A stretch of 40,480 nt of DNA from Phycisphaerae bacterium (GTDB lineage: Bacteria > Planctomycetota > Phycisphaerae > Phycisphaerales > SM1A02). Positions 1-40,480 of this stretch are shown here, piece by piece. The translations under genes were made by a program, and so were the position numbers. The DNA is taken from assembly GCA_016873315.1 (NCBI GenBank), contig VGXL01000009.1:1-40480 (forward strand), written 5' to 3'. Each line of letters starts with the position of its first letter. The stretch's first letter is position 1. The notes beneath the pieces were generated by a model that did no database searches, was not told the DNA's origin, and saw nothing but the letters and a program-made list of their open reading frames with translations.

Positions 1-2
1 TC

Positions 3-1187
3 GACCTTGGCGCGACCCCGACGCTTCGCGCGACGGCGTTCTTGAACATCGATCCGATCGTGAGCGGCGGCGCGTCGACCAGCGATGAACAGGGGCTGCT
101 CGGCATGGCCTTCGACCCCGACTACGCCACCAACGGTCAGTTCTACGTCTACTACACCGGTACGGGGACGAACAATCTCGCGCGATACACGGTCTCGGCC
201 GACCCCAACATCGCCAACGCGACCGGCGTGGTCATGATGACCTGGTCGGATCCGTACTCGAACCACAATGGCGGCGACATTCACTTCAAGCCCGGCACGC
301 GCGACCTGTACATGGGCACGGGCGACGGCGGCAGCGCCAACGATCCCGGCAACGTCGCCCAGAACCTGAGCAGCCGACACGGCAAGATGCACCGCATCAC
401 GCCGACTGTCGGTGGCACTTCGCCCTACTACACGATTCCAGCCAGCAACCCCTTTATGGGTGGTGCGACGACCGCTGATGACACGGTCTGGTCGTACGGG
501 CTGCGCAATCCGTGGCGGTGGTGCTTCGACAAGGCCAACGGCGACATGTACATCGCCGATGTCGGCCAGAACGCCATCGAGGAAGTGAACTACGAACCCA
601 GCAACGCCGCAGCCGGCCGCAACTACGGTTGGCGCTGCACGGAAGGCACCACCTGCACGGGCCTGACGGGCTGCACCTGCAACGGCACCGGCCTGACGGC
701 CCCGGTCCGCACCTATGCGCACAACAGCGCTGGCGGGTACAGCATTACTGGCGGTCGCGTCTATCGCGGCTGCGCCATGCCCGACATGCAGGGCATCTAC
801 TTCTACGTCGACTACTCAACCAACAACTCTTGGTCGTTCCGGATGGTGAACGGCACTGTGACTGAGTTCGTGACGCGCAATTCGGAGTTGGCCACGGCTG
901 TGGGCGGCCAGACAGTGAACCAGATCGCGGCCTTTGGCGAGGATGCCAAGGGCGAGCTGTACATGGCCGACCACGGCGGGCAGATCTACAAGATCATCCC
1001 GGCGTCCGGCGAAGTGACCTGCCCGACGCCGAACCCGAATGACCTGAACGGTGACGGCGTCGTCGACGGTGCGGACCTTGGCATTCTGCTCGGCAACTGG
1101 GGCGGAGCGGGTTCGGGCGACATCAACGGCAGTGGCCTCGTCGATGGTGCTGACCTCGGCATCCTGCTGGGTGGCTGGGGCGCCTGA
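3..1187 (+). CDS. Secreted glucose/sorbosone dehydrogenase-like beta-propeller with C-terminal dockerin repeats (5' partial)
   Basis: The reading frame is open from the left edge, so the true start and any signal peptide lie outside the window; a TTG at 42 is in frame but is not a convincing start because coding sequence continues upstream of it. The 394 residues in view resemble the PQQ-dependent GSDH family of six-bladed propellers: GLLGMAFDPDY near the left end, NHNGGDIHF, YMGTGDGG, a SYGLRNPWRW stretch and YIADVGQNAIEEVN. These proteins oxidise sugars or related alcohols outside the cytoplasm, but many family members have no proven activity. The last ~50 residues are two dockerin-like units of about 24 residues, DLNGDGVVDGADLGILLGNWG and a close copy, with Ca-binding DxNxDG loops. 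In planctomycetes such tails are common on exported proteins and probably serve attachment or sorting. A strong terminator follows 27 bases after the stop. Confidence 0.8.
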   Translation, partial: DLGATPTLRATAFLNIDPIVSGGASTSDEQGLLGMAFDPDYATNGQFYVYYTGTGTNNLARYTVSADPNIANATGVVMMTWSDPYSNHNGGDIHFKPGTRDLYMGTGDGGSANDPGNVAQNLSSRHGKMHRITPTVGGTSPYYTIPASNPFMGGATTADDTVWSYGLRNPWRWCFDKANGDMYIADVGQNAIEEVNYEPSNAAAGRNYGWRCTEGTTCTGLTGCTCNGTGLTAPVRTYAHNSAGGYSITGGRVYRGCAMPDMQGIYFYVDYSTNNSWSFRMVNGTVTEFVTRNSELATAVGGQTVNQIAAFGEDAKGELYMADHGGQIYKIIPASGEVTCPTPNPNDLNGDGVVDGADLGILLGNWGGAGSGDINGSGLVDGADLGILLGGWGA

Positions 1188-1214
1188 GCGCGATTCCTCA
1201 ATGCGATCACACGC

Positions 1215-1245
1215 GGGCTCGGACCGATCGGTCCGGGCCCTTTTT
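1215..1245 (+). terminator. Intrinsic terminator of the GSDH-like gene
   Basis: An 11-bp stem (one G-T pair) with a GATC loop is followed directly by five T residues, 27 bases after the stop codon. It is the only classical hairpin plus T-run that I found in the window. Confidence 0.9.
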
Positions 1246-1300
1246 CTTGACGCGATGTCCCGAGGGCCTTCGCTCCGAGGCGGCCATCATGGGCCGACGC

Positions 1301-1316
1301 GTCACGCTTCCGTGAC
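1301..1316 (-). terminator. Hairpin downstream of the TerC gene
   Basis: A perfect 6-bp stem GTCACG/CGTGAC with a 4-base loop lies 15 bases past the TerC stop codon. There is no T-run, so it may only mark or protect the 3' end of the transcript. Confidence 0.35.
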
Positions 1317-1331
1317 CAGCGGGATTGGCAA

Positions 1332-2099
<768 letters not shown>

Positions 2100-2108
2100 G
2101 CGGGGGCG

Positions 2109-2115
2109 TACACTA
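2109..2115. promoter_or_regulatory. Shared bidirectional -10 element between terC and the DUF1573 gene
   Basis: The heptamer TACACTA reads TACACT on the plus strand (6 bases before the ATG at 2121) and TAGTGT on the minus strand (10 bases before the ATG at 2099). The two start codons are only 21 bases apart, so any promoter for either gene must overlap the other. Both transcripts would be leaderless or nearly leaderless. No clear -35 box is visible. Confidence 0.6.
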
Positions 2116-2120
2116 ACGCC

Positions 2121-3242
2121 ATGCGGACCATCCTGACCGTGCTGTGGACCATGGGTTCGATCGCCTGCGGGCAGAGCCCTGCACCGACTGCTGATGCGTC
2201 GACGGCACCCGTCGCTGCCCCGGCGCCCGTCGCTGCCACGGCGGCCGCGGCAGAACCAGCGCCGACCCAAGCTCCCGCCCCGCAGCAGCGCACCACCGCG
2301 GCGCAGGCGCACCCACTGGTCGTCGATCCGCCCAAGGTCGACTTCGGCGCAGTACCGCCTGGTGCGCGCAAGTCGACCACCTTCACGCTGCGCAATCCGA
2401 CCGGCTCGCCGCTGAAGATCATCGATGCCAAGCCCAGCTGCAAGTGCACCGACATCACGCCGATGAAGGGCGTGACGATTCCCGCAGGTGGTTCCGTCGA
2501 GTTGAAGGCAACCTTGGCGGTCCCCCGAACGCCCGGCAAGAAGGACGCCAAGGTGATGATCGTCGTCGAGCAGTACGGCATGACGGTCGCGCAGATGGAA
2601 GCCACCGCCACGCTGCCGATCATGGCCTCACCTGAGTATGTCGAGGCGCTCAAGGGTGTCAGCTCGGGCTCCTTCACGCTGACCGCAGCCGATGGCGCGC
2701 CATTCCATGTGATTGGTTCGTGGGGCCTTCCCATCACCGAGGTGGAGCCAGGCTCGAAGCCATCGCATGTCATGACCTGGACGACCGGTGGCGAAAGCGG
2801 CCCGCTCCCGCAGTGGGTGGTGGTCGCAACCGATCGCGCTGATGCACCCTTGGTCGCGCTGCGCATTCGCCACGAATCAACCGGCACGCTCTTCGACAAG
2901 GATGCACGCGAGGCCCGTCAGTGGTTCTTCGCGGATCCGCTCGTTGTGGCAGGCCGCATGGGCCAGGGAACGAAGCAGCAACTCGAACTTGATCTCGAGA
3001 GCACGAACCCCGCCGCTCGACGCATTCCGGTCCGCGAAGGATGGAACGCTGTGACAGGCGTGTCGTGCGTGGCGAGCGGATTCGCGTGCACGCTTGCCGA
3101 GGCAAAGATCGATGGCGACTTCGTCCGTGTGAAGATCGACTTCACGGTGGACCAGGCGCCATCAGGGCTCCACGTCGTCCCCGTGACGATCACCACCACG
3201 ACCGGTTCCGGCGTGATCCCCGTAGCGGTCCTTGTGCCGTGA
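2121..3242 (+). CDS. DUF1573 domain lipoprotein
   Basis: 373-residue exported protein. The N-terminus MRTILTVLWTMGSIAC gives an imperfect lipobox (SIAC, Cys16), followed by an Ala/Pro-rich linker to about residue 62. The DUF1573 immunoglobulin-like domain follows, with the typical VDFGAVPPGARKSTTFTLRN opening and the family's SCKCT cysteine pair, roughly residues 68-150. The remaining ~220 residues look beta-rich and I do not recognise them. DUF1573 proteins are widespread in Planctomycetota and Bacteroidota and have no established biochemical role. The stop codon overlaps the GTG of the next gene (GTGA), so the two are likely translationally coupled. The start ATG follows a -10 box by 6 bases, with no Shine-Dalgarno. 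Confidence 0.8.
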   Translation: MRTILTVLWTMGSIACGQSPAPTADASTAPVAAPAPVAATAAAAEPAPTQAPAPQQRTTAAQAHPLVVDPPKVDFGAVPPGARKSTTFTLRNPTGSPLKIIDAKPSCKCTDITPMKGVTIPAGGSVELKATLAVPRTPGKKDAKVMIVVEQYGMTVAQMEATATLPIMASPEYVEALKGVSSGSFTLTAADGAPFHVIGSWGLPITEVEPGSKPSHVMTWTTGGESGPLPQWVVVATDRADAPLVALRIRHESTGTLFDKDAREARQWFFADPLVVAGRMGQGTKQQLELDLESTNPAARRIPVREGWNAVTGVSCVASGFACTLAEAKIDGDFVRVKIDFTVDQAPSGLHVVPVTITTTTGSGVIPVAVLVP

Positions 3243-4126
3243 GCGTCGTCAGCGTCGATACCCGCGATGCCGCGGAGGTCATCAAGGTCCTGGACGCGGC
3301 GGCCGAGTGCATGCGCACCGCCGAAGGCCGCCGCGGCGCGACGAAGTGGATCCCGTCACGCGGCACGCTGTTCGCGACCGGTGACCTTCATGACAACATT
3401 GATCACCTGCAGACCATCCTGAAAATTGCGGATCTTGATCGGTGGCCTCACCACCACATCATCCTGCATGAATTGATCCATGGCGAAGTCTCGATGGGCG
3501 GCATGGACACGAGCTATCGCATGCTCGTGCGCGCCGCGGAACTCGTCGTGGCCTATCCCCGACAGGTGCATCCGCTCTTGGCGAATCACGAACTCGCGCA
3601 ACTGTGCAAGTTGCGGATCTCCAAAGGGGCAGGGGAGCAGGTCTCTCAGTTCCTCGATGGACTCGAGTGGGTGTTCGGTGATCAGGCGCCCCACGTCAGC
3701 GACGCGATCGACCGCTTCATCTTGGCCATGCCGCTTGCGCTTCGAACGACGAGCGGCCTGTTCTGCGCGCACAGCACGCCTCCGCCGTACGAAGTCGAGT
3801 CGGTCGATGTGGATGCGCTGGACAGGGATCTTGACCCGATGTCGTACGACGATCGGGACGGACTGGCTTGGCAGTTCACATGGGGTCGGGACCAGACCCC
3901 CGAGAGTTCCAAGCGCATGGCCGAACGGCTCGGCGCGCAACTGATGGTCTGTGGCCATGCACATGTCGAATACGGGGCCGAGGCCTTGTCGCCCGAACTC
4001 CTGCTTCTCAACAGCGATCACGCGCGAGGTGTCGTCGTCGAGATCCTGCTCGAGGGCCCGATGCCGCCTGCCTCCGAGCTCGTCGACGAGGTGCACTACC
4101 TCGCGTTGATCGGTTTGAAGGGATGA
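3239..4126 (+). CDS. Calcineurin-like metallophosphoesterase
   Basis: 295-residue cytoplasmic protein starting at a GTG that overlaps the upstream stop as GTGA. Metallophosphoesterase motifs are recognisable: TGDLHDN (Asp49, His51), ANHE (Asn116-Glu118) and CGHAHVEYG near residue 240. The second motif, normally GDxxDRG and supplying a metal-bridging Asp, reads LHELIHGEV here (about residues 76-84), so Asp is replaced by Glu/His chemistry or the site is altered. The substrate cannot be told from sequence; relatives hydrolyse nucleotides, phosphoproteins or dinucleotide polyphosphates. The gene sits between a DUF1573 lipoprotein and tsaB, with 4-base overlaps on both sides, which implies co-translation but not necessarily a shared function. 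Confidence 0.75.
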   Translation: MSVVSVDTRDAAEVIKVLDAAAECMRTAEGRRGATKWIPSRGTLFATGDLHDNIDHLQTILKIADLDRWPHHHIILHELIHGEVSMGGMDTSYRMLVRAAELVVAYPRQVHPLLANHELAQLCKLRISKGAGEQVSQFLDGLEWVFGDQAPHVSDAIDRFILAMPLALRTTSGLFCAHSTPPPYEVESVDVDALDRDLDPMSYDDRDGLAWQFTWGRDQTPESSKRMAERLGAQLMVCGHAHVEYGAEALSPELLLLNSDHARGVVVEILLEGPMPPASELVDEVHYLALIGLKG

Positions 4127-4878
4127 CGGCCGGGCTCGCCATCACTGGCTCACAAAGGGCCGTCGGCGTCGCCGCGTGGCGTGATGGGCGTGATGTCATC
4201 GCGGTGAACCACCTCGATCCCGCGCGCGATCGCGATTGGCTGTGGCCATCGATCGACGAAGCGTGTCGTCGCGCGGGAGTCGTTGCGTCGGAGCTCAGTT
4301 GGATCGCAGTGGACATCGGGCCTGGCGGGTTCAGTGGACTTCGCACGACCATTGCTGCTGCGCAATCGATCGCGATGGTGCACGGACTGCCGTGCATCGC
4401 CGTGCCCTCGGCGCTTGTCGCAGCATGTTCGGTGTGGCCCGATGTGGCCGCATGCGCTCACGCGTCAGCGACATGCGCTCACGCGTCGGGTGGTGGGTCG
4501 GGTGCGTCGCTCGCTGGCATGTCGGTCTCGGCGCACGCCGTCCTGGCCGTGAAGGGCGCGACGGCGTGGATCGCGACGCTTGAGCGCGATGAAGATGGAT
4601 GGCGCCAATGCGCGGCGTCGGTGATCGAGTGGGGGAGGTGGGCGCCACGCGCCGGCTCACTGGTGCTCGGCGATGCGCACTGCCCGGCGGCGTTGCGTGA
4701 GTCCTGCGAGGCGCATGGGGCGACCATGGTCGAACCGACTTGGACCGGAACGGGCGTGATGAACGCAGCGCGCCGACTCTGGCAGGACGGGCAGTTCGTG
4801 CGCCCCTGTGCACTCAGCCCCGAGTACGCGCGGGAGCCTGAAGCCGTGACCCTTTGGCGCCAGCGGCACGGCGGATAA
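4123..4878 (+). CDS. tsaB: tRNA threonylcarbamoyladenosine biosynthesis protein TsaB
   Basis: 251-residue member of the TsaB/YeaZ branch of the ASKHA fold. TsaB is the non-catalytic partner that holds TsaD in the complex making t6A37 of ANN-reading tRNAs. Diagnostic residues are DIGPGGFSGLRTTIAAAQSIA (family consensus GPGSFTGLR...), followed by GLPCIAVPSAL, and the C-terminal LSPEYAREPEAV, matching the usual PxYLR ending. The ATG overlaps the upstream stop (ATGA). The centre (about residues 110-130) contains an Ala/Gly/Ser insertion partly made of a duplicated AHAS unit, encoded by a short tandem repeat. Confidence 0.85.
   Translation: MTAGLAITGSQRAVGVAAWRDGRDVIAVNHLDPARDRDWLWPSIDEACRRAGVVASELSWIAVDIGPGGFSGLRTTIAAAQSIAMVHGLPCIAVPSALVAACSVWPDVAACAHASATCAHASGGGSGASLAGMSVSAHAVLAVKGATAWIATLERDEDGWRQCAASVIEWGRWAPRAGSLVLGDAHCPAALRESCEAHGATMVEPTWTGTGVMNAARRLWQDGQFVRPCALSPEYAREPEAVTLWRQRHGG
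4451..4487 (+). repeat. 21-bp-period tandem repeat inside tsaB
   Basis: The 16-mer starting CATGCGCTCACG occurs at 4451 and again at 4472. It adds seven residues in frame (AHASATC then AHAS) to a loop of TsaB that is not conserved in the family, so it looks like a recent in-frame slippage event. Confidence 0.7.
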
Positions 4879-4958
4879 CGCCGCCATTCTCCGCGCATTT
4901 CCTCGATCGCGCTTCACCCGTGGTGTGGGGTGGACGATGCAGGCGTCGAGGACATTCC

Positions 4959-6053
4959 ATGACCACTCGCGAACCCGCTGCGTCCATGTCAACCGATGCC
5001 ATCAAGCGATTCGGCACTGCACGCATCGTGCTGTGCGGTTCGCGCGCCGATGCATGGACTCCGGTCGTGCGTGGCGCGGGTGGATGGAAGACGCAGATCG
5101 TTCCAGCGACGGCAGTTCGCGAGGCACTCGCTCTGTTGCGCGAGGGTCCGTTCGATCTGGTGGTGCTCGACCTTGATGGCGTTCGCGCCGCACGGGCGCG
5201 GCTCCTGCACACGATCCGATCACTGGCGCCGCATGTAGGCATCGTGTGCATTGCGCGCACGGCTGACCGCGATCTCTTGCTCGCTGCGCTGCGCGAGGGC
5301 GTCGTGGATGTCTTGAGTGGTGCGGAGAACGAAGCGGAGTTCAGGGCGCGCGTTGCGCTGGGCCTAGAGCAGGGCGTCGCGCGTCGGTTGCGCGAGCGCA
5401 GACTCAATGTGCTCGAGACGGCGTGCCGTCGGCTCAGCCGCGAGCGTGAGACGCTCAACCGACAGCTCGGTGGCGTGGTGAGTGATCTTGCTCAGGCGCA
5501 GGAGCGCACCGAGGAGCGCGTTGCTCTGGCTTCGGCCGCTTCGGAACTGCGCGCGATCCTGACGCTCGAGAGCGATGTCGATGCCATGCTCAAGTTGGCT
5601 GCTCAGGCGTTCGTGCTCCGGCTGGGCGCGTCGAACTGCGCGGTCTTCGTCGAGCGCGGAGAGGGTCGGTACCAACTCTGCGGCTACCTGCGGGATGATG
5701 TGTCGCGGTCGGCGATGTCCGGCATGCTCGACACCCTTGCCGAAGAGTGGTGCGCGTCGCTCGCGATGCATGGTGCGCCGCTCATGTTTGATGGCGCGAC
5801 GCCGCCGCCAGAAACCTTCCGTCGGCTCCAGGGGCTGCTCCCAGGTCGGGCGGTGTGCTCCGTGGCGTGCCGCGATGGCGTGACGCGTCCGGCAGTCATC
5901 GTGCTCTTCCGCGATGGCGATCGGCCGTTTGCGGCCGAGCTTGCGCCGCTCGCCGATGCGCTTGGCGAGTCCGTGGCGAGCAGCCTGACGCGCATCAAGC
6001 GAATTCAATCGCGCGCGACGGGCGGGCACAACGACCACGGCAAGGCAGCGTGA
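4959..6053 (+). CDS. Degenerate receiver domain / coiled coil / GAF-like signalling protein
   Basis: 364 residues. About residues 20-140 fold like a response-regulator receiver: alternating beta/alpha pattern, a phosphoacceptor-like Asp71 in DLVVLDLDG and a switch Thr101 in VCIARTADRD. However, the N-terminal acidic pair is absent (IVLCGSRADAW) and the beta5 Lys is missing (VLSGAEN). A charged helical stretch (about 140-200) looks like a coiled coil, and the C-terminal ~150 residues resemble a GAF sensor domain. There is no DNA-binding or kinase domain. The ATG at 4959 is chosen because GAGG lies 7 bases upstream; earlier in-frame readings overlap tsaB and are low quality. The stop lies 6 bases from the convergent psd stop. 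Confidence 0.6.
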   Translation: MTTREPAASMSTDAIKRFGTARIVLCGSRADAWTPVVRGAGGWKTQIVPATAVREALALLREGPFDLVVLDLDGVRAARARLLHTIRSLAPHVGIVCIARTADRDLLLAALREGVVDVLSGAENEAEFRARVALGLEQGVARRLRERRLNVLETACRRLSRERETLNRQLGGVVSDLAQAQERTEERVALASAASELRAILTLESDVDAMLKLAAQAFVLRLGASNCAVFVERGEGRYQLCGYLRDDVSRSAMSGMLDTLAEEWCASLAMHGAPLMFDGATPPPETFRRLQGLLPGRAVCSVACRDGVTRPAVIVLFRDGDRPFAAELAPLADALGESVASSLTRIKRIQSRATGGHNDHGKAA

Positions 6054-6070
6054 TCACGATCAGGTGCTGC
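6045..6070. terminator. Imperfect hairpin across the convergent stop codons of the receiver/GAF gene and psd
   Basis: GCAGC pairs with GCTGC and, across a small internal loop, TGA pairs with TCA. The two paired triplets are the stop codons of the two converging genes. There is no T-run. It may act as a bidirectional 3' end. Confidence 0.35.
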
Positions 6071-6734
6071 GGTCGGGCTCGAGCCTGGCCAGAATGGTCA
6101 CGCCGCCAGTGACTCGGTCGCCCACCTTGACGCGGACGACGACGGCTTCAGGCCGAGGCAGAATGAGCTCGGTGGTCGAGCCGAACTTGATGAGGCCGAA
6201 TCGCTCTGCGCGATCGAGCGTGTCGCCAGGAGCCACAGCACACACGATGTGACGGGCGATCGCGCCCGAGACCTGGCGGATCCCAATGGGGTCGCCGCTC
6301 GAACTCCGCATGCGGACTGTATTGCTCTCGTTCACGCGCGCGCTTTCTTCGGTGCGCGCATCGAGGAATTTGCCCGGTCGGTGCTCGATGGCTTCGATCG
6401 TGCCCGCGCATGGCGCTCGGTTGATGTGCACATCGAGCACGCTCAAGAAGATCCGCACCACCGTTGCGGGTCCGCCGATCGCATCGTGCCAAGGCACGGT
6501 GAAGACGGCGCTGACTTTTCCATCGGCCGGGCTGACCATGTCGGCGGGATCGCTGCTTGCTGGACGACGGCCGAGCGGGTCGCGGAAGAACGCGACGACA
6601 GCCAGCCACACAACGCCGACGACGGCATACAGCGCAACGGGCCAGGACCAGATGAACACGCCAGCGCACAACAACGCCGCGACTGCCGTGGCGATGCCCC
6701 ACTCGCGCAGGCCGTACCTGCTCAGCACCATCAT
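6060..6734 (-). CDS. psd: Phosphatidylserine decarboxylase proenzyme (short type)
   Basis: 224-residue membrane enzyme that removes CO2 from phosphatidylserine to give phosphatidylethanolamine. Two hydrophobic helices occupy about residues 13-50. The catalytic region has SPADGK (Asp71), DVHINRAP (His103) and the self-cleavage motif FGSTTEL, where Ser186 of GST should become the pyruvoyl group. The length fits the ~220-residue class found in many bacteria rather than the longer E. coli type. The start is the first of two consecutive ATGs, 4 bases after the stop of the upstream HTH/membrane gene, so the two are co-transcribed. No phosphatidylserine synthase gene is in the window. Confidence 0.9.
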   Translation of the reverse strand: MMVLSRYGLREWGIATAVAALLCAGVFIWSWPVALYAVVGVVWLAVVAFFRDPLGRRPASSDPADMVSPADGKVSAVFTVPWHDAIGGPATVVRIFLSVLDVHINRAPCAGTIEAIEHRPGKFLDARTEESARVNESNTVRMRSSSGDPIGIRQVSGAIARHIVCAVAPGDTLDRAERFGLIKFGSTTELILPRPEAVVVRVKVGDRVTGGVTILARLEPDRST

Positions 6735-6738
6735 TCGA

Positions 6739-7854
6739 TCACTCGGTCGCCTTGCCGATGAAGAAGCCGGCAACGCCGAACACGATGACGGCGCCGGCGA
6801 GACCGCCGAGCCACATCATCATGTCGTCCTTGATCATGCCCGTGAGCGAGGGGGTGCCGCCGAGCGATGTCCCGATCGCAATCACAAGGCAAATCGTGAG
6901 GCACGCGGCTGCGCCAAGCATGAGTCCGGCGCTCGCGCCGCTCCAGGCACCGCTGACTTCTTCTGGTGCCGCGACGACGCCGACGCCGAACGCGCCGATC
7001 GCTGCAGCAGGTGCATCGGTCTCGCCTTCAGCACCAGCGCCGACCTCGGCGAAGAGGCCACTGCTGGCGTTCGGGGCCGATTCATCGGCCGAGACTTCTT
7101 CGAAGAGTTGGAGGCCCGCCGAACTTTCGTCAGCGGCGTCGCGCGTCATGTCGAGCAGTCCGCTTCCGGAGCCGACCGTTTCAAGATTCAGTCCGCTGTC
7201 GCTCAAGCCGCCATCGGCAGCAACGCCGGGGCTGGGCGCACCACCGCTGTCAGCCATGCCGCCCGACGCACCACTGTCGGCAAGGCCAACGGTCGGTCGC
7301 GCGCCACTCGCGGCGCGGCCGGGATTGCTGTCCGCAAGTCCGACACTCGGAATGTGGGAAGCGCCGCTGTCGCCAAGGCCCAACTCACCGAGCAGATCAT
7401 CGTCGCCACTGGGTGTCGGCGGCGGCACATTGCGACCGGCGCCGCTGTCGGCGAGCCCAAACGCTGGCGTGCCAGCGCCGCTGTCGGCCAAGTGCAAGCC
7501 ACCGAGCAAGTCGTCATCGGCCGGTTCCGACGGCGGTGGTGGTGCGGCCGACGGCGCGCCGAGATCAAGGTCAAGATCGAGACCATCGCCTGCAAGCGCT
7601 GGTCCGCCAGCGCGACTGCCGCTGAGCGGAAGGTCGAAGCCGCCACTGCTGCTGCCGCCAAGGTCGCCGAGTTCCAAATCGAGACCGTCATCGTCGGTCT
7701 GCGCGAGCTGGTCGATGTCTGCGGCCTTGAACTTGATCTGGTCCTTGTCGCGGAACTCCTGAAGCTGACCCGCTTGGGCCATTTGGAGGAGTTCGGCGGG
7801 CGACCTCTTGAGCTTCGCGGCGGCCTCTTCGAGCGAGTAGAACAGGCGTGACAT
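6739..7854 (-). CDS. HTH (excisionase/MerR-like) protein with LADSGAG repeats and two C-terminal membrane helices
   Basis: 371 residues in three parts. Residues 1-52 (MSRLFYSLEEAAAKLKRSPAELLQMAQ..., KFKAADIDQL) match the small HTH_17/excisionase-type helix-turn-helix. Residues ~53-290 are acidic and low-complexity, with DLDLDL runs and seven copies of an L-A-D-S-G-A-G-like motif. Residues ~300-371 contain two hydrophobic helices separated by a short loop ending KDDMMMWL. This arrangement suggests a membrane-tethered regulator or scaffold; I know no assigned function. GGAAGG lies 6-7 bases before the ATG, a good Shine-Dalgarno. A possible -10 (TACCTT, 7940-7935) would give a leader of about 75 bases. 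The gene is co-directional with psd, 4 bases downstream. Confidence 0.6.
   Translation of the reverse strand: MSRLFYSLEEAAAKLKRSPAELLQMAQAGQLQEFRDKDQIKFKAADIDQLAQTDDDGLDLELGDLGGSSSGGFDLPLSGSRAGGPALAGDGLDLDLDLGAPSAAPPPPSEPADDDLLGGLHLADSGAGTPAFGLADSGAGRNVPPPTPSGDDDLLGELGLGDSGASHIPSVGLADSNPGRAASGARPTVGLADSGASGGMADSGGAPSPGVAADGGLSDSGLNLETVGSGSGLLDMTRDAADESSAGLQLFEEVSADESAPNASSGLFAEVGAGAEGETDAPAAAIGAFGVGVVAAPEEVSGAWSGASAGLMLGAAACLTICLVIAIGTSLGGTPSLTGMIKDDMMMWLGGLAGAVIVFGVAGFFIGKATE
7190..7495 (-). repeat. Coding repeats specifying seven LADSGAG-like motifs
   Basis: On the plus strand the core CCGCTGTCGGC and close variants recur about seven times, at irregular spacings, near 7193, 7246, 7273, 7323, 7362, 7441 and 7473. 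Protein copies read LADSGAG, LADSGAG, LGDSGAS, LADSNPG, LADSGAS, MADSGGA and LSDSGLN. Confidence 0.75.
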
Positions 7855-7903
7855 GGACCTTCCTTCAGTCAGCGGGCGAGCCACGGGACGGTGCAGCGGC
7901 ACC

Positions 7904-9139
7904 GTGCATGGTCACGCCGGGCGTGGGAGGTGCCAAGGTAGCGCAAAGGCCGGGGCGGCGCGAGGATCACCGTCAGCAAAGTGGCTCGCGAAGGAGATCG
8001 AACGATGGTTCCGGGAGCACGCGCGAGACCTTCCGTGGCGGCGCAAGCGGAGCGGTTATCGCGCCCTCGTGAGCGAGTGCATGCTGCAGCAGACGCAAGT
8101 CGGTCGAGTCGCCGAACGGTTCGAAGCGTTCGTCGCGCGTTGGCCGACCGCCGCCGGGCTCGCGGCCGCCACCGAAGACCAGGTACTCGCCATGTGGCAA
8201 GGGCTCGGCTACTACCGGCGCGCACGACGGTTGCATGAGGCAGCCAAGGCGTGCGTCGCCCGGTTCGGCGGGACAGTGCCCCGGCGCGCCGCTGACCTGG
8301 TCACGCTGCCGGGGGTCGGTCGGTACACCGCGGGGGCGGTCGCGAGCATCGTCCATGGGGAACGCACGGCCATCGTCGATGGCAATGTGGCGCGCGTGCT
8401 GCTTCGGGTGCACGGCCGCGCCCTCGATCCGGCATCTCGTTCCACGCAAGACTGGCTCTGGTCGACTGCGCAGGACCTGGTCGAACAGGCCAGGTCGGCG
8501 GCGAGCGTGAACGAGGGCCTGATGGAGCTCGGCGCGATCATGTGCACACCGCGAACGCCGCGCTGCGAATCGTGCCCGTGGCGGCCGCGATGCGTCGCTC
8601 ATCGTGACGGCACGGTCGATCGCATTCCCGTTGTCGCTGCGAAAGCCGTGCGTCCGACCGTGCACTGGGAAACGCTGGTCATGCACGATGCACGCGGGCT
8701 CGTGCTTGAACGGCGCAGCGACCACGGCCTTTGGGCCGAACTCTGGCAGACGCCGACGATCGAACACGATTCGGTCGCAGATGCGCGGGCGTTCGATCCC
8801 AACGCTGCGTGGCCGGAAGTCGCTGGCATCGTCGAGGCGGGCGCATTCACGGTCGTGACCTCGCCGCGCAGGGTGGCGTTTCGCGTGTGGTCGGCGAAGC
8901 CACCCAAGCGACTGGCGCGCGGATGGCAACGCGTTGGTCCCGAGTTGCTCGACGAGCACGCCATGTCCAACGCGATGCGACGCGTGCTTGAGACGGCATC
9001 GTTCGTCAGGCCGACAGCAGACGCTCGAGCAGCTCGCTCGCACGGAGCAGCCGACTCTCGGCGAACGCTGGCGCCTGAAGATGCAGCCCGACCGGCAACG
9101 CGTGTCCGCTCGAACAATCGGAGCCGCCGGGAAGGTTGA
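7904..9139 (+). CDS. mutY: A/G-specific adenine glycosylase MutY
   Basis: Base-excision repair enzyme that removes adenine mispaired with 8-oxoguanine. Numbered from the GTG at 7904, the helix-hairpin-helix glycosylase core is complete: catalytic Glu58 in SECMLQQTQV, LPGVGRYTAGAVAS, catalytic Asp159 in IVDGNVARVLLR (101 residues apart, as in E. coli MutY), and the [4Fe-4S] cluster Cys214-x6-Cys221-x2-Cys224-x5-Cys230. The C-terminal half resembles the NUDIX-like 8-oxoG-recognition domain (DHGLWAELWQTPT). The start is uncertain: GTG 7904 or ATG 7853 are the only in-frame candidates before the conserved region, and neither has a Shine-Dalgarno. The final ~45 residues (Arg/Ala-rich) lie beyond the family's usual end and are antisense to the 3' end of gatA. 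Confidence 0.88.
   Translation: MHGHAGRGRCQGSAKAGAARGSPSAKWLAKEIERWFREHARDLPWRRKRSGYRALVSECMLQQTQVGRVAERFEAFVARWPTAAGLAAATEDQVLAMWQGLGYYRRARRLHEAAKACVARFGGTVPRRAADLVTLPGVGRYTAGAVASIVHGERTAIVDGNVARVLLRVHGRALDPASRSTQDWLWSTAQDLVEQARSAASVNEGLMELGAIMCTPRTPRCESCPWRPRCVAHRDGTVDRIPVVAAKAVRPTVHWETLVMHDARGLVLERRSDHGLWAELWQTPTIEHDSVADARAFDPNAAWPEVAGIVEAGAFTVVTSPRRVAFRVWSAKPPKRLARGWQRVGPELLDEHAMSNAMRRVLETASFVRPTADARAARSHGAADSRRTLAPEDAARPATRVRSNNRSRREG
9006..9139. other. 134-bp tail-to-tail overlap of mutY and gatA
   Basis: The last 134 bases of the two convergent reading frames overlap. GatA ends at its normal family position (GLHLQAPAFAESRLLRASELLERLL), whereas MutY's extra tail is low-complexity and non-conserved in appearance. 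The overlap is therefore best explained by loss of MutY's original stop. Confidence 0.8.
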
Positions 9140-10448
9140 TGCCGGCGATGCCCGCGATGTTCGTGTTCACCGTGTACACATCGTTCATGTACATCTGCAG
9201 CGGGTCGGTCACGCCGCCGATCGTGAACGCGGCGGTGGGTGCGGTGGGCCCAAGGATCACATCGCACTGCCCGAAGGCTGTGTCGAATTCCTGCTTGATG
9301 AGTCGGCGGATCCGAAGCGCACGGTCGTAGTAGGCGTCGTAGTAACCGCTCGAGAGCACATAGGTGCCGAGCATGATGCGGCGCTGGACCTCTGCACCGA
9401 AGCCCTCGCTCCGACTGCGCGCATAGAGTTCTTCAAGTCCCTCGCCGGCGCGTTGCGCTGCGCGGTGCCCGTAGCGGATGCCGTCGAACCTCGCAAGGTT
9501 GCTGCTCGCTTCGGCAGGAGCGATCACGTAGTAGGTGCTGATGCCATGGTCGGTCATCGGCAGGTCGATGTCGACGATCGTGGCGCCCGCCGCGCGCAAC
9601 GAAGCGAGCGCGCGGTCAAGCGCTTGGGTGACCGCGGGATCGTTGTTGCTCAGGTACTGCGACGGCACGCCAACGCGCAGTGACTTGGGATCGATGGCCG
9701 GCGTGGCCTGCCAATCCTCGACTGCGACGGCGGCACTCGTCGAGTCGTGCGCATCGACGCCAGCCATGACGCCGTACGCGAGTGCGGCATCGCGCACCGT
9801 GGCCGCGAACGGTCCGATCTGATCGAGGCTGCTGCCGAACGCCACGAGACCCCATCGGCTGATGCGACCATAGGTCGGCTTGAGTCCGACGACGCCGCAG
9901 AAGGCCGCTGGCTGCCGGATGCTGCCACCCGTATCTGAACCGAGCGAGAGATCGCACAGTCCAGCGGCCATCGCGGCCGCCGAACCGCCGCTCGATCCGC
10001 CAGGCGTGCGCGAGGGATCGTGCGGATTGCGCACCACGCCCCAAGCGCAGGTCTCGCTGCTCGAACCCATCGCGAACTCATCCATGTTCGTCTTGCCGAC
10101 GATCACGGCACCCGCCGCGACGAGCCGCGTGACCACGGTCGCGTCAAACGGGGATCGGTAGCCCTTGAGCATGCGGCTCGAGCAGGTGGTCTGACCGAGT
10201 GTCGTGGCGATGTTGTCCTTGAGCGCGACGCAGACGCCCGCGAGGGGACCCGGGTCACGACCCGCGGCGACCATGTCGTCGACCGCGTCGGCGCGATCAA
10301 GCGCCGCATCGTGGAAGACCTCGCGATAGGCGTTGAGACCGGGATTCGCGCCATCGATCGCATCGAGGGTGGCGCGAGCATGATCGACAGCGCGCAGTGC
10401 GCCGGCTCGGATCGCCGAGGCGACGGCGGTGGCATCGGGTCGGTTCAT
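9006..10448 (-). CDS. gatA: Asp-tRNA(Asn)/Glu-tRNA(Gln) amidotransferase subunit A
   Basis: 480-residue amidase-signature enzyme that releases ammonia from glutamine for the GatCAB transamidation of mischarged tRNAs. The Ser-cisSer-Lys triad is intact: Lys77 in VALKDN, Ser152 in PGGSSGGSAA and Ser176 in GSDTGGSIRQPA. Other family stretches are GKTNMDEFAMGSS, GLKPTYGRISRWGL and GPTAPTAAF. The ATG overlaps the gatC stop as ATGA, so translation is coupled. gatB is not in this window. Confidence 0.95.
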   Translation of the reverse strand: MNRPDATAVASAIRAGALRAVDHARATLDAIDGANPGLNAYREVFHDAALDRADAVDDMVAAGRDPGPLAGVCVALKDNIATTLGQTTCSSRMLKGYRSPFDATVVTRLVAAGAVIVGKTNMDEFAMGSSSETCAWGVVRNPHDPSRTPGGSSGGSAAAMAAGLCDLSLGSDTGGSIRQPAAFCGVVGLKPTYGRISRWGLVAFGSSLDQIGPFAATVRDAALAYGVMAGVDAHDSTSAAVAVEDWQATPAIDPKSLRVGVPSQYLSNNDPAVTQALDRALASLRAAGATIVDIDLPMTDHGISTYYVIAPAEASSNLARFDGIRYGHRAAQRAGEGLEELYARSRSEGFGAEVQRRIMLGTYVLSSGYYDAYYDRALRIRRLIKQEFDTAFGQCDVILGPTAPTAAFTIGGVTDPLQMYMNDVYTVNTNIAGIAGINLPGGSDCSSGHALPVGLHLQAPAFAESRLLRASELLERLLSA

Positions 10449-10759
10449 GCGCTGTCGCCCCCGAGCACTTTGGGCACCGCAATGAAGTCGCCCTCGCGCG
10501 CTGGTGCATTCATGAGCACTTGATCGATCGAGAGCACAGGGCCTGCTTCGTCGTCGTCGAGTCGGTTCGTGGTGTCCATCGGATGGGCCATCGGATCCAC
10601 GCCGGTCGTGTCGACTTGGCCCAGACGAGCGATGTGCGAGAGCACCGAGGTGAGCTGCGTCCGATACGACTCGATCGTGGCGTCGTCAAGATGCAGTCGC
10701 GCCAGACGCGCAACATGCGCCACATCCTTCGAACTCAGGCTTGTGTGAGCATCAGCCAT
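10445..10759 (-). CDS. gatC: Asp-tRNA(Asn)/Glu-tRNA(Gln) amidotransferase subunit C
   Basis: 104-residue GatC, the small subunit that wraps around and stabilises GatA/GatB. The N-terminal SLSSKDVAHVARLARLHL and the LDDDE...LMNAPAREGDFIAVPKVL C-terminus are typical. The ATG at 10759 is chosen by family alignment; longer readings add a non-conserved His/Ser/Arg leader. A TAGACT box lies 10 bases upstream of the ATG, so the transcript leader can be only a few bases long. The stop overlaps gatA. Confidence 0.92.
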   Translation of the reverse strand: MADAHTSLSSKDVAHVARLARLHLDDATIESYRTQLTSVLSHIARLGQVDTTGVDPMAHPMDTTNRLDDDEAGPVLSIDQVLMNAPAREGDFIAVPKVLGGDSA

Positions 10760-10769
10760 AGAAGCAAGG

Positions 10770-10775
10770 AGTCTA
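10770..10775 (-). promoter_or_regulatory. -10 box of gatCA
   Basis: TAGACT read on the minus strand, 10 bases before the gatC ATG. The predicted start point is 2-4 bases from the start codon. No Shine-Dalgarno lies in between. Confidence 0.55.
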
Positions 10776-10822
10776 GTGGCACCGTGCGATCGCACGCCCG
10801 CTTCACGCGAAGAGGCTTGGAC

Positions 10823-10828
10823 TACGAT
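10823..10828 (+). promoter_or_regulatory. -10 box of the RND operon
   Basis: TACGAT, 12 bases before the ATG at 10841. Leader of about 5 bases if used. Confidence 0.4.
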
Positions 10829-10840
10829 CCCTTCTTCGCC

Positions 10841-12289
10841 ATGGAACACCACGACCACGACGCTCCGTTCGTGCCGCGCTCATCGATGCTGGATCTGGTG
10901 CGTCGAGCATGTCTGAGCATGGGCATCGTGACCGGCGCCATCGTGCTCGTGGTCTGGATGGTGCGTACTCGCCCGATCGCCGCGAGCAAGACCCCCGACT
11001 CGCGCCCCGTGCCGATTGCGGTCATCGAAGTCACGCCCGTGGAAGCGGTTCGCGGCATCCGCGGCTATGGCACGGTGCGCGCGCTCGAGTCGGCTGATGT
11101 GGCGGCACGCATCGAAGGCGTGGTCGTGGCGCTCGGGCCTGAAGTCCGCGAGGGGATGCGCGTCGAGAAGGGTGCGGTGCTCGTTGAACTCGATGGCGAC
11201 GACGCGCGCCGACAGATGCAGGCGGCGCTCCAATCGCTCGCCGCGCTGCGTGCGCAGAAACAAGGACTTGACATCGAAGAGCGCGCGCTGACCGATGCGC
11301 TCCGACTGGCCGACGACGAGCTCAAGCTCGCGCGCGAGGAAGTGGCGCGCGTTGAAGCTGCTTTCGCCGATGGCGTGGCGTTGCAGCGCGAACTGGATCG
11401 TGCGCGCACCGTCGCGATCGCGGCCGACCGCGCGCTGTCGCTCGCGCGCGAAGCGCTCGACATGGTGACGCCCCGACGCGAGGTCCTTGCGGCGCAAGCC
11501 GATGCACAATCCGAGGCCGTCGAACGCGCGCGACTCTCGGTCGAGCGATCCACGATCGTTGCGCCCATCTCGGGCATCCTGCAATCCCTGCCGGTTGAGC
11601 CGGGCGAGACGGTCGCACCGGGTCGCGTTGTCGCGCGCATCGTCGAGCCATCGCGATTGGAAGTACCGATCGCCTTGCCGGCCGCATGTCGCGGGGCGCT
11701 TGGTGCGGGACAGCTCGTGCAGCTCGTCGAGTCGTCGGGCGCGGTCGTTGAAGGCTCGATCACACGCCTGTCGCCGGAAGACGATCCGGTCGCGCGCACG
11801 CTGGTGGCCTGGGCCCAACTGCCCGGCGGGTCCGGTCTCGTGCCTGGGTCGTTCGTCGAGGCCACGGTCCTTGCGCCTGATTCGACGCCGCGCACGGTGG
11901 TCCCACGCCGGAGCGTGCGCAACGATCGGCTGCTCGTCGTCGAGGATGGTCGCGTGCGATGGCAGCCCGTGCGAACCGCCTACGCGATCCGTCGTGCTCA
12001 TCCTGAGTCGGGGCTCGATGATGTCGAGTGGCTCGCGCTCGAAGAGCCTTTGCCGCACGGCACGCTCGTCGTGCTTGATGCGGCGCGTCGCATCGATGTC
12101 GGCGCACGCGTCGAGCCCTTGCGCCCGGGCGAGTCGCCGGCGGTTGCGATTGAAGCAGAGCCGTCTGCGAACCCGATCGAGCCAGAGCCATCTGCTGAGC
12201 TGCCGGCGGATCCGAGTGAACCAGAACCGTCTCCTGAGCCGCCAGCGAGTGCGGATGAGCCCGCGTCCGTGCCCGGGATGGAACCGTGA
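10841..12289 (+). CDS. RND efflux periplasmic adaptor (membrane fusion protein)
   Basis: 482 residues. It has a short His/Asp-rich cytoplasmic start, one membrane anchor at about residues 22-42 (IVTGAIVLVVWMV), then the HlyD/AcrA arrangement: barrel-sandwich half-motif (RGYGTVRALESADVAARIEGVV), an alpha-helical coiled-coil hairpin (about 125-235), the returning lipoyl half-motif (STIVAPISGILQSLPVEPGETV), a beta-barrel and a membrane-proximal domain. Adaptors of this type couple an inner-membrane RND pump to an outer-membrane channel. The C-terminus (about 440-482) is an acidic Pro-rich tail with repeated EPEPS units, probably disordered. The stop overlaps the pump's GTG (GTGA). No TolC-type gene is in the window. 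A second Met at residue 16 is a possible alternative start. Confidence 0.85.
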   Translation: MEHHDHDAPFVPRSSMLDLVRRACLSMGIVTGAIVLVVWMVRTRPIAASKTPDSRPVPIAVIEVTPVEAVRGIRGYGTVRALESADVAARIEGVVVALGPEVREGMRVEKGAVLVELDGDDARRQMQAALQSLAALRAQKQGLDIEERALTDALRLADDELKLAREEVARVEAAFADGVALQRELDRARTVAIAADRALSLAREALDMVTPRREVLAAQADAQSEAVERARLSVERSTIVAPISGILQSLPVEPGETVAPGRVVARIVEPSRLEVPIALPAACRGALGAGQLVQLVESSGAVVEGSITRLSPEDDPVARTLVAWAQLPGGSGLVPGSFVEATVLAPDSTPRTVVPRRSVRNDRLLVVEDGRVRWQPVRTAYAIRRAHPESGLDDVEWLALEEPLPHGTLVVLDAARRIDVGARVEPLRPGESPAVAIEAEPSANPIEPEPSAELPADPSEPEPSPEPPASADEPASVPGMEP

Positions 12290-15200
12290 TCGAGGGACTG
12301 ATCCGCTTCGGCGTCCGCAATCGCGTGCCCGTCACGCTGATCATGTGGGCGCTCGTACTCGGTGGCGTGTGGAGCGCGCTCACCATGCGGCGGGAGTTCT
12401 TCCCGGAGATCGATCCTGATGCCGCGCAAGTCGTGCTCTCGTACTCAGGCGCGAGCCCCGCCGAGATCGAAGAGAGCCTTGCCCGCAAGGTCGAAGACGC
12501 CGTGCGCGAAGAGGACGATGTCGAGAAGGTCACGACGAGCATCGTCGAAGGTGGCGGTGCCGTCATCATCAAGTTCGGCGACGGAATCGACATCGACGAC
12601 AAGCTCGAGGACTTGCGCACGCGCATCGATGGACTGCAGGATCTTCCTCCTGATGCCGACCGGCTCAAGGTCATCGACTGGAAGCCGATCCTGCCCGTTG
12701 TGCAGGTGGCGGTCTACGGCAATGTGGATCCGCGTTCGATCAAGACGGCGCTGCGCCAGGTCGAGGACGATCTGCGCGCGTGGCGGGGGATGGGACGGAT
12801 CCTGGTCTCGGGTCTGCGCGACGATGAACTGCGCGTGGATGTGCGCGACGAGGAGCTCGTTCGCCACGGCATTCCCATCACGCGTGTGGCCGATGCGGTG
12901 AGCGCGTGGATGCGCGAGGTGCCCGGCGGCGCGGTGCGTTCCTCTGATGGCGAGGCGGCGGTGCGCACACGCGGCATCGAGGAGCGAGCCCCGGCGATGA
13001 ACGCCATCGTGCTCAAGGCGCTTCCGGATGGAACCTCCGTGACGCTCGGCGATGTCGCGACGGTCGTGGAAGGCTTCACTGACGACATCACCGGTTGGCG
13101 ATTCCAGGGCGAGCCCGGTGCGAACCTCACGATCCTGCGTGCCTTCGGACAGGACGCGGTGCGCATGGCGGAGTTCACGCGCGGCTATGTTGCGGCACGC
13201 TCTGGCGAGTCCATGTCGGCGAGTCCGCTTGATCGATTGCTCGAGAGCCCGCGCCTGCAAGGCTGGGAAAAAGGCCTCGCGCGCGGCCCCATGCCGACAG
13301 GCTTGCGCATCGCCAAGCACAACGATCTCGCGCGATTGATCGAGGGGCGCATCGCCTTGGTCACGGAGAACGCTTGGCAGGGCGCCGTGCTCGTGTTCCT
13401 GACCTTGCTCTTGGGCGTCTCTGCGCGCAGCGCGTTCTGGGTGATGAACGGCATGGTCGTGGCCATCTTCGGCACGATCCTGCTCATGAACTTGGCAGGC
13501 GTGACCATCAACATGCTCACGATGTTCGGCCTGCTCATCGCCCTGGGCATGCTCGAAGACGATGCGGTCGTCTTCACCGAGTCGATCGATGACATGGCGC
13601 GCCGAGGCGCCGAGCCCGAACGAGCCGCAGTCGAGGGCACCACTCGAATCTTCTGGCCGGTGTTCGCCAGCATCCTCATCAGCATCGTGGCGTTCGTGCC
13701 GCTTGCCATGGTCAAGGGCACGATCGGCGACCTGCTGAGTGACCTGCCCATCGTGGTGGCACTGGCGCTTGCCGTGAGCCTGATCGAGACGAGCTGGATG
13801 CTGCCCAGTCACATGTCGCACTCGATCGCGCTCTTCCGCCAGGGCCGCCGGGTGTGGCTCGATGCGGTGACGGCACCGTTCGATCGTTGGCGCGATGGTC
13901 GACTGTGGCCCTTCCTGGAACGCCGCTATCGGCGCGTCGCGACCTGGGCGGTCGATCACCGCTGGATGACCATCAGCGTCGCCATCGCGGGCTTCATCGT
14001 CAGTGTCGGTGCGGTGATCGGTGGCCGCGTGCCGTTTGAGTTTCTGCCCAGCGACGACACCGAGAGCTTCTTCGTCGATTTCCGTCTGCCGCTGGGCTCG
14101 AGCATCGATCGCACGCGCTCGATCGCCACGCGCATCGAGTCCGCGGTGCAGCAGCAGCCCGAGGTTCGCGCCGCGATCACGCTCACGGGCTTCACGATCA
14201 ACTACGAAACCGGCAGCGCGAGTTCGATCAACGGCAATGTTGGACAGGTCTTCGTCCAACTCGCGCCGGTCGAGGAGCGCGATCGTCGCAGTGGCGAAGT
14301 GGCCGACTCGATCATCGCTGCCATCGGCTCGATCCCCGACATCGAGGATCTCCGGATCACGCAGGTCACTGGTGGTCCAGCTGGCGCGGACATCACCTAC
14401 GAGTTCTCAAGCGAGGATCCTTCGATCCTTGACGGTGCCGTCGACCGGATGAAGGTGGCGATGGCCGGGATCGATGGAATCGTGTCCGTCAGTGACGACA
14501 ACTTCTCGGCCGCACCTGAGATTCAGGTCGAACTCAAGCCCAGCGCCGCCGCGCTTGGGTTCACGCCGATCGAGCTGGCCAGGCAGGTTCGCGGTGCGGT
14601 CTTCGGGCTCGATGCGCATGCGTTCACCGCCGACCGTGAGGATGTCGATGTTCGTGTGCGGCTCGATGCATCCACGCGTTCCACGCCGTCCTTCACGCAG
14701 GACCTGTGGGTGGTCTCCCCGGCGGGCGTGCCGGTTCCGCTTGCTGAAGTCGCCACGGTGCGCGAGGGAGTCGGACACGCGCAGATCCGCCGGACCAATC
14801 GCATGCGCACCGTGACCGTGACCGGCGATGTGCGCGAAGGCGTGATCCCCGAGCAGGTGGTCGAGGCGCTCGCACCGGCACTCGCCAGGATCACCACGGA
14901 CACGCCGGGGCTCTTCGTGCGCGAGGGCGGTCGGCAAAAGGACCTGACGGATGCGTTCAGCACCTTGCCGCGTGCGGCGCTCACCGCGTTCTTGCTGATC
15001 TACGCAATCCTGTGCTGGCTCTTCGGATCATTCGTCCAGCCGTTTGCCGTCATGGCGACGATCCCGTTCGGCGTGATTGGTGCGGTCTGGGGACATGCGA
15101 TCATGGGCTACGAACTCACCTTCCTGAGCCTGATCGGCATCGTCGCGCTCTCGGGAGTCGTGGTGAACAACGCCTTGGTGCTGGTCGAGTTCGTGAATGA

Positions 15201-15510
15201 ACTCCGAACCAAGGGCATCGACCTGCACGATGCACTGATCGACGCGGGGACCATGCGCCTGCGCGCCATCCTGTTGACGAGCATCACCACGGTCTTCGGT
15301 CTTGCGCCACTCATGCTCGAGCAGAGCTTCCAGGCCAGGTTCTTGATCCCGATGGCGATCAGCCTTTGCTTCGGATTGCTCAGTGCGACGATGCTCACGC
15401 TCTTGCTCCTTCCGGCGCAGCTTTTGGTCGCCGACGCCGTGGGCGCATGGTGGCGAAGGGCGATCGGCCGCAGCGGGCTGGTGGGTGAGGGCGCATCGAT
15501 TCCCGGGTGA
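12286..15510 (+). CDS. RND family efflux transporter permease
   Basis: 1074-residue inner-membrane pump of the AcrB/MdtB-like hydrophobe/amphiphile family, driven by proton uptake. Features in order: TM1 (about 17-33), a large periplasmic porter domain, TM2-TM6 starting near residue 365 with the TM4 signature LIALGMLEDDAVVFTES carrying the EDD acidic cluster expected of the proton relay, a second porter domain starting near residue 580, and TM7-TM12 with GVVVNNALVLVEFVNELR. The GTG start overlaps the adaptor's stop. The substrate cannot be deduced. The protein is near the usual family length with no disruption. Confidence 0.9.
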   Translation: MIEGLIRFGVRNRVPVTLIMWALVLGGVWSALTMRREFFPEIDPDAAQVVLSYSGASPAEIEESLARKVEDAVREEDDVEKVTTSIVEGGGAVIIKFGDGIDIDDKLEDLRTRIDGLQDLPPDADRLKVIDWKPILPVVQVAVYGNVDPRSIKTALRQVEDDLRAWRGMGRILVSGLRDDELRVDVRDEELVRHGIPITRVADAVSAWMREVPGGAVRSSDGEAAVRTRGIEERAPAMNAIVLKALPDGTSVTLGDVATVVEGFTDDITGWRFQGEPGANLTILRAFGQDAVRMAEFTRGYVAARSGESMSASPLDRLLESPRLQGWEKGLARGPMPTGLRIAKHNDLARLIEGRIALVTENAWQGAVLVFLTLLLGVSARSAFWVMNGMVVAIFGTILLMNLAGVTINMLTMFGLLIALGMLEDDAVVFTESIDDMARRGAEPERAAVEGTTRIFWPVFASILISIVAFVPLAMVKGTIGDLLSDLPIVVALALAVSLIETSWMLPSHMSHSIALFRQGRRVWLDAVTAPFDRWRDGRLWPFLERRYRRVATWAVDHRWMTISVAIAGFIVSVGAVIGGRVPFEFLPSDDTESFFVDFRLPLGSSIDRTRSIATRIESAVQQQPEVRAAITLTGFTINYETGSASSINGNVGQVFVQLAPVEERDRRSGEVADSIIAAIGSIPDIEDLRITQVTGGPAGADITYEFSSEDPSILDGAVDRMKVAMAGIDGIVSVSDDNFSAAPEIQVELKPSAAALGFTPIELARQVRGAVFGLDAHAFTADREDVDVRVRLDASTRSTPSFTQDLWVVSPAGVPVPLAEVATVREGVGHAQIRRTNRMRTVTVTGDVREGVIPEQVVEALAPALARITTDTPGLFVREGGRQKDLTDAFSTLPRAALTAFLLIYAILCWLFGSFVQPFAVMATIPFGVIGAVWGHAIMGYELTFLSLIGIVALSGVVVNNALVLVEFVNELRTKGIDLHDALIDAGTMRLRAILLTSITTVFGLAPLMLEQSFQARFLIPMAISLCFGLLSATMLTLLLLPAQLLVADAVGAWWRRAIGRSGLVGEGASIPG

Positions 15511-15515
15511 GCCGC

Positions 15516-15521
15516 TAGAGT
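15516..15521 (+). promoter_or_regulatory. -10 box of the ROK kinase gene
   Basis: TAGAGT with 7 bases to the ATG at 15529, which places the likely +1 on the A of the start codon (leaderless). It lies directly after the RND stop. Confidence 0.6.
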
Positions 15522-15528
15522 CCCGCGC

Positions 15529-16503
15529 ATGGCGCGCAGGACCAGCACCGAACCATCGCTTGTCGCCGGCATCGATCTTGGCGGCACCAACATGAGCATC
15601 GGGATCGTCGATCCCAAGGGCCGCATCGTCGGCACCTGCAAGCGAAAGACGAAAGCGCACGAGGGCAAGGATGTGGTGCTCGATCGCCTCGTCGAGGGCC
15701 TGACCCGCGCGTGCACAGAAGCATCGATCCAACCCGCAGACTTGGCGGCGGTTGGCATCGGGGCACCCAGTGCGATCGACTTCGATCACGGCGTGGTGAT
15801 CAATGCGGGAAACCTCGGCTGGAAGAATGTTCCGCTGCGCGACCTGCTGCTCCAGCGGCTTGGCGTGCCGGTCGTCGTGGACAATGATGTCAATGTGGCC
15901 GCATGGGGCGAGGCGACGCTCGGCGTGGGTGCGGGCAGGGGCGACTTCCTTGCAGTGTGGGTGGGGACCGGCGTGGGCGGTGGGCTGATTCTGAACGGCG
16001 CGCTCTGGCGCGGTCCGCTCTTCACGGCTGGCGAGATTGGACATGTCATCCTGCAGCCCGGTGGTGCACCCGGTCATCAGACGGTCGAGGACTTTTGCAG
16101 TCGCACTTCCATCGTGCGCAGCATGGAGACCATCGCGGGCTTCTACCCGTCGAGTCGATTCCACAAAGTGCGCGCGGAAAAGGAAGAAGGGCCGCTGGGC
16201 TCAAGTGCCATTCGCGACCTCTATGCCGAAGGTGACGAACTCACGCAGCGCGTGGTCGATGCGAGCGCTGAACTGCTGGGACTTGCGATCGCGAACCAAC
16301 TCACGGTGCTCAGCCTTCAGACGGTCGTGCTCGGAGGCGGTGTCGTCGAGGCGCTCGGCAAACCCTACGCAGCCAAGATTCGCGAGAGCATCGTGGCGCA
16401 TGTCTTCCCGTCCACGCTGCGCAAGGTGGATGTCTTGGTCACGCAACTCGAGGACAAGGCCGGCGTACTGGGCGCGGCGATGCTTGCGCGTTCGGGCTGC
16501 TGA
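15529..16503 (+). CDS. ROK family sugar kinase (glucokinase-like)
   Basis: 324-residue cytoplasmic kinase with the ASKHA fold: phosphate-1 motif GIDLGGTN (residues 14-21), catalytic Asp120 in VVVDNDVNVAAWGEA, adenosine-side GTGVGGGLI and sugar-binding GEIGHV (Glu169, His172). It probably phosphorylates glucose or a related hexose with ATP. The canonical ROK zinc motif CxCGxxGCxE, which should follow His172, reads GGAPGHQTVE (178-187): all three Cys are gone while the Glu and the downstream Ser191 are kept. The downstream neighbour is a convergent dockerin-propeller gene; the 53-base gap holds only a 5-bp GC hairpin at 16537-16550. Confidence 0.87.
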   Translation: MARRTSTEPSLVAGIDLGGTNMSIGIVDPKGRIVGTCKRKTKAHEGKDVVLDRLVEGLTRACTEASIQPADLAAVGIGAPSAIDFDHGVVINAGNLGWKNVPLRDLLLQRLGVPVVVDNDVNVAAWGEATLGVGAGRGDFLAVWVGTGVGGGLILNGALWRGPLFTAGEIGHVILQPGGAPGHQTVEDFCSRTSIVRSMETIAGFYPSSRFHKVRAEKEEGPLGSSAIRDLYAEGDELTQRVVDASAELLGLAIANQLTVLSLQTVVLGGGVVEALGKPYAAKIRESIVAHVFPSTLRKVDVLVTQLEDKAGVLGAAMLARSGC

Positions 16504-16556
16504 AGCGTCGACCAACGCGCCGCAATGCCGATTCAAGCGCGGCCCCGCGCCGTCGC

Positions 16557-17636
16557 TCAGAGTGGGCAGGGCGTGCCCCAACGGGTCAGCAGGGCGCCCA
16601 AGTCTGCGCCGTCCACCTTGCCGTCGTTGTTCATGTCGCTTGGCTCACCGGCGGCGACCGGTCCCCACTTCGTGAGCATGATGCCCAGGTCAGAGCCATT
16701 GATGACGCGGTCGTCGTTGATGTCGCCGGCGCAGACTGGCAGAACGCGCAGGAGAGCCGTCGTGTGGTTGCCACCAACGGCAAGTCCATCGACGGGGATC
16801 AGATCGGTGGGATTCGTGCACTGCCCGTAAGTGTTTCGGCCCCAGGCCTTCACGCCGTAGGTGCTCGTGAGCACGACGGTGTGGTAGCCATCCGATGCAA
16901 TCTGGATGATTGGACCCAGGTTGGTCGGCACGGTCGTCTGGCCGTAACTGTTGTCACCCCAGCAGCGCACGACACCGGTGGTCTGCACAGCCGCGGTGTG
17001 GTAGTAGCCCGCCGCGATGCCCACGCATGGACCCAGGTTGGTCGGCACGGCCGTCTGGCCGGAGTCGTTCAAGCCCCAGCACCGCACAGTTCCGGCTGTG
17101 TTCAGTGCGGTCGAGTGGTAGCCGCCGGCAGCGATGCGCGCCACGACACCAAGATTGGTGGGCACATTGCATTGGCCATCTAGGTTCGCGCCCCATGCTC
17201 GCACGACGCCGCTCGTGTTCAGGGAGAGCGTGTGATCGAGCGATGTCGCGATCCAACTGACGACACCCAGTCCGCTTGGCACGGCGCACTGTCCGAAGTC
17301 GTTGAGTCCCCAGCACCTGACGGTGCCGTTGTTGATCAGGGCAACCGAGTGCCCGAAGCCGCCGGCCACATCGACCACGACGCCAAGGTTTGTCGGCACA
17401 TTCGACTGGCCGTAGTTGTTCAGCCCCCACGCGCGCACCACCCCATTGTTTTGCAGCGCGATCGTGTGGTTCGCACCACCCTCGACCCAGGCCATGAGCG
17501 GCAGGCCCGAGGGCACATTGCACTGCCCCGACGCGTTGTAACCCCAACAACGAATGCCGCCCTCGACGCCAGCGTGCGCGACGGAGCACAAGGCAGCGAG
17601 CGAGCCGATGACGATGGTGGTGTGCAGGGCGTGCAT
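16557..17636 (-). CDS. Secreted seven-bladed RCC1-type propeller protein with dockerin tail
   Basis: 359 residues. The start at 17636 gives a clean signal peptide (MHALHTTIVIGSLAALCSVAHA, cut near residue 22). Residues 27-299 are seven consecutive 39-residue repeats with the pattern VRCWGxNxxGQCxVPTNLGxVxxIAxGxxHTxAL, the RCC1/BLIP-II type that closes into a seven-bladed propeller; seven units is a full ring. Residues 300-359 form a dockerin-like tail with two DxNxD loops, DINDDRVINGSDLGIMLTKWG and DMNNDGKVDGADLGALLTRWG. A binding or adhesion role outside the cell is likely; no catalytic residues are apparent. A weak -10 (TACCCT) sits 12 bases upstream. Confidence 0.85.
   Translation of the reverse strand: MHALHTTIVIGSLAALCSVAHAGVEGGIRCWGYNASGQCNVPSGLPLMAWVEGGANHTIALQNNGVVRAWGLNNYGQSNVPTNLGVVVDVAGGFGHSVALINNGTVRCWGLNDFGQCAVPSGLGVVSWIATSLDHTLSLNTSGVVRAWGANLDGQCNVPTNLGVVARIAAGGYHSTALNTAGTVRCWGLNDSGQTAVPTNLGPCVGIAAGYYHTAAVQTTGVVRCWGDNSYGQTTVPTNLGPIIQIASDGYHTVVLTSTYGVKAWGRNTYGQCTNPTDLIPVDGLAVGGNHTTALLRVLPVCAGDINDDRVINGSDLGIMLTKWGPVAAGEPSDMNNDGKVDGADLGALLTRWGTPCPL
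16740..17558 (-). repeat. Seven 117-bp coding repeats (propeller blades)
   Basis: Each repeat encodes one 39-residue blade. The WG.N..GQ and VPTNLG stretches are nearly identical at DNA level in several copies, for example the repeated GGACCCAGGTTGGTCGGCAC on the plus strand, which suggests recent amplification or gene conversion. Confidence 0.85.
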
Positions 17637-17648
17637 GGTCGGGCCGAC

Positions 17649-17654
17649 AGGGTA
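17649..17654 (-). promoter_or_regulatory. Possible -10 box of the propeller gene
   Basis: TACCCT on the minus strand, 12 bases before the ATG. It is a weak match, listed because its spacing agrees with the other leaderless-type promoters here. Confidence 0.3.
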
Positions 17655-17723
17655 GGGCACATTCGGTCCCGGACCAAGTGCATTCGCGGGAACTCGCAGC
17701 GCCCCCCGCTCACGGTGCAGCGC

Positions 17724-18857
17724 TCACCACTCCAGCATCCGCGCCGGTGGCCGATCTGCCTTGGACATGGTGATCTTGAGGCCTGGCAGCAGGCGCTGCA
17801 GCCGACGGGTGAGCACGCGCATGGCGGGCCGCTCAGACTCGGTGTGTCCGCACAGCAGCACGCTCGTGCCGTGCGCCGCCGCATCAAGTCGATCGTGGTG
17901 CTTGAGTTCGCCGGTGATGAAGAGCGTGGCTCCCTGCCGACGCGCTGTGGCGATGAGTTCTCCGCCGCTGCCAGCGCAGAGTCCGATCACGGCGTGGCGC
18001 CGCGATGGCTCTCCCACGAGCTCAACGCGTTTGAGCCGCAGGCCCATCACCAGTGCGCGCGCGATCGAGCGAGCGGTCATCGGAGCGCGCAGGCGCATGA
18101 GTCGGCCCTGCCCGGCTCGCGGCATCGGAACGGGCGACAGCGCCTCGATCGTGAAGGCTGGCTCCTCATAGGGATGCGATGCGCGGATCGCTGCCACCAC
18201 GGCGGGGAGGTTCGCCGCGCTGCAGACCTGCTCGAGCCGGCACTCCGTGACGCGCTCCAGCGTTCCGCGCGTTCCGACCCGCGGGGCAGCACCGTCGCCC
18301 GGCATGAAGGTCCCGCTGCCCAGCACCTCGAATGAGCAGTGGGAGTACGCACCGATGGTGCCAGCGCCAGCGCGTGTCATCGCGGCCCGAACCGCATCGA
18401 CCTGCTCGACCGGAACATGCACGGTGACCCGGTGCGATTGCCCGGGGGGCGTGGCGGACGCGGGTTCGATCGGCGTTGCTTGACCCTCGCCGACCACGCT
18501 GCAGAGGAAGTCGTTGACGCCGCCGTCGGCTGCATCAAGTGCCGTGTGGGGCGAGAGCACGGCGATCCCAGCGCGCGCGGCACGCAGCAGCAGCGCGCCT
18601 TGGGGACGGTCATCGTTCACCTGGCGCAGCGGTGCAAAGATCGGGGGGTGGTACGCCACAATCGCCTGCGATTTCAGGCGAATTGCCTCATCCAGCACGG
18701 CATCGGTCAGGTCGATGGTCACGAGCACGCTGGCACAGGGCTGCGTTGCCGCGCCCAGCACCAGACCGACATTGTCCCACGCTGCCGCGAGGGATCGCGG
18801 GGCGATGTGGTCAAGCGCTCGAAGCAGGTCAGAGATCAGCATGGCATGCATCTTCAT
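17724..18857 (-). CDS. Nif3-like dinuclear metal centre protein (DUF34)
   Basis: 377 residues from the ATG at 18857. The two halves of the Nif3 fold are present: SLAAAWDNVGLVLG and the metal-ligand stretch IVAYHPPIFAPL near the start, SPHTALDAADGGVND, then the C-terminal GLCAGSGGELI, FITGELKHHD and LLCGHTESER ligands. The central domain (about residues 160-265, including ASHPYEEPAF) is the PII-like insertion of the long YqfO-type members, and the total length matches them. The biochemical role of the family is unsettled; proposals include GTP cyclohydrolase-like or metal-handling functions. The start is approximate: Met34 and Met37 codons nearby are alternatives. Confidence 0.82.
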   Translation of the reverse strand: MKMHAMLISDLLRALDHIAPRSLAAAWDNVGLVLGAATQPCASVLVTIDLTDAVLDEAIRLKSQAIVAYHPPIFAPLRQVNDDRPQGALLLRAARAGIAVLSPHTALDAADGGVNDFLCSVVGEGQATPIEPASATPPGQSHRVTVHVPVEQVDAVRAAMTRAGAGTIGAYSHCSFEVLGSGTFMPGDGAAPRVGTRGTLERVTECRLEQVCSAANLPAVVAAIRASHPYEEPAFTIEALSPVPMPRAGQGRLMRLRAPMTARSIARALVMGLRLKRVELVGEPSRRHAVIGLCAGSGGELIATARRQGATLFITGELKHHDRLDAAAHGTSVLLCGHTESERPAMRVLTRRLQRLLPGLKITMSKADRPPARMLEW

Positions 18858-18896
18858 CGGATCTTGGTGGTTTGGGCAAGCGATTCCCTTGAACTG

Positions 18897-18906
18897 ATCG
18901 TAGAGT
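18897..18906. promoter_or_regulatory. Overlapping divergent -10 boxes for the Nif3-like and phoH genes
   Basis: The plus strand reads TAGAGT (18901-18906) towards phoH; the minus strand reads TACGAT (18902-18897) towards the Nif3-like gene. They share the TA at 18901-18902. Predicted leaders are about 50 bases (phoH, with Shine-Dalgarno) and about 35 bases (Nif3-like). Confidence 0.45.
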
Positions 18907-18964
18907 GCAAGTGTGCACAGGAAGGGGCAGGACGCCCGAAGGTGGTGCACGCAGGAGGCGCTTC

Positions 18965-20419
18965 ATGGGTGGACCCCGATCTGCCGGCCGATCCCCGTCC
19001 GCAACCGCCAGCCCCGCAACGGGCCGGCCCAGCGAGGAAGGCCAGCAGGTGCGAAAGCACTTCGTCCTCGACACGAATGTGCTGCTGCACAACCCCAACG
19101 CGATCTTCAAGTTTGACGAACACGAGGTCGTGATTCCACTGATGGTGATCGAGGAACTCGATCGCTTCAAGAAGAACAACGATGAGACTGGACGCAATGC
19201 TCGGCAGGTGATTCGAGCGCTCGACCGGCTGCGCGAGGCAGGTCCGCTGCACGAGGGCGTCGTCTGGAACGAGCAGGGGGGCAGCGTCAGGATCATGCGT
19301 TTCGAGCCCGCGCCGAGCTGGGAGCTCCAGGCCGACAAGGCGGACAACAGCATCATCGGCGTCGCTCACGCGCTGCATGCTCGGGGGCTCCGCGCCATCT
19401 TCATCAGCAAGGACATCAATGCGCGCGTCAAGTGTGATGCGCTTGGCGTTCCGGCCGAGGACTTCGAGGCCGGCCGCATCGAGAGCGATTGGTTGCACCC
19501 TGGGTACATCACGCTGGCGGTGCCTCCCGATCTGATCGATGATCTCTACGACGAGCGGCAGTTGCCGCTGTCGCGGCTCGAGTCGTTCCCGAGCGTCGCG
19601 CCCGATGGCACTGCTCAGGCCACGACCACGATCCTTGCCAACCAGTTCGTGGTGCTTGTCGACGCCACCGACTCGTCGCACACCGGACTCGCGCGCCGGC
19701 TCGCCGATACCTCGCACCTCATCCCGGTCACGGGGCCTCGCAAGCCGGTCTTCGGTGTCCTCGCCCGCAATGTGCAGCAGACGATGGCGCTCGACCTCTT
19801 GCTTGATGACGAGGTCAAGATCGTGAGCCTGATCGGTCCTGCCGGCACCGGCAAGACGCTCTTGGCGATCGCGGCCGGATTGCAAAAAACGCTTCGAGAA
19901 GAGCGTTTCGACAAGTTGCTCGTGGCGCGCCCCATCATGCCGCTCGGTCGTGACATCGGCTACCTGCCCGGCGACAAGGACGAGAAGTTGTCGCTGTGGA
20001 TGCAGCCGATCTTCGACAACATCACCTACCTGCTGAGCACGCGCGGCGGCAGTTCTTCGGAGCCCGACAGCAAGAGCACCGAGCAGCGGCTTGACCAGCT
20101 CATCGCCGGCGGGAAGATCATTCTCGAACCGATCACCTACATCCGTGGCCGAAGCATCCCGCACCAGTTCATCATTGTTGACGAAGCTCAGAACCTGAGC
20201 CCGCACGAGGTGAAGACGATCGTGAGTCGCGTGGGCGATGGCACCAAGATCGTGCTCTGCGGCGACATCGGCCAAATCGACAGCCCGTACCTCGATGCAG
20301 CGAGCAACGGCCTTGCTCACCTCATCGAGCGCATGAAGGGGCAGCGCATCGCTGGCCATGTCACGCTCTCGAAGACGGAACGCAGCGAACTCGCGAGCCT
20401 GGCAGCCGAGATTCTCTGA
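18965..20419 (+). CDS. PhoH family ATPase with N-terminal PIN ribonuclease domain
   Basis: 484 residues. The PIN domain covers about residues 31-185 (HFVLDTNVLLHNP with Asp36, IPLMVIEELDRFK with Glu63/64, and KADNSIIGVAHAL, ISKDINARVK supplying the other acidic residues). The C-terminal PhoH ATPase follows, with Walker A GPAGTGKT (291-298) and Walker B FIIVDEAQN (Asp406, Glu407). PIN-PhoH (PhoH2-type) proteins are RNA helicase/ribonucleases in studied cases. The ATG at 18965 is chosen over the upstream in-frame GTGs because AGGAGG sits 6 bases before it, the strongest Shine-Dalgarno in the window. No antitoxin-like small gene lies beside it. Confidence 0.9.
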   Translation: MGGPRSAGRSPSATASPATGRPSEEGQQVRKHFVLDTNVLLHNPNAIFKFDEHEVVIPLMVIEELDRFKKNNDETGRNARQVIRALDRLREAGPLHEGVVWNEQGGSVRIMRFEPAPSWELQADKADNSIIGVAHALHARGLRAIFISKDINARVKCDALGVPAEDFEAGRIESDWLHPGYITLAVPPDLIDDLYDERQLPLSRLESFPSVAPDGTAQATTTILANQFVVLVDATDSSHTGLARRLADTSHLIPVTGPRKPVFGVLARNVQQTMALDLLLDDEVKIVSLIGPAGTGKTLLAIAAGLQKTLREERFDKLLVARPIMPLGRDIGYLPGDKDEKLSLWMQPIFDNITYLLSTRGGSSSEPDSKSTEQRLDQLIAGGKIILEPITYIRGRSIPHQFIIVDEAQNLSPHEVKTIVSRVGDGTKIVLCGDIGQIDSPYLDAASNGLAHLIERMKGQRIAGHVTLSKTERSELASLAAEIL

Positions 20420-20446
20420 GCGATCGATCGTGAGCCGCGCTGCAGG

Positions 20447-20461
20447 GATCGCCTAGCGATC
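20447..20461. terminator. Hairpin between convergent phoH and pabB with the pabB stop codon in its loop
   Basis: GATCGC and GCGATC form a perfect 6-bp stem around a CTA loop, which is the pabB stop codon read from the other strand. There is no T-run. Confidence 0.35.
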
Positions 20462-21712
20462 TCGCGGCCCGGCCGACACGCGACCGGTGCCCACGGCAAG
20501 CAGCGCCACCGCTGCTTTTTCATGGCTTTCCAAGCACTCCCGCATCGGGTCGGCGTCGGCCACGATGCCGCATCCGGTCCAGTAGGTCAGCCGCGTTCCG
20601 CCGTCGACTTCCTCAAGCGCGAAGGTCCTGATGGCCACGCTGAGCGCCACCGCGCCATCGTCACCGAGCCATCCGAGCGCGCCGCAGTATGGCCCGCGCG
20701 AGAACGGCTCGAGCTCGTCGATGATCTGCATCGCGCGGACTTTCGGCGCGCCCGTGACCGAGCCTGGAGGGAAGGTGGCGCGCAGGAGCTCAGCATGCCC
20801 CACGCCGGGGCGAAGCGTCCCCGACACTTCGGCGACGGCATGCTGCACGGTGGGGTGGCGCTCGATCGAGCGCGGTTCACTCACGCGCACTGAACCGATC
20901 GAGCAGACCCGGCCGAGATCATTGCGCATCAGATCGACGATCATGTGGAGCTCGGCGCGCTCCTTGTCGCATCGTTCCAGTTCGTCCGCGCATCCGTCGG
21001 CACCCCGTGTTCCCTTGATCGGACGCGTGCGGACCGACCGCGCTTGGGCATCGACCGCGAGGAACAGTTCAGGCGAGACGCTCAGCACGGCGCGCCCCGG
21101 GCTGAGCTCCGCGTAGGCCCCGTAGCGTGCGGGGACTCGATCGAGCACGCCGAGCGCCCACGCGCGCATCGGCATCGGCACGAATCCCGACCAGATGCGT
21201 GCGATGTTGGCCTGGAAGATGTCGCCGGCTCGTACATACTCGCGCACCCGCGCCACGGCGCGCGCAAAGTCAGCATCGCTCGTCTGCGGTTCCAGTGTTC
21301 CCGCACGGGACTCGGGCAGCGTGGCAAGGGGCGGCAATTCTGCGCTGGACCAAGTGCGATGCTCATGATCGAACGCATGCGTGTGACGGGCACGAAGCAG
21401 CGTGCCGTCGCCGAACGGCGACTCTGGGCGTGCACCCGCCCTCGCCATCGGTTCGATCGTCGCGCCGAGCCCGTACGAGAGACTGGCGATCCAACCGCCA
21501 TCTGCTGTGTGCGGAACCGTCGCAAGTGCGTCGAACAACCGTTGTCCCATTCCGGCCGACGCGTGCACCGTGCGCTCGACCTCGACCAGTGTGCTCGTGC
21601 GGGCATGTGGCCCGCCGCCGCCGCTCGACAGGAGCGCCAACGGCCTCGACGGAGAGCATCCGAACGCCCGCCGAATCGGTTCGTCGAGGGTGGGTTCTGC
21701 GGCCACGGCCAT
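20453..21712 (-). CDS. pabB: Aminodeoxychorismate synthase component I
   Basis: 419-residue chorismate-binding enzyme. The active-site signature PIKGTRG (Lys233) marks it as PabB, which makes 4-amino-4-deoxychorismate for folate; TrpE has PIAGT. Other family blocks: AGDIFQANIAR, SPELFL, DLMRNDLGRVC, PPGSVTGAPKVRAMQIIDELE, GALGWL, and the final YWTGCGIVADADPMRECLES. No glutamine amidotransferase (PabA) or lyase (PabC) lies nearby. The start is the ATG at 21712, 6 bases after a TAGGAT box, giving a leaderless mRNA. Confidence 0.9.
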   Translation of the reverse strand: MAVAAEPTLDEPIRRAFGCSPSRPLALLSSGGGGPHARTSTLVEVERTVHASAGMGQRLFDALATVPHTADGGWIASLSYGLGATIEPMARAGARPESPFGDGTLLRARHTHAFDHEHRTWSSAELPPLATLPESRAGTLEPQTSDADFARAVARVREYVRAGDIFQANIARIWSGFVPMPMRAWALGVLDRVPARYGAYAELSPGRAVLSVSPELFLAVDAQARSVRTRPIKGTRGADGCADELERCDKERAELHMIVDLMRNDLGRVCSIGSVRVSEPRSIERHPTVQHAVAEVSGTLRPGVGHAELLRATFPPGSVTGAPKVRAMQIIDELEPFSRGPYCGALGWLGDDGAVALSVAIRTFALEEVDGGTRLTYWTGCGIVADADPMRECLESHEKAAVALLAVGTGRVSAGPRDR

Positions 21713-21718
21713 CGCACG

Positions 21719-21724
21719 ATCCTA
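21719..21724 (-). promoter_or_regulatory. -10 box of pabB
   Basis: TAGGAT on the minus strand with 6 bases before the ATG, so transcription probably begins at the start codon. Confidence 0.55.
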
Positions 21725-21747
21725 GCGATCCCGGGAGGTGGAATCGC

Positions 21748-21753
21748 TACACT
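21748..21753 (+). promoter_or_regulatory. Candidate -10 box of the ppdK operon
   Basis: TACACT, 84 bases before the ATG. The leader would be about 78 bases; I see no known riboswitch in it. A GAGG stands 11 bases before the start. Confidence 0.45.
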
Positions 21754-21837
21754 CAACGACCCGTCCGGGCGCATTCCTGCTGCAGGATTCGTGCTTCCGG
21801 ACGCTTGCCAACGAACCCACCAACGAGGCTCCACACC

Positions 21838-22014
21838 ATGCCCCCGAGCACCCTGCGTCGCCCGACCAAGACCACGAAGGTCACCAAGCACACCAAGCGC
21901 GCGAAGGCGACCAATGCCCCGAAGGTGACCAAGGCCCCCAAGGCGGTGCGAGCCGCGAAGGCAACCAAGGCCCTGAAGCCGACCAAGGCCCCTGCGAAGG
22001 GCGTGCGCGGTCCG
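21838..22014 (+). other. Histone H1-like KxxK tail on PPDK
   Basis: The DNA is a degenerate repeat built on ACCAAG/GCGAAG/GCCCCCAAG. Lys falls at residues 11, 14, 17, 20, 23, 29, 32, 35, 41, 44, 47 and 50, a 3-residue period typical of H1-like bacterial DNA-binding tails. Reading-frame conservation of this period supports it being translated. Confidence 0.65.
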
Positions 22015-24663
22015 ATGTCGAGCGCCCCCAAGTCGGGCAAGATGGTCTTCTACTTCGGTCGCACCAAGTGCGAAGGCAAGGCCGAGCAGAAGTTGCTGCT
22101 TGGTGGCAAGGGTGCCAACCTTGCCGACATGACCTCGATCGGGCTGCCGGTTCCCCCCGGCTTCACGATCACGACCGACACATGCGCTCGCTACTACACC
22201 GAAGGTCGCCGTCTGCCCAAGGGTTTGTTGGACGAGGTCCGCGGCCACATCGCCACGCTCGAAAAGGAACTTGGCAAGAAGCTTGGCGACATGCGCAACC
22301 CGCTCCTGGTGAGCGTGCGTTCGGGCGCGGCCGTCAGCATGCCGGGCATGATGGACACGGTCCTCAACCTTGGCCTGAATGATCTGGTCGTGCTCGGCCT
22401 CGCGGAAGCCACCGGCAATCGCCGATTCGCCTTCGATGCGTTCCGCCGACTGATCAACATGTTCGGCGATGTCGTGATGGGCGTGGATCATCACCACTTC
22501 GAGCGCGAGTTCGATGCGATCAAGACGAAGTACGGCGCCGCCAGCGACACCGATGTGCCGACCGTTGGCCTTGAGGAACTCTGCTTCGCCTACAAGCGCG
22601 TGTACCGGGAGCATGTGGGCGAGGAGTTCCCCCAGGATCCGATGAAGCAGCTCGAACTGTCCATCGAAGCCGTCTTCAAGAGCTGGAACGGCGATCGCGC
22701 GATCTCGTACCGCAACATCAACGACATCAAGGGACTGAACGGCACCGCCGTGAATGTGCAGGCGATGGCCTACGGCAACATGGGCGATGACTCGGGCACC
22801 GGCGTTGCGTTCACGCGCGACCCGTCGACGGGCGAGAACATCTTCTACGGCGAGTTCCTGGTGAACGCGCAGGGCGAGGATGTCGTGGCAGGCATTCGCA
22901 CGCCGCGCCCGATCAGTGAGATGGACGACTGGATGCCCGCGGTCTACAAGCAACTCCTGAAGGTGCGCTCGACTCTCGAGAAGCACTACAAGGACATGCA
23001 GGACATCGAGTTCACGGTGGAGAAGGGCAAGCTCTTCATGCTGCAGACCCGCAACGGCAAGCGCACCGGCACGGCCGCTGTGCGCGTGGCCGTGGAGATG
23101 GTCAAGGAGAAGTTGATCGACGAGAAGACCGCCCTCAAGCGCATTCCCGCCGGTGACCTGACGCAGCTTCTGCTGCCGAGTTTCCAAGCGAAGGACACGG
23201 CCGGCGTCACCGTGTTGACTAAGGGCATCGGCGCGAGCCCAGGCGCCGCGACTGGCAAGCTCGCGTTCACCGCCGCCGAGGCCGTGGAGCGCGCACGGGC
23301 GGGCGAGCAGGTGCTGCTCGTGCGCAAGGAAACCAGCCCCGAAGATGTCGAGGGCATGCACAAGGCCGTCGGCATCCTGACGAGCACTGGCGGCAAGACC
23401 AGCCATGCGGCGGTCGTCGCCGTGGGCTGGGGCAAGTGCTGCGTCGTTGGCGCAGGTGAACTCTCTATGGACACCGAGGCCGGAACGATGACGGTCGCGG
23501 GTCGAACCTTCGGTCGCCAGGATGTGCTGTCGATCGACGGCACGACCGGCGAAGTCATGCTCGGCAGCGTGACGCGCACCGTGCCTGAGTCGCTCGGCGG
23601 AGACTTCGCCACCATCATGCAGTGGGCCGATCGGCACGCGCGCATGAAGGTGCGCACCAACGCCGACACGCCGGCCGATGCGCGCCGCGCGCGCGAGTTC
23701 GGTGCCGTGGGCATCGGACTGTGCCGCACTGAACACATGTTCTTCGAGGGTGACCGCATCAAGGCGGTGCGCCAGATGATCCTTGCCTCGGATCGCGATG
23801 ACCGCGAGAGCGCCATCGCGAAGCTCCTTCCGTTCCAGCGCGAAGACTTCGTCGGGATCTTCACGGCGATGGACGGCTATCCGGTCACGGTGCGTCTGCT
23901 CGACCCGCCGCTGCATGAGTTCGTGCCGCACGAGCATGCGCAGCAGGAAGAACTCGCTCAGGAGGCTGGTGTCCCCGTGAGTGAGGTCAAGCGCCGCGTG
24001 GCTCAACTCCACGAGCACAATCCCATGCTTGGTCACCGCGGCTGCCGACTGGCTGTGACGTACCCGGAAATCCTCGTCATGCAGGTTCGCGCCATCGTCG
24101 AGGCGACGCTGCACTGCCTTGAGCAGGGCATCGATGCCCAGCCAGAAATCATGATTCCGCTTGTTGGCACGCGTCGCGAGCTGGCGAGCCTGCGCGACCT
24201 CACGGCGCGCACGATCGCCGAGGTCTGCGCCGAGCGCGGCGTCAAGGCGCCGAAGATCCCGATCGGCACCATGATCGAGATCCCGCGTGCTGCCGTCACC
24301 GCCGATGAGATCGCCGAAGCGGCCGAGTTCTTTAGCTTCGGCACCAACGACCTGACGCAAATGACCTTCGGCTTCAGCCGCGACGACATCGGCTCGTTCC
24401 TGCCGGCGTACATCGTGAAGGGACTGCTCGACAAGGATCCGTTCCAGTCGATCGACCAGGACGGCGTTGGTCAACTCGTTCGCATGGCGTGCGTGAAGGG
24501 CCGTCAGGCTCGCGAGAAACTCAAGCTCGGCGTGTGCGGCGAGCATGGCGGCGATCCGGCGAGCATCCGCTTCTTCGGATCGTGCGGTCTTGACTATGTC
24601 AGCTGCTCGCCGTTCCGCGTCCCCGTGGCGCGGTTGGCTGCTGCGCAGGCTGCGATGGCATGA
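21838..24663 (+). CDS. ppdK: Pyruvate, phosphate dikinase with lysine-rich N-terminal extension
   Basis: 941 residues; interconverts pyruvate + ATP + Pi and PEP + AMP + PPi. Residues 60-941 are a normal PPDK: MVFYFGRTKCEGKAEQKLLLGGKGANLADM, the nucleotide-binding SVRSGAAVSMPGMMDT, the phosphohistidine swivelling domain GGKTSHAAVVA (His523, with the regulatory-type Thr two residues before), and the PEP/pyruvate barrel with IGLCRTEHMFF, FGTNDLTQMTFGFSRDD and GVCGEHGGDP (Cys900). Residues 1-59 are extra: 13 Lys, 5 Arg, no acidic residues, otherwise mainly Thr/Ala/Pro/Val. The ATG at 22015 (MSSAPKSGKMVFYFG) would give a standard-length enzyme and is the alternative start. The stop overlaps the next ATG (ATGA), heading a likely six-gene operon. 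Confidence 0.93.
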   Translation: MPPSTLRRPTKTTKVTKHTKRAKATNAPKVTKAPKAVRAAKATKALKPTKAPAKGVRGPMSSAPKSGKMVFYFGRTKCEGKAEQKLLLGGKGANLADMTSIGLPVPPGFTITTDTCARYYTEGRRLPKGLLDEVRGHIATLEKELGKKLGDMRNPLLVSVRSGAAVSMPGMMDTVLNLGLNDLVVLGLAEATGNRRFAFDAFRRLINMFGDVVMGVDHHHFEREFDAIKTKYGAASDTDVPTVGLEELCFAYKRVYREHVGEEFPQDPMKQLELSIEAVFKSWNGDRAISYRNINDIKGLNGTAVNVQAMAYGNMGDDSGTGVAFTRDPSTGENIFYGEFLVNAQGEDVVAGIRTPRPISEMDDWMPAVYKQLLKVRSTLEKHYKDMQDIEFTVEKGKLFMLQTRNGKRTGTAAVRVAVEMVKEKLIDEKTALKRIPAGDLTQLLLPSFQAKDTAGVTVLTKGIGASPGAATGKLAFTAAEAVERARAGEQVLLVRKETSPEDVEGMHKAVGILTSTGGKTSHAAVVAVGWGKCCVVGAGELSMDTEAGTMTVAGRTFGRQDVLSIDGTTGEVMLGSVTRTVPESLGGDFATIMQWADRHARMKVRTNADTPADARRAREFGAVGIGLCRTEHMFFEGDRIKAVRQMILASDRDDRESAIAKLLPFQREDFVGIFTAMDGYPVTVRLLDPPLHEFVPHEHAQQEELAQEAGVPVSEVKRRVAQLHEHNPMLGHRGCRLAVTYPEILVMQVRAIVEATLHCLEQGIDAQPEIMIPLVGTRRELASLRDLTARTIAEVCAERGVKAPKIPIGTMIEIPRAAVTADEIAEAAEFFSFGTNDLTQMTFGFSRDDIGSFLPAYIVKGLLDKDPFQSIDQDGVGQLVRMACVKGRQAREKLKLGVCGEHGGDPASIRFFGSCGLDYVSCSPFRVPVARLAAAQAAMA

Positions 24664-25523
24664 GTCGACTGGCTCCCGTTGCCGCGGTGTGGTCCACGGC
24701 CTTCGGGGCCGCGTGCGTCACGGTGGGCTCGGAGTACGCGGCGCCAGCGCCCGTGCCCACGCAACCGATCGCGCACGCGCCGTTGAGTGACGACGCGCCG
24801 TTCGTCAGCGTGGCGCCGGTGCTCGATGGCCGGTTCGATGCTGATCCCGCGTGGGATTCGGTGCCGTGGTCGACTGAGTTTGTCGACATCGAGGGGCCCG
24901 ACCGCACTGCACCGCGTTTCTCCACGCGCATGAAGATGTGCTGGGACCAGTCGTTCCTCTTCGTCCTCGCCGACATGCAGGAGCCCGACCTCTGGGCGAC
25001 CCTCACGCGCCACGACGAGATCGTCTTCCACGACCACGACATCGAGGTCTTCATCGACCCCGACGGTGACACGCGCGAGTACTACGAGATCGAGGTGAAT
25101 GCGCTCGGGACGGTGTTCGATCTCTTCTTGCACACGCCGTACCGCGCAGGCGGTCCGGCAGACCATGGATGGAACGCCGCCGGGATGCGGCTGGGGATCG
25201 ATCTGCGCGGCACGCTCAATGATCCGCGGGACCGTGACAACGGATGGTCCATCGAACTCGCCATTCCCTGGGAGTGCCTGCAGCCCATGGGCGCGCCGGG
25301 AACGGGCGCGAAGCACCAGGCCGTGGCGTTGCCGCCCAATCCGGGCGACGCGTGGCGCATCAACTTCAGCCGTGTCGAATGGACGCTCGAGGTTCGCGAG
25401 GGGACCTATGCCAAGGTTCCTGGTCGACCCGAAGACAATTGGACCTGGACCCCGCAGTGGGAAATCAACATGCATGTGCCCCAGCATTGGGGCACCGTGC
25501 GATTCACCAAGGAGCAGCCGTGA
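24660..25523 (+). CDS. Exported carbohydrate-binding family 9-like protein
   Basis: 287 residues. A short hydrophobic N-terminus with Cys19 (STAFGAAC) could be a lipoprotein or ordinary signal. The rest matches the CBM9-like domain found in many environmental bacteria: APVLDGRFDADPAWDSVPW, then TRMKMCWDQSFLFVLADMQEPDLWAT, HDHDIEVFIDPDGD, YYEIEVNALGTVFDLFL, IELAIPWECL and WRINFSRVEW. Such domains bind sugars or accompany glycan-active enzymes. It is translationally coupled to ppdK upstream (ATGA) and to the GDH-like gene downstream (GTGA), an unusual place for an exported protein. The sugar ligand is unknown. Confidence 0.75.
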   Translation: MSRLAPVAAVWSTAFGAACVTVGSEYAAPAPVPTQPIAHAPLSDDAPFVSVAPVLDGRFDADPAWDSVPWSTEFVDIEGPDRTAPRFSTRMKMCWDQSFLFVLADMQEPDLWATLTRHDEIVFHDHDIEVFIDPDGDTREYYEIEVNALGTVFDLFLHTPYRAGGPADHGWNAAGMRLGIDLRGTLNDPRDRDNGWSIELAIPWECLQPMGAPGTGAKHQAVALPPNPGDAWRINFSRVEWTLEVREGTYAKVPGRPEDNWTWTPQWEINMHVPQHWGTVRFTKEQP

Positions 25524-26839
25524 ACAGCCCAAGCAGCATGGACACCACCGCCCGCATCATGGAGCGATTGGGCATCACGCCCACCGATGGTTCGCTCTAC
25601 CACCAGATGCTCCCGCGCATGCTGCAAGCAGCGCAGCTCACGGGGTTGCCCGATGATCAGCGCATCGTGATGGCGCAGCCCAAGAGCGAGATCACGACCC
25701 ACTTCCCGGTCCTGCTCGACGACGGGTCCTACCAGCTCTTCACCGGATACCGCATCCAGCACAACAACGCGCTCGGGCCGTTCAAGGGCGGCATGCGCTT
25801 CCATCCTCATGTGAACTCCGAGGACCTCAAGGGCCTCGCGATGCTCATGACGCTCAAGTGCAGCCTGCTGCGCCTGCCCTTCGGCGGCGCTGCGGGTGGC
25901 GTGGCGTGCGATCCGCGACTCCTCAGCCGCGACGAGTTGCAACGCGTGGTCCGACGCTTCGCCAGTTCGATCAGCCACCAGATCGGACCGGACCTCGATG
26001 TGCCCGGGCCCGAGGTTGGCGCAGACAGCCAGACCATGGCGTGGTTCGTCGACACGATCGTGCAGACCTCGCCGGAATCCTCGCGGCAGCTCATGAGTGC
26101 GAGCGTGACGGGGAAGCCGCCCGAGATCGGTGGTTACGCAGGTCGTGATACGGCTGTCGGACGCGGTTTCATCGCAGTGCTCGAGGAGATGCTGCCTGAC
26201 TTCGGACTTGGCCTCGATGGACTTCGCTACACGCTCGCGGGATACGGTCGCGTGGGAAGCCAGATTGCGCGCTTCTTGCAAGGGCGCGGAGCAAAGTTGG
26301 TCGGCGTGCAGATCCGCAACGGCGCGCTCGTGAACCCCGAGGGCATCGACCCGGTCGCGCTCTGGCGCCACCTCGCGGCGACGGGCGGCCCCAACGGTTT
26401 CGCCGGGGCGAACTTGGTGGGCGAGGAGCCCTTCTATCGAACGGGGGCCGATCTCCTGATCCTTGCCGCAGGAGAGCGGACGCTCGATGCCAAGCGCGCG
26501 GAGTGGGTTGCGCCCACGCTCATTGCCGAAGCCGCGAACCTGCCGTGGACGCCCGAAGCCGATGACATTCTTGCGCGCCGAGCGATCGATGCGATCCCGA
26601 GTGTCCTCTGCAATTCGGGTGCTGTGGTCGGCAGTTACATCGAGTGGGTGCAGAACCGTGCCTACACCAGCATTACGCCGACGGAGTTCGATGAGCGTCT
26701 GCAGCTGGCGGTTTCGCTGGCTTCGCGCCGCGTGAAGTTGGCGCGCATGCGGTACGAGTGCGACTGGCGCACCGCGGCCTACTGCGCTGCGCTCGACCAC
26801 CTCGGTCGCGTGTACGACCTTCGCGGCTTCTTCCCCTGA
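25520..26839 (+). CDS. Glu/Leu/Phe/Val dehydrogenase homologue lacking the catalytic Lys and Asp
   Basis: 439 residues from a GTG overlapping the CBM9-like stop; an ATG at 25538 is an alternative. The GDH fold is clear: GPFKGGMRFHPHVNSEDLKGLAMLMTLKCS, SVTGKPPEIGGYAGRDTAVGRGF, the Rossmann motif LAGYGRVGSQIARFL and the C-terminal AEAANLPWTPEADDIL...NSGAVVGSYIEWVQN. Substrate-carboxylate Lys89 and Lys113 equivalents are kept. The signature GGAKGG, which carries the catalytic Lys, reads GGAAGG (Ala125, codon GCG at 25892), and the conserved Asp of the PAxDV block is Glu165 (PGPEV, codon GAG at 26012). Both residues are essential in studied glutamate, leucine and phenylalanine dehydrogenases, so ordinary oxidative deamination is unlikely. 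A regulatory, binding or altered catalytic role is possible. Confidence 0.8.
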   Translation: MNSPSSMDTTARIMERLGITPTDGSLYHQMLPRMLQAAQLTGLPDDQRIVMAQPKSEITTHFPVLLDDGSYQLFTGYRIQHNNALGPFKGGMRFHPHVNSEDLKGLAMLMTLKCSLLRLPFGGAAGGVACDPRLLSRDELQRVVRRFASSISHQIGPDLDVPGPEVGADSQTMAWFVDTIVQTSPESSRQLMSASVTGKPPEIGGYAGRDTAVGRGFIAVLEEMLPDFGLGLDGLRYTLAGYGRVGSQIARFLQGRGAKLVGVQIRNGALVNPEGIDPVALWRHLAATGGPNGFAGANLVGEEPFYRTGADLLILAAGERTLDAKRAEWVAPTLIAEAANLPWTPEADDILARRAIDAIPSVLCNSGAVVGSYIEWVQNRAYTSITPTEFDERLQLAVSLASRRVKLARMRYECDWRTAAYCAALDHLGRVYDLRGFFP

Positions 26840-26860
26840 TCCTGTTGGAAAGGACACGCC

Positions 26861-27274
26861 ATGGCCAGCATCTTCACGCGCATCATCCGCGGCGAGATTC
26901 CCTGCCACCGCGTTCATGAGGATGCCCACATCGTTGCGTTCCTGGACATCGCGCCGCTCGCGCCAGGTCATGTCCTCGTGGTGCCCCGCCAGGAAGTCGA
27001 GTTCCTGCATGAACTCGATGATGCACACGCCGCGGCGCTCGGACGGGCGCTGCCCAAGATCGCGCGCGCCATGCTTGCCGCCACGGGCGCCACGGCCTAC
27101 AACCTGCTCCAGAACAACGGTGCGCTCGCGCATCAGGCCGTTCCGCATGTGCACATGCACCTCATTCCACGATTCGAGGATGGACGGGGCCTGGGAATCA
27201 GTTGGCGCGCTGGACAGATGGATCACGCCGAGGCCGCCGCGCTCGCGGCACGGATGAGAGAGCTCGTCGCATGA
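26861..27274 (+). CDS. HIT family (HINT-like) nucleotide hydrolase
   Basis: 137-residue cytoplasmic protein of the histidine-triad family, which hydrolyses AMP-lysine, adenosine phosphoramidates and acyl-adenylates. The triad HVHMH (His96, His98, His100) and the N-terminal IFTRIIRGEIPCHRVHED plus NLLQNNG are typical of the HINT branch. GGAAAGG lies about 8 bases before the ATG. The gene begins 21 bases after the GDH-like stop, and its stop overlaps the nadC ATG (ATGA). Confidence 0.92.
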   Translation: MASIFTRIIRGEIPCHRVHEDAHIVAFLDIAPLAPGHVLVVPRQEVEFLHELDDAHAAALGRALPKIARAMLAATGATAYNLLQNNGALAHQAVPHVHMHLIPRFEDGRGLGISWRAGQMDHAEAAALAARMRELVA

Positions 27275-28167
27275 ATGCACCGATGTGGACTGACGCCTGC
27301 GAGCGCGAGGCGCAACGGGTCGTCCACGCTTCGCTCAGCGAGGACCTTGGTGAACGCGGCGATCTGACGAGCGCTCTGGTCATGAAGTGCCGCGGTCGGG
27401 ATGCTGGCACGATGCATGCTGCGGTCGTGTCACGCGAAGCGGGCGTGTTGGCGGGGGCTCGAACGGGCGGCCTCGTCGCATCGGCAGTGGGGGCGACATG
27501 GGAGCCAGTGCTCGAAGATGGCGCCGCGCTCTCGATCGGTTCCGTGGTCGGACGGCTGCACGGACCTGCCGCGGGCGTGCTCGCTGGCGAACGCACGCTG
27601 CTCAATCTGCTCGGTGTTCTCTGCGGCACGGCGACCGTGACGCGTCGCTTCGTCGAGTCGGTCGCCGGCACGCGCGCGTGCGTGTGCGACACGCGCAAGA
27701 CGCTGCCCGGTCTGCGACGGTTGCAGAAGTTCGCGGTGGCGTGCGGCGGCGGCACGCCCCATCGGATGGGGCTGCACGATGCGGTGCTCGTGAAGGACAA
27801 CCATCTTGCTGGGCTCGATCCGACCGAGATCGCTGGCCTTGCCAGCCGATTGGCACCTGATGCTCGCGCAGCCGGGGCTGCGTTCATTGAGTTCGAAGTG
27901 GATGGGCTCGATCAGTTCGACGCGTTGCTGGCGCTTCCCGCCGGCACGATCGACATGGTGCTGCTGGACAACTTCGATCTGCCGATGCTCCGCGAGGCTG
28001 CGCAGCGGCGTGATGCACGCGCGCCGGGGCTGCTGCTCGAAGCCAGTGGCGGCGTCAAGCTTGAGACGATCGCCGCGATCGCGGCGACCGGTGTGGACCG
28101 GATCTCCGTGGGTGCGCTCACACACAGCGTCCGGTCGCTTGATCTGGGTCTGGATGCGCTCGCGTGA
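27271..28167 (+). CDS. nadC: Nicotinate-nucleotide pyrophosphorylase (carboxylating)
   Basis: 298 residues; converts quinolinate and PRPP to nicotinate mononucleotide and CO2 in de novo NAD synthesis. Family blocks in order: SEDLGERGDLTSAL, GERTLLNLLGVLCGTAT, CDTRKTLPGLRRLQKFAV (PRPP/quinolinate contacts), GGGTPHRMGLHDAVLVKDNH, IEFEVDGLDQ, DMVLLDNF and LEASGGVKLETIAAIAATGVDRISVGALTHS. Coupled to HIT (ATGA) and birA (GTGA). nadA and nadB are not in the window. Confidence 0.95.
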   Translation: MNAPMWTDACEREAQRVVHASLSEDLGERGDLTSALVMKCRGRDAGTMHAAVVSREAGVLAGARTGGLVASAVGATWEPVLEDGAALSIGSVVGRLHGPAAGVLAGERTLLNLLGVLCGTATVTRRFVESVAGTRACVCDTRKTLPGLRRLQKFAVACGGGTPHRMGLHDAVLVKDNHLAGLDPTEIAGLASRLAPDARAAGAAFIEFEVDGLDQFDALLALPAGTIDMVLLDNFDLPMLREAAQRRDARAPGLLLEASGGVKLETIAAIAATGVDRISVGALTHSVRSLDLGLDALA

Positions 28168-28952
28168 ACGATCCAACCCCCAAAGCCGCCGCACACGCTG
28201 CGACGCGCGATCGGCCGTCGCCCATCGAAGCGTGGCCAAACCGACTCGATGCCGCGTGCGCGAACCTGCAGTTCCTTCATCGCGCCGTCGTGGTGCGCGA
28301 GACGGGATCGACGCAGGACCTTGCGCGCGGTCGTGCTGCCGGGGATGTGGTCGTGGCGTGGCGTCAGACCAGTGGACGAGGCCGCGACGGTCGCACATGG
28401 GCTGATACGGGCCTTGATGGCGTGGCGATGACGGCGGTGGCCCGCGTGCATGGTCCGTGGATCGCGCTCGCGGCGGGAGTGGCCGCAGCCGACGCGATCG
28501 AACGCGTGGATCCGTCGCTGCAGGTCGGCCTGAAATGGCCCAACGACCTGATGATCGGAGACCGCAAGGTCGGTGGCGTGCTCATCGAACAAGACGGCGA
28601 TGCATCGCTGATCGGCATCGGCATCAACATCGCGCAGCAATCGTTTGATGGTGATCTGGCTGAGCGTGCCACGAGCCTGGCCCAGGTTGGTTCGCGCGCC
28701 GATCGACTTGCGGTGCTCGAGGCGCTCGTCCCTGCGCTCGACCGCCAGCTCGCTCGCGGCGAGACGGCTGCTCTCGATGCCTTTCGGTCCAGGGACATGC
28801 TGCGTGGACGCACCGTTCGCATCTGCGCAAAGAGTGCGATCATGGAAGGTGTGGTTGAGTCGATCGACCCGCTCGTTGCCGTGCTGATCCGCACGCCCGA
28901 GGGACTCCGCGAGGTGGATCTCTCGACCGCACGATTCGAGTCCTTCCGCTGA
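28164..28952 (+). CDS. birA: Biotin--[acetyl-CoA-carboxylase] ligase (monofunctional)
   Basis: 262 residues; activates biotin as biotinyl-5'-AMP and attaches it to biotin carboxyl carrier protein. It has ETGSTQDLARG, the adenylate loop QTSGRGRDGRTW, LKWPNDLMIGDRKVGGVLIE and IGIGINI. There is no N-terminal HTH domain, so it is a class I enzyme and not a repressor of biotin genes. The GTG start overlaps the nadC stop. The N-terminal ~25 residues before the catalytic core look unconserved. Confidence 0.92.
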   Translation: MNDPTPKAAAHAATRDRPSPIEAWPNRLDAACANLQFLHRAVVVRETGSTQDLARGRAAGDVVVAWRQTSGRGRDGRTWADTGLDGVAMTAVARVHGPWIALAAGVAAADAIERVDPSLQVGLKWPNDLMIGDRKVGGVLIEQDGDASLIGIGINIAQQSFDGDLAERATSLAQVGSRADRLAVLEALVPALDRQLARGETAALDAFRSRDMLRGRTVRICAKSAIMEGVVESIDPLVAVLIRTPEGLREVDLSTARFESFR

Positions 28953-28984
28953 ACGATCGTGGGTCGATCGTGTTGGCCGTGGGC

Positions 28985-28990
28985 TAGACT
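28985..28990 (+). promoter_or_regulatory. -10 box of the unknown secreted protein gene
   Basis: TAGACT with 7 bases to the ATG at 28998; predicted leaderless start. Confidence 0.6.
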
Positions 28991-28997
28991 TCTGCTC

Positions 28998-31034
28998 ATG
29001 CTGCGAACCGTCATGGCGTTCCTGTTGGCGATTGCGCTCAGTGCGCAACCGTCGACGATGCGCTCGGCGATGGCGCAGGTTCCAGCGCCGGTTCAAGCGA
29101 CGCAGGTTGCGCCAGGCACGGACACGCCGTTGAACGATGATCTGCGCAATGTGATGAGCCCGGACCTTCGCGGACCGACGGGATTCCGTCAGGTCTATGC
29201 GCTCCAAGATTCGAACGGCAAGACCAAGTACATGCGCGGCAATGGTGGCCTGTACATGGTGTATGACCGCGGCGCGTATGTCGGCTACGGCGGCCGCTAC
29301 TACCAGCTCGCCCCGCCCGGTGCGACCTACTACATCGGGTCGGGCTCGCTGCAAGAAGCGATGGGCACAGCGACGACCGGTCCGCGTCGTGGTGTCGACC
29401 TGACCGCGAAGGATGCTCCGCAGGCACTTGGTCCTGGCATGGTGGCCAGCGGCGCCGGGTCAGGATCGCAGGCGCCGGTCGTCGTCACGCCAAGCCAGCC
29501 GCAAGGAACCGCTGAGGTTGCCGTGGTCGGATCGAAGGATCCGGTGGCGACCGGTGGCGGCGTGATGGTGTTGCCGCTCGCCCGCTTGACCGACGGCGCT
29601 TGGCCGGTGTCGATCGAAGTGCGGCTTGACGATGGTCGCATCCTGAACGCGCTCGTGGCTGTGTTGGAACGAGCCGCCGATGGACGCCGCACTTCATGGT
29701 CGCGCGCGCTGCAGCTGGCCGCGGTCACGCCTCTGGCGGCTTGGGCGAGTAGGGAAGCGCCTGATCGCGCGGGCCAGGTCATCGCGCTCTTCGAGATGCC
29801 GATCGGTTTCCGCGGCGGGTTCACCGTGGGTGCTTCCACGCTTCAACCTCGCTGGATCGACATGCAGGAGCGAGGCGGTCACGGGGCCGCCGCCTTCGAA
29901 CCCTTCGCCCTCGACACGCCCGACCTTGGAGCGCCGAATGAGTGGTTCCGCGTGGCGCTCATGTCGCGAGCGCAAGGCAAAGCTCCGCCGGAACCATCGG
30001 GCACTCCCGCCGATGCGCTCTTCGCGCGGCACGTCGCCTACCTTTGGATCGCGGCGTTCGATCGCCTTGAACGAGCTGATGCGCCGCTGGCCGAGCGAGC
30101 ACGCGCGCTCGTCACCGGCATCGCTCGCGGCCGAAGTCCGCAGGGACGCGAGTTGTCGATCGCCGCGTGGCTTGCTGATGAAGAACTCGAGGGCCAGCTC
30201 CTTGATCTCATGCTCGATCCGTCGTTCGACGACCGCACGATGGTGACGCAGGTCGATGGGTGGATCTCAACGCGTCTTGCGCCGCTTGCGTGGGTTGAAT
30301 CGGACGGCGGCGATCAGGTCACGATCGGCCTAGCCAATCCGCTGCCCGAGGCGCAGGCCGTGGCGATCGAGTGGCTCACGGGTGCTTCGCAGGTCGTGAA
30401 GGAAGTCCTTGGTGCGAATGAACTCCGTTTCGTCACGCTCACGCGGCCGGATCCGTCGAGCGAGATGGCGTCGCGTGTTGCGATCACCGTGGGCTACGCG
30501 CGAAGCGTGCTGACCATCGCCCCGGGCCGATTCGCCGTTGTTCCGCCAGGGCTGGCGCTGCGGCAGTTCCTTCCGGCGGCGAGCCTTGGCGAGGTCAGGA
30601 CTGGCCAACTCGCGCCGGTGCCCAGCGGTTGGCAGACGACCGCGAGCCTGCGTCGCTCGAAGGAAGGTTGGGAGGTCTTCATCGAAGCCCTTCGGCCGCT
30701 GGCCGCCCGCGGCGATGTCGAGGATCTGGTCACGGTGGCCATCGGTTCCCGACCTGCCATCGAAGTCGTCGTGAACTGCCGCGGCGTCGCCACCGACGGC
30801 CTGCGCAACGCACCCAACGGTGATGTCCCGACGGTCTTCGCGATGGAGTTCAGCGATCGATGGCGCGCCACGGTCCGCTTGCCGGCATCGTGGATCGGAA
30901 CTGCGCCGATCCTTCCCCTGGGCGTCCAACGCAGTTGCCGGATGACCGACCTGCAGTGCGCCGGGCTTCCGCCGATGCCGTGGCACGAAGGGCCGTGCAT
31001 GATCCAGGCCGATCTCTCGACCTGGCCGAAGTGA
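28998..31034 (+). CDS. Large secreted protein of unknown function
   Basis: 678 residues. The start at 28998 gives a signal peptide (MLRTVMAFLLAIALSAQPST..., cut near residue 27). About residues 60-110 contain a compact Tyr/Gly-rich stretch (KYMRGNGGLYMVYDRGAYVGYGGRYYQLAPPGATYYIG). Residues ~130-180 are Gly/Ser/Pro/Val-rich linker. The remaining ~500 residues look like mixed alpha/beta with several beta-sandwich-like stretches (GVMVLPLARLTDGAWPVSIEVRL; ALPEAQ-type segment LANPLPEAQAVAIEWLTG; Cys-containing end VQRSCRMTDLQCAGLPPMPW). I recognise no family. It lies alone between the birA operon and parA with its own promoter; Cys in the C-terminal region may form disulfides. Confidence 0.7.
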   Translation: MLRTVMAFLLAIALSAQPSTMRSAMAQVPAPVQATQVAPGTDTPLNDDLRNVMSPDLRGPTGFRQVYALQDSNGKTKYMRGNGGLYMVYDRGAYVGYGGRYYQLAPPGATYYIGSGSLQEAMGTATTGPRRGVDLTAKDAPQALGPGMVASGAGSGSQAPVVVTPSQPQGTAEVAVVGSKDPVATGGGVMVLPLARLTDGAWPVSIEVRLDDGRILNALVAVLERAADGRRTSWSRALQLAAVTPLAAWASREAPDRAGQVIALFEMPIGFRGGFTVGASTLQPRWIDMQERGGHGAAAFEPFALDTPDLGAPNEWFRVALMSRAQGKAPPEPSGTPADALFARHVAYLWIAAFDRLERADAPLAERARALVTGIARGRSPQGRELSIAAWLADEELEGQLLDLMLDPSFDDRTMVTQVDGWISTRLAPLAWVESDGGDQVTIGLANPLPEAQAVAIEWLTGASQVVKEVLGANELRFVTLTRPDPSSEMASRVAITVGYARSVLTIAPGRFAVVPPGLALRQFLPAASLGEVRTGQLAPVPSGWQTTASLRRSKEGWEVFIEALRPLAARGDVEDLVTVAIGSRPAIEVVVNCRGVATDGLRNAPNGDVPTVFAMEFSDRWRATVRLPASWIGTAPILPLGVQRSCRMTDLQCAGLPPMPWHEGPCMIQADLSTWPK

Positions 31035-31093
31035 TCATGGCGACGATCGACGCGTCTGACGCGCCGATCAGCGGCTTCGCGACCGGGCCTCCC

Positions 31094-31099
31094 TATACT
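31094..31099 (+). promoter_or_regulatory. -10 box of parA
   Basis: TATACT, the best -10 match in the window, 7 bases before the ATG; predicted leaderless start. No obvious -35 box. Confidence 0.65.
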
Positions 31100-31106
31100 C
31101 GCGACC

Positions 31107-32042
31107 ATGGCTCGCCAAGGAAGGCCCCTCCCCAAGATCGTCGCGCTGCTCAATCAGAAGGGCGGCGTTGGCAAGACCACCAGCACGGCCAACCTTGGCG
31201 CCGCGTTCTCACGGCTTGGCAAGCGCGTGCTGCTCATCGATCTCGATCCGCAGAGCAATCTCTCGATGCACTTTGGCGTCGAGGCGGAGCCCACGCAGCC
31301 AAGCGTCTATGACCTGCTCGTGAGCGACGAGATCGACGCGGCGTCCGTGATCGTGCACGCGCGCGACGGGCTCGACTTCATGCCCGCAGTCACGGAGCTC
31401 GCGCTCGTCGAAGGCGAGCTCGCGCAGCGACCGGACATGCAGCGCACGCTCGAGCGCGCCGTGGCACCGGTCGCCGGGAACTACGACCTCATCCTTCTCG
31501 ATTGTCCGCCAAGTCTTGGCGTGCTCAGCGTGAACGCGTTGACGATGGCGGACGAGGTCTTCGTCCCGATGCTCGCGCACTACTTGGCGCTGCGTGGACT
31601 CGAGAAACTCCTTGAGACCGTGCACATGGTGTCGCAGGGCCTGAACCCCCGACTGCGCGTGACTGGCGTCCTGCTCTGCCAGCATGAGCAACAATCGCTG
31701 CACGGTCGCGCGGTCGTTGACGAGATCGCGGCGCAGCTCGCGCGCTACGAGGGCACCGGACTGCCGTGGGATGGCTGCGCGATTCTGCAGCCGCCCGTGC
31801 GCCGCAACATCAAACTCGCGGAAGCGCCGAGTTTCGGGCAGACGATCTTCGACTACGCGCCGCAGTGCCCAGGTGCTGGTGACTACATGCAGATCGCCCT
31901 GCATCAGGTTGAACGATGGTGGCCGACGCCGGTCGAGCCCGCCGCGACGGAGCCCGCTCAGGCACCGAAGCCTCGAGCCAAGAAATCGAAGCCGCAAACC
32001 GCCGGTGCGCCGACGCAGGATGCCCCTGCGGCGGGAGCCTGA
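31107..32042 (+). CDS. ParA/Soj family ATPase (orphan)
   Basis: 311 residues. Deviant Walker A KGGVGKTT (signature Lys18, Lys23), Walker A' LLIDLDPQSNLS and Walker B YDLILLDCPPSLG are intact, followed by the usual VFVPMLAHYLALRGLEKLL and IKLAEAPSFGQTIFDYAP regions. It is therefore a dimerising, DNA-binding-type positioning ATPase. The last ~45 residues are an Ala/Pro/Lys tail absent from typical Soj. There is no parB or parS-like site nearby, so it may be a specialised positioning ATPase rather than the chromosome partition pair. The VanZ-like membrane gene starts 3 bases after its stop and is surely co-transcribed. Confidence 0.85.
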   Translation: MARQGRPLPKIVALLNQKGGVGKTTSTANLGAAFSRLGKRVLLIDLDPQSNLSMHFGVEAEPTQPSVYDLLVSDEIDAASVIVHARDGLDFMPAVTELALVEGELAQRPDMQRTLERAVAPVAGNYDLILLDCPPSLGVLSVNALTMADEVFVPMLAHYLALRGLEKLLETVHMVSQGLNPRLRVTGVLLCQHEQQSLHGRAVVDEIAAQLARYEGTGLPWDGCAILQPPVRRNIKLAEAPSFGQTIFDYAPQCPGAGDYMQIALHQVERWWPTPVEPAATEPAQAPKPRAKKSKPQTAGAPTQDAPAAGA

Positions 32043-32045
32043 CCC

Positions 32046-33149
32046 ATGCAACCTGGCGCGCGCGGCACGCTGTGGTGGCGCGCGCTGGCGTGGTTGGCGC
32101 TGGCCACCGTGTTCACGGCAACGCACTGGCCGGAACTGGAGCTCGACTTGCCCATGCGGGGAAGCGACAAGGTGCTGCACGCCATCGCGTTCATGACGCT
32201 CGCGCTGATCTGGTGGCCGACGGGTTTCTTTCGCAGCGTCGCACGCTTCGCCATCGCGGCTGCACTCTGGTCGATGTTCGACGAGGCGTTGCAGGCGCTC
32301 CCGATCGTGCGTCGTCACGCCGGCGTCGAAGATGCCGTGGCAAACCTCTGTGGCATCGCGATTGCTGCGCTCGTCATCATCGCGCTGCGGTCGGATCCGC
32401 GTGCGCCCGGCAGCGCCGTGCGCTCGCTCGCGTGGCGCATGGTGATCGATCGGCCGCAAGCGTGGATGGCGTGTGCCACGAGTGCGACGCTGGGCGCGAT
32501 GGCCGGCGGACTCATCCTCGTCACCGCACAGTCGTTGCTTCGGCAGCCGATCAAGCCGATGCACAGTGCGTTGATCGGCGCCACGCTGGGCGTGGCGGTG
32601 GCTCTGTACGCAACGATCGCCGTCATGATGAGGTCGATGGAAGCGCGAATGCGCGCGCAGCGGTGCTGCCCATCCTGCGGTGCGCCGGGTGTGGGTGGCG
32701 ATGCATGCGCGTCCTGCGGTGCGATCGTGCCTGGCTCGGTGTGGATGGTGCCGATCTCGCGCTCGCTCGGCGGCGTTCCAGATCGCTTCTGGTTCCGCGT
32801 CGGCCTGGTTCCGGTCGGCGTCGCTGGCGTCGTGCTCGTCGTGATCATGGCGATCTCGATCGCACTCTCGATCCGCCGGATCGACGCGCTTCAGCCGTAC
32901 CTGGGTCCCGAGGTCGATCCCGGAATGCGCTTGGTGCTCGATGCCGTGGCAATGGCGGTGGCCGCGAGCGCAGGACTGTGGTGGTCGCGCCGTACCGCTC
33001 GACGGATTCGTGCAGACGAAGCCATCATCTGTCTGGCCTGCGGTCACGACCTACGAGGCGTGGCGCCCGAACACGGCGTCGGACGATGCACGGAGTGCGG
33101 TGAGCTGTTCCGCGCGCCGAGCGACGAAGCGCGGCGTCTGGACCCGTGA
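32046..33149 (+). CDS. VanZ-like membrane protein with two zinc-ribbon modules
   Basis: 367 residues. The N-terminal ~115 residues match VanZ: two of its conserved patches are DKVLHAIAFMTLAL and DEALQALPIVRRHAGVEDAVANLCGI, between membrane helices. Further helices follow to about residue 200, then a soluble zinc ribbon CCPSCGAPGVGGDACASCG (about 212-230), two more helices, and a C-terminal ribbon CLACGHDLRG...RCTECGELF (about 328-356). The CxxCGxDLRG...CxECG ribbon is a recurrent planctomycete module of unknown role. VanZ-like proteins act in envelope or teicoplanin-type resistance in some species, but here a function cannot be assigned. Confidence 0.75.
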   Translation: MQPGARGTLWWRALAWLALATVFTATHWPELELDLPMRGSDKVLHAIAFMTLALIWWPTGFFRSVARFAIAAALWSMFDEALQALPIVRRHAGVEDAVANLCGIAIAALVIIALRSDPRAPGSAVRSLAWRMVIDRPQAWMACATSATLGAMAGGLILVTAQSLLRQPIKPMHSALIGATLGVAVALYATIAVMMRSMEARMRAQRCCPSCGAPGVGGDACASCGAIVPGSVWMVPISRSLGGVPDRFWFRVGLVPVGVAGVVLVVIMAISIALSIRRIDALQPYLGPEVDPGMRLVLDAVAMAVAASAGLWWSRRTARRIRADEAIICLACGHDLRGVAPEHGVGRCTECGELFRAPSDEARRLDP

Positions 33150-33159
33150 TGCAGGGATG

Positions 33160-33211
33160 ACTTGGCCGGCGCTGCGTTGCCGATGTGCACTTCGCTACTT
33201 GGCCGGCGCTG
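33160..33211. repeat. 15-bp direct repeat at the end of the small lipoprotein gene
   Basis: ACTTGGCCGGCGCTG occurs at 33160-33174 and 33197-33211. The second copy encodes the last residues of the lipoprotein; the first lies just beyond its stop, in the 45-base gap to the VanZ-like gene. Confidence 0.7.
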
Positions 33212-33602
33212 AATTCCCAGTCGCTGCTGCGGCCGGAGAACTCACAGTGACGATCGCCAGTCCCATGTCGGGATCCACGCGATCGGCGCGCAGCTCGTAC
33301 TGAACACGGCGGCTGTCCTTGGTCATCTCCAGGCGGGCGTCGTGACGGGTCCCGTCGGGGCCGCGAACGGCCCATCCATTCGCCTCAGCAGTTCCCCTGA
33401 TCGTGTTCGACTGCGCCAAGGCATCGGACACCACCCCACGCGAGACGAAGGTGCCGCGCGTGATCCGGCCATCCTGCCGATCGACGCCGATCGACTGCAC
33501 ACCGAGCAGTCCCGGAACCTGCGGGATGTCGCTGTCCATGAGCGTTGGTGGGGCCGAACAGGCGGCGAGCAGGACCGTGATTGCACCAAGCGTGCGCTTC
33601 AT
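33195..33602 (-). CDS. Small predicted lipoprotein of unknown function
   Basis: 135 residues starting MKRTLGAITVLLAACSAPP, a good lipobox (LAAC, Cys15). The mature part contains GVQSIGVDRQDGRITRGTFVSRGVVSDALAQ and ends in an Ala-rich tail. I recognise no family. The start at 33602 is supported by a TAGGGT box 7 bases upstream; an in-frame ATG at 33611 would overlap that box. Divergent from murJ with only 17 bases between the start codons. Confidence 0.7.
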   Translation of the reverse strand: MKRTLGAITVLLAACSAPPTLMDSDIPQVPGLLGVQSIGVDRQDGRITRGTFVSRGVVSDALAQSNTIRGTAEANGWAVRGPDGTRHDARLEMTKDSRRVQYELRADRVDPDMGLAIVTVSSPAAAATGNSAPAK

Positions 33603-33609
33603 GCCGATC

Positions 33610-33615
33610 ACCCTA
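33610..33615 (-). promoter_or_regulatory. -10 box of the small lipoprotein gene
   Basis: TAGGGT on the minus strand, 7 bases before the ATG at 33602; predicted leaderless. It lies inside the 17-base spacer shared with murJ. Confidence 0.55.
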
Positions 33616-33619
33616 CCAC

Positions 33620-35185
33620 ATGGCAGGATCGCTCGAACGAGACTCGCGGACCGTCAGCCTGATGACGATGGCCAGTCGAGTGACGGGTCTCGTCCGCGAG
33701 GCGGCCATGAGCCGCCTCTTCGGGATGAGCGCCTACACGGATGCGTTCTTCTTCGCGTTCCAGCTCCCGAACCTCTTTCGACGCCTCTTCGGCGAGGGCG
33801 CGCTGAGCGCGGCGTTCTTGCCGGAGTACGCGCGGCTGGATCGCGACGACCCTGCCAGCGCGCGGGCGCTCTCCGCGATGGTCTTCGGTCGTTTCGCGCT
33901 GGGCATGACGGCGCTTGCGGCGGTGGGCATCGTGCTGCTGCTGGCGGTCGATGGCCTGCTCGACCGTCAGGATGCCGAACTCGTGCAGGAACTGATGGCG
34001 ATCATGCTGCCGTACATGCCGTTGGTCTGCCTAGTCGCGCTTGCCGGCGCGGTGCTGCATGTCCGCGGCGTCTTCGCCCCGACAGCGGCTGCGCCGATCA
34101 TCCTCAATCTGGGCATGGTGGCGGGGGCGTTTGCTGGTGCCCGGATGCATGGTGTCGATGGCCCGTCAGCGTTTCGAGCGATTGCGTGGGCGGTGCTGGT
34201 CGCGGGCATCGTGCAGGTGGCATGGAGCGCGTGGGCACTTCGTCGTGCTGGCGCGTGGCCCGGGGGGCGTACCGACGCTGCAGCTGCCTCGTTCCGCACA
34301 GTGCTCACTCGATTTGGTCCGACCGCGCTCGGGCTGGGCGTGCTCCAACTGAACACCTTCGTCGACAGTCTCATCGCGAGCTGGCCGTCGGTCGTCGGTC
34401 CGACGATCCTCGGCTTCGAGTACCCGCTCACGGCGGGCGCGCAGACCACCCTGAACTTCGCGCAACGGCTCTACGAGTTTCCGCTGGGCGTGTTCGGCAT
34501 CGCGATCGCCACCGCGATTTTTCCGCGGCTCGCCGCCGCCAAGGACGACGAAGCCTTCGGTGACATCCTCCGGCGTGGCATTCGGTTGACGGTGTTCATC
34601 GGCGTCGGCGCGGGCACGGGTCTGATGCTGGTCGCGATTCCGCTCACGGCAACCGCCTTCCAGGGCGCGGCGTTCACGCCCGAGGACACGCAACGCGTGG
34701 CCGCGGCACTGCTCGCCTATGCCCCGGCCATCTGGGCGTACAGCGCGAATCATGTCTTCACGCGAGCGTTCTATTCGCGCGGCGACATGCGCACGCCACT
34801 GCGTGTGAGCTTGGTGATGGTGTGCATGAACTTGGCCCTCAACCTTGCCCTGATCTGGACGCCGCTCCAGGAGACGGGCCTTGCGTGGTCGACCGCCTTC
34901 TGCGCGGTCGTGCAGTGCGTGGTGCTCGCGCGGATTCTGCGGATCCGTCACGGGCAGGGGGTCGATGCCACCGTGCTGCGTTCGGCTCTGCGGTCGATCC
35001 TTTGTGCCGTCGTGATGGCAGCCGTGCTCTGGGGCGTCGATCGAATGGTCGATCTGGGCGACGCATGGTCCGCACGCGCGATCGAGCTGGCCATTCTCAC
35101 GACGACCGGTGGGCTGGCCTACCTCGGCTGCGGCGCGATGCTTCGCATGCCTGAAATGAAATGGGCGCTCGGCCGATCGGCCTGA
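33620..35185 (+). CDS. murJ: Lipid II flippase MurJ (MviN)
   Basis: 521-residue polytopic protein of the MOP superfamily that moves lipid II across the inner membrane for peptidoglycan synthesis. Characteristic blocks: SLMTMASRVTGLVREAAMSRLFGMSAYTDAFFFAFQLPNLFRRLFGEGALSAAFLPEY at the N-terminus (with the conserved Arg residues of the substrate cavity), LNTFVDSLIAS, RLYEFPLGVFGIAIATAIFPRLA, and ANHVFTRAFYSRGDMRTPLRVSL. About 14 hydrophobic segments are expected at this length. The ATG at 33620 leaves the usual short leader before the first helix. Its presence fits the view that planctomycetes make peptidoglycan. Confidence 0.93.
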   Translation: MAGSLERDSRTVSLMTMASRVTGLVREAAMSRLFGMSAYTDAFFFAFQLPNLFRRLFGEGALSAAFLPEYARLDRDDPASARALSAMVFGRFALGMTALAAVGIVLLLAVDGLLDRQDAELVQELMAIMLPYMPLVCLVALAGAVLHVRGVFAPTAAAPIILNLGMVAGAFAGARMHGVDGPSAFRAIAWAVLVAGIVQVAWSAWALRRAGAWPGGRTDAAAASFRTVLTRFGPTALGLGVLQLNTFVDSLIASWPSVVGPTILGFEYPLTAGAQTTLNFAQRLYEFPLGVFGIAIATAIFPRLAAAKDDEAFGDILRRGIRLTVFIGVGAGTGLMLVAIPLTATAFQGAAFTPEDTQRVAAALLAYAPAIWAYSANHVFTRAFYSRGDMRTPLRVSLVMVCMNLALNLALIWTPLQETGLAWSTAFCAVVQCVVLARILRIRHGQGVDATVLRSALRSILCAVVMAAVLWGVDRMVDLGDAWSARAIELAILTTTGGLAYLGCGAMLRMPEMKWALGRSA

Positions 35186-35192
35186 GCGCCCA
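35162..35192. terminator. Long hairpin over the murJ stop codon, between murJ and the M16 genes
   Basis: TGGGCGCTC pairs with GAGCGCCCA and the inner GGCC with GGCC around a GATC loop, with one bulged T, giving 13 paired bases. The murJ TGA lies inside the 3' arm. There is no T-run. It may serve both converging transcripts. Confidence 0.55.
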
Positions 35193-35231
35193 GTGATCAT
35201 CCGTGGATGTGATTGCGGAGAACGGCGCCGA

Positions 35232-36719
35232 TCACTTCATCGGCAGCGGCGCGAGCGTCATCGGATCGCGCAGCGGAACATGCTTGGTCGGGCCAAGGTC
35301 CTTCTCGAGCATGGCCATCGTCGCACGACCGCCTTGGTCGCCCTTGGCGATCTCGTCCCACTTGCCCACGACAAGGATCGTGACCTTCGAGGGATCAAGG
35401 TACTTCTGCGCCACGCGCTGCACATCGGCGGGGGTGACCTTCGAGACCTTCTCGCGGAAGGTCGTCCAGTAGTCGCCAGGACGCTTCGTCCACTCATCGG
35501 TCATGAAGACGCCCAGCGTCGCATCGCGACTGCTGAAGGTCTCGGGGAAGGTTTCGATGAACGACTTCTTCGCGGTGTCGAGTTCTAGCGCGGTCACCGG
35601 CGTGCTGCGAATGCGAGCCATCTCCTCAAGGACGAGCTTCGCCGCAAGCGCGCAGGTGGCGTTCTTGCTTTCGAAGGCCGCGCGCCACTGTCCGGGCCAG
35701 AACACCTCGGCCGAAAACTGACTGCCAGCGCTGTACGCCAGACCTTCGTCCGAGCGCACGCGCTGCGTGATGCGGCTGGTGAATCCACCGCCGCCGAGGA
35801 TGTCGTTCATCACCATGAAGGGGATGTAGTCGGGGTCATCACGCGTGATGGAAGGAAGTCCAATGATGAACTTCCCTTGCGGGATGTCCTTCTCGACGTG
35901 ATAGATCCCAGGGACGAGCGTTGTGGTCGGGACCGGTGGATTGGCTTGCTCTGCTCCGGCGGTCCACCCAGAGAACGCGCTCGTCAACTTCTCCAGCATC
36001 ACCTTGCGATCGAAGTCCCCGGTGACGGCAATCTTCATGTTGCCCGGGTGGAAGATCGACGCGGCCATGGCGCGCATCGATTCGGCATTGAAGCCCTTGA
36101 GCCCGGACTCGGTCATCTGCTGCCCGCGGTAGTGCTCGGTGCCGTAGCTCAGCCGCCGCCATTCCGCCCCGGAGATCGTCGACGCGCTGTCGTTGCGCTT
36201 CTTCATCTCGCTCAGGGCCTCGGCCACGGCGACCTCGAGCTTCGATGGATCGAAGCCGGGCGTCTTCAGCATGTCGACGAGCAGCGCAAGGCTCTCGTCG
36301 AAGGTGCTCGCCAGGCAGTTCAGGCTCGCCGACGAGGTCCAGTCGCTCGAGGTGAAGCCGATCTTGGTGGCCAGGAAGTCCAGGCGTTCATCGAGATCCG
36401 ACGCCTTCATCGATGCCGTGCCGCCCAGGCGGAGCTGGCTCGCGGTCATCGCGGCAAGGCCTGATGCACCCGCCGGATCAAGGTTGCTTCCACCCTTGAA
36501 GGTGATGACCAAGTTGATCAGCGGGAATTCCTTGGACGGCGCGAGGAACACCGGCGTGCCGTCGGCCAGCGTCGTGCGGAACTCCGACGGGCTCGGCGGG
36601 TTGAAGGTCAGCGGGGGATAGGCGATGTCGCTCGGATGTCGCGGCAAGTCATCGGCAGCGAACGCGAGGCAGCCCAGCGCGAGCGCGCCGATCGACAGGG
36701 TGGTGGTCAGGTGCTTCAT
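35232..36719 (-). CDS. M16 family peptidase-like protein, non-catalytic partner
   Basis: 495 residues with a signal peptide (MKHLTTTLSIGALALGCLAFA). Both M16 half-domains are visible (TLADGTPVFLAPSKEFPLINLVITFKGG and, later, GGGGFTSRITQRVRSDEGLAYSAGSQF, the C-terminal Arg/Tyr pair that helps form the active chamber), but the zinc motif HxxEH is replaced by GASGLAAMTASQL (about 84-96). This is the pattern of the regulatory or structural half of two-chain M16 peptidases, paired with the next gene upstream in the same transcript. A weak AGGA precedes the ATG; the gap to the partner is 29 bases. Confidence 0.85.
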   Translation of the reverse strand: MKHLTTTLSIGALALGCLAFAADDLPRHPSDIAYPPLTFNPPSPSEFRTTLADGTPVFLAPSKEFPLINLVITFKGGSNLDPAGASGLAAMTASQLRLGGTASMKASDLDERLDFLATKIGFTSSDWTSSASLNCLASTFDESLALLVDMLKTPGFDPSKLEVAVAEALSEMKKRNDSASTISGAEWRRLSYGTEHYRGQQMTESGLKGFNAESMRAMAASIFHPGNMKIAVTGDFDRKVMLEKLTSAFSGWTAGAEQANPPVPTTTLVPGIYHVEKDIPQGKFIIGLPSITRDDPDYIPFMVMNDILGGGGFTSRITQRVRSDEGLAYSAGSQFSAEVFWPGQWRAAFESKNATCALAAKLVLEEMARIRSTPVTALELDTAKKSFIETFPETFSSRDATLGVFMTDEWTKRPGDYWTTFREKVSKVTPADVQRVAQKYLDPSKVTILVVGKWDEIAKGDQGGRATMAMLEKDLGPTKHVPLRDPMTLAPLPMK

Positions 36720-36748
36720 GGTGTGTGGTCCTGTGTGTGGTCGTTGGT

Positions 36749-38647
36749 TCACTTGGCGGCGGGAGCGGCGCTCTTCTCGAGCTCCGCAATGCGCTCAAGC
36801 ATCTTGTCCTTCATGAACCCGATGAACGGGCGCATGGGTTCGGGGGCCGCCGCGGCTTGAGCATCGAATTGGGCGATGCCTTCCTTGAGCTTGGCCAGAT
36901 CAGTCTCGGCCGCGATGCGCTTGATGGCCTGCTTGGCCATTGCCTGCATCTGCGGCGGCAGTGCGGCCAGGGCGGGATCGAGCGGCTCATCGGCGGTCGA
37001 ACCCGCGGCCGCAGCCTTGCGCACATAGGTGGCCACGCTGCGGTTCGTCGAGTCGAAGTACTTCTTCGCCACGCGCTGGATGTCAGCCGGCGTCACGGCA
37101 AGCAACTTGCCGCTCTCAGCATTCACTTCGCGCCAGTCACCGAGCGAGGCACTCACACCCAGTTGGAGCATGATGAAGAAGTTGTTCTGAAGCCGCCGAT
37201 ACTCGTCGGCCGCGATGCCGTTGCGCACTTTCTGCAGTTCCTGTTCGGCGACGGGCTCATCCTGCAGACGCTTGATTTGGGCATACCAGCCCTCTTCGAG
37301 TTGAAGCGGGGTCGCGTTGCCCTTGACCTCGGCGCTGAAGGAGAACGCTCCGGCGTACTTGCGAGAGTCCTGGCGGGCGGACGCGTCCGAAGCGACGCCA
37401 GTGCCCTCGACCATCGTCTTGTAGAGCCGGCCCGTCCGGCCGTTGAGGATCTGCGACATCACATCGAGCGCGTAGGAGTCGGCGTGCTGGAACGGCACGG
37501 TGTGGTAGCGCACTTCGACTTGGGGCTCGGTCTCCGCCGCGGCATTCATGCGCATTTCGGCGAGCTGCTTGACCTCGAGCGTGACGACTGGCGGCGGAGT
37601 TGCGCCGCGCTTGAGGCGGCTGAAGTAGCGCTTCAGCATGGGCTTCACCTTCGCGGCGTCGAAGTCACCGACGATCACGCCAGTCAGGTTGTTGGGGCAG
37701 TAGTAGGTCTGGAAGTACCGCTGCGCTTCGTCCATTGTGTAGCTGTTCAGGTCGCTTGGCCAGCCGATGACCGGCCAGGAGTACGGGCTCGAGAGCCAGA
37801 ACATGGCCTCGAACTGTTCATCGAATGTGCCCGTGGGAGTGCTCTCGGTGCGAAGGCGGCGCTCCTCGTGCACTACATCGCGTTCAGAGAAGAACTCGCG
37901 GAAGACGCTGTCGGTCAGCCGATCCGACTCCATCCAGCACCACAGCTCCATCTTGTTGCTCGGCACATTGATGAAGTAGAAGGTCTGGTCGTAGCTCGTG
38001 AATGCATTCATTCGGCTGCCGCCGCCCGCGGTGTAGAGCTGGTCGAACTCGTCCTTGACGATGCTCCCCATCGACTTCTGATCAGCTTCGAGCTTGGCGA
38101 TCTCGGCCTGAACGCTCTTGATCGCGTCGGCATCCTTCACCGGATCCAGGGACCCGAGCTTCGTTTGCAGCGCGTTGATCGGCTCGGTCTTGGCGCGGCC
38201 CTGTTGGGCGTCCATCGATGCCTTCAACTCGGCGCGCAGGCGCTTCAGTTCCGGCGTGTCGTTCGCGGGGTTCCACGGATCGTCGATCTCGCCGCGGAAG
38301 TAGCGCGCGTACTGGTCGCCCCAGATCAGCTGGTTCATCCGGTCGCGCAGCGCCTTCTGGCCGGTGCGGAACTGCTCGTCGCGCTTGGGGTCACGGGTGG
38401 CGACCGTGTTGGTCCCCTTGAACATCATGTGTTCGAAGAAGTGGCTGATGCCGGTGATGCCCGGGCGCTCGTTCGCGCTGCCGACCTTCGCCACCCAACC
38501 AGCCGACACCGTGTTCGGTTGGTCGTTGCGTGGCACGAGCAGGAACTCCATGCCGTTGTCGAGGGTGAAGACTTCAACCGGAAGCTGCTGCGCGGTGGCG
38601 GCGGCAGAGACGACGAGCGCGAGCGCGCTGCTGATCAGGTATCGCAT
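36749..38647 (-). CDS. M16 family zinc metallopeptidase, catalytic chain, with a helical insertion
   Basis: 632 residues; signal peptide MRYLISSALALVVSAAATAQ. The inverted zinc motif is intact, HFFEH (His69, Glu72, His73), and the third ligand is in SERDVVHEERR (Glu261 or 262). That Glu usually lies about 75 residues after the motif; here the distance is ~189, because residues ~85-198 are an inserted, charged, helix-rich segment (KRLRAELKASMDAQ..., VQAEIAKLEADQ) likely to be a coiled coil. It probably degrades peptides outside the cytoplasmic membrane together with the non-catalytic chain encoded downstream. The start at 38647 is backed by GGAG 6 bases upstream. Confidence 0.88.
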   Translation of the reverse strand: MRYLISSALALVVSAAATAQQLPVEVFTLDNGMEFLLVPRNDQPNTVSAGWVAKVGSANERPGITGISHFFEHMMFKGTNTVATRDPKRDEQFRTGQKALRDRMNQLIWGDQYARYFRGEIDDPWNPANDTPELKRLRAELKASMDAQQGRAKTEPINALQTKLGSLDPVKDADAIKSVQAEIAKLEADQKSMGSIVKDEFDQLYTAGGGSRMNAFTSYDQTFYFINVPSNKMELWCWMESDRLTDSVFREFFSERDVVHEERRLRTESTPTGTFDEQFEAMFWLSSPYSWPVIGWPSDLNSYTMDEAQRYFQTYYCPNNLTGVIVGDFDAAKVKPMLKRYFSRLKRGATPPPVVTLEVKQLAEMRMNAAAETEPQVEVRYHTVPFQHADSYALDVMSQILNGRTGRLYKTMVEGTGVASDASARQDSRKYAGAFSFSAEVKGNATPLQLEEGWYAQIKRLQDEPVAEQELQKVRNGIAADEYRRLQNNFFIMLQLGVSASLGDWREVNAESGKLLAVTPADIQRVAKKYFDSTNRSVATYVRKAAAAGSTADEPLDPALAALPPQMQAMAKQAIKRIAAETDLAKLKEGIAQFDAQAAAAPEPMRPFIGFMKDKMLERIAELEKSAAPAAK

Positions 38648-38674
38648 GGGGTTCTCCAAATGGGCGGTTTGGGC

Positions 38675-38680
38675 ACTCTA
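38675..38680 (-). promoter_or_regulatory. -10 box of the M16 operon
   Basis: TAGAGT on the minus strand, 27 bases before the ATG. It gives a leader of about 20 bases that contains the GGAG ribosome-binding site, a normal leadered promoter in contrast to its divergent neighbour. Confidence 0.55.
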
Positions 38681-38759
38681 TGCGAGTCGGCGGTCCTCGC
38701 CGATGCGGGGCAGCCGAGGCAGCGTCCATGCCAATTGGCTCCCTTTGGCAACCCGAACC

Positions 38760-38787
38760 TTGTCCAGCCGCGATGATGGTCTAGTCT
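38760..38787 (+). promoter_or_regulatory. Promoter of the DNase I-fold gene (-35 and -10)
   Basis: TTGTCC (38760-38765) and TAGTCT (38782-38787) are separated by 16 bases. The ATG at 38794 follows the -10 by 6 bases, so the transcript is predicted to be leaderless. It is the only leaderless-type promoter here with a visible -35 box. Confidence 0.6.
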
Positions 38788-38793
38788 TGCGCC

Positions 38794-40480
38794 ATGAGCC
38801 CACGAACATTGTGCGCTGGCGTTATCGCCACCTTGATGGCCTGCTTGCCTGCATCCGCGCAGCTCCGTGTGGTGACCTACAACATCTCGGCGCTGGAAGG
38901 CAACACCACCGATCTGCAGGCGGTCCTCGCCGCATGTCATGCCGACGACGTGGTCGGGCCTGCGCAGCCCATTGACATCATGTGCTTCCAGGAGTGTCCG
39001 CAGGCTGCGGTCGGGCCGCTCGGCACGCTGCTCGCCAACTCCGCGCCCGCTGGAGTGACCTACACGCTGGCCACCTACACCACGAGCTCATCGGAAGACA
39101 ACGCAACCGGGGCGCAGGCGCTTTTCTACCGCACAGGGCGCTTGACGGAGATCACCACCGGTCATGCCGATCTGTTCACGGGCGGGGGCCGCAACAGCGA
39201 TCGATGGCTGCTTCAGCTGACCGGCTACACGAGCACCGATGCACGGCTCTATGTGTACAGCTCGCACCTCAAGGCGAGTACTGGCAGCGCGAATGAATCG
39301 GCGCGCCTGTCCGGGGCGACGACGCTGCGCACCAACGCCGACGCGTTGCCTGCCGGCAGCAACATCATCTTCCTCGGTGACTACAACATGTACACCAACA
39401 CCGAGTCGGGATATCAGGCGATGACGACGGGCGGCGTGCATCCCGCCATCGACCCGTGGGGCACCGCCGACTGGACGGGCCAATCCAATGCGATCAAGCA
39501 CAGCCAGTCGCCTCGGTTGACCAACACGAACTTGGTGGGCGGCGGCGTGGACGATCGATTCGATCTGCACCTCTTCACTGCAGCACTCAACGACGGCGCG
39601 GGATTGGCCTACCTGCCCGGCACGGTCCGCACGATTGGCAACGATGGCAATCACTTCGACATCGCCATCAACACGGGAAACAACACCTACTACCCCAACA
39701 ACATCGCGCGCAGCAACGCGCTCGCCAATGCGCTCCACGAAGCGAGCGATCACATGCCCGTGATCGTGGAGTACCAAATCCCAGCATCCATGTCGGCCTC
39801 GCTGCAGGCGCTCCCGCCACGCGTGCTCGTTGGCGCCGCCGTCCCCGTGCGCGCAGTCATCAGCAATGTGGCGAGTGGCGTTTGGGCAGCTGGGATCGAC
39901 GATCTGCCGTTCTCGGTGACGGGCTCGCAGTTCGTCGTTGGTTCGACGAGCGGACAAGCGCCGCTCGCACCCGCGACGGCGATCGGTCAGCTCGCGCTCA
40001 ACACCTCGTCGGCCGGCACGGCGTCGGGCATCGTCACGGTCTCGACCACGGCGCAGGCTGCGGCCAATTCGACGATTCAACTCCCGGTGTCCGTGCAAGT
40101 GAGCGCGCACGCCAATCCTTCGTTCTCGACGACCATCGATCAGGACACGCGGCCCCTGACCTGGGCGTTCCCATCCGGCACGGCCAACGCCGAAATCGAT
40201 GTCTCCATGGCCAACTTCGGATTCGCGGGTTCGGCGTCGTTGCTCCTCGTGGACAGCATCGAGTCGTCGGGCCAGCCGATCTCTGCGGTCGCAGGTCTCG
40301 GTTCGCAGGTTGGCGCAACGCCAGCCACGATTCGTCTTCGACTTCCCGGCAGTGCCGCGATGGCTCCCGGCTCGTACCCGGCAACGGTGCTGATTCGCAC
40401 GAGCGACGAAGTCCTGCTCGGTCGGCAGTTCTATGCGAGCACGCTCGCCGTCACGATCACGGTCGAGGGTGCGACCCGTC
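38794..40480 (+). CDS. Secreted endonuclease/exonuclease/phosphatase (DNase I fold) protein, 3' partial
   Basis: The frame is open from the ATG to the window end (562 codons) with no stop, so the C-terminus is missing. Residues 1-23 (MSPRTLCAGVIATLMACLPASAQ) are a signal peptide. The EEP catalytic motifs follow in order: VVTYNIS (Asn30), FQECPQ (Glu67), YSSHLKAS (catalytic His), FLGDYNMYTN (Asp/Asn) and EASDHMPVIVEY (Asp-His) near residue 325. From about residue 330 the sequence becomes Ser/Thr/Val/Ala-rich with repeated beta-type stretches, probably Ig-like domains. It may be an extracellular nuclease or phosphoesterase. By analogy with the other exported proteins here, a dockerin tail may lie just outside. 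Confidence 0.85.
   Translation, partial: MSPRTLCAGVIATLMACLPASAQLRVVTYNISALEGNTTDLQAVLAACHADDVVGPAQPIDIMCFQECPQAAVGPLGTLLANSAPAGVTYTLATYTTSSSEDNATGAQALFYRTGRLTEITTGHADLFTGGGRNSDRWLLQLTGYTSTDARLYVYSSHLKASTGSANESARLSGATTLRTNADALPAGSNIIFLGDYNMYTNTESGYQAMTTGGVHPAIDPWGTADWTGQSNAIKHSQSPRLTNTNLVGGGVDDRFDLHLFTAALNDGAGLAYLPGTVRTIGNDGNHFDIAINTGNNTYYPNNIARSNALANALHEASDHMPVIVEYQIPASMSASLQALPPRVLVGAAVPVRAVISNVASGVWAAGIDDLPFSVTGSQFVVGSTSGQAPLAPATAIGQLALNTSSAGTASGIVTVSTTAQAAANSTIQLPVSVQVSAHANPSFSTTIDQDTRPLTWAFPSGTANAEIDVSMANFGFAGSASLLLVDSIESSGQPISAVAGLGSQVGATPATIRLRLPGSAAMAPGSYPATVLIRTSDEVLLGRQFYASTLAVTITVEGATR

Follow-up and report, generated by a model that had tools for sequence, protein, structure and literature searches.

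Why would a lineage of planctomycetes preserve a gene of the glutamate dehydrogenase (GDH) family in which both catalytic residues have been replaced, and what might the encoded protein do? The question is raised by a window of 40,480 nucleotides from a Phycisphaerae bacterium (the whole stretch of DNA that was analysed; GCA_016873315.1, contig VGXL01000009.1), which contains the following genes and signals:

21127..24663, + strand: ppdK, pyruvate, phosphate dikinase (longest open reading frame; TIGR01828, 1324.7 bits)
24660..25523, + strand: CBM9-like gene with a lipoprotein-like N-terminus (domain search; N-terminus read by eye)
25509..25514, + strand: AAGGAG, a ribosome-binding-like motif 5 bases 5' of the GTG (sequence)
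25520..26839 (stop included), + strand: GDH-family pseudoenzyme, 439 aa, GTG start (translation, PF02812 and PF00208, model and PDB comparison)
26861..27274, + strand: HIT-domain protein downstream of the pseudo-GDH (domain search)
27202..28167, + strand: nadC, quinolinate phosphoribosyltransferase (longest open reading frame, start probably later)

The true start of ppdK is probably located well inside the longest open reading frame, as the TIGR01828 match starts at residue 305. A preliminary description of this DNA had placed the GDH-family gene in translational coupling behind ppdK and the CBM9-like gene, and the overlaps ppdK/CBM9 and CBM9/GDH are real, each comprising four bases (24660-24663 and 25520-25523). 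The positions of the protein that matter for the following argument are encoded, all on the + strand, by:

25784..25786, codon 89: Lys, kept (alignment), which contacts the side-chain carboxylate of the substrate in GDH
25856..25858, codon 113: Lys, kept (alignment), which contacts the alpha-carboxylate in GDH
25892..25894, codon 125: Ala replacing the catalytic Lys, within FGGAAGG (sequence, alignment)
25955..25957, codon 146: Arg matching the Arg of the allosteric leucine site of Thermus thermophilus and bovine GDH (position inferred by alignment)
26012..26014, codon 165: Glu replacing the catalytic Asp, within DVPGPEVG, where intact proteins read PAPD (sequence, alignment)
26051..26053, codon 178: Asp matching the Asp of the allosteric leucine site, invariant in 57 aligned sequences (alignment)
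26156..26158, codon 213: Val in place of the Thr of intact relatives (alignment), a position on the nicotinamide/dinucleotide side of GDH
26249..26251, codon 244: Arg in place of Asn, which the order's intact relatives carry within GFGNVG (alignment)

The translation thus bears out the two catalytic replacements and the retention of Lys89, Lys113 and the dinucleotide motif GYGRVG, all of which had been noted before. Comparison with columns at least 95% uniform among 32 intact relatives revealed further changes in the window protein, including A163G, T168A, T213V, N244R and D265I, which had been overlooked. Thr213 is present in at least 95% of the 32 intact rows and in all 12 distant intact GDHs that were compared, and it has also been changed in most of the genera with broken proteins. 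Asn244 is likewise found in at least 95% of the intact rows, but 5 of the 12 distant intact GDHs have Lys at this position. This weakens the case for reading a change of Asn244 as loss of function, and therefore N244R weighs less than T213V and D265I. Judged from the residues, the latter two changes suggest that a dinucleotide may be bound unusually or not as in GDH. Arg146 is retained in the window protein, as in most GDHs, and since both leucine-site residues are conserved across GDHs generally, their retention says little about leucine.

The fold itself appears to have been kept, as had been proposed. Both Pfam domains are recognized far above their cut-offs (PF02812 with 163.5 versus 25.3 bits, PF00208 with 144.2 versus 23.4 bits), the AlphaFold model has a pLDDT of 94.2, and the best PDB match of the predicted model is a GDH (8owm_A; Z 55.8, rmsd 1.7, 412 residues aligned), so that retention of the GDH fold is predicted with high confidence. 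The best match to the NCBIfam GDH equivalogs (314.2 bits) stays below the cut-off of 620, a shortfall that weighs little alone because these cut-offs are set for particular clades.

An error of sequencing or assembly at codons 125 and 165 is excluded. The collection contains nine genomes of the genus of the window (g1), and seven of them carry the gene, i.e. the window genome and six others with proteins 92-95% identical. All seven orthologues read GGAAGG and PGPEVG, while codon 125 is GCC in five, GCT in one and GCG in one, in each case Ala. The agreement of seven genomes together with this synonymous variation shows that the residue changes are real. Regarding the other two g1 genomes, in one (G003) no GDH match was found and the contig ends inside the CBM9-like gene, and in the other (G006) the homology search matched neither GDH nor CBM9.

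The replacements extend far beyond this genus. A clade of 66 proteins, all from one GTDB family of freshwater (lake) planctomycetes, lacks Lys125, Asp165 or both in every member. It is supported at 98/97 in a carefully built tree (48 rows, including 27 clade members) from which the trait columns had been removed. The alignment leaves aside a fragment of 105 aa (G198), matches below about 205 bits, which belong to another GDH class with about 31% identity, and order-level matches listed without a locus (e.g. G060 and G040); start codons were chosen by script as the nearest start, and N-termini are approximate. The expectation that homologues with Ala125 and Glu165 would form a clade of their own was borne out for loss of Lys or Asp in general, but the exact pair is confined to g1, and other genera have other letters (A, C, F, Y or M and E or G), mostly fixed inside one genus. 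Examples are Ala125 in 15 of 15 proteins of g47, encoded by four codons (GCT six times, GCG five, GCA three and GCC once), Tyr125 in 10 of 10 proteins of g25 (Y125/G165), and Phe125 in g17 and g56. Within genera, synonymous codon changes have occurred at most of the sites at which a replacement (Ala, Tyr, Phe or Gly) is held. The view that two independent losses had taken place fits the window protein, in which both residues are replaced, but it does not apply to the clade throughout, as Asp165 is retained in g47, g2, g6, g26 and part of g17/g56, and Lys125 in g58 (K125/G165). Lys89 and Lys113 are retained throughout the clade with the exception of g17 and g56, which have lost Lys89 and have Arg113; g17 is also devoid of Ser372. 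One ligand shared by the whole clade is therefore unlikely. The broken proteins of g9 and g48 are placed apart from the clade by the trees; a separate origin was considered for them, and the AU test does not reject a single clade of all 29 broken rows (p 0.144).

Relatives in g28, g51, g29, g23 and other genera hold an intact GDH at the ppdK-linked position that is occupied here by the pseudo-GDH, and these syntenic orthologues, 43-53% identical, have kept Lys125 and Asp165. Which enzyme might then carry out the glutamate chemistry in these cells? In the 66 broken-clade genomes, which are drafts, no second small GDH was found at E<=1e-20, and the sole other PF02812 match of the window genome is a ScyB/LeuDH-like enzyme with a GGAK motif. 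A large NAD-GDH (PF05088) was counted by hand in 62 of the 66 broken-clade genomes versus 11 of the 19 genomes of the family with intact GDH; in the window genome it is a frame of 983 aa reading EGGAK and GPDENI. As a strict precondition of the loss, the large GDH fails in 4 of 66 genomes: G008, G140 and G150 are listed without a PF05088 match and G193 has no row in that list, with completeness of 93, 77, 73 and 67%, respectively. Glutamate synthase was found in none of the 66 genomes, the weak match in the window genome being IMP dehydrogenase. This lack is not peculiar to the broken clade, as the enzyme was matched (PF01645, more than 100 bits) in only 4 of the 19 genomes with intact GDH.

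A GDH that became redundant beside the large enzyme might simply have drifted in its active site and be on its way to loss, a course of events that is unlikely, although it would accommodate several observations. The uneven occurrence of the large GDH just described is one, and the eight letter changes at site 125 on the tree are another. Moreover, six genomes from three broken genera (G067, G072, G073 and G074 of g47, G145 of g58 and G190 of g25) lack the pseudo-GDH although their ppdK-CBM9-HIT locus is otherwise intact, and thus the gene is dispensable. However, the rates of substitution do not have the character of decay. By Nei-Gojobori counting, with dS partly saturated and pairs outside dS 0.05-1.6 dropped (65 of 105 in g47, 47 of 91 in g58, 16 of 55 in g56, 3 of 6 in g17 and 3 of 45 in g25), the median dN/dS is 0.045 in g1, which argues against decay, and lies between 0.046 and 0.120 in the remaining broken genera. 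These values are not above the range of the intact genera (0.097-0.186 for those with at least three members, 0.037 for the sole pair in g57), even if single pairs reach 0.372 (g25) and 0.341 (g56). In addition, there is no internal stop in any listed match of the clade, and the replacements are held within genera in spite of synonymous change. Within the limits of the counting method, the open frames together with the low dN/dS exclude a pseudogene when the entire clade is considered.

Could the protein still be an enzyme? That a useful GDH activity has been kept is very improbable. The fold is kept, as are the two carboxylate lysines, and the change from Asp to Glu preserves a carboxylate, but the Lys, the Asp and the positions on the dinucleotide side have changed together, and single mutants of relatives are disabled according to PMC12018205. 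There, a leucine dehydrogenase with a mutated Lys80 is given 1.5% of the deamination activity, and the Lys mutant is partly rescued by ammonia, reaching 20% of wild type at 1 M. An Asp-to-Ser mutant of the clostridial GDH lost 100,000-fold in deamination but only 1000-fold in amination; the same text prints Asp156 and D156S, and the title of its reference has D165S. It should be noted that the published replacement is Ser, unlike the Glu found here.

The preliminary description had also considered a new reaction, and this part of it survives only as a rival with a rather low probability: the pocket could convert a 2-oxo or amino acid in another NAD(P)-dependent reaction or in one without redox chemistry. 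The genus-specific conserved replacements (Y125/G165 in g25, F125 in g17/g56 and K125/G165 in g58) resemble retuned sites, and the two carboxylate lysines are kept outside g17 and g56. On the other hand, Ala125 supplies no chemistry, and Thr213, which all 12 distant intact GDHs keep, has changed both in the window protein and across most of the broken genera. Among the conserved columns compared, no acid or base was seen that the whole clade had gained, and the catalytic segment resembles that of a known inactive subunit.

This subunit is GdhA of T. thermophilus (3aoe chain E), described as catalytically inactive and regulatory in PMC9570180. Like the window protein, GdhA has undergone the Lys-to-Ala change (both read GGAAGG), shares the changes of Ala163 to Gly and Thr168 to Ala (GPDLGAD in GdhA, i.e. 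GPxxGAD), and in the alignment has the leucine-site Arg and Asp that most GDHs conserve; unlike the window protein, it has Asp at residue 165. The predicted model also shares the GDH fold with 3aoe chain C (Z 53.8, 37% identity). However, GdhA is the top PDB match only for the catalytic segment. For the three remaining segments it ranks 13th, 19th and 30th, for the whole protein 14th, and for a profile built from 11 proteins of the broken clade 21st. It is therefore unsupported as an orthologue outside the catalytic segment, and the likeness looks convergent.

A regulatory subunit of a mixed complex of the Thermus kind, with the large NAD-GDH or the ScyB/LeuDH-like enzyme as partner, is improbable. 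The shared Lys-to-Ala change would fit, as would the presence in the window genome of both candidate partners with GGAK motifs. In contrast to the hetero-hexameric Thermus GDH, the search of the 66 draft genomes found no catalytic small GDH with which the protein could co-assemble; the genes of both candidates are located on contigs other than that of the pseudo-GDH, and the large GDH is also found in genomes without a pseudo-GDH. Bacillus RocG and GudB, according to PMC9522360, are GDHs that take part in regulation by contacting other proteins; they are active enzymes, and the window protein differs from them in lacking the catalytic Lys and Asp.

From the neighbourhood of the gene it had been suggested that the protein could report nitrogen/carbon status to the operon with ppdK and CBM9. 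The CBM9-like gene is indeed present at 57 of the 58 loci examined in the broken clade (66 members minus the window and seven without fetched flanks; some stretches are short) and at none of the 19 intact loci of the family or the two of g9 and g48. Nevertheless, this co-occurrence is one shared ancestry and not many events. ppdK lies within the fetched stretch, sometimes short, of 11 of the 19 intact-GDH loci. Of 181 genomes of the family, 122 have a CBM9 homologue, and examples from g14, g7 and g3 have CBM9 after ppdK in a stretch without a GDH match. CBM9 also stays at loci from which the pseudo-GDH is absent. In g26 the two genes are about 4 kb apart and in g17 CBM9 is on the opposite strand, all of which weakens the case for a functional pair. 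The lipoprotein-like N-terminus places the CBM9 protein probably outside the cytosol. Signalling to the ppdK-CBM9 operon is thus unsupported.

The loss of catalytic residues in a gene kept under selection across the group makes a sensor or regulator probable, rather than an enzyme. The best reading of the sequences, to which we assign a probability of roughly 0.55, is that a syntenic GDH orthologue has turned into a ligand-binding regulatory pseudoenzyme in one lineage of the Phycisphaerales. The ancestor would have been a normal hexameric GDH, in which the catalytic Lys and Asp and some positions on the dinucleotide side were replaced while the fold, the equivalents of the leucine-site residues and both lysines that contact the substrate carboxylates were retained. 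The present protein would form a homohexamer and bind a 2-amino or 2-oxo acid without useful turnover, in g1 possibly glutamate, 2-oxoglutarate or leucine; a partner protein might read its domain closure or allosteric state and thereby regulate amino-nitrogen metabolism, much as GdhA regulates the GDH complex of Thermus. Glutamate chemistry would have passed to the large NAD-GDH elsewhere in the genome.

An inactive GDH subunit complexed with an active one is known from Thermus. Here, a whole clade keeps an apparently inactive GDH under purifying selection, with replacements specific to genera and with no active small GDH found; no title on this clade was recognized in the open-access literature searched on GDH pseudoenzymes, inactive subunits and Phycisphaerales. 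The clade offers a natural series on how an enzyme becomes a sensor. Furthermore, the scores of both Pfam domains mean that family models would take such genes for glutamate dehydrogenase in metabolic reconstructions of lake bacteria.

A more far-reaching version is tentative: the sole small GDH might have founded a stand-alone family of metabolite-sensing pseudoenzymes that lack a catalytic sister subunit, and in which each genus retuned the emptied pocket for its own ligand while the large NAD-GDH took over the chemistry in cells without glutamate synthase. The pockets by genus would then be A/E, A/D, C/E, Y/G, F/D and K/G at residues 125 and 165, with K89L and K113R/F in two genera.

Translation of the open reading frame at 25520-26839 yields a 439-amino-acid protein with both Glu/Leu/Phe/Val dehydrogenase domains. 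Together with an alignment it confirmed the residue calls of the preliminary description, which had suggested that this glutamate dehydrogenase (GDH)-family protein is a pseudoenzyme or catalyses a new reaction: Lys89 and Lys113 are retained, and both catalytic residues are replaced.

25892-25894: codon of Ala125, replacing the catalytic Lys
26012-26014: codon of Glu165, replacing the catalytic Asp

A LeuDH Lys80 mutant described in PMC12018205 had 1.5% deamination activity, which 1 M ammonia raised to 20%; an Asp-to-Ser mutant of clostridial GDH described there lost 100,000-fold in deamination and 1000-fold in amination. GDH function at normal rates has very probably (about 0.9) been lost in the window protein.

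The changes extend further into the active site: Thr213 has become Val, and the Asn of GFGNVG, Asn244, is Arg. Both residues lie on what we take to be the nicotinamide side of GDH, and both positions are altered in most genera with broken proteins (Lys125, Asp165 or both replaced), with the exception of some g47 proteins, which retain Thr213, and some g25 proteins, which retain Asn244. Twelve distant intact GDHs served as a control; Thr213 was present in all 12, but Asn244 in only 7, the remaining 5 having Lys, and the change of Asn244 alone is therefore little proof. Of 149 conserved positions, each at least 95% one residue among 32 intact rows, 116 are kept in the consensus of g1 (the window's genus), 93 in g56 and 127 in g58. 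That the protein is an enzyme with an altered reaction, for which the retained Lys89 and Lys113 might be cited, appears quite improbable to us.

A homologue match (E ≤ 1e-20) was found in 145 of the 181 genomes of the family, many of them belonging to a different GDH class (about 31% identity). The alignment comprised 102 rows: 66 clade members, 2 other broken and 19 intact family orthologues, 1 paralogue and 14 order-level rows, namely those from other families of the order with loci. The 66 rows, from ten genera, form a single clade in a quick tree (SH-aLRT 98) and in a careful tree (support 98/97; 48 rows, 27 of them clade members), from which nine trait columns had been removed beforehand. 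Lys125 or Asp165 is lost in 66/66 members, and both residues are retained in the 19 family orthologues, the 14 order-level rows and 12/12 loci from other phyla in the genome collection.

Residues at 125/165 and median within-genus dN/dS (Nei-Gojobori; pairs used/total pairs) in the broken clade
g1: A/E, 7/7; 0.045 (21/21)
g47: A/D, 15/15; 0.080 (40/105)
g25: Y/G, 10/10; 0.080 (42/45)
g58: K/G, 14/14; 0.065 (44/91)
g56: F/D or E, n=11; 0.120 (39/55)
g17: F/D or E, n=4; 0.046 (3/6)
g6: F/D, n=2; 0.101 (1/1)
g2: A/D, n=1
g62: C/E, n=1
g26: M/D, n=1

In g17 and g56 Lys89 is also gone (L, H or M) and position 113 is Arg; because these genera are without the carboxylate lysines, the ligand may differ from genus to genus. 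Two further broken proteins, from g9 (S/D) and g48 (A/D), were placed among intact ones and perhaps represent a second origin; an AU test did not reject a single broken clade including them (p 0.144). Their motifs read GGSSGA (g9, L111) and GGGAGA (g48, L103).

It is unlikely that the pseudo-GDH is a relic. The highest single-pair dN/dS values reach 0.372 (g25) and 0.341 (g56), and medians in intact genera are 0.113 (g51), 0.106 (g52), 0.097 (g30), 0.186 (g28) and 0.037 (g57, one pair). The replacement residues are themselves conserved, e.g. Ala125 in 15/15 g47 proteins, written by four codons, which argues against drift.

The best single reading, held with moderate confidence, is that the pseudo-GDH is a ligand-reading regulator. 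The AlphaFold model (pLDDT 94.2, pTM 0.92) matched GDHs best among solved structures (8owm: Z 55.8, rmsd 1.7, 412 residues); Thermus 3aoe gave Z 53.8 at 37% identity. Chain E of 3aoe (length 419, 4 chains, alongside 2 chains of 424) fits GdhA in length and chain count, and GdhA is described in PMC9570180 as a catalytically inactive regulatory subunit. At the matching sites 3aoe_E reads LPFGGAAGGIAVDP and ILGPDLGADQQ. With the 68-residue catalytic segment alone it was the top PDB sequence (69.4 bits; runner-up 64.9), but it ranked only 13th, 19th and 30th with the other three segments and 14th with the whole protein, and a profile built from 11 broken-clade proteins put it 21st; thus, judged from these rankings, Thermus GdhA and the planctomycete lineage probably took the site apart alike but independently.

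Arg146 and Asp178 align with the Arg-Asp pair of the allosteric leucine-binding site of Thermus thermophilus and bovine GDH (PMC9570180; our alignment puts the Thermus Asp at 167, numbered 166 there). Both are invariant across the seven genera tabulated, with synonymous codon changes for Arg146 in six and for Asp178 in two. Their retention is weak evidence for leucine binding, because most GDHs have both residues.

The GDH gene overlaps the CBM9-like gene by 4 bases, as does the latter ppdK, and is followed by genes for a HIT protein and nadC. ppdK lies within the fetched stretch of 11/19 intact loci, adjoining GDH in e.g. g29, g55 and g61, and the pseudo-GDH is therefore a syntenic orthologue and not an additional copy. 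A CBM9 homologue was found at 57/58 broken-clade loci versus 0/19 intact family loci. In genera without this GDH, CBM9 also follows ppdK, and the pseudo-GDH gene is gone from between CBM9 and HIT in G067, G072, G073 and G074 (g47), G145 (g58) and G190 (g25). In most of 13 loci, read by eye, the CBM9 N-terminus has a lipobox-like Cys behind a hydrophobic stretch. CBM9 is therefore probably located outside the cytosol and independent of the pseudo-GDH, and the proposal that the protein reports nitrogen/carbon status to the operon found no support. Searched against PDB sequences, CBM9 came closest to a xylanase module (1i82, E 9.8e-5). The loci lacking the pseudo-GDH (L188-L191, L192, L201) are otherwise intact, with 26-64 bases between the CBM9 and HIT matches. 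Two g58 loci (L060, L132) carry a tandem pair of CBM9-like matches 5' of the GDH homologue, and the ppdK product (21127-24663) seems to have a Lys/Ala-rich stretch of about 70 residues (KTTKVTKHTKRAKATNAPKVTKAPK...) ahead of the dikinase domain.

Among the 66 clade genomes, all drafts, neither a second small GDH (E ≤ 1e-20) nor glutamate synthase (PF01645 >100 bits; present in some other genera of the family) was found, and 62 had a PF05088 match; in the 19 intact-orthologue genomes the corresponding counts, made by hand, were 14, 4 and 11, all these draft-based counts tracking ancestry and thus being non-independent. The window's genome has one additional PF02812 match, ScyB/LeuDH-like with GGAK intact, its sole PF01645 match is IMP dehydrogenase, and a frame with the large-GDH domain PF05088 reads EGGAK and GPDENI.

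L134 (contig 12 of the window's genome), 1675-4623, minus strand: large NAD-GDH frame, 983 aa

This enzyme may be the sole GDH of the organism. Part of a GlnD uridylyltransferase model (positions 600-727 of 850; 38 bits) matches its residues 14-142, perhaps a regulatory domain.
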